Shown here: positions 1 through 46,830 of the stretch, piece after piece | Layout: each line of letters opens with the position of its first letter | Numbering within the stretch: position 1 is the stretch's first letter | IMG/VR virus record: IMGVR_UViG_3300050014_000280 | Coordinates: 1 to 46,830 of that record | Direction: 5' to 3' (one strand) | Origin: a virus | DNA length: 46,830 bases | The notes under the pieces: generated by a model | What the model was told of the DNA's origin: nothing | Databases searched by the model: none | What the model saw: only the letters and a program-made list of their open reading frames with translations | Position numbers and translations under genes: made by a program

Positions 1-269
1 GGTTTCCAGGTGAGAGTCGGAGTTCGGGGAACTTGGCTCGGCTTCCGACGTGGTGAACCTCGAATGATCGCTCTTGGGATTCGTGGTGCCGGCCGCATCG
101 CTGGCAGGTTCCCCGATCCCGCGCCCACACAGCCGCACTGACGCGCTTCCACTCTTTCGAAGTGTAGAAGGCATCATGCTCTGCGGTGATCCCGCCGCGC
201 CAACAGTGGTTGTTGGCCCCGCGGTTGTGATCGTACGCGCAAGCAGGGCTGCAAAATCGGCGGTCGCGG
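1..269. repeat. Left copy of the terminal (circularising) repeat
   Basis: Bases 1-269 match 46562-46830 in the same orientation, with mismatches at 128, 143, 221 and 223 (partners 46689, 46704, 46782 and 46784). Two minus-strand reading frames, the methyltransferase and the nested HNH gene, continue in phase from base 1 into 46561, so the simplest reading is a circular or circularly permuted molecule with an assembly overlap. The mismatches mean the two ends were built from slightly different molecules, or that two copies of this segment truly exist. Confidence 0.9.
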
Positions 270-544
270 TATGTCGGAGAAACCATGCGTTCGCGTCCGC
301 AATGCTCGCAGACAGCAAGCACCTTCCGAGACTGTGTATCTGAAGATCGCCGGTTGCGTAGTTGAGTAGCACATTCACGGCTACAGCACTCTCGCAATCT
401 TGACGGGGTGTGCTGGAACTCATGCCCGCAGACGGCGCAGACGGAGGTGACGCGCTTCCGACGGCACGCGAGACACTCTTTGGCGACCTGCGACTTGGGC
501 GCTCCGCAGGCGCATTTCTCTGAGTGTTCTCGGCTGAGAGGCAT
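1..544 (-). CDS. HNH homing endonuclease nested in dcm, N-terminal part (continues at the right end)
   Basis: From ATG at 544 this frame encodes a Cys-rich protein with several zinc-knuckle pairs (CACG, CLAC, CAVCG, CCSREC, CEHCG, FCSPAC), then the NNHCWRGG linker and a classical HNH core beginning WARDRGTCQRCG. It runs off base 1 and resumes at 46561 in phase. The joined gene spans 636 bases and encodes 211 residues. It sits in a different reading frame from the methyltransferase around it and fills almost the whole insert. Family knowledge: such HNH proteins are homing endonucleases that spread their own gene into a conserved target, here the dcm motif IX/X junction. Confidence 0.85.
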   Translation of the reverse strand, partial: MPLSREHSEKCACGAPKSQVAKECLACRRKRVTSVCAVCGHEFQHTPSRLRECCSRECATQLRNRRSSDTQSRKVLAVCEHCGRERMVSPTYRDRRFCSPACAYDHNRGANNHCWRGGITAEHDAFYTSKEWKRVSAAVWARDRGTCQRCGRHHESQERSFEVHHVGSRAKFPELRLSPGN

Positions 545-1836
545 ACCGTGATTATAGCAGTTTCTTCGACTTCAGGGAATCCCTGTAGCCGCTCGCACTC
601 CAGCGGCGTGAGTCGGCGCACGGCGTACCCTGCACGGGCGAGCCGCGGCGGCTCGCCCGTGGTGAGCGCGAAGCTGCTGCCGTCGTCGCGTGTGGCGATC
701 TGCTGGCCCGGCCGCTTGCTGAACGCGGGGGCCATGACAATCGGCGGCCCGTCGTGGACCGTCGTGAGCGTCGGCGAGAAGCCTTCGGTTATCTCGGCGT
801 TCGCGCATCCCTGCGCCATTACGAGCATCTTGTCGCCGCCACCCTGCGATTCCCGGAGCGCGAATGAGCAATCGTCGCCGAGTTCGATGTCGGCACCGTC
901 CTCGCGGCCCCGGAGGGCGACCGCCACGGCTCCGTAGCCGCTCCCAGGCTTACCGCCGCCCGTCGAGAGTGCGTGTGCCACGTCAGACGTGACGACCTCG
1001 CCGCGGTGGTTCTCGGAGAAGGACACCGCGTCCGGCACCATGACACCGTGCAGGTCGCGTGTCGTGAGCGAGTACATCGCGCCGTCATCGTTGATGCCTA
1101 TGCCGTTTTGCTTCCGTTCGCGGGGGCAGTTGACCGACTGGAGCGCCACCTCCGGAACGAGATGGCCCGCTGCGGCTCCACTGGCCCCAGGGTCATAGCC
1201 ACCCGTTCCAGCTCGAGCCTCAAGGGTTCCGGCAACTCCCGCTCCCGATTCGCGGCGCGGCGCAGGATGCCCGCGCAGGCTTTCGCGCTCAAGTAGTACC
1301 GCTGCGGCACGCTGCCAGTCGGCTCCAGCACATCCGACAACGAACACACGCCGGCGTCGCTGGGGGACGGCACGAGAGTGTGATTCCACTCGGACGTATT
1401 GAGCGTCCAGCACTCGGTAGGCGAACCCATACCCGAGTTCGACCAGCCCCCCGAGGAAGGCTCCAAACGCCCGTCCGCCATCGACCGACAGCACACCGGG
1501 GACGTTTTCCCAGACCACCCACTCTGGGCGCACAGCATCAACAGCGCGGAGATATTCGAGGGCCAGGTTGCCACGAGGGTCAGCCAGTCCCTTCCGCAGT
1601 CCTGCGACGCTGAAGGCTTGGCAGGGACTTCCTCCAACGAGAACATCGACTCCTGCATACGGGCTCCAGTCGGTCACGGCGGTGATATCGCCCAGGTTCG
1701 GCACGGACGGGTAGCGATGCGCGAGTACCGCACTCGGGAACGGTGCCGGATCGGCGAACGCGACCGGCTCCCATCCGAGCGGCTCCCACGCGACGGAGGC
1801 CGCCTCGATTCCCGAGAACAGCGAAAGGTAGTTCAC
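1..1836 (-). CDS. dcm: DNA cytosine-5 methyltransferase, N-terminal part (continues at the right end)
   Basis: C5-cytosine methyltransferase, which transfers a methyl group from SAM to cytosine, probably protecting phage DNA from restriction. Visible motifs: I (LSLFSGIEAASVAW, first 20 residues), IV with catalytic Cys (GGSPCQAFS, about residue 70), VI (VVWENVPG, about 110), VIII (PQRRRRVFVVG, about 160) and IX (RRLTPLECERLQGFP, ending at base 574). GTG at 1836 is chosen because it overlaps the upstream TGA as GTGA; an in-frame ATG lies at 1848. After GFP the homology stops and a foreign insert begins, but the frame stays open to base 1 and continues at 46561. The joined frame would be 685 residues, about 464 without the insert. 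Target specificity is unknown. Confidence 0.9.
   Translation of the reverse strand, partial: MNYLSLFSGIEAASVAWEPLGWEPVAFADPAPFPSAVLAHRYPSVPNLGDITAVTDWSPYAGVDVLVGGSPCQAFSVAGLRKGLADPRGNLALEYLRAVDAVRPEWVVWENVPGVLSVDGGRAFGAFLGGLVELGYGFAYRVLDAQYVRVESHSRAVPQRRRRVFVVGCAGADWQRAAAVLLERESLRGHPAPRRESGAGVAGTLEARAGTGGYDPGASGAAAGHLVPEVALQSVNCPRERKQNGIGINDDGAMYSLTTRDLHGVMVPDAVSFSENHRGEVVTSDVAHALSTGGGKPGSGYGAVAVALRGREDGADIELGDDCSFALRESQGGGDKMLVMAQGCANAEITEGFSPTLTTVHDGPPIVMAPAFSKRPGQQIATRDDGSSFALTTGEPPRLARAGYAVRRLTPLECERLQGFPEVEETAIITVCLSAENTQRNAPAERPSRRSPKSVSRAVGSASPPSAPSAGMSSSTPRQDCESAVAVNVLLNYATGDLQIHSLGRCLLSASIADANAWFLRHTATADFAALLARTITTAGPTTTVGAAGSPQSMMPSTLRKSGSASVRLCGRGIGEPASDAAGTTNPKSDHSRFTTSEAEPSSPNSDSHLET
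551..559 (-). promoter_or_regulatory. Extended -10 promoter for the nested HNH gene (probably leaderless)
   Basis: On the minus strand TGCTATAAT (559 down to 551) is a perfect extended -10 (TGN-TATAAT). Only six bases separate TATAAT from the HNH ATG at 544, so transcription would begin at about the A of the start codon and give a leaderless mRNA. There is no good -35 hexamer, which extended -10 promoters do not need. It lies inside the insert, about 15 bases from its dcm-proximal edge, so the mobile unit seems to carry its own promoter. Confidence 0.5.
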
Positions 1837-2270
1837 GACACCCCCCATGCCCTATGCCACGCAGCCTTCCCGCCGGCGCGGTACGCCTTCACCGCACGCC
1901 AGCAGGAGCACTCGCCGCACAGCCGCCAGTCCTTGTGGTGATGCCCCGGCGCGAAACCCATGCCGCGCTTGTGCTTCCACGAGGGCATGAACTGGAACAG
2001 CCCGGTGGCGCCGGTGTGCTTGTTGACCGAGTGCGGATGGAAGTGGGACTCGCGTTCGACGATGCGCAGGCCGCGCGAGAGGACCCAGCGCGTAGAGGCC
2101 GCGCTCAGGTGGTAGTGGTCGGCCGCCGCAGTGATGTAGCCGCGCACCTGCGACCGGGTGAGCGTGGTTGCGGCGTGCGCTGGCGTGACACCGAGCGCCA
2201 GCAGCAGCGCGACCACGAGCGCGATCGCCAGCAGATAGACCACGAGGATCAGCGCGCGGACCCGGTTCAT
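1833..2270 (-). CDS. Secreted lytic transglycosylase (SLT/lysozyme-like)
   Basis: 145 residues. An N-terminal hydrophobic segment (residues 6-33, ending AHA) looks like a signal peptide or anchor. The rest matches the soluble lytic transglycosylase fold: VERESHFHPHSVN with a probable catalytic Glu at 74, then GATGLFQFMPSW. It should cleave the glycan backbone of peptidoglycan outside the membrane. It is encoded in the early unit, away from the lysis cassette at 13-14.7 kb, so a role other than final lysis is possible. Start ATG 2270 overlaps the upstream stop as ATGA; its TGA overlaps the dcm GTG. Confidence 0.8.
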   Translation of the reverse strand: MNRVRALILVVYLLAIALVVALLLALGVTPAHAATTLTRSQVRGYITAAADHYHLSAASTRWVLSRGLRIVERESHFHPHSVNKHTGATGLFQFMPSWKHKRGMGFAPGHHHKDWRLCGECSCWRAVKAYRAGGKAAWHRAWGVS

Positions 2271-2590
2271 GCGCTCTCCTCGGACGGCTTCGGGCCAGGG
2301 GTGGCGTCGTATGCGGTCAGGGCGGCGCGGAGCCGCTCGCTGTTGCGCGACACGTTCCCGTACGTCGGTGGCACCATGCCGCGTGCCGCCTCCACCACAC
2401 GCACCGCCGCGTCACGCTGGCGCTCGGCGGTGGCGAGGCGGGTGAGGATGCGGTCGAAGGCGGGCAGGCACAGCCACGTCGCGGGGTCGAACACGTTGCA
2501 GACGCTTGCCCCGGCGCACTCGTCCGTGCAGCAGCCGCCCATCGCCAGCCGCACCAGCGCCTCGTCCGTTCCAGCCGGGGTGTTAGGCAT
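2267..2590 (-). CDS. Hypothetical protein, 107 aa, with Cys cluster
   Basis: No family recognised. The protein starts MPNTPAGTDEAL and has a Cys cluster (GGCCTDECAGASVC, CLP) followed by a helical stretch and the motif MVPPTYGNVSRNSERL. ATG 2590 is preferred over longer in-frame starts because the longer version would cover the upstream gene; the chosen start overlaps that gene by 8 bases, a spacing seen repeatedly in this unit. Its stop overlaps the transglycosylase start by 4 bases. Confidence 0.65.
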   Translation of the reverse strand: MPNTPAGTDEALVRLAMGGCCTDECAGASVCNVFDPATWLCLPAFDRILTRLATAERQRDAAVRVVEAARGMVPPTYGNVSRNSERLRAALTAYDATPGPKPSEESA

Positions 2591-2855
2591 CGGTGGCCTC
2601 GCTCTCGTAGTCCCACATCGGGCATCCCTCTCCACACTCGACTCCGTGGATGAGGAACGCCATGCACACATTCGGGCAGTCACCGTCGAGCAGACAATGA
2701 TCGCGGACTTCTGCGCTCACATCGTCGCCGATGTAGCCGTACACCTGATTCTCGTCGCGCACCCATGCTTGGTCGCCGCTGATAGCAACGATGGCGGGGG
2801 TCGAACAAGACGGAGTGTGCTGCACGCGGTCGCCGGGTGCGAATGTGTCAGTCAT
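2583..2855 (-). CDS. Hypothetical protein, 90 aa, N-terminal beta-barrel-like and Cys-rich C-terminus
   Basis: Starts MTDTFAPGDRVQH and contains a small SH3/KOW-like pattern (GDRVQHTP, PAIVAISGDQAWVRDENQ), then a Cys-rich tail with about six cysteines (DHCLLDGDCPNVC, GVECGEGCP) that could bind a metal. It overlaps both neighbours by 8 bases. The function is unknown; a nucleic-acid or metal-binding role is a guess from composition. Confidence 0.65.
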   Translation of the reverse strand: MTDTFAPGDRVQHTPSCSTPAIVAISGDQAWVRDENQVYGYIGDDVSAEVRDHCLLDGDCPNVCMAFLIHGVECGEGCPMWDYESEATDA

Positions 2856-3033
2856 GCGGTGCCTCCTCGCCGTTGTCACGCTGCTCGATCCGCTCGTGGA
2901 TGCGGCGGTCGTTCTCGAAGTCGACCTCGGCCTGCGCCGCGTCGGGGACATGCGCGCAGTTCGGATGGAACTCGGCACACAGTCCGTGGCCGCACGGGGC
3001 CATCCAGCAGGTCGCGGGATCCGGGTCACTCAT
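2848..3033 (-). CDS. Small hypothetical protein, 61 aa
   Basis: Starts MSDPDPATCW at ATG 3033, overlapping the end of the helicase-loader gene by 8 bases. The N-terminal half holds C and H residues (CGHGLCAEFHPNC) that could bind zinc; the C-terminal half is charged and helical (VDFENDRRIHERIEQRDNGEEAP). No known family recognised. Position and coupling place it in the replication operon. Confidence 0.6.
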   Translation of the reverse strand: MSDPDPATCWMAPCGHGLCAEFHPNCAHVPDAAQAEVDFENDRRIHERIEQRDNGEEAPHD

Positions 3034-3667
3034 CGTCGGTGCCACCACGGAGTTCCCTCCTCTCGCGGTGCTTGCGAACGCGCCAGGACTCGCCCTCGAC
3101 CGCGATCTTGTCGGTGAGTTCCACGAGTCGATCCGTGATGCGTTCGCCGTAGCACTCCTTGAGCTCGTCGTAGTCGAGGTTGCTCGTGGCGATGAACGGG
3201 ATCTGGCGCAGGCTCGCATCATCGAAGAACGCGCCGAGCCTGTCCGGTATCCAGTCGGCCGGCTTCTCAGCTCCGATGTCGTCCAGCAGGATGATGTCGA
3301 ACGGCCTGCCCCGCCAGTCGCGAACGGACAGAGGAGCGGGCGCCGCACGGCCGCCGCCGAAGCTGGCGAGCGTGGCTGCGAGGTAGCGCGTGATGCTGAT
3401 GACGCCCACGGAGATCCCCGCGGACGCGAGGTCGTAAGCGAGCGACCAGGCGATGTGCGACTTGCCCACCCCGGCGGGTCCGGTCAGGAACACGCCGACA
3501 TGCTCCTCGCGCAGGTTCTCGAGCGCGTCGGCTCTCCACGCCTTCGCCGCCTTGAGCGCCTTGCGGAGTGCGGGCGTCGGCGTCTTGAAGGTGCCGAGCC
3601 CTTCGTTGATGAACTTCGGAGGTATCCATTCGAGCAGCGATACCAGCGTGAGCGGCATCTCGTCCAA
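3026..3667 (-). CDS. DnaC-like AAA+ helicase loader
   Basis: 213 residues. Walker A GPAGVGKS (63-70), Walker B FDIILLDDIGAE (123-134) and sensor-1-like FIATSNL (about 158) identify an AAA+ ATPase of the DnaC/IstB type. In phages these proteins load the host or phage replicative helicase at an origin. The initiator gene lies immediately upstream, and no helicase gene is visible in the window, so a host helicase is the probable partner. The N-terminal 50 residues would be the helicase-binding part by analogy. Confidence 0.85.
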   Translation of the reverse strand: MDEMPLTLVSLLEWIPPKFINEGLGTFKTPTPALRKALKAAKAWRADALENLREEHVGVFLTGPAGVGKSHIAWSLAYDLASAGISVGVISITRYLAATLASFGGGRAAPAPLSVRDWRGRPFDIILLDDIGAEKPADWIPDRLGAFFDDASLRQIPFIATSNLDYDELKECYGERITDRLVELTDKIAVEGESWRVRKHRERRELRGGTDDE

Positions 3668-3683
3668 GATGTGCTCCCTTCTC

Positions 3684-4637
3684 TCAGAGGCCAGCGTAGG
3701 CGTTCGGCCGGCCCGACTTGAAGTTCCGTGCGCTCAGTCCGCTTTTCTTGCCGTTCGCGTGCATCTCGCGCTCGATGGGATCGGCCTCGTCGAGGAAGCG
3801 CTCGTAGCCTCTGGCGCGCTGCATGAAGTCGGCGAGCGTCCATCGGTAGGTCCACTGCGACTTCGGGTCGAGCAGACAGACGCCGAAGTTGGCGATGGCG
3901 TGTTCGAGCTCAGTGAGCGACTCCTCGCTGCTGCGCGACATGTCGAGCGTTTCGAGTGCCTTCGTGATCGCCTTCTCCATCACCGGGGTCATCGCTAGGT
4001 GCTGTGTCAGGTGCTTGCCCTGGAACTCGTAGGACTTCCAGAACTCGAAGATGCGATCGAGCCGATCATCGCGAACCTTCGCGGGCGCGCGCTTCCTTGT
4101 CTTCTTCACTGGAAGATCATCAAGGTCAACACCATGTAGTTCTTTTAGCCCCCCGTTTTTCGCGGCATGTCCTACCGTGACGCCGGGGGTCACGGCACTA
4201 CCTTCGACCTGCGCTTTCTTCTTCGCGCGCGCGAGGACTTCCGATTCTACCGTGTCCTCCCACGACACGGCACTCTCGGGCGTGTCCACTTTGTCCACAG
4301 AGTTATCCACAGGCTGTGAACACGGGTTCTCGCACGCGAATCCGCATCCGGTCCGGTGCAGCGTCACACTGAGCCCCGCGCTGTCGCGCCCGTTCACCTT
4401 GCCGCCGGAGAACACAGCGAGGTCGAGATCGGAAAGCATCCCGAGTGCCTTGCGGAGCGTCTGGTAGGAGGTGCCGGACATCTCGACGAGCTCCTTGTGC
4501 GAGGTGGTGAATGGTGTGCCGTATTCGGGGCACAGCCGCAGAAGCGCGCCGTAGACAATGAACCCGTAGGGTCCCATCGCGCGCAGTTTCGAGAGCGCGT
4601 AGCGGGTCAGCGGTATGCAGCCGGAGGGCGCGCTCAC
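3684..4637 (-). CDS. Replication initiator with winged-helix N-terminus
   Basis: 317 residues. The N-terminal 90 residues read as a winged helix (LTRYALSKLRAMGPYGFIVYGALLR, then TSYQTLRKALGMLSDLDLAVFSGGKV). The middle is a charged linker and the C-terminal 120 residues are helical with aromatic residues (DRIFEFWKSYEF, WTYRWTLADFMQRARGYERFL), as in phage initiators placed before a DnaC-like loader. GTG 4637 is chosen because it overlaps the upstream TGA as GTGA; a start at 4664 would intrude further. The linker-coding DNA contains two dyad repeats and two DnaA boxes, so the origin seems to lie inside this gene. Confidence 0.8.
   Translation of the reverse strand: MSAPSGCIPLTRYALSKLRAMGPYGFIVYGALLRLCPEYGTPFTTSHKELVEMSGTSYQTLRKALGMLSDLDLAVFSGGKVNGRDSAGLSVTLHRTGCGFACENPCSQPVDNSVDKVDTPESAVSWEDTVESEVLARAKKKAQVEGSAVTPGVTVGHAAKNGGLKELHGVDLDDLPVKKTRKRAPAKVRDDRLDRIFEFWKSYEFQGKHLTQHLAMTPVMEKAITKALETLDMSRSSEESLTELEHAIANFGVCLLDPKSQWTYRWTLADFMQRARGYERFLDEADPIEREMHANGKKSGLSARNFKSGRPNAYAGL
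4173..4311. other. Putative replication origin inside the initiator gene: two dyads and two DnaA boxes
   Basis: Two 26-bp dyads, TACCGTGWC-N7-GWCACGGCAC, lie at 4173-4198 and 4248-4273 in the same orientation. Two DnaA boxes follow: TTGTCCACA (4291-4299) and TTATCCACA (4303-4311), 12 bases apart. The same two elements recur in the divergent intergenic region at 41.4-41.8 kb. An origin within the initiator coding sequence is the lambda O arrangement. The dyad could instead be a regulator operator; the DnaA boxes argue for replication. Confidence 0.7.
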
Positions 4638-5173
4638 TTGGATCCGGCACCGCCCCAGGGCCACACGATCGCACTCACGATTCCGAGCCGCTCCTTGTTC
4701 GTCTTCGGGCGGCGCCCGAGCGCAGTCTCGCCCATCTGCCAGAGCAGGAACGCATCGGCCTCGTCGTTGTTGCTGCCCTCGAAGCCGAAGTCGCGGATGG
4801 CGTGGGCCATCATCATGTCCTTGCTGGCGTTGCCGTTGTGAGCCGCGAACCGCTTGAGAGCCGCTGGCGGGATGTCCACCCAGGGGATGTCGCCTTCGAG
4901 CAGCATGAGTTTCACGATGCCGGTGAGCTGTCCCGTGTCGAACGCCGCAGGTGAGCGATGTACCGAGCCTTCGACCACCACATGCGTCGTGCCGGTATCT
5001 GCGATCTCCTTGCGGATGGTGAGCGCGATGTGGCGGCAGCGCATGATGTCGCCGTGGAGTTTGTCGGCCGTCGGCTTGGTGACGATGCGCGTCGTCAAAC
5101 CGTCCGGCCGCGCGAGTCCGGTGCCTGTCAGGGACAGGTCGAGCCCCATCATCCGAACCGCGTCCTGCGTCAT
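4634..5173 (-). CDS. RuvC-like Holliday junction resolvase / RNase H-fold nuclease
   Basis: 179 residues. Acidic residues typical of RuvC are in place: GLDLSLTGTG (D12), VVVEGS (E68) and NNDEADAFLLW (D137/D140). The fold cleaves branched DNA, resolving recombination or replication intermediates before packaging. It lies between SbcC and the initiator and overlaps both neighbouring genes by 4 bases, so it is part of the replication/recombination operon. Confidence 0.8.
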   Translation of the reverse strand: MTQDAVRMMGLDLSLTGTGLARPDGLTTRIVTKPTADKLHGDIMRCRHIALTIRKEIADTGTTHVVVEGSVHRSPAAFDTGQLTGIVKLMLLEGDIPWVDIPPAALKRFAAHNGNASKDMMMAHAIRDFGFEGSNNDEADAFLLWQMGETALGRRPKTNKERLGIVSAIVWPWGGAGSK

Positions 5174-5400
5174 GGACGACTCCCCTCCGAGATGGAACTG
5201 AGAGTATGCGCCACTGGATCGGCGGCTTGCAAGATGCTCTCGACGGTGACTGACCGGATGCCCAGCAGCGGGAACGCGATGAGCACGGACAGGCGGTTCG
5301 CGGACGGTTTGAGGATGTAGCCCTGCTCTGCGAGTGGGGCGAGCCGAACGAGCGCCTGCGTCATGTTGATGTCGCGCAAGAGTGCGAGCGCGTCATCCAC
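5170..5400 (-). CDS. Hypothetical protein, 76 aa
   Basis: Starts MDDALALLRDINMTQ and has a helical N-terminus, then a possible beta-rich middle (YILKPSANRLSVLIAFPLLG). No family recognised. It overlaps the SbcC stop by 8 bases and the resolvase start by 4, which supports it being a real, coupled gene. Confidence 0.65.
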   Translation of the reverse strand: MDDALALLRDINMTQALVRLAPLAEQGYILKPSANRLSVLIAFPLLGIRSVTVESILQAADPVAHTLSSISEGSRP

Positions 5401-7522
5401 GGATCGTCACCGCCGAACCCGACGCGCCCTTCTTGACGGTGATCTGCTGCGGGAACGCGTCCTTGAGCGAGTCCTCGTGCGTCACGAGCAGCACGAACGG
5501 CACCGACGCGGCCATGATGTGCAGGCACGCGATCAGTTCCGCGTTGCCGCTCTCGGACAGGTAGGGCGGCTCGTCGACCACGAACATGTCGACATGGCCT
5601 GAACCGATGGCCGACAGGAAGCGCGACAACCCGACCGACAGCGCGAAGAAGATGCGCGTCTTCTCGCCGCCGCTGTACGACTCGATGGGGCGCGTGCCGA
5701 GCGAGTCGGTCACGAGGATGTCGAGCGTCTCGCGCACGCCGCCACCCTTGTTCTCACGCTGCGTGGAGAGTGTGAGCGACATCCCGTCGGTGAAGCGGCC
5801 GAGGAAGTCGTTGGCGAACGCCTCGATCTCGGCGACCGCGCCTTCGAGCATCCGGCCGGGGATGCCACCCTTGCCGTATGCCTTCACGAGCAGCGCCAGC
5901 AGGTCCGCGCGCTTCCGGCCGCCGGCGAGGGACTCCTCCGTTGATGCGAGTTCGGCGCTCATCTTAGCAGCGGTCGCCATGCTCGCCTCGATGCGGCCGC
6001 GGTCGCGGTTCGCGCTGTCGAGTGACGCGCGGAGCTGCCGGAGCGACTCCTGTGCCTCGGCCGAGTCGTCTGCCGGAGCAGCCGCAACAGCAGCCAGCGT
6101 CTTCTTGTAGGCCGCCTCCGTCTTCTCCACGTCCATATCGGCGGCCTCGGACTTCTCGGTCAGCGATGCGAACTCTACGCGCGTGTCAGCAATCCGCGCC
6201 TCTAGCGTGGTGCGCTTCGCGACTTGGAACGCGAGCGCGCGTGCCTCCGTGAGCCGCTGTGAGGCTCTGTGCGCCTCGTTGCGTGCGGAGGCGAGGGAAT
6301 CAGCGTGCGGCACCACATCGGGCGGCCTGAGTGAGTCCAGCGTCTCAGCGGCGGCATCGGCGGAGGTCTGCGCCATGTCGTATGTCACGGAGAGCGCGTT
6401 GCGGGTCGCGTCGTAGCTCGCGCCCTTGACCTCCTGCCCGCACACCGGACAGGTCGGCGACTTCTTGGCATCGAAGTCCGCGAGGTGCTTGCGCGCCACG
6501 CCGACCGCGATGTCCGCCTCGCGCACGATCTTCTGAGCGCGGGTTTCCTGCTCGACGAAAGCAGCGTAGGCGCGCTCCTGCTCTGCGAGCGTTTCCATGC
6601 TCTCCCGCGCCGTTTCGACTTCGGCTTCCAGCGCGGGGATGTCCGGCACCTCTGTCGGGAGTGTGGCGAGTTCCTTCTCGAGGTCCGAGAGCCGTATCTC
6701 GCACACGTCAGCCGCGCCGTTCGCTGTACCCTGGCGCCCGGAAGCGTCGATCAGGGCTGCGTTCGTTGCCCGAACCTCCGCGTTCAGACGCGCCCGCTCC
6801 TCGCGCGCTGCGGTACCTGCCTCCACGATCTTCTCGGTGAGCGCGATGCCCGCCGTGCGCTGTTCGATGGTGGCCGCGAGCGTGAGCAGTTCATCCTCAA
6901 GCATGGACACATCCGGCATCTGCTCGGTCAGCGCGCGTATCCGCGCCTCGCCATCACGAAGCGACTCCTGCTGGTCGGCCAGCGCCAGCTTCGCGCCGGA
7001 CTCGAGCGCCGACCACTGGCGCATCGGCAGGTTCGCCAGCAGCCAGTCCTTGCGCGAGGCCGGATCCATCTTCGCGAACGCCCCGAGTTCGTCCTGCGGG
7101 ATCAGGTGCGCGAGTGAGAACCCGGCGAAGTCGCAGCCGAGCAGCTCGACGATCGCGGAGTCCACGTCGCGGACCTTCGGCTCACAGACGGGAGCGTAGC
7201 CGGGATCGCGCGTCTCGGCAGTCACGGTGCCCCTGCGTTCGAGCGTGGCCTTCTGCGACTTGCCGTGCTCGCGAGTGGCGCGGTAGCGCTGCCCGTTCAC
7301 GTCGAACACGAACACGATGCGGAAGCCAGCGGCCCCCTGCCGAACGAACCCGTCGAGCGAACCGACGGCCGAGCCGAACAGCGCCACCGAGATCGCGGTG
7401 AGGAGCGTGGACTTGCCCGCGCCGTTCTCGCCGACTACCGCTGCCAGCGTCACCTCGCTCAGGTCGACATCGACATCGGCGAACGAACCGAAGTTGGACA
7501 GTTGGAGGTTGAGCGGTTGCAC
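5393..7522 (-). CDS. sbcC: SbcC/Rad50-type SMC ATPase (exonuclease subunit)
   Basis: 709 residues with the full Rad50/SbcC layout: Walker A GENGAGKST near residue 31; a long coiled coil interrupted by a zinc hook CPVCGQ near 357; returning coiled coil; ABC signature YSGGEKTR near 613; Walker B MFVVDEPP near 644. With SbcD (encoded at 9186-10316) it would form an ATP-driven nuclease that opens hairpins and processes double-strand ends. Phage copies (T4 gp46-type) act in recombination-dependent replication and host DNA breakdown. The two subunit genes are separated here by five small genes. Confidence 0.92.
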   Translation of the reverse strand: MQPLNLQLSNFGSFADVDVDLSEVTLAAVVGENGAGKSTLLTAISVALFGSAVGSLDGFVRQGAAGFRIVFVFDVNGQRYRATREHGKSQKATLERRGTVTAETRDPGYAPVCEPKVRDVDSAIVELLGCDFAGFSLAHLIPQDELGAFAKMDPASRKDWLLANLPMRQWSALESGAKLALADQQESLRDGEARIRALTEQMPDVSMLEDELLTLAATIEQRTAGIALTEKIVEAGTAAREERARLNAEVRATNAALIDASGRQGTANGAADVCEIRLSDLEKELATLPTEVPDIPALEAEVETARESMETLAEQERAYAAFVEQETRAQKIVREADIAVGVARKHLADFDAKKSPTCPVCGQEVKGASYDATRNALSVTYDMAQTSADAAAETLDSLRPPDVVPHADSLASARNEAHRASQRLTEARALAFQVAKRTTLEARIADTRVEFASLTEKSEAADMDVEKTEAAYKKTLAAVAAAPADDSAEAQESLRQLRASLDSANRDRGRIEASMATAAKMSAELASTEESLAGGRKRADLLALLVKAYGKGGIPGRMLEGAVAEIEAFANDFLGRFTDGMSLTLSTQRENKGGGVRETLDILVTDSLGTRPIESYSGGEKTRIFFALSVGLSRFLSAIGSGHVDMFVVDEPPYLSESGNAELIACLHIMAASVPFVLLVTHEDSLKDAFPQQITVKKGASGSAVTIRG

Positions 7523-7537
7523 CTGTATCTCCCCTCG

Positions 7538-7735
7538 CTAGAACAGCGGTTTGGTCTGGTCGTCCTTCTGTGTCTCCTCGCGCGGCTTGGCCTCTCCACA
7601 CGGCTTGCCGCTCGCGGGAACGATGATGCGGAAGCGGACGCAGTTGTACGCGGGCTTCGTCTTGAGCACGACGAGGTGGTCCGTGTGGAACCTGCACTCG
7701 CCACAGTTGCGGACGCAGCCGCAGTCCCTACACAT
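7538..7735 (-). CDS. Small Cys-rich protein, 65 aa
   Basis: Starts MCRDCGCVRNCGECRFH. The dense N-terminal CxxCxC...CxxC cluster should bind zinc. The rest (LVVLKTKPAYNCVRFRIIVPASG) looks like a small beta unit with a polar tail. ATG 7735 overlaps the upstream stop by 8 bases; a longer upstream start would be mostly out-of-frame shadow. Function unknown. Confidence 0.65.
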   Translation of the reverse strand: MCRDCGCVRNCGECRFHTDHLVVLKTKPAYNCVRFRIIVPASGKPCGEAKPREETQKDDQTKPLF

Positions 7736-8165
7736 CGGGCGTGGTGCGTTCGATCTCGCGCTGCGCGATGTCGCGCTTGCGAGCGTGGTCGGCATCGAGA
7801 TGTCCCTCGTCCTCGGCGACGGTGCGCTCGGGCAGGAATGAAAGCGCCGGCGGTTCGAGCCCGAAGTCCTCGGTCAGGATGGCGCGACCGGCCGCCGCGC
7901 GCGTCTCCGGCGTGGAGCAGCCCACTTCCATGTCGAAGCCGTCGAGCGTGGAGAGCGCGGCGGCCTCGCGGGTGAGCGAACGGCGCACGACCTCGAGGAT
8001 GCCCTCGCTCTCGTGCTCGGAGTGCAGGAATCCCATGCGGACGGAGAGCACGCGGCCGTTGGCGAACACGAGTCCGATGCCCGCGTTGTTCGGCATCTGC
8101 ACCGCGCCTCTCAGCGTGGCGCCGGACAGTTCAGCAACGATCGCATCGACGGTGACGGGTCCCAT
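7728..8165 (-). CDS. Hypothetical protein, 145 aa
   Basis: No family recognised. The N-terminal part alternates beta-like segments (ATLRGAVQMPNNAGIGLVFANGRVLSVRMGF); the C-terminal 40 residues are charged and helical (HLDADHARKRDIAQREIERTT). A ribosome-binding-like GAGAGGAGCACC precedes ATG 8165. It lies in the recombination operon between DUF3850/35-aa genes and SbcC. Confidence 0.65.
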   Translation of the reverse strand: MGPVTVDAIVAELSGATLRGAVQMPNNAGIGLVFANGRVLSVRMGFLHSEHESEGILEVVRRSLTREAAALSTLDGFDMEVGCSTPETRAAAGRAILTEDFGLEPPALSFLPERTVAEDEGHLDADHARKRDIAQREIERTTPDV

Positions 8166-8177
8166 GTGGTGCTCCTC

Positions 8178-8285
8178 TCAGTTGTGGCGGCGGCCTTCGC
8201 GGACCTTGTGGCGCGGGCGCGGCGACTCGAAGCGGCCGGTGAGCAGTTCCCACATGATGCGGAAGACGCTCTTGCGCGGCTTCAC
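8178..8285 (-). CDS. Tiny basic protein, 35 aa
   Basis: GTG 8285 overlaps the TGA of the DUF3850 gene as GTGA. The product (VKPRKSVFRIMWELLTGRFE and on) is basic, with a short amphipathic helix and a tail rich in Arg, Pro and His. It is too short for family assignment. The overlap and the AGGAGC just downstream for the next gene suggest the frame is used. Confidence 0.45.
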   Translation of the reverse strand: MKPRKSVFRIMWELLTGRFESPRPRHKVREGRRHN

Positions 8286-8542
8286 TCGGTCCAGACCCTC
8301 ACACCGAGCACGACATAGCCGGGGGCGAGTCCGATACCCGTGCCGATGTAGGTGATCTGCCGGAAGGTCGAGCGGCCGGTGTAGGACTTCGACTCGGGGT
8401 TCCACTCGCGCAGTTCCAGGTAGTCGTCCACCGCGAACTTGCGGTCGTTCGCGCGCACCTCGAACGGCTTGCTGCCGTCCACGACCGCCGCGAAGTATTC
8501 CGGCCATATCTTGAGCTCATGGACATGCGGTAGGCGGCTCAC
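8282..8542 (-). CDS. DUF3850 (ASCH/PUA-like) protein
   Basis: 86 residues. HELKIWPEYFAAVVDGSKPFEVRANDRKF..VDDYLELREW is the signature of DUF3850, a PUA/ASCH-superfamily fold thought to bind RNA or modified nucleotides, common in phages. The terminal strands (ITYIGTGIGLAPGYVVLGV) complete the barrel. Coupled by a 4-base overlap to the J-domain gene upstream. The biochemical role is not known. Confidence 0.85.
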   Translation of the reverse strand: MSRLPHVHELKIWPEYFAAVVDGSKPFEVRANDRKFAVDDYLELREWNPESKSYTGRSTFRQITYIGTGIGLAPGYVVLGVRVWTE

Positions 8543-9189
8543 TTGGCGCTCCCTTCGAGCATCTCACGAGCGGCGGTGAGCTTCTTGAATCCCTCGTCGG
8601 ACCCCGCGTCGGTGTCGGGGTGCAGCCGCTTGGACGCAGCGCGATATGCGCTCTCCATCGTCGGCTTCATACGGAGCACCATCACCGGGTCGATCGAGTC
8701 GTCGTGATCCCAGCCGGCCGAGTCGATGATGAACCAGGCGGCATCTTCGAGCGTTGAGAAGCCGCTCGCGGGCGGCAACGCCTCGAACCCGCGGTACTGC
8801 TCGTCGCTCTCCGTGGCACCCCAGCGGTTCACGGCGCGCAGCGCCTCAAGGGTCAGCGCGATTGCGCGCAGGTTGTCCTCGTAGCGCGTGTACCGCGACG
8901 CGATGAATGTGAGCGTGCCGCGTTTCGCCGTCTGGACTGTGAGTGCGACGGTCGGCGTGGTCGGCCGAGCGGATGAACGCAGACCGCCGCGGAGCAGTAG
9001 CGCGCTCGTGTCCACATCGACCTGCAGCACGGGGTCCGCATCCTTGACGGGGCCGAGGCTCGCGATCTCGCGTTCGAGCAGATCCATCGTCTGCTTCTCG
9101 GTCGACTTGAACTGCGCGGACTCGCGCCGAATGCCCTGGGGGACGCGCTCTTGCGTCTCTCGGGACAGCGGGCGGATGAGGATGTTCAC
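8539..9189 (-). CDS. J-domain (DnaJ-like) protein
   Basis: 216 residues from GTG 9189, which overlaps the SbcD TGA as GTGA. The C-terminal 60 residues form a J domain: AYRAASKRLHPDTDAGSDEGFKKLTAAREML, with the HPD tripeptide that stimulates Hsp70 ATPase. The N-terminal 150 residues (LLEREIASLGPV, TLTFIASRYTRYEDNLRAIALTLEALR) are not recognised and may bind the client. By analogy it could recruit host DnaK to a phage replication complex, as lambda P relies on DnaJ/DnaK. The client is inference. Confidence 0.75.
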   Translation of the reverse strand: MNILIRPLSRETQERVPQGIRRESAQFKSTEKQTMDLLEREIASLGPVKDADPVLQVDVDTSALLLRGGLRSSARPTTPTVALTVQTAKRGTLTFIASRYTRYEDNLRAIALTLEALRAVNRWGATESDEQYRGFEALPPASGFSTLEDAAWFIIDSAGWDHDDSIDPVMVLRMKPTMESAYRAASKRLHPDTDAGSDEGFKKLTAAREMLEGSAK

Positions 9190-10316
9190 GCGAGCACCTT
9201 CCCTTCGATTTCCGTCTGCAGCCTGAGCAGTTCGGGCAGGTTCGCCTCGTACTCGCCGCCCACCATCTCGGAGTAGGAGCGCAGCGCGTCCGACGGCTTT
9301 GCATCGACCTCGATCAGCCGCACCGTCCGCGCCTCGTGGCGCGTGAACTTCACGGCCGGCTTCGAGACATGGAGCGCGCCGAACTTGTAGAGTTCGTCGG
9401 TCAGCGCGGCGATGGCCGAAGCGGTCTGCTCCCCGGCTGCGGCCTCTCCCACGATGCGGCACACTGCGCCGGGGATAGGTTCGGACATGCCGTCGAGCGG
9501 GATGTCCACGAACCGCACGCTCGGTGTGAGGATCTCCTCCACCGCGATCTGCCCGTCCTCGTTCGTGATGTGCAGGATGCGCGTGGGCTGGTCGCGCTCG
9601 CCGGAGTCGGAACGCACGGGCGAGCCGATGTAGGTCACGTCGTTGTAGTCGCCGTGAAGCACCTGCGGCCGGTGGATGTGGCCGGAGAACACGGCTGCGA
9701 GCTCGGGGCGGTCGAACACGGAGCGCGGCACCATGAAGTCGGATGACTCCCCGAGCTGCGGCTGCACATCGCTGTTGTAGGTGGCACCGCCGATGGTGAA
9801 GTGAGTGACGGCAACGAGCGGAACGCCGGCGCGCTTCTGCGAGCACAGGTCGGCCACGATGCGTTCGAGCGCGCCCGCCATGTAGCGGTTCTGCTCGCCC
9901 ACGAGCAGGTCGGGGTAGGCGGACGCCACGAACGCACGCGAGAACCAGGGGATCAGCGCGAGGTCGATGCCATCGAAGGACTCGACGGCGGGTTTCCACT
10001 CGACGGCGTTACGGAACGCCTTAGTCGCGAGCGGTGACATGACACCTTCGCCCACGGCGAGGTCGTGATTGCCGGGGATGATGCGGTCGGCCTTGAGCAG
10101 TTCGGCAGCGTTGTACGCCCATGCCTGCGGGCGGACAGAGGTGAACAGGTCGCCAGCCACGATGAGCACGGATTCGAGGTCCGTGGTCGTGTCTGAGATG
10201 AACTGCGCGACCTGGCGCGCCTCGTTCTGGCGCCATGAGGGTGAGCCGTCGAGAGCGGGACCGTCGTGCGTGGTGAGGCCGAAGTGCGGGTCGGCGCACA
10301 GGATGATGCCGCTCAT
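9186..10316 (-). CDS. sbcD: SbcD/Mre11-type metallophosphoesterase nuclease
   Basis: 376 residues. Phosphoesterase motifs appear in order: CADPHFG (I), AGDLFTS (II), PGNHDLA (III), VAVTHFTIGG (IV) and SGHIHRPQVL (V), all metal-binding residues present. The C-terminal third would contact SbcC. The nuclease supplies the endo/exonuclease activity of the SbcCD complex. ATG 10316 overlaps the stop of the repeat-protein gene as ATGA. Confidence 0.9.
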   Translation of the reverse strand: MSGIILCADPHFGLTTHDGPALDGSPSWRQNEARQVAQFISDTTTDLESVLIVAGDLFTSVRPQAWAYNAAELLKADRIIPGNHDLAVGEGVMSPLATKAFRNAVEWKPAVESFDGIDLALIPWFSRAFVASAYPDLLVGEQNRYMAGALERIVADLCSQKRAGVPLVAVTHFTIGGATYNSDVQPQLGESSDFMVPRSVFDRPELAAVFSGHIHRPQVLHGDYNDVTYIGSPVRSDSGERDQPTRILHITNEDGQIAVEEILTPSVRFVDIPLDGMSEPIPGAVCRIVGEAAAGEQTASAIAALTDELYKFGALHVSKPAVKFTRHEARTVRLIEVDAKPSDALRSYSEMVGGEYEANLPELLRLQTEIEGKVLA

Positions 10317-11041
10317 TTGGCCTTCGCCTCCTCCGCGCAACGAGCAAGGAGTTGGCCGCCTTGACGCTCCCGAGCGGCGTCCCGAGCGGCGTCCCAAGCG
10401 GCGGCCCAAGCGGCGTCCCAAGCGGCGGCCCAAGCGGCGTCCCGAGCGGCGGCCCAAGCGGCGGCCCAAGCGGCGTCCCGAGCGGCGTCCCAAGCGGCGG
10501 CCCGAGCGGCGTCCCAAGCGGCGTCCCAAGCGGCGTCCCAAGCGGCGGCCCGAGCGGCGTCCCAAGCGGCGGCCCAAGCGGCGGCCCGAGCGGCGTCCCA
10601 AGCGGCGGCCCGAGCGGCGGCCAACTCCTTGCTCGTTGCGCGACCGTCCGCGAAGCGACGTGCCGTCTCGATAGCCGCACGCGGGCGCTTGTCGTTCGGG
10701 TAGTCGCGCTCGTAGAGGTCGAGCACGCCCTCCGCGCAGTCGCACGCGAACAACCGTGCCGCGCGCTCCGTGAACACGCCTACCTTGCGGACTCGGCGCA
10801 CCGACTCGCACGCCGCCTTGTCGTTGCCCACGACCACAGCGCCGCGAACGGCGAACTCGTACACGGTGTCGCCGATCTCAAGATGCTCGATCAGGTCGCG
10901 CGCCTTGCAGACGTGGTAGCCGCTCTGGCAGAGAACGGGCGTGGTGTCCGGCATCCAGCGGTTGTGCGGATACTCGATCACGACAGCCCCACCGACAGCC
11001 TTCGACTTCGTACCCCGCAGCGCCTTGTAGTAGGTGCTCAC
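10313..11041 (-). CDS. Imm-5-like protein with a 21-unit tetrapeptide repeat tail
   Basis: 242 residues. The N-terminal part (YYKALRGTKSKAVGGAVV, LCQSGYHVCKARDLIEHL) resembles the DUF7666-type module. The middle (ARLFACDCAEGVLDLYERDYPNDKRPRAAIETARRFA) resembles Imm-5 putative immunity proteins. Residues from about 140 form 21 units of [A/D]-A-A-[W/R], then a short tail (ERQGGQLLARCAEE). Such proteins occur in many phages and bacteria, function unproven. The array DNA is flanked by perfect 26-bp inverted repeats, so the C-terminal tail is the reverse complement of the array entry. Confidence 0.75.
   Translation of the reverse strand: MSTYYKALRGTKSKAVGGAVVIEYPHNRWMPDTTPVLCQSGYHVCKARDLIEHLEIGDTVYEFAVRGAVVVGNDKAACESVRRVRKVGVFTERAARLFACDCAEGVLDLYERDYPNDKRPRAAIETARRFADGRATSKELAAARAAAWDAARAAAWAAAWDAARAAAWDAAWDAAWDAARAAAWDAARDAAWAAAWAAARDAAWAAAWDAAWAAAWDAARDAARERQGGQLLARCAEEAKAK
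10335..10641. repeat. Perfect 26-bp inverted repeats flanking the tandem array
   Basis: Bases 10335-10360 are the exact reverse complement of 10616-10641. The arms bracket the 12-bp repeat array and overlap its right end. In the protein one arm encodes RATSKELAA and the other GGQLLARCA. Confidence 0.9.
10371..10622 (-). repeat. 12-bp tandem repeat array, 21 units, coding
   Basis: On the minus strand each unit reads [GCC or GAC]-GCC-GCT-[TGG or CGG]. Only two positions vary, each between two states, giving A/D and W/R choices. The order of the units is irregular, with no obvious higher-order period. Confidence 0.9.
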
Positions 11042-11223
11042 TGAGCACCGCCTTCGTCGACGAGGCAGAGTACGTGGCGGTCGTTGTCCGGTTCCTGTGA
11101 GAGGATGGCGAGCCGCAGCGGACGCGAGCCGCCGTCGGCATCCGTCAACTCGAACTCCACCTGGCGGTCGCCGTCTTCGAGCACGGCATCCTTGAGCATC
11201 TCGATCAGTTCAGTCGCCTTCAC
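11038..11223 (-). CDS. Small acidic hypothetical protein, 61 aa
   Basis: MKATELIEMLKDAVLEDGDRQVEFEL..., ending with alternating hydrophobic strands (LRLAILSQEPDNDRHVLCLVDE). This resembles short phage proteins with a helix followed by a two-strand unit (TELIEKLQ...GD..V.F), common but uncharacterised. Overlaps both neighbours by 4 bases. Confidence 0.7.
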   Translation of the reverse strand: MKATELIEMLKDAVLEDGDRQVEFELTDADGGSRPLRLAILSQEPDNDRHVLCLVDEGGAQ

Positions 11224-12413
11224 AGCGCCTCACCACCGCTCGTGGCGCGATTGAACAGCGCGACGAACTCGGCCATGAGCGCGATCTGCGCGGCCGTCGG
11301 GGGAGCGATGGGCTTGCCCGCTGCAAGCGTCTCCGTGTTCCAGTTCGCGACGTTCTGGAAGTAGTCCGGGTCCTTCGCGAACACCGATCCCATCGTTTCG
11401 CCGCGGTAGGCGCCGACAGCGAGGACATGCTCGGCGAGCTGCTCGAGGCGCGTGATGTCGGTGTCGTCGACCACTTCGCCTTCGATGACCTCGCCCGTCT
11501 CGGCATCGGCACCGGAAGCATCGACATCGGGGTCGGGCTCGGCGAACGGGATGTCCTCGCCAGCCTCGCCCTCGGTGAAGTCCTCCTCCGGTTCGGGGAG
11601 AGCGGCCTGAGTCGCGCCAGGGCCGTAGAGAGCGGCGGTGTCAGCACCGACGAGCGAGGCCACCATCGCGAGCGTCGCGGGATCCTCGGTGTCGGGCGAC
11701 CACGCGTGCGAGATGACGAGGAACGACTTGGCCGCTTCCTGCGCCGTGTACGCCTGCTTGATGGACAGCGCCTGCCGGAGCACGCCGTTCATGGCCTTGC
11801 TGCGGATCATCTGCGCGCGCTTCTTGGCCGAGAACAGAAACTCCTTCTCGACCTTCGCGTTGTACTCGGGCGTGCCGGGGGTCTTGCCGTACTGACCGCT
11901 GGATGACGATGCCTCGATCTCCATGAGCGCGATCTGCGGCTGCCACTCCTCGTCGGCCGTGAGTGCCTTGAGCGTGCCGTCCGGCTTCCGCACATAGCCG
12001 ACGGCGTGGTAGGTGTACGAGTCCACCCGCATCTTCTTGCCGCCGGGAAGTTCGATGATCTCGACCTCGCCCTTGTGCGCGCACGACTTGTCGGGATCCC
12101 ACGAGATACCAGCGGCATCGCCGAGCTTCTGCAAGCCGACCTTCGTGGGCGCGAGTTTGCCCTGCAGCTTGTAGAAGTCGGCACCGGCCTCGGGATCGGG
12201 GTTGAGGGTGACGACGGTGAACGACGGGGTGAAGAACGACGACCCCTGCGTGATGACTGCGCTCGGCGCGAGTACATTGAACTTGCCGGACAGCGCCGGC
12301 GGGATCGCCAGTATCGTCTTGCCGGACGCGTCCACCTGCATGATCGCCTGCGCGAGTTCCTGCCGCTCCGTGACCTTGCGCGTGGCGAGGTCGGTGACTG
12401 TTGCTTCTGCCAT
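11220..12413 (-). CDS. Possible ssDNA-annealing-type recombination protein
   Basis: 397 residues. The N-terminal 60 residues and the core (KKRAQMIRSKAMNGVLRQALSIKQAYTAQEAAKSFLV) resemble the AESKAMNRALR..LG.K..YT pattern of phage proteins in the single-strand-annealing neighbourhood, but no defining RecT or Rad52 motif is certain. The region after residue 280 is very acidic (PEPEEDFTEGEAGEDIPFAEPDPDVDASGADAE and on), like the tails of DNA-binding proteins. ATG 12413 is used; an ATG at 12425 would overlap the upstream stop by 8 bases. Its place before SbcCD supports a recombination role. Confidence 0.5.
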   Translation of the reverse strand: MAEATVTDLATRKVTERQELAQAIMQVDASGKTILAIPPALSGKFNVLAPSAVITQGSSFFTPSFTVVTLNPDPEAGADFYKLQGKLAPTKVGLQKLGDAAGISWDPDKSCAHKGEVEIIELPGGKKMRVDSYTYHAVGYVRKPDGTLKALTADEEWQPQIALMEIEASSSSGQYGKTPGTPEYNAKVEKEFLFSAKKRAQMIRSKAMNGVLRQALSIKQAYTAQEAAKSFLVISHAWSPDTEDPATLAMVASLVGADTAALYGPGATQAALPEPEEDFTEGEAGEDIPFAEPDPDVDASGADAETGEVIEGEVVDDTDITRLEQLAEHVLAVGAYRGETMGSVFAKDPDYFQNVANWNTETLAAGKPIAPPTAAQIALMAEFVALFNRATSGGEAL

Positions 12414-12417
12414 GTGC

Positions 12418-12723
12418 CTACTCATCCCCTTCGATTGAGAACCAGCGGGTCGCCAGCGACATCGCGATCTCACTCGGCATGGTGAGGTCGTCCTCAGCGA
12501 TGCGAGTGAGCGCGACGACGAGGTACATCGGTGTGGAGATGTCACGCCCCGGAGCGGCGTTGCCGTTGATGATGCGCGAGAGAAACGGCTTCTGCAGGAC
12601 GCGGCCCTCGGGCATGTCCCCGATCATGTCGATCGTGTGCTCGAGGAATCCGGGCAGCGAGCCGTGGATGACGACCAGGCGTTCCTTGAGTTCAGGCCGC
12701 GCCTTCCACCGCATCACTGCCAT
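12418..12723 (-). CDS. Hypothetical protein, 101 aa
   Basis: Product reads MAVMRWKARPELKERLVVIHG..., with hydrophobic segments but no clear membrane span. ATG 12723 is chosen because GAAGG lies two bases before it; a GTG at 12732 and an ATG at 12714 are alternatives. It overlaps the end of the upstream gene by about 30 bases. Function unknown. Confidence 0.6.
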   Translation of the reverse strand: MAVMRWKARPELKERLVVIHGSLPGFLEHTIDMIGDMPEGRVLQKPFLSRIINGNAAPGRDISTPMYLVVALTRIAEDDLTMPSEIAMSLATRWFSIEGDE

Positions 12724-13006
12724 CGCCTTCACCCGCCTTCGGTTCCGGGTCGTTGCGGTGCGCCTCGTAGTAGACGACCTCGCGCTCGAACTGTGCGAAC
12801 TGGCGCATCGTGCGCTCGCGCAGGCCGATGATCTGCTCCTCGGTGTCGTCCATCCCGACCGTCATCTTGGTTTCGAGCTTCCCGGTCGGGGTGCGCTTGA
12901 TCGAGATGCGCGACTGCGTGGGCTCGTACTCCGTGAGCGTGCCCGTCTGTTCCTCACCGCCCGAGTGCGCGCCGAAGTCGTCGGGCAGCGATGCTCCCTC
13001 AACCAT
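12692..13006 (-). CDS. Hypothetical acidic protein, 104 aa, first gene of the early unit
   Basis: Starts MVEGASLPDDFGAHS at ATG 13006, preceded by GGAGGG; an ATG at 13018 is also possible. The middle has strands (SRISIKRTPTGKLETKMTVGMDDT) and the C-terminal half is helical (MRQFAQFEREVVYYEAH). It lies 50-60 bases downstream of a consensus promoter, so it is probably the most highly expressed early gene. No family recognised. Confidence 0.65.
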   Translation of the reverse strand: MVEGASLPDDFGAHSGGEEQTGTLTEYEPTQSRISIKRTPTGKLETKMTVGMDDTEEQIIGLRERTMRQFAQFEREVVYYEAHRNDPEPKAGEGDGSDAVEGAA

Positions 13007-13057
13007 GAGTCCCTCCATCCCTCGTCGTCCGTGCCTACAGGTAGTTCCGTCCTCCTG

Positions 13058-13086
13058 TTTATACTCCGTCGTGCAAGCGGTGTCAA
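13058..13086 (-). promoter_or_regulatory. Sigma70 promoter of the early leftward unit
   Basis: On the minus strand TTGACA (13086-13081) and TATAAA (13063-13058) are separated by exactly 17 bases. Transcription should begin near 13050 and read leftward into the recombination and replication genes. It lies just downstream of a strong hairpin, so early and late transcripts are separated here. Confidence 0.85.
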
Positions 13087-13112
13087 CGGGGACTTCACCG
13101 GAGAAAGTGAAA

Positions 13113-13141
13113 CCCTCGCGGGGGGACGAGTCCCGCGAGGG
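13113..13141 (-). terminator. Hairpin terminator between late and early units
   Basis: CCCTCGCGGG (13113-13122) pairs perfectly with CCCGCGAGGG (13132-13141) around a 9-base loop. On the minus strand it is followed by TTTCACTTT, a weak U-tract. It follows the last late gene (stop at 13204) and precedes the early promoter. Confidence 0.75.
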
Positions 13142-13203
13142 TCCTATCGGTCAGAGCGTTCGCAGCGGAGGGGGAAGGAGGCCGCGTACCGCTCGATGAC
13201 CCG

Positions 13204-13530
13204 CTACTTCCCCCAGTGCCACGCGAGCAGGGCATCGAGCCACGCCGCAGTGAACCCGATCTTGTCCTTCATCACCGGGTAGGCCAGTTGCGCGATCGTG
13301 AACACGGAGACGATGAACGCCAGCAGCGTTACCGGCGCGAACGCCAGACCCGCGACGAATGTGCCGAGGATGCCCACGAAGATACTGACGCCGAACGCCG
13401 CATAGGTCTTCGCCGTCTTCGACCAGTTGCACTCAGCGATGGCACCGGCCACGAACGGAACGCCCACGCCGAGTACGGCCGGCCAGAAGTGAACCAGGAT
13501 GTCCCACAACGCGTTGAGCCAGTCTTGCAT
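13204..13530 (-). CDS. Holin-like membrane protein
   Basis: 108 residues starting MQDWLNALWDILVHFWPAV, with three or four hydrophobic segments (about 13-31, 44-64, 66-84) and a short C-terminus rich in Trp and Lys. AGGAGG lies six bases before ATG 13530. Placed directly after endolysin and a coiled-coil membrane gene at the end of the late unit, it fits a holin that permeabilises the inner membrane for lysis. No specific holin family recognised. Confidence 0.65.
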   Translation of the reverse strand: MQDWLNALWDILVHFWPAVLGVGVPFVAGAIAECNWSKTAKTYAAFGVSIFVGILGTFVAGLAFAPVTLLAFIVSVFTIAQLAYPVMKDKIGFTAAWLDALLAWHWGK

Positions 13531-13540
13531 GACGAACCTC

Positions 13541-14008
13541 CTACTCTGTGTCGGTGCCGCCTGCTCTGATCGCATCGGCGGCCTTTTCCGCGGCAGCGTC
13601 TTGGGCGCGCCGCTCGCCCGGTATCTTGCGTGACGGGCAGCCCTTGATCTCGCACCTGTCGGAGTCGGCATACGCCTCGAGCACGCTGCGCATCGTCTCC
13701 GTGTTGCCGCGCTCGATCTCGCTCACGCGCTTCCGCAGGTCCCCGACTTCCTTCGCCAGCCGCTTCTCTCGGGTCAGCGCGTCGTTGAGCTGCTTCGTGA
13801 TCTGGACGTTCTGCTCCTTGAGCGCCGTGATGATCTCGTCTTTCAGCGCCAGCGCGGTCGCCATGTCCGCGTTCTTGTCCTCGCGGTTTTCGGCACGCTC
13901 ATCGCGCTTGTTCTTGAGGCGGCTGTAGAACTGCGTGCCGAGCATCCCCATGAAGGCGGAGAACGCTGCGACGGCAGCGACAACGACCGTACCGTTGGAC
14001 TCGATCAT
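13541..14008 (-). CDS. Membrane-anchored coiled-coil protein of the lysis cassette
   Basis: 155 residues. One N-terminal transmembrane segment (VVVAAVAAFSAFMGMLGTQ), then a long charged coiled coil (about 28-105, KNKRDERAENREDKN...LTREKRLAKEVGDLRKRVSEIER) and a CEIKGCP pair. The arrangement recalls spanin-like or holin-accessory proteins. Lying between endolysin and holin supports a lysis role; the exact function is unproven. Confidence 0.6.
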   Translation of the reverse strand: MIESNGTVVVAAVAAFSAFMGMLGTQFYSRLKNKRDERAENREDKNADMATALALKDEIITALKEQNVQITKQLNDALTREKRLAKEVGDLRKRVSEIERGNTETMRSVLEAYADSDRCEIKGCPSRKIPGERRAQDAAAEKAADAIRAGGTDTE

Positions 14009-14036
14009 CGCGCCGCCCTCCTGGGGATGTAGACGC

Positions 14037-14735
14037 TCACTGACCGAGTAGCTTCCATGTGACGGCGCCGACGGCGCTGCCGAACAGCAGATGCTGCTGG
14101 CGACGGAAGGTGTGGACGGCCGCGGCCGTGTCCTTGCCGAAGTCGCCGTCGAGGGCGACCTTGAGTCCGTGCGCGCACAGACGCTTCTGGATCCACACGA
14201 CGTCGGGACCGTGAGCGCCCTTGCCGATGATGTGGCCGGGGTACTTGCGCGTGGCGGTCGCGGGCTTAGGCTTGGGAGCAGGCTTCGACTCCGGTGCGAA
14301 GTTGTGCCGGATGTAGCCGAGGATGTTGGCGCGGCGGTTCTGGCGGCTCACGCGGTCGCTCACGTTGCCACCGACGGTGTTCACGCCGCCCGAGATCGGG
14401 TAGATGCACGTCTCCACATGATCCGGCTGGTTCTTGGCTCGTGGGCTGTTCGGCCAGTGGAGGTAGAGACTGTCCCCCGGCTGGATGCCCCTGATGCCGT
14501 CGTGCCAGGTACCGTTCTTGCGCCCCTGAGCGACCGCAGCCATCGTGGAGGCCGTCTTGAGATGCACGACGCCCATCTTCCACGCGCAGTACCAGTCGAA
14601 TATCTGGCACCACGCGACGCGGATCCACCCGAACGCCTTGCCGTAGATGGTGACGTTGCTCCCGAGCGGCGTTTCTTTGATGCCGACTTGGGACAGCACG
14701 AACTTCACATACGCGGATCTCGTCGGGAGGGCCAT
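14037..14735 (-). CDS. Endolysin: CHAP-like amidase/endopeptidase with peptidoglycan-binding domain
   Basis: 232 residues. The N-terminal 155 residues show a CHAP/NlpC-type layout with probable catalytic Cys43 (AWCQIFDWYCAW) and His106 (PDHVETC), plus IQPGDSLYLHW. After a Pro/Lys linker (PESKPAPKPKPAT), residues 165-232 form a PG_binding_1 domain (GAHGPDVVWIQKRLCAHGL...DGDFGKDTAAAVHTFRRQQ). It should cut peptide cross-links to lyse the host. The first gene of the lysis cassette. Confidence 0.88.
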   Translation of the reverse strand: MALPTRSAYVKFVLSQVGIKETPLGSNVTIYGKAFGWIRVAWCQIFDWYCAWKMGVVHLKTASTMAAVAQGRKNGTWHDGIRGIQPGDSLYLHWPNSPRAKNQPDHVETCIYPISGGVNTVGGNVSDRVSRQNRRANILGYIRHNFAPESKPAPKPKPATATRKYPGHIIGKGAHGPDVVWIQKRLCAHGLKVALDGDFGKDTAAAVHTFRRQQHLLFGSAVGAVTWKLLGQ

Positions 14736-14736
14736 G

Positions 14737-14883
14737 TCAGTCCTCCTCTCCGTCGCCGAAGTCGACCTCGGCTTGCGCGTCGGACTGGTCGCCGTCTTCC
14801 TCGCGCACCCGGTTGTCCGACTGCTCGACCGGGTAACTCACCCCGTCGACCGTATCGCACGGCACCTTCTTGTCGTCGATCAT
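14737..14883 (-). CDS. Small very acidic protein, 48 aa
   Basis: MIDDKKVPCDTVDGVSYPVEQSDNR... followed by a tail made almost only of D, E, Q, G and A. AGGAGG precedes ATG 14883. It ends two bases before the endolysin start. Function unknown. Confidence 0.6.
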   Translation of the reverse strand: MIDDKKVPCDTVDGVSYPVEQSDNRVREEDGDQSDAQAEVDFGDGEED

Positions 14884-14933
14884 CACTGCCGCACCTCCTC
14901 TCGCTCGCCCATCTGAGGGCAGTATACGCACTC

Positions 14934-17828
14934 TCACGAAAGTCCGCGAAGCGTCTGCTGAACGCTCGACAGCGTGGTTGCGAAGCGGCGCCGCGGCACG
15001 CCCACCACGATCGAGTCCTGCGTGGCATCGATATACGAGCGGTTCATCTCGCACAACGGCAGCGGAAGCGGCGTGTCGAGCGAGCCGGGAAGCAGCCGGT
15101 CGCGCACACCGACGAGATCCCCGAGGCGCACGGCCTCGTGCTCGAATGTGCCCGCTCCGGCGTGTTGCTCCGGGTACCGTTCCAGCATCACCGCGTCGAG
15201 CGTGTAGGTGACGGCGGGCTTCACCGCGACCAGCAGCCGCGCGTAGGCGGCAGCGATGACATCTGCGGCCGTGGCGAGCGCCGTGTCCGTGAACTCCACG
15301 AAACGGTTGTAGCGCGAGCCGTCGTAGTCGAGGATGCCGTAGCGGGCGAGCGCATCGGGGTCGCTGAGGAAGTCCTGGCCGGACGGCTTGTCGAGCGCAT
15401 CGCCGTCATCGACCGACCACACGGCATCGCCCATCGTCACGCCGGCGGCACCGAACCCGCGCACGGCCGTTCCACACGGGAGCATGTCGCCGTAGCGTTC
15501 GATGCTCTTGATGTTGTGACCGTAGGTGAACAGGACGCGGGGAGTCGTCAGACCGCGCGACTGCACGAGGTCGATCGTGCGCGCGACGACGCGGCTGCCC
15601 TGCACCGTGACATGGGCATACGGCTCGAGGCGGGCAGCGGTGGCGAGTGCCAGCCAGCGACTCCACACAGAAGCCGATGACGCCCAGTCGAGGTCGGGGA
15701 GCACGCCGCCCCACTCGATCGTCCCGGCCGTCCATCGCGTACCGGCGAGCAGGTCGGGCGCCACGACGCTCGCTGCGGAAGCGGTGTAGGTGATCCCGCG
15801 CACGAACGCCTGTGTGAGTTCTTGCTCGATTCCGTCGCACGTCGCCGTCTTCGTTTCGCGGCCGTCGCTGTCGCGCCCGACCGAGAGCCCGCGGACCCGG
15901 AACTCGCGTGCGTTGCCGTCGAGGTCGGCGAAGATAACGTGGCAGCCATCGACGAGGTAGTCCGCCGCCGGGTGGTCCGCTTGGCAGGTGAAGGTGTAGG
16001 TGTTCAGGTAGTTGCCGGACTTGCCGTCAGCGGTGATGTGCAGTCGCTCCGTGTGCTTGTCGGAGAGTATCTTGCACGCCTTCGGAGACACCGCGTCGCC
16101 CGTGCCGCCGCCCACCATCGTCGCTCGCACGATCTCCTGCGCGTCGCAGACATGGATCTGGAACGGAGCGATCGGAACCGGGGCGGGGGGGCGGACGATG
16201 AGCTCTGAGTTTTCGCCGAGAAGGATGATGCTGTCATGCGCGGGGATCGTGACGCTCGTGCACGGCAGACCCGTGTTGATGGCGGGCTGCTGGCTTCCGT
16301 CGATCTTGGTGTATTCCTTGTCGAGCGTGATGGTCACGGGGGCATCGGCAGGGTTGACCAGCACGGTCGCGTGTTCGTAGTCGCGCCGCCAACCGCCCCC
16401 CTCCAAGATCCACGGCGCGTCGCCGAGTACCAAGCCGAAGACCACGTCGAACTCGTCCGCCCACAGCCGCGTGTTGATGTCGTGACCCTGCGGTTCCCAC
16501 ACGAACGGCGCGTCAACCAGCCGGCAGGTGCCGAATCCGAAGCGCATGACGCGGTAGTCGGTGTCTGACGGCGGGCTGGTCGTGGCGTAGGGGCCGAGGC
16601 AGGTGTAGGTCGGCGTGCGTCCCTGCGACACCTCATCGAACAGCGACAGGTGCTCGCCATCGATCATGCCCTCGTAGGTGTACGGCCCACGGACGACGAG
16701 GTTCCACAGAGCCAAGTCCCACGATGCGGTTGGCTGCGCCTCGCGGTACGCCCCGTCATACGCGGAGGGGTTCGGGGTTGGCTGGTTCTCGACAAGGATT
16801 GCGTCCCCGATTGCGGCACGCAGACCGTCTGAGATTGCGCGCCCACCCACGTTCCATGCCGTGTTGAACGCCGTGTAGTCGGTCAGCAGCGTGTTCGTGC
16901 GGGCGTAGTCGATGTTGCGCGTCTTGCCAGCGAACACAATCCAGCCCTTGTTGCCGTCAGCGTCGTCGAGCATGATGCCATCGAAGTCGCTTGCCGCAAG
17001 GAACTCGGCGTGCTTGCGGATGCAGTATTGCGCCCACGTCTCCGCGCCGTGCCCCACGTCCACGGTCGGGCACTGGTCGGTGAGGTCCATGACGGGCGTG
17101 GCCGCGTCCCAGTTCGTGCAGACCTGTGCGATGCGCGCGCCTGTCGCGTGAGCCGATGCGCCCGCGCTCCCGATGCCGCGCACGTCCAGCGTGAGCGTTC
17201 CGGCCCCCGTGTCGATGGAGGCGATGCGCGCGAGTTCCGCGTCCGCGCCCTCACCGATGACGACCAGCGCGCCCGCGTCGAACAGCGGGATGGTGATCGC
17301 CGTGAGGTCGGACCAGTACACGTCCGACGAACCAGCTCCGCCGTCCTCACGCTGCATCTGCAAGGTGATGGTGTCCGCGCCGTCGGGGATGGTGTACGCC
17401 CGCGTGCGCTCGTGCCATGCGCCGTCGAGTTCGAGCGCGGAGAGGTAGGTGGTCCCCGGCTGGTAGAGCATGACGTACTGCACGGGGTCAGAGCCCGTCA
17501 CGACCATCTGCACGTCATGCGTTCCCGCGCCGGTGCCTTTGCCCCAGATGCTCACGGAGAACCGCTGCCCCGGCGTGACGGACTTGGCCTGCCCGAGAGC
17601 GCCCCACACCGCGCCCGTCGTCTGCTGGATACGGACGGCGTTGCCGCCACTGTGCCCCGCCGAGCCGACGACGGATATCGTTGTCGTCCCGGCGTCAGTG
17701 AACGAACCGGACCCCGCAAAGCCGTCCGGTACGCCGTCGCTGTCGCCATCGGTGAGTGCGCCGTTGACGAACGCCTCGGACGTGGTGGTGAGCGCGGCGG
17801 GCGTGACGGTCAGCATGTAGTCAGGCAT
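14934..17828 (-). CDS. Tail protein: Gp37-like endopeptidase/baseplate with glycoside-hydrolase-like domain
   Basis: 964 residues in three parts. Residues 1-185 look like a carbohydrate-binding jelly roll (SGGNAVRIQQTTGAVWGALGQ, RFSVSIWGKGTG). About 225-560 resemble a putative glycosidase TIM barrel (WAQYCIRKHAEFLAASDFDGIMLDDADGNKGW, paired Asp; later RVMRFGFGTCRL, DYEHATVLVNP). About 565-964 resemble siphovirus ReqiPepy6 Gp37-like tail proteins (PFQIHVCDAQEIVRATMV, RLGDLVGVRDRLLP). It is the last tail gene before lysis, so it is probably the tip protein that binds and perhaps trims surface glycans. Catalytic activity is inference. Confidence 0.65.
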   Translation of the reverse strand: MPDYMLTVTPAALTTTSEAFVNGALTDGDSDGVPDGFAGSGSFTDAGTTTISVVGSAGHSGGNAVRIQQTTGAVWGALGQAKSVTPGQRFSVSIWGKGTGAGTHDVQMVVTGSDPVQYVMLYQPGTTYLSALELDGAWHERTRAYTIPDGADTITLQMQREDGGAGSSDVYWSDLTAITIPLFDAGALVVIGEGADAELARIASIDTGAGTLTLDVRGIGSAGASAHATGARIAQVCTNWDAATPVMDLTDQCPTVDVGHGAETWAQYCIRKHAEFLAASDFDGIMLDDADGNKGWIVFAGKTRNIDYARTNTLLTDYTAFNTAWNVGGRAISDGLRAAIGDAILVENQPTPNPSAYDGAYREAQPTASWDLALWNLVVRGPYTYEGMIDGEHLSLFDEVSQGRTPTYTCLGPYATTSPPSDTDYRVMRFGFGTCRLVDAPFVWEPQGHDINTRLWADEFDVVFGLVLGDAPWILEGGGWRRDYEHATVLVNPADAPVTITLDKEYTKIDGSQQPAINTGLPCTSVTIPAHDSIILLGENSELIVRPPAPVPIAPFQIHVCDAQEIVRATMVGGGTGDAVSPKACKILSDKHTERLHITADGKSGNYLNTYTFTCQADHPAADYLVDGCHVIFADLDGNAREFRVRGLSVGRDSDGRETKTATCDGIEQELTQAFVRGITYTASAASVVAPDLLAGTRWTAGTIEWGGVLPDLDWASSASVWSRWLALATAARLEPYAHVTVQGSRVVARTIDLVQSRGLTTPRVLFTYGHNIKSIERYGDMLPCGTAVRGFGAAGVTMGDAVWSVDDGDALDKPSGQDFLSDPDALARYGILDYDGSRYNRFVEFTDTALATAADVIAAAYARLLVAVKPAVTYTLDAVMLERYPEQHAGAGTFEHEAVRLGDLVGVRDRLLPGSLDTPLPLPLCEMNRSYIDATQDSIVVGVPRRRFATTLSSVQQTLRGLS

Positions 17829-17871
17829 GTTCCACCGCCGTCATGTCGGCGTCGAATGTGTAGACGCTCAC
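17821..17871 (-). CDS. 16-codon bridging ORF between two tail genes
   Basis: GTG 17871 overlaps the upstream stop (17868) as GTGA, and its stop (17821) lies 8 bases inside the downstream gene, whose ATG is at 17828. The peptide would be VSVYTFDADMTAVEHA. It may serve only to carry terminating ribosomes to the next start (translational coupling) or be the start of a product fused by frameshift. Low confidence that the peptide has a function. Confidence 0.35.
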   Translation of the reverse strand: MSVYTFDADMTAVEHA

Positions 17872-19004
17872 GATGCCGCCTCTATCTTGAAGTCGTCGAA
17901 CTGCGGGTTGTGATCGGCGTAGAACGCGCGGACCCCGACTGCACCACTCGCGTGGGTCGAGTCCGTCACGCTCATGAACTGCGTCCCGTTCTTGGTCGCG
18001 CTGATGACGTTGCCGACCGCCTTCAACTCGAACACATCGCCTCCGCTGCTTGTACGAGCGGGGCCAGCCGACCCGAGTTGCACCTGTCCCGGCATCCTGA
18101 ACACAATCGTCCATACCGAGATGGAGCGCAGCCAGTAGCCCGTGTTGATGCCGTCGCCACGGATGAACAGGCCGAACTCGCCTGCGGGGTCGGTACACCT
18201 GTCCTTCGCTGTGACCTTCGCATCGGTGACGGTGATGCCCGTCGGGTAGACCGTACCGCCCGATCCGTCGAGTCGGACTACGTTGGCGTAGACGTTCGCA
18301 TTGATGGTGTTGACCGTCCACGATGCGCTGGCGAGCGCACCGTCAGCCCTGTTGAAGTCGTCGAAGAAGATGAAGGACGCAGCGGGCGTCGCACTCGCAG
18401 CCGCACTCGCGACCCCGAGGTTGCCAGCCGCGTCCCCAGCCTCCACCGTGAAGTAGTAGGTGGTGCCGTTGGTGAGTCCGGTCGCGGTGTAGGTGAGCGC
18501 ATTGAGCGTGTCGGTGAGCGTCGTCGCGCCGGACATGTCGCTGGCGATGGAACGCTTCACGCGGTACTTGGTGACGGCCACGTTGTCGGACGCGGCGTCC
18601 CACGTCAGCACCGACTCTGTGTCGCCGTTGGTGGCGGACAGTCCGGCGACTTGCGCGGGAGCCGTGGCATCCGTCAAGTCGAGCGCCGCAGCCAGCGTCG
18701 TGCCGACGCTCGTGAGCATCCATGCGGGCTGCGCGGCCTCACCCATGACGGGCAACGGCCAGTTCGCGGGGTCGGCGATGTCGGGGTAGACGGTCACCTC
18801 GTCGGCGTTCATGCCGGTCACGCCGCCGAGTATCTTCGGGGCGTGTCTGCCGTCTGCGATGGCCGCAGCACGCACGGCGGCGTTGTAGGTCGGGTTGCAC
18901 TCGCCCATCAGGTAGATGCTGTCGAAACGCGCCGCGTCGGCGATGGGCCAGTTGTCGGTGTCGGACACACCCCATACGGGACCGATGCGCGCGGAACTGC
19001 TCAC
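17868..19004 (-). CDS. Tail-associated protein with fibronectin type III domain
   Basis: 378 residues. Residues about 112-210 form an FN3 domain (AQVAGLSATNGDTESVLTWDAASDNVAVTKYRVKRS...GLTNGTTYYFTVEAGDAAGN). Residues 213-378 resemble a concanavalin/LamG-like sandwich (FFDDFNRADGALASASW, EFGLFIRGDGINTGYWLR, FDDFKIEAAS). The N-terminal 110 residues are not recognised. Between the distal tail protein and the tail tip gene, it is probably an adhesin-like or glycan-binding accessory. Confidence 0.7.
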   Translation of the reverse strand: MSSSARIGPVWGVSDTDNWPIADAARFDSIYLMGECNPTYNAAVRAAAIADGRHAPKILGGVTGMNADEVTVYPDIADPANWPLPVMGEAAQPAWMLTSVGTTLAAALDLTDATAPAQVAGLSATNGDTESVLTWDAASDNVAVTKYRVKRSIASDMSGATTLTDTLNALTYTATGLTNGTTYYFTVEAGDAAGNLGVASAAASATPAASFIFFDDFNRADGALASASWTVNTINANVYANVVRLDGSGGTVYPTGITVTDAKVTAKDRCTDPAGEFGLFIRGDGINTGYWLRSISVWTIVFRMPGQVQLGSAGPARTSSGGDVFELKAVGNVISATKNGTQFMSVTDSTHASGAVGVRAFYADHNPQFDDFKIEAAS

Positions 19005-21475
19005 TTGTACCGCTTCCTCAGATAGCAGTTCCCGTCCACCGAGAGCCCGTCGTTCGTGTCGATGATGAGCGTACCCGGTCCCGGCGGCAGCGTGAAGAAG
19101 TCGGAGTCGAGCGTCTTGTACTGCATGATCGCGTCATCGCCGTCGAGCGTGATGAGGCACCGCTCGTGGTCGATGATGAGGGTCTGTCCGGCCGCGATGA
19201 TGTTAGGCACCGCCGGGGGCGTTCCGTTGATGCTGTACGCCCACAGGTTCCACACCGTCATCGTCGTCAGCGGCGCGTCGACATAGCGCACGCCGATGTG
19301 GACGTCGATCGAGCCGAGGTTGTGCCCCGTGTAGGTGCCGATGTCGCCGCCAGTCACCACGAGCGTCCAGTGGCCCACGGTCCAGGTGCTGTCGGTATTC
19401 CCGGTCGCGCAGGTGTAGCCGTTGCCGCCGTGGTTCACGTTGTCGCCCGTGGAGTACGGCCCGCGCGCCTTCCACTGCGGCGCCACATCCAGCCATTCCT
19501 TCGTGACGACGTGGACCCACTTCTTGAGCTTCGCGTCCCACGCGGACATCGAAGCGGACCAGCGGTTGCCGACGCGCTGCATCGTCATCCTGCCGGGGTT
19601 GAGCGTGTTCCAGAGCGTCGCGCCGTTCGGGTTCAGACCGGAGAACAGGTTGTGGCCGGTTGAGAGTGCGCCAGCGCGCGCGTTGAAGCCGACGCGCTTG
19701 GACGCCTTCGTGTTGTCGTAGGCCGAGAGCTTCCCCATCACGGCGGTCGTCGTGTCGTTCAGGTAGAACTCGATGCGCCCGGTCACGCCGCCGCTGTCCT
19801 GCAGGTGGAACCGCGCATCGACGCGAAAGTCCTCGGCGGGAGCGGTGAGCGCCGCGCGAGCCATCGGCCCATGCCATGTGGTGCCGGTGCCGAAACTGCC
19901 GCCGACGTGCTGCGGCGACATCGTGGAACCGCTGCTCACCATCACTCCCGATCGGTCACCGTTGTCTGGATCGCCCGCGTCCGATGTTCCGGTCATAGTC
20001 GTGCAGTCGAGGTTGAGCTGCAGCGTCTCCGCATCGGCCGGCGCGGTGTCGCTCTCGGGCGTACCCAGCGTGATGTGCGCGCCGGTTTCAGCGTGTGTGA
20101 CCGTCAGGAAGGATGCTGGTCCGTCGAGCGTGATCTCCTCGCGCGGCCATGTCGCCAGGTTGCCGCCGTTCTGCACCGTGGCGCAGGATCCGCCCGTGAC
20201 TCCCGCAGGCGACGAGATGTCCGTCTCATCCTCGGTCGCGCTCTGCAAGTCGGGGTCGTAGCAGTCGAACGAGATCGTGCCGCGGCGCATGGCGGCGATC
20301 TGGTCGAGGTCGGTGGTGCCCGTGAGCGATGCCCACAGAATCAGCCCAGGCTCGTCAGTCGTCGCGAGTGGCGCTGGCACATCGGTCACGAGCCACGCGG
20401 CGAGCGCGCGCTTGATCTCCTGCGCGTTGAGCTGCGTGGTGCCCAAGAAGGACACGAGGAAGCCCTCGCGCCGCGGCAGCGTCTTGCTCCGGTGCAGATA
20501 CGAGCCGCGCATACCGGGGATCTCCGTCGTCACCTGCGACTGCTCCGCCGTGATGGAGCGGATGTACTTCTCGACGTGTAGACCGAAGGCTGCGGACGAC
20601 AGACCGTTGAAGGTGAAGGAATCGCTCACGTCCTGGGCGGCCACCACGAGGAACTGCACCATGTTGTGCGGCAGTTCCTCGTTGCCTGCCACGTCCACCG
20701 ACCAGAACTCGATCGTGTGCGTTCCGGTTGTGGAAACCGAAATGGGGGTCGTGTATGCCGTCGGCGAACCCGCGCCGTCAAGTTTGTAGTAGGTGGCATC
20801 CACTCCCGAGCCGCCTGTGTTGTCGGTCGCGGTCAGCGTAATCACAGCGGGCGTCATGTAGGCGATGACGGCATCGGAAACCGTGGTCGGTGCGGTTGTG
20901 TCGAGCAGAAGCCACAGTGTAGGTCGATACGCGACCGCCGAGTTCTCGGATGAGAAGAAGTTGTTGAGCAGGTTCGTCGACGGAGCTGCGTTGTCAACAT
21001 CTGCTGCGGTGCGTACACACAGTTTGGCTGTGCCCCCTCTGCACGAGTTCAGGTACGCGATACCTGCGGCGTTCAAGGGTAGTGTGACCGTTTCATAGAG
21101 CGCGGTCGGCGATGCAGCACGGGATGCGAGTTCGGCGCCGGTGAACGCATCGAGATCCGCAGTCGTCAGTGGGGATGCTTGCGTGCCCTCGAACACGCAT
21201 AGGTCGACAACCTCGGCGGATGCTGTCTGCTTCGTCAGCACGAGCGAACCAGACATGATTGTCTTGCTCAGAGTCGAGAGGCTGAACGGATAGAAAGCGC
21301 GGCTGAGGGTGTAGGTTCCCCCCGAGAGACGCGCGACTATCGCATCGGGGTCGGTTACATAGTTCAGGCCGCTCCCTGTTGATGCTCCCCTCGCCGTGCT
21401 CCATGACGCGTCGGCGATGGCGATGTCGCCATCGGCCACGGACGCCGACAACGCGACAGGCGCTATGCTTGTCAT
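19001..21475 (-). CDS. Distal tail protein (Sipho_tail/Dit-like) with extra N-terminal domains
   Basis: 824 residues. Residues 285-400 hold the Dit core (FTFNGLSSAAFGLHVEKYIRSIT, GSYLHRSKTLPRREGFLVSFLG, EIKRALAAWL, then GTISFDCYDP). Before it come a DNRLRE-like cell-adhesion sandwich (1-190, TIMSGSLVLTKQ, AGIAYLNSCRGG) and an Ig-like unit (195-280, TLTATDNTGGSGVDATYYKLDG). After it is a lectin-like sandwich (460-740) and a C-terminal strand set matching the Dit end (TLIIDHERCLITLDGDD). It links tail tube to tail tip; the extra domains probably bind the cell surface. Confidence 0.75.
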   Translation of the reverse strand: MTSIAPVALSASVADGDIAIADASWSTARGASTGSGLNYVTDPDAIVARLSGGTYTLSRAFYPFSLSTLSKTIMSGSLVLTKQTASAEVVDLCVFEGTQASPLTTADLDAFTGAELASRAASPTALYETVTLPLNAAGIAYLNSCRGGTAKLCVRTAADVDNAAPSTNLLNNFFSSENSAVAYRPTLWLLLDTTAPTTVSDAVIAYMTPAVITLTATDNTGGSGVDATYYKLDGAGSPTAYTTPISVSTTGTHTIEFWSVDVAGNEELPHNMVQFLVVAAQDVSDSFTFNGLSSAAFGLHVEKYIRSITAEQSQVTTEIPGMRGSYLHRSKTLPRREGFLVSFLGTTQLNAQEIKRALAAWLVTDVPAPLATTDEPGLILWASLTGTTDLDQIAAMRRGTISFDCYDPDLQSATEDETDISSPAGVTGGSCATVQNGGNLATWPREEITLDGPASFLTVTHAETGAHITLGTPESDTAPADAETLQLNLDCTTMTGTSDAGDPDNGDRSGVMVSSGSTMSPQHVGGSFGTGTTWHGPMARAALTAPAEDFRVDARFHLQDSGGVTGRIEFYLNDTTTAVMGKLSAYDNTKASKRVGFNARAGALSTGHNLFSGLNPNGATLWNTLNPGRMTMQRVGNRWSASMSAWDAKLKKWVHVVTKEWLDVAPQWKARGPYSTGDNVNHGGNGYTCATGNTDSTWTVGHWTLVVTGGDIGTYTGHNLGSIDVHIGVRYVDAPLTTMTVWNLWAYSINGTPPAVPNIIAAGQTLIIDHERCLITLDGDDAIMQYKTLDSDFFTLPPGPGTLIIDTNDGLSVDGNCYLRKRYK

Positions 21476-24400
21476 CCCGATACCCCCTGTGCCATCTGCT
21501 CGGTGTCGAACTCCGCTTGCAGTTCGACCATCAGTTTCCTCACATCGTAGTCGTTCTGGATGATGACTTGGCCGATGAGCGGGCCGTTCACCACGCGGCG
21601 CGACCCGCCGCCAAGCACGCCCGAGAGCGCGTCGATCTGCGCGCTGTTGAAGACGACCTCTTTGCCGTGCAGCATCGCGAGGTAGCCGGTGTCCGGCCCG
21701 ATCGCCACGCCGCCGTCGCGGTAGCCGTGGAAGGTGCCCCAGGGAGTAGAACCGACCGCGTGCTCGAACGCGCCGAGGCCGACGCTGTGCTTGAGCGCGT
21801 TGATGATCGGGCCGTACCTGACGTTGTTGAGCGTCTTGAGCGTCGCGTCGAGCCCCTGCGCCTCAGAGATGTACGACTTGACCCCGCCCGAGTTCATGTT
21901 CGCGGCGCCGGGAGCACCCTGCGTGGTGTTGAGCGGGTTGTTCCACCTGTCCACGTTGCTGCCGGACTCGTACCGCTCCCACGTCTCGATGTTCTTGAGG
22001 TTCTGCGCGGTGACGGGCAACCCGGCGGCCGTGAGGAACGCGCGCGCCCACTGTTCGCTCGTGAAGGATCCCTTGCCGACGCCGGTGCTCAGGCCGGCAG
22101 CCGCTGCGCCCGACACGCCGGAGCCGCTGCTTCCCGTGGAACCGCTTGAGGAGCCGCTCGGGTTCATGCTCGAGAGCATCCCCTGCACGAGCGCGTAGGC
22201 AGCGGCCTGGGCCTGCCCAGCCTTCGACAGGATCCCGTCCGCCACTCCGAGCGCGAGCGACTCCCCTATCGAGTACGGTGTGATGGCACCGCTCGTGATC
22301 GCGGCCTGAGCCGCTGCGATATAGGACTGGATGCTGTTCTCGCCGTAGGCGGCGAACACGCCGGAAGGCGAATGGATGTCGAGCGCGTCCGCGAACGGCG
22401 TCTTGATGCCGTACTCCGCGATCGACTGCATCGCCTCCTGCACGATCGGCAGGTTGTTGCCCACGGCGAGCGAGAACCCGTTGACGAGTGCCGTCGCCGC
22501 CGCCTCGCCCTCGGGACCGCCATCGGCCGCCAGCACGTCGGCGAGGTTCTTCATGGCCTTCGTGACGCTGGCCTGCGTGGAGTCGAGCTGCTTGAGCAGC
22601 GTCTTGGCGATGTCGGACTGCCGATGCTTGAGGTCCTCGACGAGCTGCGCCGACTGTGCGTCGAAGTCCGCGTGCATCTTCGCGACGGAAGCCTGCGTCT
22701 CCGCGAGTTGCGGCGCCATCGCGGACTTCGCAGCCGGCTGGACGGTCTTGAGCCGCTGTCCGTAGAGCGACGTCCACTTCTTGAGCTGGTCGTCGGAGGC
22801 GGTCGCAAGCGCGGACACATCGGCGATGTTGCCCGGACCGGCGCTCGAAAGCTGCGTCAGTATCGCCTCGGACACGCCGCGCTTCTTGAGGGTGGCGAGG
22901 TACGACTGCCACTGCGTCAGTTGCTGCACCTGACCGGCGATGTTGACGACGAGCGTGCTCGCCGACACGTTCGTCTGCTGCTGGATCGCGTCGAACAGCG
23001 GCGTGGAGTTCGCGAGTTTGTCCGCCTCGGCCTTGAGCGAGTCGTTGTACGACTTCCACGCGCTCGCCTCTTGGTCGAGGAACGACTTGCGCAGCGAGGC
23101 CGTGGACTTGTTGAAGTTGTATTGCGCGTCTTCCATCGACTTGTCGAAGGACTCCTGCGCGTTGAGGCGCTGCTCGTTGGCGCTCGCCTCGGTCGAGATG
23201 AGCTGCTCCTCAGCGTTCTTGATCGCCGTCTGCGACTCGCTGTCGAGCATGGGCGGCAGCGGGGTGGAACCTGACGATTGCCCGGACGCAGCCGGAGGTG
23301 CTCCGCTTGTCCCGTGGCTCATCCACCCGAGTTCCATCGAGTGCAGTTCGTTCGTCGCTGCGGTGTTGAGCGGTGCCGCAGTCGGCCTGTTGTTTCCGAT
23401 TAGCGCGGCGGTCAACCCAACGCCCGCCCCCCACCCGAGCCACGGGAGCAGCGTCCCGAGTACGCCCGCGGTGCCGCCAGCCGCTACAGCGGTACCCGTG
23501 TCCCCTGCTCCGACAGCACCGGCACCGAGCAGCGTCGTACCACCCGCGCTGACTGCCGTGGACGGGATCGCGATGCCGGACAGCGTTTGGTAGGCGAGTA
23601 TCTGCTCGTTGATGGCGACCGTCACCGTGTCGAGAGCAGCGACCTCCTCGATGCTCGCTGCCGTCACCGCAGCGGCCTTCGTCGCAGCAGCGGTGGCGAC
23701 GATTGCCGAGCCGACCGTCCACACGGTCTGGAACGTCTTGATGGCACCGCCGACGACGATGAGGACCGTACCGATGCCCGCTACCGCCTCGACCGTGTTC
23801 TTGATCGGGGTCGGGAGCGACAGGAACCAGTCGATGATGCCGCTGCCTGTCTGTTCGAGCGTCGTGAGGATGGGCAGCAGGTTGTCGCCGATCTCGATGG
23901 AGAGTTCGTTGGTGGATGCCTTCCAGACATCGTTCGCGCCAGCCTCAGCGCGGGCGTGTTCCGTCGCCTGCCCAGCGACGCGCTCCTGCAGTACGGCTTG
24001 CGCTTCCTCCGCAGACATCGTGGCGGACAGGAACGGCAGGTAGCGCGCGGCTATGCCGATCTTGCCTTCCTGAACGCGCGCGACCATCGTGGAGGCGAAG
24101 GCGAGCCCTTTGCCCGTGAAGGTGGCGAGGTCCTCGGCCTCGGCTTCGAGCAGGATCGCTTTCTCCGCCGAGCCTGTCATCGTCGTCAGCGTGCCGAGCG
24201 ACTCGATCGTGTCCTGGTGCGTGAAGCCGAGTTTGGCGCCGGACACGACCACCGCGTCGATCGCGGCCTTCTGCCCCGCGTAGGACTCGCCGGTATCGTC
24301 GATGGCGACGCTCAGGCGCGTCGTGGAAGCCTGCGCCGCGGATGCCGCATCGGTCGTACCCTTGAGGAACTTCTCAAGTCCGATCGCAGCGATGACGGTG

Positions 24401-24573
24401 CCGATGCCGGTGAAGGCATCCATGATGCCAACGCCAGCGGCCGCCACCTGCGTTCCGGTGACGACCGATGCGGAACCGAGTGCCTGTACGCCGCCCGTGA
24501 GAGCCGCGAGAGCGGCCATCCCCGCCTGAGAATCGGCGTTGATGATGAGAGTGAGTTCCTGCTCCACGCCCAT
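21472..24573 (-). CDS. Tape measure protein with C-terminal lysozyme-like segment
   Basis: 1033 residues, starting MGVEQELTLIINADSQAGMAAL. Long Ala-rich helices, hydrophobic stretches (VEAVAGIGTVLIVVGGAIKTFQ, GTLLPWLGWGAGVGLTAALIG) and coiled coil (about 480-700) are typical of a tape measure that sets tail length; at 1.5 angstrom per residue this predicts about 150 nm. Residues 850-960 (EQWARAFLTAAGLPVTAQNL, NNPLNTTQGAPG...SGGVKSY) resemble peptidoglycan-degrading or Gly-rich modules in other tape measures. Starts 8 bases after the frameshifted chaperone, the usual order. Confidence 0.88.
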   Translation of the reverse strand: MGVEQELTLIINADSQAGMAALAALTGGVQALGSASVVTGTQVAAAGVGIMDAFTGIGTVIAAIGLEKFLKGTTDAASAAQASTTRLSVAIDDTGESYAGQKAAIDAVVVSGAKLGFTHQDTIESLGTLTTMTGSAEKAILLEAEAEDLATFTGKGLAFASTMVARVQEGKIGIAARYLPFLSATMSAEEAQAVLQERVAGQATEHARAEAGANDVWKASTNELSIEIGDNLLPILTTLEQTGSGIIDWFLSLPTPIKNTVEAVAGIGTVLIVVGGAIKTFQTVWTVGSAIVATAAATKAAAVTAASIEEVAALDTVTVAINEQILAYQTLSGIAIPSTAVSAGGTTLLGAGAVGAGDTGTAVAAGGTAGVLGTLLPWLGWGAGVGLTAALIGNNRPTAAPLNTAATNELHSMELGWMSHGTSGAPPAASGQSSGSTPLPPMLDSESQTAIKNAEEQLISTEASANEQRLNAQESFDKSMEDAQYNFNKSTASLRKSFLDQEASAWKSYNDSLKAEADKLANSTPLFDAIQQQTNVSASTLVVNIAGQVQQLTQWQSYLATLKKRGVSEAILTQLSSAGPGNIADVSALATASDDQLKKWTSLYGQRLKTVQPAAKSAMAPQLAETQASVAKMHADFDAQSAQLVEDLKHRQSDIAKTLLKQLDSTQASVTKAMKNLADVLAADGGPEGEAAATALVNGFSLAVGNNLPIVQEAMQSIAEYGIKTPFADALDIHSPSGVFAAYGENSIQSYIAAAQAAITSGAITPYSIGESLALGVADGILSKAGQAQAAAYALVQGMLSSMNPSGSSSGSTGSSGSGVSGAAAAGLSTGVGKGSFTSEQWARAFLTAAGLPVTAQNLKNIETWERYESGSNVDRWNNPLNTTQGAPGAANMNSGGVKSYISEAQGLDATLKTLNNVRYGPIINALKHSVGLGAFEHAVGSTPWGTFHGYRDGGVAIGPDTGYLAMLHGKEVVFNSAQIDALSGVLGGGSRRVVNGPLIGQVIIQNDYDVRKLMVELQAEFDTEQMAQGVSG

Positions 24574-24580
24574 GTGTCGC

Positions 24581-25203
24581 CTACTCTCTCAGCATCTCGC
24601 TCGCGGTGCGCTCGCCTTCTTTGTGTGCCTTCGCCTCGATGATAGCCTCTCCGAGGCGTTTCATCGTCGCCCACACTTCCTTCGGCTCAGAATCGAGCAC
24701 CTCGAAGTAGGTCAGTCCGATGTGTTCGTGGAGGAGTCGGGCTGCGGAGACGGCACTTCTGAGCCAGTCGAACTCTTTGGCTGGCTCGTCTTGGCCGGGG
24801 GGACAGCATCGTCGTCCTTCGACAGCGCCACGAGCGCCTCGCCGAGATTGGCATACTTCTTGGCGGCCACACCTTCGATGCCTTCGCGGAGGTGTGGGAT
24901 GATCCCGTAGAGCACGTCCCACCCGAGATCGACGGCGGCTGAGTAGACCATGCGCCCGTTCTCGTCGGGGGCGAGCATGTCCCCCACTTCGTCCGCAGTC
25001 CACATGCGCTTCTTGGTGCCGTTCTCGCGCGGCTCGAGGTCGGTCAGGCACGCGGCCACCATCGAGTTCACGAAGCCCGCGTCGAACGACATCGGCAGCC
25101 GCGTGAGGTCGTAGCCGTCGTTCTTCATCTGCGCGAGCGCGGCGAACGACGGCGAGTGGATCGTGTACTCCCTGCCGTCCAGCATGATCGTCTTGAACAT
25201 CAT
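24581..25203 (-). CDS. Tail assembly chaperone GT, -1 frameshift product
   Basis: The upstream chaperone frame and a second frame ending at 24581 are joined by a -1 shift at C_CCC_CCG (24802 down to 24796). The phase is right: base 24802 is a third codon position in the first frame. The shifted frame continues PGQDEPAKEFDWLRSAVSAARLL and ends GERTASEMLRE, giving about 207 residues. A G/GT pair directly upstream of the tape measure gene is a conserved feature of long-tailed phages. The frameshift is inferred from layout and slippery site. Confidence 0.8.
24712..25203 (-). CDS. Tail assembly chaperone G (unshifted product)
   Basis: 163 residues, MMFKTIMLDGREYTIHSPSFAALAQMK..., with conserved-looking helical middle (VNSMVAACLTDLEPRENG) and C-terminal IPHLREGIEGVAAKKYANLGEALVAL. 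Ribosomes that do not shift at the C_CCC_CCG site terminate at 24712. It binds the tape measure protein during tail assembly. Confidence 0.8.
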   Translation of the reverse strand: MMFKTIMLDGREYTIHSPSFAALAQMKNDGYDLTRLPMSFDAGFVNSMVAACLTDLEPRENGTKKRMWTADEVGDMLAPDENGRMVYSAAVDLGWDVLYGIIPHLREGIEGVAAKKYANLGEALVALSKDDDAVPPAKTSQPKSSTGSEVPSPQPDSSTNTSD

Positions 25204-25233
25204 CGGAAACGCGCCTCCCTCTCCTCGGTGTTG

Positions 25234-25273
25234 CCGGCCGGGGCGCTGGGGACGCTCCCAGTACCCCGACCGG
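25234..25273 (-). terminator. Long imperfect hairpin after the tail tube gene
   Basis: CCGG-CGGGG-CTGGG on one arm pairs with CCCAG-CCCCG-CCGG on the other, with short internal mismatches and a 6-base loop. It lies in the 80-base gap between the tail tube stop and the chaperone start. No U-run follows, so it may attenuate transcription or stabilise the abundant tail tube mRNA rather than end it. Confidence 0.45.
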
Positions 25274-25286
25274 CACGCTGGTCGTT

Positions 25287-26141
25287 CTACGAAGCGGTCA
25301 CGAACGACGTGCTCGACAGCGCGGCGGACTCGTTGCCCGCCAGGTCACGCACGCCTGCGTTCACGAGCTGCCGGACTGTGACGGTGGCGCCGTAGGCGGC
25401 CGCCGGGGTCCAGGTGAACACCGTTGTCGCGGCATCCCACGACCATGTTCCGGCGATGGCTACTCCGGTCGTCTGGTTGAACACGGCGGCCTTTGCGACG
25501 ACATCGGCGGTGCGGACCGGCTCTGAGAACGTGAGCGCGGTCGTGACGATGCCGGTCTTGGCGACGCTGGACGGCGTGCCGGCCGTCACCCACGACACGA
25601 CGGTCGGGGCGGTGCTGTCCGCCGGGTCGGAGACGAGAGCGGCGATCTCCTCGCCGGTGGCCTCGTCGAACTTGGCGACGCAGACGAAGGTGGCCGACAG
25701 GATCTGCTGATCCTTGCTCAACTTGGCCTTCGTACCCGGCTTGGCGTACATCTTCTTCACGTGCAGCACCTTCGGGGCGCCGCTGGCTTCCCACCCGTGG
25801 ATGTACGCGCAGAAGTAGTCCGGCTCGCCGCTGTCGCTGGCGATGTCCGGGGATCCGAACAGGATGCTCGTGCTGTCGATGGTGCCGTGCATGAAGTTCG
25901 CAAGGTTCTCCATCGAGATCGTGTCGGCGACGACTGCGAGAGCACCGACCCGGCCGGTCAGCACCGTGCCCACCACGGAGTCGAACAGGTCGGCCTCCGT
26001 CGCGTTGTTCTCGGACGCGTCGACACCGTACTCGGCTTCACGCACCGAACCGACGGCAGTACACGCGCCCTCGGCGGCACCGACCGCGCCGATCTTGAAC
26101 GAACTGACACGCTTGAGAACGGTATAGCCTGCTCCTGCCAT
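25287..26141 (-). CDS. Major tail tube protein with C-terminal Ig-like domain
   Basis: 284 residues. The first 180 have tail-tube character (YTVLKRVSSFKIGAVGAAEGACTAVGSVREAEYGVDASENN, TISMENLANFMHG, YFCAYIHGWEASGAPKVLHVKKMYAK). After it, residues 188-284 form an SbsA-type Ig-like domain (TAPTVVSWVTAGTP...LTFSEPVRTADV...YGATVTVRQLVNAGVRDLAGN). Ig domains on tail tubes project from the surface and probably bind glycans. Position before the chaperone pair supports the call. A RBS GAAAGGAAGG precedes ATG 26141. Confidence 0.82.
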   Translation of the reverse strand: MAGAGYTVLKRVSSFKIGAVGAAEGACTAVGSVREAEYGVDASENNATEADLFDSVVGTVLTGRVGALAVVADTISMENLANFMHGTIDSTSILFGSPDIASDSGEPDYFCAYIHGWEASGAPKVLHVKKMYAKPGTKAKLSKDQQILSATFVCVAKFDEATGEEIAALVSDPADSTAPTVVSWVTAGTPSSVAKTGIVTTALTFSEPVRTADVVAKAAVFNQTTGVAIAGTWSWDAATTVFTWTPAAAYGATVTVRQLVNAGVRDLAGNESAALSSTSFVTAS

Positions 26142-26173
26142 GCTTCACACCTTCCTTTCAGTCATGGTCGGGC

Positions 26174-26656
26174 CTATGCGCTGCCCTCGGCGCTTCTCAC
26201 GAGCACCTTCACGCCGCCCGCCAGCGAGAACCAGTGCTGCTCGCTGTTCTGCAACGGGAGCGACAGTGTAGCGCGTGAGAGCGTGACGAACTCGTCGTTG
26301 CGAGCTGCCTCGTCCGCCAACATCCGAACGATCGCGACGACATATGCCTTGACCTGGGCCGAGAGCAGCCCGAGGTCGGAGTTGACTCCAACGATGCCGA
26401 CGAGCATGGAGTTGTCGGACTTCACGACCTCGACGCTCGTGATGTCGAGCGGCCCGTCCTCGGAAAACACCTGGAAGCGCCACAGCGAGACGAGCGGACC
26501 CGGATCGTAGTCGAAGAACGCGTCGGCCGGGATGACCGGCATGTCGATTCCGAGTTCGGTGCCGATGGCGGCGGCGTAGGTGGCAAGGTTCGCCTTCGCG
26601 AGGTCCATCACCATCTTCGGCGAGTCGTAGAACGCCCGGTAGGTCGAGTGCGGCAT
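26174..26656 (-). CDS. Neck/tail terminator-type protein, 160 aa
   Basis: Starts MPHSTYRAFYDSPKMVMDLAKANL; ATG 26656 overlaps the upstream TGA by one base. A mixed alpha/beta protein with DYDPGPLVSLWRFQVFSEDGPLDITSVEVVKS in the middle and a helical C-terminus. Its place between the tail completion and tail tube genes is where siphophages encode the tail terminator. The assignment rests on synteny. Confidence 0.5.
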   Translation of the reverse strand: MPHSTYRAFYDSPKMVMDLAKANLATYAAAIGTELGIDMPVIPADAFFDYDPGPLVSLWRFQVFSEDGPLDITSVEVVKSDNSMLVGIVGVNSDLGLLSAQVKAYVVAIVRMLADEAARNDEFVTLSRATLSLPLQNSEQHWFSLAGGVKVLVRSAEGSA

Positions 26657-27159
26657 CAGGCACCTCCCGCCCACGCTGCGGCGAGTTCTACGGCCACGCC
26701 GGACACCGCGATCTCGAGCGCGTTGGCAAGGATGTCGGAGGGAAGTATCGGCCGAGGGCCGGCGAGGTTGTTGCCCTCACCGGAGTCGAGCCGCACCGCG
26801 TAGGACACGCCGTCCTCGGCCTCGTCCGCACCGACTCGCGTGCCCCACCGCATGTAGGTCGGGTTCGGATCGTACACGGTGTCCGAGGTCGTTCCCGTGA
26901 GCGAGTCGTGCATCGCGTCTGTGAGCATCAGTATCGACTTGTCGGGGTGCGCCGCGGCCTTGAGCGAGGCATACGGCTCTTTCAGCGGAAGCCACCCCGG
27001 ACCCTCTGCGGCGAAGATGCCCGCCTCGGCGGACTCGAGCGCAGCGCGGACTCCCGGCCAGAACGGAACGAAGTCGGTGAGCGCACGGGCAAGCGAGGTG
27101 ATGCCGAACAGCATCGGTGCCTCGCCCGCCATCCCGAATGTCCACGCGGTATCGGGCAT
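26656..27159 (-). CDS. Tail completion / virion morphogenesis protein (gpS-like)
   Basis: 167 residues. PLKEPYASLKAAAHPDKSILMLTDAMHDSLTG..DTVYDPNPTYMRWGTRVGADE is the pattern of the phage virion morphogenesis family (Mu gpG / P2 gpS type), which helps complete tails or connect them to heads. Ends with a helix (ILANALEIAVSGVAVELAAAW). Located between connector and tail terminator. Confidence 0.75.
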   Translation of the reverse strand: MPDTAWTFGMAGEAPMLFGITSLARALTDFVPFWPGVRAALESAEAGIFAAEGPGWLPLKEPYASLKAAAHPDKSILMLTDAMHDSLTGTTSDTVYDPNPTYMRWGTRVGADEAEDGVSYAVRLDSGEGNNLAGPRPILPSDILANALEIAVSGVAVELAAAWAGGA

Positions 27160-27897
27160 CTACTGCCCGACCCTTCCGCCCCAGGCGGACATGAAGTTCT
27201 CGATCACGCCGTCCGCCACCATCGGCTGCTGCGTCGTCACCGTGGGGACGACCGCCTGCGCGTGCGTGGCGCTGCCGGGTACACCCGTGAACGCGATACG
27301 GCCCACGATCGCGCGCTGCAGTTGCACCTGCGCGAGTCCGCGCCAGTTCGACGCGAGCGCCATCATCGAGGGGTTCTTGCCTGCCGCCAGCGTCTCGAAC
27401 ACGTAAGCCGCCACGAGGCGGTTCACGATGCTGTCGAGGGTGACGAGCGCGGTCGCGTCCGTGACGGGGACCACGTAACCGACGGCGGACAGTTGCCCGT
27501 CGACATCGGCCGACTCCACAGCGAGCTGCAGCGTCACGTTCTCCGCGCTCGGTGTGGTGGTCGTGGAGAAGCCGGCCGTCGCGAGCGCACCGACCATGCC
27601 CGCAACGCCGCTGAGGGAGCCGTAGGTGGTCGATGCCGCGGGTTCGGGGAGCACGGTGTACGTGATGACATCGCGCCAGTTCGTGCCCGTCACGACGATC
27701 TCGCCCGTGGTTCCGGCGGCCGTCGCGTCCGGCTTCACCGTGAACGCGTGGCCCACACCGGCCGTGAACGATCCGAGCGTCACGGTCATGCCCGTGGGAG
27801 CCGCAAACGCGATGCCCGGAAGCGCGATGATCGCCCCGGTCGCGTCCCTCGGAGCGTAGATGCCGTCGGAGATCGCACCCGCGCGGTAGACGTTCAT
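27160..27897 (-). CDS. Head-tail connector-like protein with N-terminal Ig-like domain
   Basis: 245 residues. The N-terminal 95 residues look like an Ig-type sandwich (GMTVTLGSFTAGVGHAFTVKPD..TTGEIVVTGTNWRDVITYTV). The remainder (ENVTLQLAVESADVDGQLSAVGYVVPVTDATALVTLDSIVNRLVAAYVF) has the helix pattern of gp36/DUF1320-type head completion proteins that seal the portal. Position fits. The Ig fusion at the connector is unusual. Confidence 0.6.
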   Translation of the reverse strand: MNVYRAGAISDGIYAPRDATGAIIALPGIAFAAPTGMTVTLGSFTAGVGHAFTVKPDATAAGTTGEIVVTGTNWRDVITYTVLPEPAASTTYGSLSGVAGMVGALATAGFSTTTTPSAENVTLQLAVESADVDGQLSAVGYVVPVTDATALVTLDSIVNRLVAAYVFETLAAGKNPSMMALASNWRGLAQVQLQRAIVGRIAFTGVPGSATHAQAVVPTVTTQQPMVADGVIENFMSAWGGRVGQ

Positions 27898-29331
27898 TCA
27901 CTCACCCCTCATCCGCGGCGTACTCGTGTGCTCGGCGGTCATGCGTGGCTCGCTGCTCGGATCTCCTGCGCTCATCCTGGCGGTGCTCGTATGCGTGGCG
28001 CCCCTGACCGGAGCGCCGCTGAACATCGCTGCCAGCATACTCGCTAGCGACGCGATTGCCGAGAGTCCCTTGCGCGTGCCCCTGCTCAGGGTGGCGGACG
28101 CGCTGGCCGTGGCCGCGAGCGCCTTGAAGAATGCGCGCCCCAGCAGGCCGGAGAGCGTGGCGCTTCCGCTCGCGCTCCCCGCGACATGCTTGCTGATCCG
28201 CTTCGATACCGTCGCGGTCCCGCTTGCCGATGCCGCTTCGTGCTTGCTCGTTGCCCGACTCAGCGCGGAGATTGCGCGGACGGTCGCAGCGAGAGTCTTC
28301 CCGATCGCGCGAGTCAGCGGCGAGGTCGCTCCGGCGGCCTGTGCGCTCAGGTGCCTGCCTGTTCCCCGAGTGACCGTTGCCGCGCCCGTGCCTGACCCGG
28401 CGAGCGCCTTCCCGATCATGCGTCGCAGCGTGCTCGAACCCGACGCCGATGCCGTGAGCGGGTGCCCGGTGCGGCGGCTCAGGGTGCTCGCCCCGTGCGC
28501 TCCTGCCGTCGTGTGCTTTCCAATCATGCGGACGAGCGTGGCCTCAGCCTGGAACATCGCCGCAAGGCGCTTGCCGACGGAGCGGGTTGCGGCTGCCGAT
28601 GCGCGACCTGTTCCCGCGATGTGCTTGCCCGTCCTGCGTGCGATCGTCGCCGCGCCCTTCGCGCTCGCTGCGACAGGCTTCCCGGCGCGACGGGTTATCG
28701 TCACCGAACCGCGTGCGCTGATGGCGACATGCTTGCCCGCCTTGCGCGACAGGGTAACGGAACCGCGTGCGGAGCAGGAGAGCGACTTCGTGTTTGCCGC
28801 GCCCCCGCCGCCCGCGCCGAATGTGATGCCTTCGATGCGGGTGGGGAAGACGGCGGTGCCGAAATACATGTATGCGTTGTAGGCTGCGGCATCGTTGTCG
28901 CCGTCAGTCGAGTACTCTGGACGGTAGAACGTCCATGTCGAGGCCGTAAGCGAGCCGGGGTTCTGTGCAGTCGAGAACGCTGCGACCGCCGTTGTTCCGT
29001 TCGACGCCCACGCGATAGCCTGTCGCATCGCGAGCGCATCGGTCGCGCCGATAGTGGTGGTAGGCGCGCTCCATGTTGCGGTTCGCATACCCCCCGACGA
29101 TGAGTCGGGGAGCATATTCTGCGCCGTGCCATACGCACCGATGACTGTTTCCGAACCACCTGATGCGCGCACAACGACCTGCGAATGGAAGTACGCTGGC
29201 GGAGCCGGGGAATACGCGCTGTCACCGTCGAGGTTCAGATACCCCACACCAGCCGTGTTCGTAGCGAGCAGCTTGTACGCACTCAGCCCGTTGACGGTCG
29301 CGGTGTCGGAGCGGCAGTAGAGGGTGGTCAC
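27898..29331 (-). CDS. Structural protein with thirteen 18-residue repeats
   Basis: 477 residues. Residues 1-180 form a beta-rich head (YFHSQVVVRASGGSETVIGAYG, STWTFYRPEYSTDGDND, TRIEGITFGAGGGG). Residues 187-425 are 13 repeats of about 18 residues with a core like SA.G.ATL.RR.GKH.A; two units carry insertions. The C-terminal 50 residues are rich in Ser, Thr and Met. The repeats are strongly basic. It lies among head-tail junction genes, so it may be a fibre or head appendage. No functional family recognised. Confidence 0.65.
   Translation of the reverse strand: MTTLYCRSDTATVNGLSAYKLLATNTAGVGYLNLDGDSAYSPAPPAYFHSQVVVRASGGSETVIGAYGTAQNMLPDSSSGGMRTATWSAPTTTIGATDALAMRQAIAWASNGTTAVAAFSTAQNPGSLTASTWTFYRPEYSTDGDNDAAAYNAYMYFGTAVFPTRIEGITFGAGGGGAANTKSLSCSARGSVTLSRKAGKHVAISARGSVTITRRAGKPVAASAKGAATIARRTGKHIAGTGRASAAATRSVGKRLAAMFQAEATLVRMIGKHTTAGAHGASTLSRRTGHPLTASASGSSTLRRMIGKALAGSGTGAATVTRGTGRHLSAQAAGATSPLTRAIGKTLAATVRAISALSRATSKHEAASASGTATVSKRISKHVAGSASGSATLSGLLGRAFFKALAATASASATLSRGTRKGLSAIASLASMLAAMFSGAPVRGATHTSTARMSAGDPSSEPRMTAEHTSTPRMRGE
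28057..28773 (-). repeat. Region coding thirteen 18-residue repeats
   Basis: The repeats are visible at protein level (small residues, then ATL/VTL, a basic pair, G-K-H/P, then A). At DNA level they are diverged, so the array is old compared with the 12-bp array at 10.4 kb. Units 9 and 12 are 19 and 22 residues instead of 18. Confidence 0.85.
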
Positions 29332-29789
29332 GACTTCACGACCTCGACGGGCGACTCCTTCACAGAGGCGATGTCGGGCGAGTCCTCGAAGCGCGCCGCG
29401 AGCGCAGGTTCGGCTGCGATGAGGGACGCGAACGCCTCCGGTGAGGTCACTTCCTCCACGAAGTCACCAGCCGCGACCTCCACGCCGTCCGGCACCTCGC
29501 AGCGGACGAGCGCCAGCACGGGTTCTCCGTCCGACTCCACATACGCATAGGAGCGCGGGAACGAGTAGACCGGCACCGGCACGTCGTAGGGACGCTCGGT
29601 GCCGTTCTCGTCCACATACGTCCACGTCTCGAACACGGGACGGTCGAACGCCGTGGTGCGCGACTCGGTGCCGTCAGGACGCAGGAACCGGATGACGGGC
29701 GCGGTGAAGAAGCGCACGGACACGGACGGCTCCACGACCGGGAGCGGGTCGATACCGATGGGCACGGGATCGACGAGGCGATCGGGCAT
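29328..29789 (-). CDS. Hypothetical structural protein, 153 aa
   Basis: MPDRLVDPVPIGIDPLPVVEPSVSVRFFTAP... with many beta-type segments (TSRTTAFDRPVFETWTYVD, YDVPVPVYSFPRSYAYVESDG) and a helical C-terminus (EAFASLIAAEPALAARFEDS). It sits between head accessory genes and the repeat protein and overlaps the latter by 4 bases. Not recognised. Confidence 0.6.
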   Translation of the reverse strand: MPDRLVDPVPIGIDPLPVVEPSVSVRFFTAPVIRFLRPDGTESRTTAFDRPVFETWTYVDENGTERPYDVPVPVYSFPRSYAYVESDGEPVLALVRCEVPDGVEVAAGDFVEEVTSPEAFASLIAAEPALAARFEDSPDIASVKESPVEVVKS

Positions 29790-29802
29790 GGTGCCTCCCC
29801 TG

Positions 29803-30216
29803 CTACGGGCCGACAGGACTCATGGTCAGCGTCTCGGTGAACGTGATCGTGTCCGCCGTCGAACTGATGTTGATGGCGGCGAATACGTGGTGCGATACCG
29901 CGTTGCCGGTCGCTCCGAACGTGGCCTGCTCGGTGACGGCGACGGTCGGGGTGGCACCCGTGTAGACGACTGTGCCGACGAGCACGATGGTCGCCGTACC
30001 TGTCGTGTGCGTGAGCGTGGGAGAACCCGGAGCGGCCTTGCCTGCGCCGGAGATCGCGGACTCGACGCCGGTGTTGGCCTGAGCGGGCGTGGTGGTGCCG
30101 GTGCCGGTCTGCATCTGGAACGCGGGGGTCGCCACGGTACCGAGACAGGCGGCCTGCACGAGGCCGTCCGCCATCCAACCAGCCAGCGCCGTGCAAGTGA
30201 CATCACCTACGGCCAT
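29803..30216 (-). CDS. Beta-rich structural protein, 137 aa
   Basis: MAVGDVTCTALAGWMADGLVQAACLGTVATPAFQMQTGT..., followed by strands rich in T, A and G (TATIVLVGTVVYTGATPTVAVTEQATFGATGNAVSHHVFAAI..STADTITFTETLTM). Composition is that of a decoration or minor structural protein. It lies in the head accessory block. Function inferred from context only. Confidence 0.6.
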   Translation of the reverse strand: MAVGDVTCTALAGWMADGLVQAACLGTVATPAFQMQTGTGTTTPAQANTGVESAISGAGKAAPGSPTLTHTTGTATIVLVGTVVYTGATPTVAVTEQATFGATGNAVSHHVFAAINISSTADTITFTETLTMSPVGP

Positions 30217-30391
30217 GATGAACTCCTCTCGCTACATCGAACAGCCGCACGACGGCTGATGTCTTCTTCGGTTCGACCTGACTGGTCGAGATGACTCCGA
30301 GATCCTCGACGGTCTCGTCAGCGTGATGCACGACCGCCGACAGGGTAGAGGTGACGCGCATCTCCGCTTGCAGTTCGGACATCCCGATCAT
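30203..30391 (-). CDS. Small hypothetical protein, 62 aa
   Basis: MIGMSELQAEMRVTSTLSAVVHH... ATG 30391 overlaps the upstream stop as ATGA, and the gene overlaps the next start by 14 bases. The N-terminal 50 residues look like two or three strands; the end (DVARGVHHGRR) may be mere overlap coding. Function unknown. Confidence 0.55.
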   Translation of the reverse strand: MIGMSELQAEMRVTSTLSAVVHHADETVEDLGVISTSQVEPKKTSAVVRLFDVARGVHHGRR

Positions 30392-30777
30392 CCCTTCGCA
30401 ACGCCGATGAGCGTCACGCTCTGAGCGTTCGCGCTCGTGTGGTACTTGACCTGGACCTTGTACGCGGTGTGGTGCGCGTGGTCGACGTCGAAGATGACGG
30501 CCGTGGTGCTGGCGGCCACCGTACCCGCGGCTGCCGAGCCGGACGAGTTGAGCACCGGCGCCCAATGAGGACTCGCAACGCTGCTCGGGTCCTCGTTCGT
30601 CGCGAACACAGAGTAGTCGCACCCGCCGACGGCATCGCCGGTCGTAAGGATGTAGGACAGAGCTCCCGTGCTGAACAGCGGCCCGAGGAACGCATCGCCG
30701 TTGCCGTTGAGCACATCAGCGAGCGAAGCGGTGGTGACTTGTGCCGCCTTGAACTCGGCGAGGTTGCTGCAGCTCAT
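30388..30777 (-). CDS. Hypothetical head-region protein, 129 aa
   Basis: MSCSNLAEFKAAQVTTASLADVLNGN... with later strands (TVAASTTAVIFDVDHAHHTAYKVQVKYHTSANAQSVTLIGVAKG). The C-terminal half has the look of a small beta-sandwich such as a head decoration protein. Overlaps both neighbours by 4 bases. Not recognised. Confidence 0.6.
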   Translation of the reverse strand: MSCSNLAEFKAAQVTTASLADVLNGNGDAFLGPLFSTGALSYILTTGDAVGGCDYSVFATNEDPSSVASPHWAPVLNSSGSAAAGTVAASTTAVIFDVDHAHHTAYKVQVKYHTSANAQSVTLIGVAKG

Positions 30778-31007
30778 CGGTTCGATCCCTTCGCAGGAGC
30801 ATCCGGCACACCCTGGGGCTGCGATGCAGCCCCAGGGTCCGGTGCGGCTTGTACGGGTTCAGGAGCGTCGAGCATGGCGAGGAACCGCTGCGTCTGCTGC
30901 GCGGCACCGAGCGTCGTGTTGATCTGACCTTCCAGATCGGCCACGCGCTCGTTGAGTTGCGCGAGTGTCGCCTCGAGGACAGAGCGGTCGATCACCATGC
31001 GGCTCAC
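30774..31007 (-). CDS. Small coiled-coil protein, 77 aa
   Basis: Helical N-terminus (MVIDRSVLEATLAQLNERVADLEGQINTTLG) followed by a proline-rich, flexible C-terminus. GTG 31007 overlaps the upstream TAG by one base; ATG 30998 is an alternative start with GGAG at a better distance. The C-terminal codons form a perfect hairpin. Function unknown. Confidence 0.6.
   Translation of the reverse strand: MSRMVIDRSVLEATLAQLNERVADLEGQINTTLGAAQQTQRFLAMLDAPEPVQAAPDPGAASQPQGVPDAPAKGSNR
30810..30838. other. Perfect 13-bp hairpin inside a coding sequence
   Basis: ACCCTGGGGCTGC (30810-30822) and its exact reverse complement (30826-30838) flank a GAT loop, within the proline-rich C-terminus of the coiled-coil gene and 33 bases before the next start. 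Strong enough to pause ribosomes or block exonucleases in the late mRNA. There is no U-run on either strand. Confidence 0.6.
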
Positions 31008-31147
31008 TACTCCTTCTTCTTGCCCTTCGGCTTCGGTGCGGCCTTCGGCTTCGGTGCGGCCTCGGCCTTGACTTCGCCTTCTGCGATCGGAGGCACGCTG
31101 TCCTCCCAGTGCGTCGGGACTTCGCCGTTCATGTGGTCCTCGTGCAT
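31007..31147 (-). CDS. Small protein with Lys/Pro/Ala tail, 46 aa
   Basis: MHEDHMNGEVPTHWEDSVPP..., ending in repeated APKPK and GKKKE. AAGGAGG precedes ATG 31147. Such acidic-then-basic tails are seen in small phage head-region proteins, but no function is known. Confidence 0.6.
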   Translation of the reverse strand: MHEDHMNGEVPTHWEDSVPPIAEGEVKAEAAPKPKAAPKPKGKKKE

Positions 31148-31163
31148 GGTCGCGTCCTCCTTC

Positions 31164-31868
31164 CTAGATCGTGCCGACGGGGATGTAGACGGTGCCGACA
31201 CCGGCGATGGTGCAGGCGATCTTGTGCGTGATCGTGAGCGACCCACCCGACTGCGCGGACAGCGAGCCGGACACGTCCTCGAAGTTGATGAGGGCCGGAG
31301 TACGACCGCCCTGGTAGATCGTGAACACGCCGTCGATCGCGACGGTGCCGTTGGACGAAAGCCGCTGCAGGAAGTGCCCTGCGGCCGCCTTGTTGATCGA
31401 GTGGTCGTCCACCCATGCGGACCAGCGGCGCCCCGCCGAGGTTCCGGCGGCCGTGTCGTCGAGGACGGAGTGCATCCCGCAGACGATGTTGGCTGCTCCG
31501 GCCTGAGTGAAGGCCATCGGCTGCCCCGCGGCGTACACGCCGCAGAGGTTGCCGTAGTTGTTCGCGCCGGCGGATGCCGATGCGTTGACACCTTCGGCGT
31601 TGCCAGCGGCATCGGCACGGCCGCGCGCCCGGAAGCACGCGAAGTCACCGCTCGTGGCGGTCGACTTCGTGAGCAACTTGGCCGCGCACTGGCCGGCGTT
31701 CGGGAAGCCCACCCACACGGCGTTCGTGGTGATGAGCGAGCCGTCCGTCTCCGTGCCGGGAACCTGACCGGCAAAGTTGATCTGCGCCTGCACCTGATCG
31801 ACCTTGTACGCGGTGGTACCGAGGCCGTTGGTGTCGTCTCCCGTGGGATCGTAGAGGGTCATCTGCAT
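31164..31868 (-). CDS. Hypothetical structural protein downstream of capsid, 234 aa
   Basis: Starts MQMTLYDPTGDDTNGLGTTAYKVDQVQAQI. Beta-rich with ASAGANNYGNLCGVYAAGQPMAF, a segment SVLDDTAAGTSAGRRWSAWVDDHSIN, and a C-terminal GGSLTITHKIACTIAGVGTVYIPVG. Immediately after the major capsid gene, it may be a decoration or capsid-cementing protein. No family recognised. Confidence 0.55.
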   Translation of the reverse strand: MQMTLYDPTGDDTNGLGTTAYKVDQVQAQINFAGQVPGTETDGSLITTNAVWVGFPNAGQCAAKLLTKSTATSGDFACFRARGRADAAGNAEGVNASASAGANNYGNLCGVYAAGQPMAFTQAGAANIVCGMHSVLDDTAAGTSAGRRWSAWVDDHSINKAAAGHFLQRLSSNGTVAIDGVFTIYQGGRTPALINFEDVSGSLSAQSGGSLTITHKIACTIAGVGTVYIPVGTI

Positions 31869-31877
31869 CAGCCCTCT

Positions 31878-32882
31878 CTAGGCGACGATTCCGCCGTAGC
31901 AGGTGAAGGGGTGGCCCGGAACCATGACGTACCGGCCCTCTGCGCCGAACAGGTAATCGCCGCGCATGAAGACGCTCTCCGCCTCGGGGCTCGCCTGCTG
32001 GACGAGGTGCGACGGGTAGGTGATGGCCTCGACGACCGGCTTCATCTGAGCGCGACGGCCGTTGATGAGGTACCAGTTGTTCGGGTCGAGCAGGAACGGG
32101 TTGACGACCACGCTCAGGGAACCCTTGTTCGGGTTCGGGGTGCGGGTCGACTTCTCGGGGTCGTACTCGGCCTCGGCGAGTTGCGCCGCCTTCGCCGCAA
32201 GGTCGATCGGGACCATGAGGGTCGTCGGACGGCCATCGACGCGGCGGTTGTGCAGTTCGTCGGAGAACTTGCCCATCCCGATGCGCGCGGCCAGCAGAGA
32301 AGCGGTCGACAGCGCGGACGTCGTGATGTTGGAGTAGGTGTCGCCGTTCATCTTCGGGTGCGAAGCGTAGAACAGCGGCGTCCCGTCCAGGCAGTTCAAC
32401 CCGCCGAGGTAGTTCGCGAGATCCGTCTCGATGCCGAGGGTCGTCAGCGCCGAAACGCTGCCGGCGTTGGCCTCGAGGGTGGCGGCGAACATGCGGAGCG
32501 CGTGCTGCTGCGCTTCGTCGGCGAGTCCGGCGATCTTGGGGGTGATGAGCCCCAGCCCGTTCGGGTTGGAGTTGTACTCGTCGCGGTTGATCCGCTCGGT
32601 GGCTTCCCAGCGGATCGTCTTGATGATGTTCCCGAAGCCCTTGAGGGCGTCCTCGATGACCTTCGTGCCCGCCCACAGCTTCATTATCGCGATGCCGCGG
32701 ACCGTTTCGAGGTCGAGAACCAAGCCGCCGTTCAGGTCATGCTTGAGCACGAACGGGGAGCGATCGAAGGAAAGGGACGCCCCCAGTTCCTCGTCGAACG
32801 CGGCGCGGAACGCCGTGAACATCGCGGGCAACTGATCGAACGAGGAGCCCGTGTGCGGACCGCTGTAGTCGTAGTTCGGCAT
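31878..32882 (-). CDS. Major capsid protein, Mu gpT-like (HK97 fold)
   Basis: 334 residues from ATG 32882. TPLFYASHPKMNGDTYSN, LLAARIGMGKFSDELHNRRVDGRPTTLMVPIDLAAKAAQLAEAEYDPEK and SVVVNPFLLDPNNWYLI match the Mu-like major head subunit gpT family. The order terminase, portal, gpF-like, I protease, small protein, gpT agrees. Forms the icosahedral shell. TTG/ATG alternatives at 32891 add three residues only. Confidence 0.85.
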   Translation of the reverse strand: MPNYDYSGPHTGSSFDQLPAMFTAFRAAFDEELGASLSFDRSPFVLKHDLNGGLVLDLETVRGIAIMKLWAGTKVIEDALKGFGNIIKTIRWEATERINRDEYNSNPNGLGLITPKIAGLADEAQQHALRMFAATLEANAGSVSALTTLGIETDLANYLGGLNCLDGTPLFYASHPKMNGDTYSNITTSALSTASLLAARIGMGKFSDELHNRRVDGRPTTLMVPIDLAAKAAQLAEAEYDPEKSTRTPNPNKGSLSVVVNPFLLDPNNWYLINGRRAQMKPVVEAITYPSHLVQQASPEAESVFMRGDYLFGAEGRYVMVPGHPFTCYGGIVA

Positions 32883-32903
32883 GGGTTGCAACTCCCTTCC
32901 TTG

Positions 32904-33332
32904 TTATCGGGCTGAGGTCGGACGGACCCAGCACTTCGTTGCGGAGATGAACGGGGGTACGATGATGCCGACCTTGACCTGGTTGCTGGTCGAGCCGGTC
33001 GCGGCGACGGTGTGGTTGTCCTTGATGAACACCTCTGCCGCGCGGCCGACATCGGCCTGCGTCAGCGAGTTGTAGGAGTCCATCACGCGGTCGGCCGTCT
33101 GCTCGATCGAGACGACCGGGTTGGTTCCGTCGTTGACGGCGGTGACGTGCGAGTTCGACCAGCCGGCGAAGGTGCAGCCGGAGGTGTCGGCACCCGGCAG
33201 GATCAGGCCGGATGAGGTGGTCCGCATGAGCATGATCCCGTTGAGGATCGTGGTGTTCGCCGTGGCGTGATCGGCCACGACGAGGAAAGCGCCGCGGCTC
33301 ATGCTCGGGTAGTCAGAAGTGACGTCGGCCAT
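32904..33332 (-). CDS. Head decoration/stabilisation-type protein, 142 aa
   Basis: MADVTSDYPSMSRGAFLVVADHATANTTIL... with strands through residue 135 (GSTSNQVKVGIIVPPFISATKCWVRP). It lies between the protease/scaffold and capsid genes, the usual place for a Mu-like or lambda gpD-like decoration protein. Assignment is from synteny and size. Confidence 0.55.
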   Translation of the reverse strand: MADVTSDYPSMSRGAFLVVADHATANTTILNGIMLMRTTSSGLILPGADTSGCTFAGWSNSHVTAVNDGTNPVVSIEQTADRVMDSYNSLTQADVGRAAEVFIKDNHTVAATGSTSNQVKVGIIVPPFISATKCWVRPTSAR

Positions 33333-33335
33333 GAT

Positions 33336-34682
33336 CTATGCCTTCCCTTCTTCTTCGAGGCGGGCGATGATCGCGTCGCGCTTGGCGGGATCGTTCTTGT
33401 ACTGCTCGGCGATGATCTTCTTGCTCTCCTCGAGCGAGATCGTCCCCGGCTTCGTCTCATCGGACTTCTCGAACTCCTTGAAGCCGAGCGCCTTCGTGTG
33501 GACGACTGGGACCGCTTTGGACATGATGTCGACCACGGCATCGAACACGCGCACGTCCGGGCCGTCCTCGGCGAGTTTGATCGTCTCGTCGTAGGTCGCC
33601 TCGGACAGTTCGATGACCTTCTGGATGGTCGCCGCGTCGTAGGGGAGAGCGCGCGCGACCTTCGCGTCGGCGGTGAGCGAGATGCCACGGAGCCGCTTCT
33701 GCTCGGTGGCGACCTGCGCCCTGACCTCGGCGAGTTCGAGGGTCTGTGCTTCGAGATCGGCGGCGTTCTTTTCCGCCAGTTCGAGCGCCTGCTTGTCGTC
33801 AGGCATGGGCTGTACTCCTTCCGCTTGCTTGTCGTCTTCTTCGGCTCGCAGGACATCCGGCAGAGGGGTGTCCGGCATGAACTTGCGGTGCGCCGCCGCT
33901 ATCTTCCGACGAACGGCCGGCAGATCGGCCTCGGGAATGGCGGCCTGGTTGAAACGTGCCGCGGCGTTTGCGGCGTGGCCCCGGTCGAAGACGGGGAACT
34001 TCCACGAACCCGGCTTGCTCAGGTCCGGTGTGTACGCGAAGTCGGACGCGGGGTGCAGTTCCCCGCCGACGGATGCCATCGCCTGCTGATGGGCGAGTTC
34101 CACGAAGTCGACCTCGGAGAGCGCGAGCATGGCCTCCGGTTCGATCTCGGCGAGCGCGATCGCCGCGTCCGCACCGAGTTCTCCCTCGATGCGTGCCTCC
34201 TCGAGCGCGAGACGCGGCAGGATGCGCAGGACCGGCTTGTTGGTCGGGGTGACGCTGCGGAGCATGAAGCGGCCGCCCTTGCCGACCGGACCCATGACCG
34301 CGGACGAGTAGCCGTACTGCTTGTCGCCTATGAGCTGCTTGCCGAGGCTCGTCCAGTCGACCGATCCGAACAGGCCGACATGCTCTGTTCCATCTGGCGC
34401 CTTGAAGGTGTCTTTCCACAAGCGCTTGAAGATGCCGGATGCCTTGTCCTCGGCGTGGTGGCCGTCGTCCATGATGACGTCGGTGCCGAGGTCCTTCTCG
34501 TCGAAGGACTGGATCATCTCGTCGAGCGCGGACTCGGGAATCGTCATCGTGCCCGGAGAGCCGCCCTTCGCCCACTCAGGCAGGTGCCCCACCTTGTCGG
34601 CGGGAAACGTGCCGGCGGCGGTGATGCAGACAGGTGTGCCCTCGTCGTCCGAGAGCCTCAGCACATCGCTCCAATGCGGCAT
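33336..34682 (-). CDS. Mu gpI-like head maturation protease and scaffold
   Basis: 448 residues from ATG 34682 (MPHWSDVLRLSDDEG). Residues 1-200 match the Mu I protease family: FDEKDLGTDVIMDDGHHAEDKASGIFKRLWKDT, with DDGHH near 75, and YGYSSAVMGPVGKGGRFMLRSVTPTNKPVL. Residues 300-370 are coiled coil (ALELAEKNAADLEAQTLELAEVRAQVATEQKRL), the scaffold part. It should direct capsid assembly and then be processed. Confidence 0.85.
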   Translation of the reverse strand: MPHWSDVLRLSDDEGTPVCITAAGTFPADKVGHLPEWAKGGSPGTMTIPESALDEMIQSFDEKDLGTDVIMDDGHHAEDKASGIFKRLWKDTFKAPDGTEHVGLFGSVDWTSLGKQLIGDKQYGYSSAVMGPVGKGGRFMLRSVTPTNKPVLRILPRLALEEARIEGELGADAAIALAEIEPEAMLALSEVDFVELAHQQAMASVGGELHPASDFAYTPDLSKPGSWKFPVFDRGHAANAAARFNQAAIPEADLPAVRRKIAAAHRKFMPDTPLPDVLRAEEDDKQAEGVQPMPDDKQALELAEKNAADLEAQTLELAEVRAQVATEQKRLRGISLTADAKVARALPYDAATIQKVIELSEATYDETIKLAEDGPDVRVFDAVVDIMSKAVPVVHTKALGFKEFEKSDETKPGTISLEESKKIIAEQYKNDPAKRDAIIARLEEEGKA

Positions 34683-34693
34683 CGCGCTACCTC

Positions 34694-35653
34694 CTAGTCG
34701 CCCGGAATCATAACACCGCGGCAGACGTTTCCGCCAAGAACCCCGTCGCAATCAGGGTCCGGCACGGCATCGAGCCCTTCTTCGAGCGATCCGACGGCAT
34801 CAGGATCGGTGTCCGAGTACACATCGCCATCGTGCTCCGCGCAGGTCGCGCAGGTGTCGTTGTCGAGCACCTCGGAACGGACGAGAGAGGCGATGACGCG
34901 GATATGCTCAGGAGGTTCGCCCTCCGGTGACGGCTCGCCTGGAGCCACGGCTGCGGGTGCTTGCGCGACCTGTGCAGCGACTGCGACCAGAGCGGCCAGT
35001 TCGAGCATCCTTCCGAGCGTCATCGCCTCTCTACCGAGCGTCGTCGCTGCGGTCACGGTGTAACCGGCGGCGATGTCGTCGAGTTGGGAGAGGTCTTCGT
35101 CGGTCCAGCCTTCGTCATGGAGCGCACGACGCGCCGCTGCGGTACGGACCGCCAGCGTGATGCGATCCGCGAGACTCTGTGAGACGAGCAGGGCGGAGCC
35201 GGCCAGGGAAGCAAGTCCCTTCGTGACGCGCGACTTCTTCGGACTCGTCGCCTCGGAGAACTGCAGTGTCTTGGTCTGCCAGTCGAGGATCTGCTGGCTG
35301 CCGTAGTCGACCCCGACGAGCGCCGCTTGGTTCATCGCGGCTGCGAGTTCGGCCACATACGACGGCGAGAGGTCGGCGAGCGCACCGCGATCCGTGGCGT
35401 TCATGTGAGCGGAAGCCTCGTCAGCGAGCTGCGCGACGATGCGCTTCACGATCGGCGCGGCGGCTTTCGCCACAGCGATCTCGGAGGCATCGAAGTCGGC
35501 TTGGACGCGCGCGATGTCACCGTGAGCGGTTTCGTGCGCCGACTGCGGGCGCCGGAACGCGAGGGGACCTGCCGCTGCCACGACATCGGCCGCCAGAGCG
35601 AGCGGGCGCTCGTAGGAATCGAACCGCCCGTAACCGACAACGGTGTCAGGCAC
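34694..35653 (-). CDS. Phage head morphogenesis (minor capsid, gpF-like) protein
   Basis: 319 residues. The C-terminal segment IASLVRSEVLDNDTCATCAEHDGDVYSDTD...VPDPDCDGVLGGNVCRG is typical of minor head proteins of the gpF/SPP1 gp7 group, with four Cys that may bind metal. The N-terminal 240 residues are helical. Encoded directly after the portal gene and overlapping it by 8 bases. Probably bound to the portal inside the capsid. Confidence 0.75.
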   Translation of the reverse strand: MPDTVVGYGRFDSYERPLALAADVVAAAGPLAFRRPQSAHETAHGDIARVQADFDASEIAVAKAAAPIVKRIVAQLADEASAHMNATDRGALADLSPSYVAELAAAMNQAALVGVDYGSQQILDWQTKTLQFSEATSPKKSRVTKGLASLAGSALLVSQSLADRITLAVRTAAARRALHDEGWTDEDLSQLDDIAAGYTVTAATTLGREAMTLGRMLELAALVAVAAQVAQAPAAVAPGEPSPEGEPPEHIRVIASLVRSEVLDNDTCATCAEHDGDVYSDTDPDAVGSLEEGLDAVPDPDCDGVLGGNVCRGVMIPGD

Positions 35654-37199
35654 CGAGCGCCGCCAGCCGCATCTTCAGGTCGTGCGCGACATCGCGCAGC
35701 CCCGTGATGCCGAGTCCTTCCGCCATCGAGAGCATCTGCTCGTGCAGGACTTCCGCTTCTTCCGCCTCGATCGAGGCGGTTCCCTTGCCTGGATCGGTCG
35801 GGTTCAGCGTGGCCGCCGAACCTGTCTGACCTCCGCCCGCATGGGCGGCGAGCGCCTTCTTGTCCACCGGGATGCCGATGTTGTCGAGTGCCGACCAGTC
35901 CACCGGCAGCGAACCGGCGCGCGCGGCATTGACGGCCATCTGGCGGATCGTCTCGGTGCGCGCGCTGTCGATGGGCGGGATCTCGACGGTGGGAGGGATG
36001 ACATCCGGCCCGAAGTTGTAGAGGGCGATCAGCGGGGCGATCTGCTTGTTCAGAGGCTGCGCCAGTTCCTCGATGTATCCGTCGCACGCGGCGTAGAACG
36101 AGTCCTGGTGGACCTCGCCGATGCTCCGGTTCGCGGAGAGCCCCTGCGTGGTCGCCACGGAGTCCGGCATGAGCAGCGCCCGCAGGATCTGCCCGTTGAA
36201 GTATTCGATCGCCTTGAGGAAGTCCACGTCGGACTTGAGCTCTTGGAAGTCCACGTCCCACTGCAGAGAGGTCGCGTCGCCTGACAGCGGCAGCGTGATG
36301 ATGGGGAGATCGCCCTTGACGAGCGCCGTCCCCATCTCCTGCGCGATGATCGAGGCCGACTTGTTGTCCGGGGTGACGTAGCCGCTCGGGTACTTGATGA
36401 CCGGGACGGGAGACGCGAGGCGGCCGAGGTAGCGGACCCAGTACAGCACGACGATGTTCTGCCAGTACCACGCCTCGTATGCGCGCCTGCCTTCGCCCTC
36501 GCCGAAGTAGTTGCCCCACCTCGCGTTGTGCGTGAAGTGCAGGCAGCTTCCCTCTTCGACTTTCAGTTCTCCGTTCGCGGGGGCGACGAGCTTGTAGCCG
36601 CAGAAGTTCTCCACGCCGTCGATGAGGATGCCGTACACGTTGGCCGGCTGCAGCGGCTTGAGCTTGCCGAGCAACCTGCCGTCGAAGTCCTCCGTAACGG
36701 GTTCCGTGTACTCATCCGGCGTGTCCGCGACGGCCGTGCTCTCCGGCTGGTAGGTGATTGAGATGCGCCCGAGTTCCGCCGACCACACCGTCTCGAACGG
36801 GCAGAACCCGCGATGCACGCCGGTCCTGATCGAGTTGCGGATGTAGGTCGCGTGATGCGGCGCCCACACAGCCGCGCAGACGGCGGCGACGCGCGGATCG
36901 GCGTGGACGAACTTGATGCCCTGGTTGGCGATCACGTTCGTCTTGAGTTCGACGGCGAGCCCCACCATCGGGTGCTTCTCCATCTTGTCGTAGACCGCCT
37001 GGGGCAGGTCATCGAGGGAGAAGGTGGGGATGCGGACATCGAGGTTGCCCCACGATGCCTGAGCCAGAGAGCCGACGCGCTGGGCGGCGACATCGACCGT
37101 GGACGGCTCTGCTTGCCCCTGATGCGGTGTGAACTCCCCTGCGGAAAGTGAGAGCAGGTCGCTCTCCGGCACGGCCGGGTGCTGCCTGCGTAGTATCAC
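35646..37199 (-). CDS. Portal protein, Mu gp29-like (DUF935)
   Basis: 517 residues. VYDKMEKHPMVGLAVELKTNVIANQGIKF, RTGVHRGFCPFETVW, LHFTHNARWGNYFGEGEGRRAYEAWYWQNIVVLYWVRYL and LLMPDSVATTQGLSANRSIGEVHQDSF follow the DUF935 portal pattern. Twelve copies would form the DNA channel at one capsid vertex and dock the terminase encoded just upstream. ATG 37199 overlaps the terminase stop as ATGA. Confidence 0.88.
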   Translation of the reverse strand: MILRRQHPAVPESDLLSLSAGEFTPHQGQAEPSTVDVAAQRVGSLAQASWGNLDVRIPTFSLDDLPQAVYDKMEKHPMVGLAVELKTNVIANQGIKFVHADPRVAAVCAAVWAPHHATYIRNSIRTGVHRGFCPFETVWSAELGRISITYQPESTAVADTPDEYTEPVTEDFDGRLLGKLKPLQPANVYGILIDGVENFCGYKLVAPANGELKVEEGSCLHFTHNARWGNYFGEGEGRRAYEAWYWQNIVVLYWVRYLGRLASPVPVIKYPSGYVTPDNKSASIIAQEMGTALVKGDLPIITLPLSGDATSLQWDVDFQELKSDVDFLKAIEYFNGQILRALLMPDSVATTQGLSANRSIGEVHQDSFYAACDGYIEELAQPLNKQIAPLIALYNFGPDVIPPTVEIPPIDSARTETIRQMAVNAARAGSLPVDWSALDNIGIPVDKKALAAHAGGGQTGSAATLNPTDPGKGTASIEAEEAEVLHEQMLSMAEGLGITGLRDVAHDLKMRLAALGA

Positions 37200-39760
37200 G
37201 GTCGCTCTCCCATCAACGCAGCGTAGGGGCCTGCGATGTCCACCGAGTCGATGTAGGGGGTGTCAGCGCCCACCGCGAATCGCAGGCGCTCGAGCGCCTG
37301 CGTCGAACAGTCAACCTGGTCATCATGCGGCACCGACGGGAAACTCGTCAACTCCGCGATGTAGTCCGGCACCCACGAAGCCTCGCGCGGATGCGGGATG
37401 ACGACCTGCTTCGCCTCGAAGATGCCGAGCACCGACATGAGGCGCGCCATCTTGGAGCCCTCGACTTTCACTCCGACGAGTCCCTCGATCTCGCCCTGCA
37501 TGGAACGCAGGACCTCGGCGCCGTTGGCCGTGCGCTCGACGAGTTTCACGAGCGCGCGGGGCCACTTGAGCGTAAAGGAGCGGATGGCGGCTTTGGTCGA
37601 CGGGAGCTGCCGGCGCGCTCGGTCCTGGTCGATGAGGAACCGCCACGCGCCGCGGGTGGCCCACACCTGCCCCACGCAGAAGTCGTTGGCCGCCGAGTCC
37701 CAGTAGGTCGTGTCCCACGACTGGATCCAGTTCGCGAGATCGCTCGGCAGTTCCATCACGTCCTCACCGTCTTCCGGCAGGCGGTGGTGCGTCCAGAGCC
37801 GCAGGTACTCGCGCTTGATGATGCCGCCGCCGAGAGGGACGGGCCGCTGCTGGTACTGACCCGCGAAGCCGTAGGAGTTGAGCTGCTCGCGCAAAGGCTC
37901 GATCTGCGGCCAGTCCTCGCGCTCCGGCCACAGCAGCGAGTCGAGTTCGCGGCAGACAACACGGCCGGACGGGAAGTTCACGACGAGATCGGACTGCTCC
38001 TCCGCGATGCACGGGATCCGCACATGCGTCCAACCCTTGCCCGCGAGCACATGCCCCGTGAGATCGTCGGTGTGCAGCCGCTGCATGACGATGACGAACG
38101 CGCCGTTCTTCTTGTCGTTCAGGCGGGTGGAGAGCGTCCAGTCGAAGAACTGGTTGCAGGTCATCCTCGAGGAGTCCGAGAGCGCCTCGTCGGGGTTCAG
38201 GGGGTCGTCGATGACGATACGGTCGCCGCCCTTGCCGGTGACGGTGCCGCCGACGGAGGTGGCGACCATCGCGCCGCGGTAGGTGTTCTCGTAGGCCATC
38301 TTCAAGTTCTGATCGCCGGAGAGCGAGAAGCCGGGATGCCCCCACACCGCCATGCCCGCCATGTACCAGTCGCTCTCGATGATGCGCCGGCGCAGAAGCG
38401 AGTGGTCGGTGGACAGCGACGCGGAGTACGACGCGAAGATGTAGCGCAGCGCAGGAGTGCGCGTCCACTCCCAGCACGGCCACATGACCGACACGAGGAT
38501 CGAGTTGTGCGTCGGGATGAGCTGGTGCCCGACGAGGTAGAGTCCGTCCTCAGCAGCGACCGTGATGCAGTTACCCGGCTCGGGTTCGCATCGCTCGATG
38601 GACCGGATGCCGATACGCCGAACGAGAGCGCGGCGCTTCGGGCGTTTGCGCTCAAGAGCGACGGGAATGTCGTGCGTTGGGTTGAAGCCGACATGGAAGT
38701 GCGGGCGTCCGCCGCCGTACCCGTTGAACGGCGTCGTCTCGACCTCGATCACGTACGGCTTCCACCCGAGTCCGGTAGCGACTTCGATCACGTCGTCAAC
38801 GAGGCCACGATTGCTGTTGGCGAACGTGATGCGCCCGTTCTCGTCGCATGAACCGTCGGTGTCGATGAGGCCAGCCATGAGTTCGAGCCGCTGTTCGAGC
38901 GAGGCGTACTTGTACGCGGCCGGGATGTGCTTGTTGCGATAGACACCAATCTCGCGCAAGCGCTCGACGACGCCCTGGCGCGAGAAGTACGTGCATACCG
39001 ATGTCCCGGTCGGATGCACATGCTCGGTTGTCGCCATGATTCCGACGGACTCGATGCGATCGACAACCTCATGCTCCTTCGGGTCGCGCGTGATCGCGGG
39101 CTTGGATGACGAACCATCTCCAAGCCATGCGCCGACGAAGTACGGCGGGAGCGCTTGCTCCGACTCGGGGTACTCCAACGCTGAGACTTCCGGCAACTGG
39201 AACCGGGCGCGCCCATTCCACAAGCCCGCCGTCGACCACTGCGTCCGCGCGACGAATCGGCACGCCATCAAGTCCTCGGTCCGCTCCGTCACCCACTTCT
39301 TGCGCGTCCGGTCGTACACCGTCCACAGGTGCTCGCCGTTGCACTTGACCCGTTCGCCGTTCGTGAACGCGACCTCGAAGTCCGCGACATCCGTCGGGTG
39401 AACGGCGACGATGGCGGTCGTCGCACCCGACGGCGTGAATACCTCGTCCCCCACGCGCAGTTCTCCATGCGTCGTCCACCCGCGAGGCGTCAGCACCGGG
39501 GTCGAATCCGCACACAGCTTCATGTACCGGGGCGGCTCGTTGAACACGAGGCGGTGCTCACGGCCCTCCGTGACCTCCTCGAGGTACTCGCACATCAGAT
39601 CGAGGTGCCAGTTCCACAGCAGGTCGGTGTCCGGCTCGATGATCTTCCACGCCTGCCGCACGAACTCGGAAAGCGACTTGCCCGCGGCGAGGTAGCCCAC
39701 CCGCTCCTCGGCGATGACCATGAGTTCCTCGAGCTCGCGCTGCTCGGCGGGTGTGAGCAT
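37196..39760 (-). CDS. terL: Terminase large subunit with an in-frame intein
   Basis: 854-residue precursor, about 517 after splicing. N-extein residues 1-82 end in the P-loop (NEPPRYMK); C-extein restarts at S420 (SILVSVMWPCWEW). Walker B is GGDRIVIDDP (518-519), the motor coupling motif follows (IVMQRLHTDDLTG), and the C-terminal RNase H-like nuclease shows QSWDTTY and HDDQVD. It packages DNA into the procapsid. ATG 39760 follows the upstream TGA by one base; a longer frame upstream is shadow of the zinc-ribbon gene. The intein splits the Walker A, so packaging depends on protein splicing. Confidence 0.93.
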   Translation of the reverse strand: MLTPAEQRELEELMVIAEERVGYLAAGKSLSEFVRQAWKIIEPDTDLLWNWHLDLMCEYLEEVTEGREHRLVFNEPPRYMKLCADSTPVLTPRGWTTHGELRVGDEVFTPSGATTAIVAVHPTDVADFEVAFTNGERVKCNGEHLWTVYDRTRKKWVTERTEDLMACRFVARTQWSTAGLWNGRARFQLPEVSALEYPESEQALPPYFVGAWLGDGSSSKPAITRDPKEHEVVDRIESVGIMATTEHVHPTGTSVCTYFSRQGVVERLREIGVYRNKHIPAAYKYASLEQRLELMAGLIDTDGSCDENGRITFANSNRGLVDDVIEVATGLGWKPYVIEVETTPFNGYGGGRPHFHVGFNPTHDIPVALERKRPKRRALVRRIGIRSIERCEPEPGNCITVAAEDGLYLVGHQLIPTHNSILVSVMWPCWEWTRTPALRYIFASYSASLSTDHSLLRRRIIESDWYMAGMAVWGHPGFSLSGDQNLKMAYENTYRGAMVATSVGGTVTGKGGDRIVIDDPLNPDEALSDSSRMTCNQFFDWTLSTRLNDKKNGAFVIVMQRLHTDDLTGHVLAGKGWTHVRIPCIAEEQSDLVVNFPSGRVVCRELDSLLWPEREDWPQIEPLREQLNSYGFAGQYQQRPVPLGGGIIKREYLRLWTHHRLPEDGEDVMELPSDLANWIQSWDTTYWDSAANDFCVGQVWATRGAWRFLIDQDRARRQLPSTKAAIRSFTLKWPRALVKLVERTANGAEVLRSMQGEIEGLVGVKVEGSKMARLMSVLGIFEAKQVVIPHPREASWVPDYIAELTSFPSVPHDDQVDCSTQALERLRFAVGADTPYIDSVDIAGPYAALMGERP
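38504..39514 (-). mobile_element. LAGLIDADG intein in the TerL Walker A motif (337 aa)
   Basis: Block A CADSTPVLTPRGWTTHGEL with Cys1 at 39514-39512; block B VKCNGEHLW; endonuclease motifs PYFVGAWLGDGS (about 206-217) and LMAGLIDTDGS (about 294-304); block F CITVAAEDGLYLVGHQL; block G IPTHN with penultimate His and terminal Asn at 38506-38504, followed by Ser+1. All residues needed for class 1 splicing and the homing endonuclease seem intact. The residue before Cys1 is Leu, which is not part of a normal MKS P-loop, so the exact N-terminal junction deserves attention. Confidence 0.92.
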
Positions 39761-39761
39761 G

Positions 39762-40067
39762 TCAGCCTTTCTCGGCGAACGTACCCGTGAACTCGGTGGC
39801 GATGCGCGCGCCGAGCGCGGACACCAGGGCGCGCGCCGCGTTCTGCGCGTCCACGAGCGACGCGAGCCGACCCTTCGGCGACCCCTGCGCCGCGAGCGCG
39901 TCCGCGCGGCGCAGGTGGTGCAGCACGATCGCGAGCCGCACCTCACACGCCGCCTCGAGATGCGGGGACCCCGTGGCCGTACAGTGATGCAGCGCGATCA
40001 CCGTGAACGCGCGCCCGCAGCCGGGGCACACCCGCTTGGGAGCGCGACGCACGTAGGCGCGCGTCAT
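39762..40067 (-). CDS. Small zinc-ribbon protein upstream of terL, 101 aa
   Basis: Starts MTRAYVRRAPKRVCPGCGRAFTVIALHHC at ATG 40067, one base after the stop of the membrane-protein gene. CPGCG...HHC could bind zinc. The rest is helical (CEVRLAIVLHHLRRADALAAQ, LVDAQNAARALVSALGARIA). One base separates it from terL. It may assist packaging, since small Zn/HNH proteins often neighbour terminases, but it lacks an HNH core. Confidence 0.65.
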   Translation of the reverse strand: MTRAYVRRAPKRVCPGCGRAFTVIALHHCTATGSPHLEAACEVRLAIVLHHLRRADALAAQGSPKGRLASLVDAQNAARALVSALGARIATEFTGTFAEKG

Positions 40068-40068
40068 G

Positions 40069-40188
40069 TCACACCCCCGCAAGCGAGAGCAGCACCGCGA
40101 CGACCAGCCCGAGCGCGCAGACGCCCATCAGCAGCAGCGTGAGCGCCACCGAGCACCCGGCCGGTCGACCGACGCTTGGTGACTGCAT
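40069..40188 (-). CDS. Single-span membrane peptide, 39 aa
   Basis: Product MQSPSVGRPAGCSVALTLLL... has one strongly hydrophobic span (CSVALTLLLMGVCALGLVV and on) to the end. ATG 40188; the stop is separated by one base from the next ATG (TGACATG). Between terminase genes; function unknown. Confidence 0.55.
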   Translation of the reverse strand: MQSPSVGRPAGCSVALTLLLMGVCALGLVVAVLLSLAGV

Positions 40189-40296
40189 GTGCCTCGACTC
40201 CTTCCGGTCGGATTTTCTTGGCGGATTTTTCAGCGGTCAGAGGAGGGGGGCATCTCTCCGCTCGCGCCTTTCGGCTGGGGAATCCGGCTTGCCCCT

Positions 40297-40509
40297 TCAC
40301 GCGCTCCGCAGACGCGCCCACGCCACCCCGCACGGAGCGCACCGGCGCGGCTCTCTCCCGTCACCGCCCACGCACACGCCGCACGCCGCGAGCGGGTCAG
40401 CGTGTGAGTGTGCGCTACTCTCCGCCCGCCGGCGCCGCGCCTCTCGTGCCCGCTTGCGCTCGGCTTCCTGCTGCGGCGTGCTGATGCGTTCGCGCGCGCT
40501 GTTGTCCAT
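40297..40509 (-). CDS. Small Arg-rich zinc-knuckle protein, 70 aa
   Basis: MDNSARERISTPQQEAERKRAREARRRR..., then CGVCVGGDGREPRRCAPCG, a CxxC...CxxC zinc knuckle. The basic helix and knuckle suggest nucleic-acid binding. ATG 40509 lies two bases after the stop of the tiny membrane ORF. It lies in the small-gene string between the two terminase subunits. Confidence 0.55.
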   Translation of the reverse strand: MDNSARERISTPQQEAERKRAREARRRRAESSAHSHADPLAACGVCVGGDGREPRRCAPCGVAWARLRSA

Positions 40510-40511
40510 GC

Positions 40512-40595
40512 TCACGAGTGCCACCACCCCCGCCGCTTGGCGACTCGCGCCCAGCAGATCAAGCCGACACCCACGAGCAGAAGCGCACACGGCAC
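40512..40595 (-). CDS. Possible 27-aa membrane peptide
   Basis: GTG 40595 begins two bases after the stop of the small terminase gene and reads VPCALLLVGVGLICWARVAKRR..., a single hydrophobic span with a basic end (positive inside). It fits exactly between two coupled genes. Too short to be sure. Confidence 0.4.
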   Translation of the reverse strand: MPCALLLVGVGLICWARVAKRRGWWHS

Positions 40596-40597
40596 GG

Positions 40598-41119
40598 CTA
40601 CCCATCCCCTACTTCGACGACTTCCGCATCCTCCACACACACGCCCTCCACCACGCCCGCTTCGAGCGCCTTGCGTTGCAGCTCGGCAAGCCGCGTCAGC
40701 ACGTCAACGAGCGGGCGGGAGAGGTCGCCGGCGGGAGTGACCACGCCATCCACCCTGTCAGCGATGGCGATGAAGGCGCGCACGTTGCCCGCCTCTGCCT
40801 GATTCACCATCGCCTCGGCTACCACGCGCGCACGGTGTACGCCTGGCCTGTCCGGGTGCTCCTGCGCCAGCAGTTCCGCGAGCTCGTCACGCAGGGCGCG
40901 CCTGTTGCCCGCCTTCGTCATGTAGGTGATCGCGTTGACCGCTTCGCGCGCGCCCGCAGGTGTGAGGCCAGAGCCGGGGGCGGGGCGTCCATCCGGCGCT
41001 TTCACGAGGGTCCCGCTGCCAAGTATGCCGCTCGTCTGCCCCGTGCTGCCGTCCGACTGCGAGAGCGCAGCGAGGCGTGCGGCTTCTTTCGCTGCTCTCG
41101 TCTTGGCGTGACCTGCCAC
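40598..41119 (-). CDS. Probable terminase small subunit
   Basis: 173 residues from GTG 41119, preceded by GAAGGG. The N-terminus is basic (VAGHAKTRAAKEAARLAAL); the middle (EAVNAITYMTKAGNRRALRDELAELL...RARVVAEAMVNQAEAGNVRAFIAIADRVDG) resembles the helical core of small terminase-like packaging proteins. It is the first gene of the late unit, four small genes before terL. It would recognise the packaging site and regulate TerL. No explicit wHTH is certain. Confidence 0.5.
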   Translation of the reverse strand: MAGHAKTRAAKEAARLAALSQSDGSTGQTSGILGSGTLVKAPDGRPAPGSGLTPAGAREAVNAITYMTKAGNRRALRDELAELLAQEHPDRPGVHRARVVAEAMVNQAEAGNVRAFIAIADRVDGVVTPAGDLSRPLVDVLTRLAELQRKALEAGVVEGVCVEDAEVVEVGDG

Positions 41120-41283
41120 GGGTGCGCCCTTCGCTTCGGTCCTGCTCTCGTGTCCCCTCGGTGCGCAGTATGCGCCTCGGTGCCGAGTCGCTGTCAAGTG
41201 CGGGCGCGGGTTCGATCGAGCGGGGGCGGGGTGCGCGAGTCGTCGGGGTGCTCGTACAGCGCGAATCGGGCCGGGTGCGGTGA

Positions 41284-41302
41284 GAATGTACGAAGTACAT
41301 TC
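41284..41302. promoter_or_regulatory. Palindromic operator-like site
   Basis: GAATGTAC-GAA-GTACATTC is a perfect 8-bp inverted repeat around three bases, in an AT-richer stretch 165 bases upstream of the small terminase gene. Size and symmetry are those of a dimeric repressor operator. No matching repressor gene was recognised in the window. Confidence 0.6.
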
Positions 41303-41313
41303 GATACGCTCTG

Positions 41314-41358
41314 GCTCTTGACCTGTTCTGTTGTCTTGACCTACAGCAGGTCAAGAGC
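41314..41358. promoter_or_regulatory. Perfect 12-bp inverted repeat with an internal third half-site
   Basis: GCTCTTGACCTG (41314-41325) and CAGGTCAAGAGC (41347-41358) are exact reverse complements. A third TCTTGACCT copy lies at 41334-41342. The three TTGACC half-sites may bind a regulator, and TTGACC also resembles a -35 hexamer, so operator and promoter could overlap. Confidence 0.6.
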
Positions 41359-41547
41359 AACCAAGCGCGGGGGCGCGCCCTCGCGTGCGCGGGCACGCGT
41401 AGGAGTTCCCGCAGGTGGGAAGGGGTGCCGTGTCCTCCCGCGTCACGGTAGGCCAGATTCGACCCGATTCTCGCGTCTACCGTGTCCTGCGGGGTCACGG
41501 CACTATGTCTGACCTGCGCGTTTGTCCGGAGCCCTCGACCCGTTGTC

Positions 41548-41573
41548 GAGCGTTTGTGAGCGTCGTTGAGCGT
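41548..41573. repeat. Three GAGCGT direct repeats with 10-bp period
   Basis: GAGCGT occurs at 41548, 41558 and 41568, one helical turn apart, between two forward dyads. Helically phased short repeats are typical of protein-binding arrays in origins. Confidence 0.6.
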
Positions 41574-41659
41574 GGGCGCGGGTTCTACCGTGACGCCGGG
41601 GGTCACGGCACCCGTCCTGACCTGCGGCGTTGTCCTCGCGCGCGTGAGGGGTGCCGAAG

Positions 41660-41680
41660 TTATCCACAGGCTTGTCCACA
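41660..41680 (+). other. Pair of DnaA boxes
   Basis: TTATCCACA (41660-41668) matches the consensus DnaA box; TTGTCCACA (41672-41680) differs by one base. The 12-base spacing equals that of the pair in the initiator gene, in swapped order. Confidence 0.75.
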
Positions 41681-41753
41681 GGCTGCGCGTGGCGCGTGTC
41701 CGGGGATCCCCGCCGGCGGGGTGCGTCCTAGCGCGCACGGGAGCGCGCCCCCG

Positions 41754-41781
41754 CTCGCGCACGCGCGCACGCGTGCGCGAG
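41754..41781. other. 12-bp GC hairpin / alternating purine-pyrimidine tract
   Basis: CTCGCGCACGCG (41754-41765) is the exact reverse complement of 41770-41781, with a 4-base loop. The stretch alternates purine and pyrimidine almost perfectly, so it could extrude as a cruciform or form Z-DNA. No U-run is present. Confidence 0.55.
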
Positions 41782-41857
41782 AGCATCCGGCCTGTTCGGA
41801 TGGGGTGCCGTGACGCGCGGGGACACGGTAGCGTCCTGCCGTTCACCGATTCGCCTC

Positions 41858-41885
41858 GTTGCACCGTTGTACCACGGGGTATAAT
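41858..41885 (+). promoter_or_regulatory. Rightward promoter of the small-gene block
   Basis: A consensus TATAAT lies at 41880-41885. The upstream hexamer is GTTGCA (41858-41863, spacer 16) or TTGCAC (spacer 15), so the -35 is weak. The start would be near 41892, giving a leader of about 30 bases with AAAGGAG before the GTG at 41924. A reverse dyad (41805-41830) lies just upstream and could regulate it. Confidence 0.65.
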
Positions 41886-41923
41886 CATGGTGCAGAGTCA
41901 ACCGACCGAAAGGAGCGCCAGAG

Positions 41924-42385
41924 GTGACACTAGCAGCGACGCATGAACACAACGAGGGCGACCGCGCCGCATGGGTCGAGCACGGTTTCGAGTGCTTCGG
42001 GACCGTGATACGCGACCATACAGGCGAGGGTGCGCGGTTCGTGCAGGTCACGCCCGACGGGTGGGGTACCGCGTCCCTGTTCGTCCCGCGTTCCGACTTC
42101 ACATGGACGGACGCACAAGGACCGTTCACCGCCAAGATCACCGCGCCGCGCGTGTACGCCGTGGGCATCGTCTACGACGGCGACGAGGAATGGCCGGACG
42201 AGGCGCAGCACTTCGGCTCTCTCGCGGATGCTCTCGCCTACTGCGACGACGCGGCGCGCTGGGGCGCGGGCGTGGACGCGATGCGCGTCTATGGGCGCAC
42301 GGTCGGACGCGACGATTCCGCCGTGCTCGTGCAGGTCGAGAACAGGACAGAGGCCAGCGCGTGCCACCTGGCGGAGATCGCCTAG
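41924..42385 (+). CDS. Hypothetical acidic protein, 153 aa, first rightward gene
   Basis: GTG 41924 is preceded by AAAGGAG at 11 bases. Beta-rich N-terminus (FECFGTVIRDHTGEGARFVQVTPDGWGTASLFVPRSDF) and an acidic middle (GIVYDGDEEWPDEAQHFGSLADALAYCDDAA). It has a barrel-like look but no known family. Probably immediate-early, as the first gene after the divergent promoter. Confidence 0.65.
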   Translation: MTLAATHEHNEGDRAAWVEHGFECFGTVIRDHTGEGARFVQVTPDGWGTASLFVPRSDFTWTDAQGPFTAKITAPRVYAVGIVYDGDEEWPDEAQHFGSLADALAYCDDAARWGAGVDAMRVYGRTVGRDDSAVLVQVENRTEASACHLAEIA

Positions 42386-42437
42386 CGCGTGGGTACGGCA
42401 CAGCCGGGAAAGTGACGAACGCAAAGGAGTGGGGAGC

Positions 42438-42623
42438 ATGAAGGTCGTAGAGGTTCGCGGGTGCGTGTCGCGGGACGAGATCACCCGCCAGCAGGAGGAG
42501 GGCGCGGAGTTCGTGGCGCTCGGAGGGAACTACCACGAGCTGAGGCGCGCCGGCGAGTCGGTACGGCTCTACTTCTGGCCTGACCGCCACGTCTTCACGC
42601 TTCTGCCCGCGCAGTCGTTCTAG
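42438..42623 (+). CDS. Small hypothetical protein, 61 aa
   Basis: MKVVEVRGCVSRDEITRQQEEGAEFVALGG... ATG 42438 has AAAGGAG upstream. A short helix (SRDEITRQQEEGAEF) is flanked by strands. Not recognised. Confidence 0.65.
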   Translation: MKVVEVRGCVSRDEITRQQEEGAEFVALGGNYHELRRAGESVRLYFWPDRHVFTLLPAQSF

Positions 42624-42715
42624 CGGCGCGACGTTCACGGCTGCGCCTCGGCAACGGGACGCAGACGCGAGCGCCGGAGCCCATCCGACGCCGGACGATA
42701 AGGAGGCACAGCACC

Positions 42716-43000
42716 ATGCGAGTACGCAACATGTACGGCAGCAGCGGGCGTGAGGTACCTAATCAGTTCATCATCACGGACGACGACGGGCGCGACACGT
42801 TCCAGAGCTACACGACGACGATCGCGCGCGAGGGGAAGGACGGACATATCACGCTCGATCCGCGTTGGGACTGTTCAGTCACGACGCGGCGCTACCTCGC
42901 TGGGTTCCTCAATCGTTCGGGCAGCGGCTTCAAGCGGGAGACAGAGCAGCGCATCGCGGACGGCACCTACACCGTCGCCAATCTGAATCCCGACCGATGA
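42716..43000 (+). CDS. DUF8033-type phage protein, 94 aa
   Basis: MRVRNMYGSSGREVPNQFIITDDDGRDTFQSYTTTIA...LDPRWDCSVTTRRYLAGFLN...ETEQRIADGTYTVANLN is a widespread small phage protein type known only as a domain of unknown function. AAGGAGG precedes ATG 42716. Overlaps the next ATG by 4 bases. Confidence 0.8.
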   Translation: MRVRNMYGSSGREVPNQFIITDDDGRDTFQSYTTTIAREGKDGHITLDPRWDCSVTTRRYLAGFLNRSGSGFKRETEQRIADGTYTVANLNPDR

Positions 43001-43272
43001 GCGCCCAGCACTCGCCATGCGCTCGCGTCGGCTGTCCTGGCGGCGTGTACGGCGCGCCCGCGTGCGAGGAGATCGCCGTGAACGCGTGCCCGCTCGTGCG
43101 CTCGTGCGATGCGGCGCTCGCCGTGGGTACGGTGGCGCCGCAGCACTCGCCGGCGCGTGCGTGGCCGCTCGGCTTCGCGCTCGCGTGCGGTGTGGTCGTG
43201 TTCGTGCTCGTGATGTACGCGTTGACCGCGGCGCTCCTGGCGCTCGCGGGCTACGCGGTGAGGATCGGTTAG
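42997..43272 (+). CDS. Small single-span membrane protein, 91 aa
   Basis: MSAQHSPCARVGCPGG... with a Cys-rich N-terminal 45 residues (seven Cys) and a C-terminal hydrophobic span (WPLGFALACGVVVFVLVMYAL and on, 56-88). ATG 42997 overlaps the upstream stop as ATGA. One GTGGGTACGG motif lies in it. Function unknown. Confidence 0.6.
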   Translation: MSAQHSPCARVGCPGGVYGAPACEEIAVNACPLVRSCDAALAVGTVAPQHSPARAWPLGFALACGVVVFVLVMYALTAALLALAGYAVRIG

Positions 43273-43331
43273 GACCGGACGGGTACGGCGCTGCCGCACT
43301 CGCGGCAGTGACAACGAGAGGGAGAGGGACA

Positions 43332-43937
43332 ATGGAAGCCACGGAGAAGTACGAACGGAACGGGCTCACAGTCGCTATCCACCAGGACGAGCAGCCCATG
43401 TCGCCGGCGGAATGGGACAATCTCGGCACGCTGTACCTCGACACCGGGCGCGACAGGTACGACTTCGCGCACGAGATCGACAGTGCGCACACTGTAGCCG
43501 CGTGGGTATGGGCGCACCGGATCGCCGGTCACGCGATAGTGCCGCTTCGCTTCCACGACTACGGGAGTAGCGGTCTGGACATTCGCGAGTCGTACAACGA
43601 CGCGGACGCGAACGGCTTCATAGTCGCGATGCCGGATGATGCCGCGCTCCTGGGCGTGCCGTCAGGCGACGAGGAGTGGCAGCTCCGCAACGAGCTTGCC
43701 GAGTGGAATCAGTACCTGTCGGGTGACGTGTACGGCTACACCATCACGACTCCCGAGGGGCATGTGCTCGATTCATTGTGGGGCATGTACGGTTTCGAGT
43801 ACGCGAAGGAAGAAGCCGACAGCGCAGCAGACGGCTACACGGCAGACGAGGTGCGCGCGCTCGACCTGGCCGACCTGACCGCACAGCGCGATGCGCTCAA
43901 CGAGAGGATCGCTGCGCTCGGCGAGGTTGCAGCATGA
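43332..43937 (+). CDS. Conserved phage protein with C-terminal SLWGMYGFEYAKEEA motif, 201 aa
   Basis: MEATEKYERNGLTVAIHQDEQPM... N-terminal region with DNLGTLYLDTGRDRYDF, middle with MPDDAALLG and the C-terminal pattern NQYLSGDVYGYTITTPEGHVLDSLWGMYGFEYAKEEADSAA. The WG-x-YG-x-EYA-x-x-EA pattern is common in phage and plasmid proteins of unknown role. ATG 43332 has GAGAGGGAGAGGGAC upstream. It lacks the ArdA fold pattern. Confidence 0.75.
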   Translation: MEATEKYERNGLTVAIHQDEQPMSPAEWDNLGTLYLDTGRDRYDFAHEIDSAHTVAAWVWAHRIAGHAIVPLRFHDYGSSGLDIRESYNDADANGFIVAMPDDAALLGVPSGDEEWQLRNELAEWNQYLSGDVYGYTITTPEGHVLDSLWGMYGFEYAKEEADSAADGYTADEVRALDLADLTAQRDALNERIAALGEVAA

Positions 43938-44050
43938 CCCCCGCGCCCGAGTGCCCGCTACAGCGCGAGATCGTGACCGCCCGCAACGACCGCGACCGCC
44001 AGCAGGCACGCGCTGCCAAGCGCCGGCAGAGAGGCAAGCGCGCGGCGTGA
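43934..44050 (+). CDS. Tiny basic protein, 38 aa
   Basis: MTPAPECPLQREIVTARNDR... ends in a run of Arg, Lys, Gln and Ala. ATG 43934 overlaps the upstream stop as ATGA. Strongly basic helix, perhaps nucleic-acid binding. Last gene of the rightward block. Confidence 0.5.
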   Translation: MTPAPECPLQREIVTARNDRDRQQARAAKRRQRGKRAA

Positions 44051-44087
44051 CGGGTACGGCAACGCGACAGCGACGGAGAACGCAGGA

Positions 44088-44116
44088 GGGGCGCACGGCT
44101 TGCGACCGTGCGCCCC
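44088..44116. terminator. Hairpin terminator between convergent units
   Basis: GGGGCGCACGG (44088-44098) and CCGTGCGCCCC (44106-44116) form a perfect 11-bp stem with a 7-base loop. It lies between the last rightward gene (stop 44050) and the last leftward early gene (stop 44132), so it can serve both. The U-tracts are poor on both sides. Confidence 0.75.
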
Positions 44117-44131
44117 TTGCTGGCCGCGCGA

Positions 44132-45088
44132 CTACTCCGCGGAGAAGATACCGCCACGCTCTGGGCGCGGCGCCGCGGTGTATCCCCAAGTGAGCGTCTC
44201 CGGCTTGCCGCTCGCGTTGCGGAACACGACTCCGGCCACGGTGCCGATCTTGAGCGCGTCAGCGTCGGCCACATGCAGCGCCTCGCCGCTGATGGTAAGG
44301 AACGGATGCGCGCCTGGGGACTTCGGCACCACGAGCTCATATGCGACGTCGCCAGCGTGGAGGGACCCCAGCCCCTTCGACTTGGCCGCTTTCAGCAGCG
44401 CGCTCGCGTCCTCGGCAGAGATCGCGGCGGGTCCGGTGGGTACGGTCGCGCCGGGAAGGTCGTCGGTGGGTACGGTGGCGGCAGAGTCGTCGCCGATGGG
44501 TACGGCGGGCTCAGGCACGTCACCCGTGGGTACGGCGTCGCCAACCTCGTCACCTTCCAGCTCGTCCGGCAGATCCGCGCCCTCCTCGTCGTCGTCGGTC
44601 GGCAGGAACGGGATCTCCTCGCCGTCGTCCGTGGGTACGGTGGGAGCGGACTCGTCATCCGCGAACGGCATCGCGGCTTCGGCGCACTGTGCGACCGTGG
44701 ACGGGATGGGCTCGTCGATGAGCGGATCCATCTCCCACGCGACACCGCACGAGTCGCCGTCGACGCGCAGCGGGCATGACGGCACTTCCTCGGCCGAGTG
44801 GTAGCACGGGCCCATCGCCACGAGCGGCAGCGGTTCGCCCTCGGCATCGTGCTCGGCGGCAGCCTGCGCGTCCTCGAGCGTGGTCTGTCCCTCGATCGGG
44901 CCGGTGGGTATGACCGTCTGGTAGCCCTCAAGTGTGACTGTAGCCTTGCAGCCGACCAGCCGCAGAATCTCAGCCTCATGCTGAGGTCCGAAGGCAAGCG
45001 GTACCTGCGCCGGCGCTCCCGGTGCCTTGCTGAACTTGCCGACCGTCGCCTCGAATCGAACAGTCTCCCATCTTGGGTCGTCCATCAT
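44132..45088 (-). CDS. Hypothetical protein with acidic VPT-repeat linker, 318 aa
   Basis: N-terminal 85 residues (ETVRFEATVGKFSKAPGAPAQVPLAFGPQHEAEILRLVGCKATVTLEGYQ) resemble a small beta domain seen in phage early proteins. Residues about 135-235 are an acidic, disordered linker with repeated TVPTD/AVPTG units encoded by GGGTACGG-containing DNA. The C-terminal 85 residues are another globular part (YELVVPKSPGAHPFLTISGEALHVADAD...TLTWGY). ATG 45088 overlaps the HIRAN stop as ATGA. Function unknown. Confidence 0.65.
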   Translation of the reverse strand: MMDDPRWETVRFEATVGKFSKAPGAPAQVPLAFGPQHEAEILRLVGCKATVTLEGYQTVIPTGPIEGQTTLEDAQAAAEHDAEGEPLPLVAMGPCYHSAEEVPSCPLRVDGDSCGVAWEMDPLIDEPIPSTVAQCAEAAMPFADDESAPTVPTDDGEEIPFLPTDDDEEGADLPDELEGDEVGDAVPTGDVPEPAVPIGDDSAATVPTDDLPGATVPTGPAAISAEDASALLKAAKSKGLGSLHAGDVAYELVVPKSPGAHPFLTISGEALHVADADALKIGTVAGVVFRNASGKPETLTWGYTAAPRPERGGIFSAE

Positions 45089-45438
45089 CGTCCCTTCTGT
45101 TCTGCCACGCTCAACCTCCGCTTGAGGTTGAGTCGCAGCCCGATCGACTTCTCGCCACCGCCAACGACAGCGGCGACATGTGCCCACACCTCGTAGTCCT
45201 GCGCGAACGAGTGCCGCAGCACGGCCGCCTCGGTGCGCGGGATGTAGCCGCACTGCTGGCCGGGGAGCACGCGACCGCGTTCGTCCACGCGCCACACGCC
45301 AGCCGCGTTCGGGTCGTACTCGTTCGTCGGCTCAGGAAGGACGCGCAGCCAGTCGCCTTCGCGCACGCTCGCGAGCACCTCTTGCCGTCCCTCGAAGGTC
45401 ACGCCGGCCACCTTCGTTTCGATGCGCCAGTCGTCCAT
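45085..45438 (-). CDS. HIRAN-domain protein, 117 aa
   Basis: VAGVTFEGRQEVLASVREGDWLRVLPEPTNEYDPNAAGVWRVD...GQQCGYIPRTEAAVL is a complete HIRAN domain, which in helicases such as HLTF binds 3' DNA ends. Here it stands almost alone. ATG 45438 overlaps the radical SAM stop by one base. A role in binding stalled forks or DNA ends fits the recombination genes in this unit, but is inference. Confidence 0.85.
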   Translation of the reverse strand: MDDWRIETKVAGVTFEGRQEVLASVREGDWLRVLPEPTNEYDPNAAGVWRVDERGRVLPGQQCGYIPRTEAAVLRHSFAQDYEVWAHVAAVVGGGEKSIGLRLNLKRRLSVAEQKGR

Positions 45439-46343
45439 CACAGCATCGCCTCCGTCCTCGATGGTAGCGCCCTGCCGTGGCCCATGCCGAGGCGGTATTC
45501 GGACCACGCAACCGATCGTGAGATCGCCTTGTTGTTCCAGTACCGAGCGAAGCGCTGCTGGTAGGGGTCGGTCTTGTCGAACGGCATCACAAACGGCATC
45601 GCGCCCAGGGATCGTAGCGTTTCCGTTCGGTAGACATCCTCGGCCTCTGTCGTGTCGAAGCCGATGAGCACGTACACCAGCACGTCGTGCAACGACGGGT
45701 AGTGCTGCTTGAGCGTGGTGATTCCCGCGACGACCTTGCTCTCCTCGCTCATCGAGTCCCAAGCGAAGTGCATGCAGCCCCACCGCTTCACGCCCATGAG
45801 CGCCTCGCACATCTCGTCCGTGAGCAGCCGCACGTCCAGCGACTCGAACGCCGTGCGTGTGCCGCGGTCGCGCAGCTCGTGACAGGTGTCCACGAACAGG
45901 TCCGGCATCGCGGTCAGGTTGTCGTCCATCAGCCGAAGGCGCGACTGACCGCGCAGGAAGTCGTCCAGCACTCCCACCTGATGCACCGCGCCGTCCTGAA
46001 GCCACACCACGCACCACGGGCAGCGACGGATGCAGCCGCGGGTGATACGCCCCATCGCGTAGGTGCAGCCGAAGAAGTCGTATGCCGGATAGCGCGCCTC
46101 GACCTCGGCCGGCAGCAGCGTCGTGAGGTCGTAGCCAGTCCCGCCGCTGACGACCTCGCAGGCCCAGGGCGTCGAATCGTCGGGCGTGAAGTCGAACACC
46201 TTGGAGCGGCGCACGACGTCGTACCGGCCCCACAGCGGCGCGGCGATCTCGACGTGATGCCCGTGCGCCCGATCGTCGGCGACGTACTTCATCAGCGCGA
46301 GGTTCGGAATCAGTGAGTCAACGGAGACGATGCCGACGTTCAC
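45438..46343 (-). CDS. Radical SAM protein
   Basis: 301 residues. The iron-sulfur motif CxxxCxxC is clear (GCIRRCPWC, about residue 100). VNVGIVSVDSLIPNLALMKYVADDRAHGHHVEI at the N-terminus resembles the B12-binding-like lead domain of radical SAM enzymes. RLMDDNLTAMPDL, FESLDVRLLTDEMCEALMGVKRWGCMHFAWDS and VLVYVLIGFDTTEAE follow the TIM-barrel pattern. GTG 46343 overlaps the dcm stop as GTGA. The substrate is unknown; being coupled to a DNA methyltransferase, nucleic-acid modification is a possibility. Confidence 0.82.
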   Translation of the reverse strand: MNVGIVSVDSLIPNLALMKYVADDRAHGHHVEIAAPLWGRYDVVRRSKVFDFTPDDSTPWACEVVSGGTGYDLTTLLPAEVEARYPAYDFFGCTYAMGRITRGCIRRCPWCVVWLQDGAVHQVGVLDDFLRGQSRLRLMDDNLTAMPDLFVDTCHELRDRGTRTAFESLDVRLLTDEMCEALMGVKRWGCMHFAWDSMSEESKVVAGITTLKQHYPSLHDVLVYVLIGFDTTEAEDVYRTETLRSLGAMPFVMPFDKTDPYQQRFARYWNNKAISRSVAWSEYRLGMGHGRALPSRTEAML

Positions 46344-46830
46344 AGTGCCGCCTCGATCCGGCGGCCGATGAAGGACATGACGTTGACCGCCATGCTGTTG
46401 CCGATTGCGTGGTAGCGCACGCCATCGCCTGCGTGCGGCTTCTTGTTCCACGGCACGTCGGTCCAGCCGCTACGCCTTGTCAGAGCGAAGGAGAACGAAC
46501 TGGCGCTGAGTGTTTCGGCGGGAATGAATGAAGCAATGGCATTCACGACAGAGCAGCACAAGGTTTCCAGGTGAGAGTCGGAGTTCGGGGAACTTGGCTC
46601 GGCTTCCGACGTGGTGAACCTCGAATGATCGCTCTTGGGATTCGTGGTGCCGGCCGCATCGCTGGCAGGTTCCCCGATCCCGCGCCCATACAGCCGCACT
46701 GACACGCTTCCACTCTTTCGAAGTGTAGAAGGCATCATGCTCTGCGGTGATCCCGCCGCGCCAACAGTGGTTGTTGGCCCCACTGTTGTGATCGTACGCG
46801 CAAGCAGGGCTGCAAAATCGGCGGTCGCGG
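46340..46830 (-). CDS. dcm: DNA cytosine-5 methyltransferase, C-terminal part (joins the gene at 1-1836)
   Basis: The C-terminal 43 residues (46471 down to the stop at 46340) carry GWTDVPWNKKPH followed by motif X, AIGNSMAVNVMSFIGRRI, the usual end of phage cytosine methyltransferases. Upstream of 46471 the frame is open to the window edge but reads only as the shadow of the HNH gene, with no methyltransferase homology. The TGA stop overlaps the GTG start of the radical SAM gene, so the two are translationally coupled. Whether the full-length protein with its 221-residue insert is made, or the insert is removed or bypassed, cannot be told from sequence. Confidence 0.85.
   Translation of the reverse strand, partial: ATADFAALLARTITTVGPTTTVGAAGSPQSMMPSTLRKSGSVSVRLYGRGIGEPASDAAGTTNPKSDHSRFTTSEAEPSSPNSDSHLETLCCSVVNAIASFIPAETLSASSFSFALTRRSGWTDVPWNKKPHAGDGVRYHAIGNSMAVNVMSFIGRRIEAAL
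46470..46830 (-). CDS. HNH homing endonuclease nested in dcm, C-terminal part
   Basis: This part holds the catalytic region: CQRCG zinc ligands, FEVHHVGSRAKFPELRL (HH of HNH), NLVLLCRECH (N and the second zinc pair) and a basic tail, ending at TAG 46472-46470. The stop lies one base from where methyltransferase homology resumes (Ser codon 46471-46469), so the endonuclease ORF defines the right edge of the insert. Compared with the left terminal copy, it differs by two synonymous changes and one Arg-to-Ser codon. Confidence 0.85.
   Translation of the reverse strand, partial: RDRRFCSPACAYDHNSGANNHCWRGGITAEHDAFYTSKEWKRVSAAVWARDRGTCQRCGRHHESQERSFEVHHVGSRAKFPELRLSPGNLVLLCRECHCFIHSRRNTQRQFVLLRSDKA
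46562..46830. repeat. Right copy of the terminal (circularising) repeat
   Basis: This segment duplicates bases 1-269 with four substitutions and no indels. It lies inside the HNH gene nested in the methyltransferase gene. Cutting one copy and joining 46561 to 1 restores both genes. Confidence 0.9.

Follow-up and report, generated by a model that had tools for sequence, protein, structure and literature searches.

The window, by which we mean the whole stretch of DNA analysed, is a 46,830 bp record from a tailed phage carrying terminase, portal, tape measure and Dit genes. Its ends share 269 bases (1-269 and 46562-46830, with four mismatches), which implies a circle of 46,561 bp. A C5-cytosine methyltransferase (MTase) gene on the minus strand crosses the circle junction, with its ATG at 1848, the motif IX sequence LQGFP ending at 574, and its stop at 46340. 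The reconstructed protein matches Pfam DNA_methylase (PF00145, 5.8e-45). Downstream of an interruption of 663 nt, the MTase reads SGWTDVPW...GNSMAV (motif X) to the stop. The features of the locus are listed below.

572..1848, minus strand: 5' part of the C5-MTase, from the start to motif IX LQGFP plus the GA of a split Asp codon (from Pfam, translation and boundaries)
1..571, minus strand: first 571 nt of the insert, comprising a 27-nt leader and the greater part of the HNH gene; no stop in the MTase frame over this length
551..559, minus strand: extended -10-like element TGCTATAAT, a putative promoter exactly 6 nt before the HNH ATG, at a conserved position
1..544, minus strand: N-terminal part of the HNH endonuclease ORF, ATG at 544 (Pfam HNH PF01844, 8.8e-10)
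46470..46561, minus strand: last 92 nt of the insert, past the circle junction; also the C-terminal part of the HNH ORF, with its TAG
46340..46469, minus strand: 3' part of the C5-MTase, with the C of the split Asp codon, GWTDVPW..., motif X GNSMAV and the stop
46562..46830, no strand: terminal overlap, a second copy of bases 1-269 with 4 mismatches; circular or permuted genome

Anatomy of the inserted methyltransferase gene

The cleanest boundary of the insert is CCTGA/CGGCTGG (the slash marks the junction), and excision of 571..1 together with 46561..46470 restores LQGFP-DGWT (LQGFPDGW). The HNH ORF is intact and encodes 211 aa in the MTase+2 frame, from the ATG at 544 to the TAG at 46470. 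This stop codon forms the last three bases of the insert, and the 27-nt leader is its sole noncoding part. Across the 221 insert codons the MTase frame is free of stops, and it is in phase afterwards, so that read-through would give a protein of about 689 aa, as compared to 468 aa without the insert. The first-pass annotation had described a dcm gene cut between LQGFP and SGWTDVPW by an insert that is almost wholly an out-of-frame HNH gene, with about 221 stop-free codons in the dcm frame and the phase kept; translation bears this description out, and an independent contig supports the circle junction. This contig (L004, IMGVR_UViG_3300050015_000341) runs unbroken through the junction and carries the left-end variant of the overlap, and the first 1352 window bases are identical in it. 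The four mismatches between the end copies hit three codons, of which two are silent for the HNH protein and all three alter an MTase-frame residue. This pattern points the same way as the family comparison of stop-free frames below.

Further observations were made in the window. A radical SAM domain gene (phrog_9298, 45438-46451) lies directly downstream of the MTase gene and overlaps its 3' end, and a short near-perfect palindrome (633-661, a self match on the opposite strand) sits in the MTase 5' part. An array of 12-bp direct repeats occupies 10308-10679 and is reported as 22 overlapping 120-nt copies with a step of 12, and a 30-nt repeat of 97% identity occurs at 4169-4198 and 41582-41611, with 37 kb between the copies.

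Rfam covariance models gave no intron match to the window at gathering level, nor to five members of the family described below at E<=1, so that the search for a group I or II intron suggested at first pass came out as anticipated there. The same annotation held that the insert is not an intein, and this stands, because the nuclease frame (MTase+2) differs from the host frame and no protein-splicing frame is present; in the MTase frame the insert begins with Glu and contains no Pfam domain. An unrecognised self-splicing intron that excises the insert from the mRNA nevertheless deserves mention, as phage group I introns often carry homing HNH genes and the record of phage Schatzie (L212), in which the methylase is left unannotated, labels a similar locus an intron with the remark 'unable to determine intron boundaries'. 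We regard such an intron as quite improbable given the Rfam result, the mere 27 noncoding nt in the window insert, and an open in-phase frame that would be needless if the insert were spliced.

Distribution, target site and mobility

Searches with the HNH protein, together with alignments, identified 14 lineages besides the window (L100-L102, L103, L104, L105=L072, L110, L111/L112, L113, L114, L115, L116, L117/L118, L119, L121 and L123). In all 15 lineages, a homologous HNH gene lies at the same MTase site, the MTase occupies the HNH+1 frame, and this frame has no stop. The other alternate frame of the HNH genes contains 3-32 stops. The GC content of the HNH gene ranges from 28% (L121) to 60% (window), and in a 14-member alignment the proteins share 36-77% identity with that of L123 and keep the HNH residues and many Cys positions. 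L123, a contig of a Bacteroidetes MAG found in a second profile scan, is the only member from genome contigs; the first scan of these contigs, with a two-sequence HNH alignment, found no family member. Searches by tblastn with HNH queries returned distant HNH genes or nothing from both PLSDB and the INPHARED phage collection, with no close relative in the latter. L091 and L092 were considered as extra cases and rejected, having one stop in the frame equivalent to the MTase frame and no identified host gene. In L113, two tRNA genes (3858-4003) immediately follow the inserted MTase gene.

The MTase motifs on both sides of the insert are intact, and in every complete member the MTase frame continues in phase into motif X as a single ORF. 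This continuity bears on whether the MTase is made as two polypeptides that reassemble, as in Aeh1 nrdA. Such splitting is known for intronless phage homing genes (PMC2988022), but the known cases give two separate coding regions, and with the frame continuous in all lineages we consider a split gene very improbable here.

At least 126 related MTase loci carry no insert by automatic scoring at the site, with a few more recognized by eye. The uninserted homologues read LQGFP-DGWT, LQGFP-DDWT or LQTV-DNYT at the target, and thus the insert-free dcm homologs with an intact target that the first-pass annotation had called for do exist. In a tree of the exteins (the MTases without their inserts), the inserted genes are scattered, and well-supported branches force at least six state changes; this was a quick tree, in which L115 and L111 sit on long branches. 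In addition, the inserts of L117 and L118 show 0/645 differences, as compared to 41/779 and 20/487 in the exons, and the identical tract reaches only slightly beyond the insert. A recent homing event with short co-conversion tracts would be expected to leave such a pattern. Taken together, the scatter of inserted MTases in the tree and the identical inserts within diverged exons argue that the element homes.

Comparable arrangements were found with other, unrelated nucleases. At L173:2447-3097, an HNH_3 (PF13392) gene, rather than a PF01844 gene, occupies the same MTase site (LQTV) in the same relative frame, and the MTase frame has 0 stops in 216 codons at 33% GC. In mycobacteriophage Bombitas, gp109 (L211:2204-3631) is a C5-MTase with a nested gene for an HNH_3 and Myb-like HTH protein and no stops; the site for this type follows a QRRRR motif, near motif VIII. 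Schatzie, like Bombitas an isolated mycobacteriophage, likewise has an HNH_3/Myb-like gene nested there in a C5-MTase. L111 combines both types in one MTase gene, namely an HNH_3/Myb gene 44% identical to that of Bombitas and a window-type HNH gene (L111:2606-3226 and L111:4001-4612), both nested in MTase+2, and the MTase frame runs for 892 codons without a stop. At locus GC, a stop-free frame has a probability of about 3e-6 to 1e-5 in L173, Bombitas and L111. In Thibault (L213, 2200-3600), the same HNH_3/Myb gene is annotated and the upstream methylase N-terminal frame is broken relative to Bombitas and Schatzie.

The open frame and the expression of the nested gene

Openness was evaluated by holding the HNH protein fixed, resampling its codons synonymously, and recording the chance of 0 MTase-frame stops. 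For the window alone, this chance is 0.18-0.41 (0.25 with its own codon usage). The first-pass statement that so long an open frame is improbable at this GC content is therefore not sustained for the window by itself, and the significance comes only from the family comparison. With each gene's own codon usage, the chance falls to 0.0024 for L103, 0.014 for L119 and 0.0038 for L121, and the joint value for 14 members is 10^-19.7; with third positions set by locus GC it is 10^-38. These joint values serve as an index and not as a strict p-value because the lineages are related, though at 40-65% protein identity most synonymous positions can be expected to vary independently. The stop-free calculation proposed at first pass thus fails for the single gene and succeeds for the family, at about 10^-20. 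Eight free-standing HNH relatives carry 1-17 stops in the equivalent relative frame. As far as sequence comparison can tell, a host frame kept open across lineages at 28-60% HNH GC is evidence that read-through matters.

Two observations, the window-alone probability and the four mismatches in the terminal overlap, might suggest that the frame of a GC-rich gene is open by chance or that the circle junction was misassembled. The absence of stops family-wide, down to 28% GC, and the passage of L004 across the junction render this explanation negligible.

The two overlapping products differ in their conservation. HNH-frame identity exceeds MTase-frame identity in all pairs compared; between the window and L101, the HNH proteins are 63% identical as compared to 35% for the MTase filler. 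Fourfold sites of the HNH frame show a weak excess of conservation (0.377 versus 0.287), which falls short of showing that the filler peptide is strongly constrained. The AlphaFold2 model of the HNH frame has a mean pLDDT of 87. In the MTase-frame model, the insert has a pLDDT of ∼27-54 and the MTase core mostly 75-96, with blocks near the pre-motif-IX region also low. The simplest picture from this model is that the MTase-frame insert would form a flexible loop joining motif IX to motif X. A Foldseek search with the HNH model gave weak matches only, to HNH nucleases, and the HNH sequence profile matches the HNH part of a group II maturase (6me0) and the phage HNH protein 5h0m.

Stop avoidance could serve something besides an active MTase. 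For example, the MTase frame may be kept open as ribosome cover against polarity on the nested HNH message, in a methylase that is dead. The faster divergence of the MTase-frame peptide relative to HNH, and its modelled disorder, would suit this explanation. However, polarity would not require the phase to be kept, and motif X is in frame in all complete members; the MTase motifs up- and downstream of the insert are also intact. We therefore consider a dead methylase unlikely and favor a read-through product that retains MTase function.

The leader offers a candidate for the expression of the nested nuclease. Aligned on the HNH ATG, the leaders read TGTTATAAT, with the hexamer ending exactly 6 nt upstream of the ATG. 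At this fixed position, at least four of six bases fit TATAAT in 11/15 lineages, and TG is found at the extended -10 spacing in 10/15. None of 20000 shuffles reached the observed score, a comparison uncorrected for phylogeny. The window leader holds a perfect TGCTATAAT (TGnTATAAT type) even though the locus GC is 66%. The Bacteroidetes -7 consensus is TAnnTTTG, and the equivalent leader positions of L119 and L123 read TATATTTG and TATCTTTG, both of which appear to fit it. L101, L103 and L117 are without the promoter-like motif, and L101/L102, also without it, have GGAGG 9 nt upstream. A scan for consensus -35/-10 promoters found nothing at the leader, as is expected for an extended -10 element without a -35. 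A promoter for the HNH gene in the leader is likely but unproven. Because the motif lies 6 nt before the ATG, transcription would start at or near the ATG and yield a leaderless message. The leaders are homologous and double as MTase coding sequence, so that peptide constraint could account for part of the motif conservation, as could descent.

Proposed mechanism and comparison with known systems

Based on these results, we think it likely that the element is a homing gene, with neither intron nor intein, that is written in the MTase+2 frame with the host frame left open and resides at motif IX of phage C5-MTases. A mobile HNH gene would insert into the very conserved motif IX target, and, with no splicing, the host gene would be spared by the combination of the MTase+2 frame, an insert length divisible by three, and a stop-free MTase frame. 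One stretch of DNA would then give two products, an HNH nuclease selected as a protein and an MTase filler of ∼220 residues, the latter presumably disordered and looped out between motifs IX and X without loss of MTase activity. The nuclease would cut uninserted MTase alleles, and repair would copy the element in. Its expression would proceed from its own start, mostly through the extended -10-like promoter and a leaderless message and, in some members, through a Shine-Dalgarno sequence. The first-pass annotation had suggested that homing insertions compatible with read-through may form a class, the host product then bearing a large loop from motif IX to motif X; the 15 lineages, the absence of a match to any intron family and the structural model lend support to such a class.

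A broader reading is that frame-preserving homing genes represent a third strategy of general occurrence, found in phage methylases with at least four nuclease types and a host frame that is always nuclease+1, and that the present family has a promoter of its own, which overlaps host codons and gives rise to a leaderless nuclease mRNA. We put this forward tentatively, as a possibility that falls somewhat short of an even chance. If true, coding genes could be entered and left functional by a third route, in addition to those of introns and inteins. The present family already illustrates a third strategy by which selfish genes occupy conserved coding sites, and it offers numerous natural pairs of overlapping reading frames whose order of age is known, the filler frame being younger than the enzyme.

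The arrangement itself is already known from the ShiLan domain, an out-of-frame HNH gene in a mycobacteriophage methylase with an open host frame and no intron or intein features (Arsenault, Gosselin, and Gogarten, Genes 2025, PMC11855218; an earlier related paper is Gosselin 2023, PMC9957025). The 2025 study surveyed actinophages and database hits, contains no promoter or stop-avoidance test, and raised the question of how the hidden HNH gene gets translated, a point for which the leader motif provides a testable promoter hypothesis. The window element shares with ShiLan an alternate-frame HNH gene in a phage methylase, an open and in-phase host frame, a patchy distribution, an HNH stop at the insert end and the lack of intron or intein signatures, and in the ShiLan sequence examined here the HNH gene is also in the MTase+2 frame with 0 MTase-frame stops. 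It is therefore a hidden HNH gene of the ShiLan type. However, it is not the ShiLan domain itself, whose host is an N6/N4 methylase (PF01555) interrupted at another site, as compared to the C5 host (PF00145) of the window, and whose nuclease is HNH_3 (PF13392) instead of HNH (PF01844), the two being similar only in a zinc-ribbon/NPNWRGG stretch. Pacc40 gp60 and Applejack gp54/gp55 (PMC11855218; PMC12613952) are likewise out-of-frame HNH genes in methylase genes. Both phages are mycobacteriophages, Pacc40 gp60 is a helicase/N4-type methylase, and the likeness to the window family is one of general arrangement.

Among other intronless elements, mobE in Aeh1 nrdA and mobA in T4 gene 60/39 (PMC2988022) are also homing genes in functionally critical coding regions, but there the host is split into two polypeptides with no continuous host frame, whereas the MTase frame of the window is continuous. 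The homing endonucleases of group I introns and inteins (e.g., I-HmuI and the LittleE capsid intron) likewise combine a conserved target with a nuclease inside the host gene, but these types splice at the RNA or protein level, and no splicing element was found in the window insert. Relative to these systems, the C5-MTase families, the site, the breadth, the evidence for selection on openness and the promoter-like motif are new as far as the literature was searched, subscription papers and preprints aside. With them, a single published curiosity, ShiLan, becomes a comparative case.
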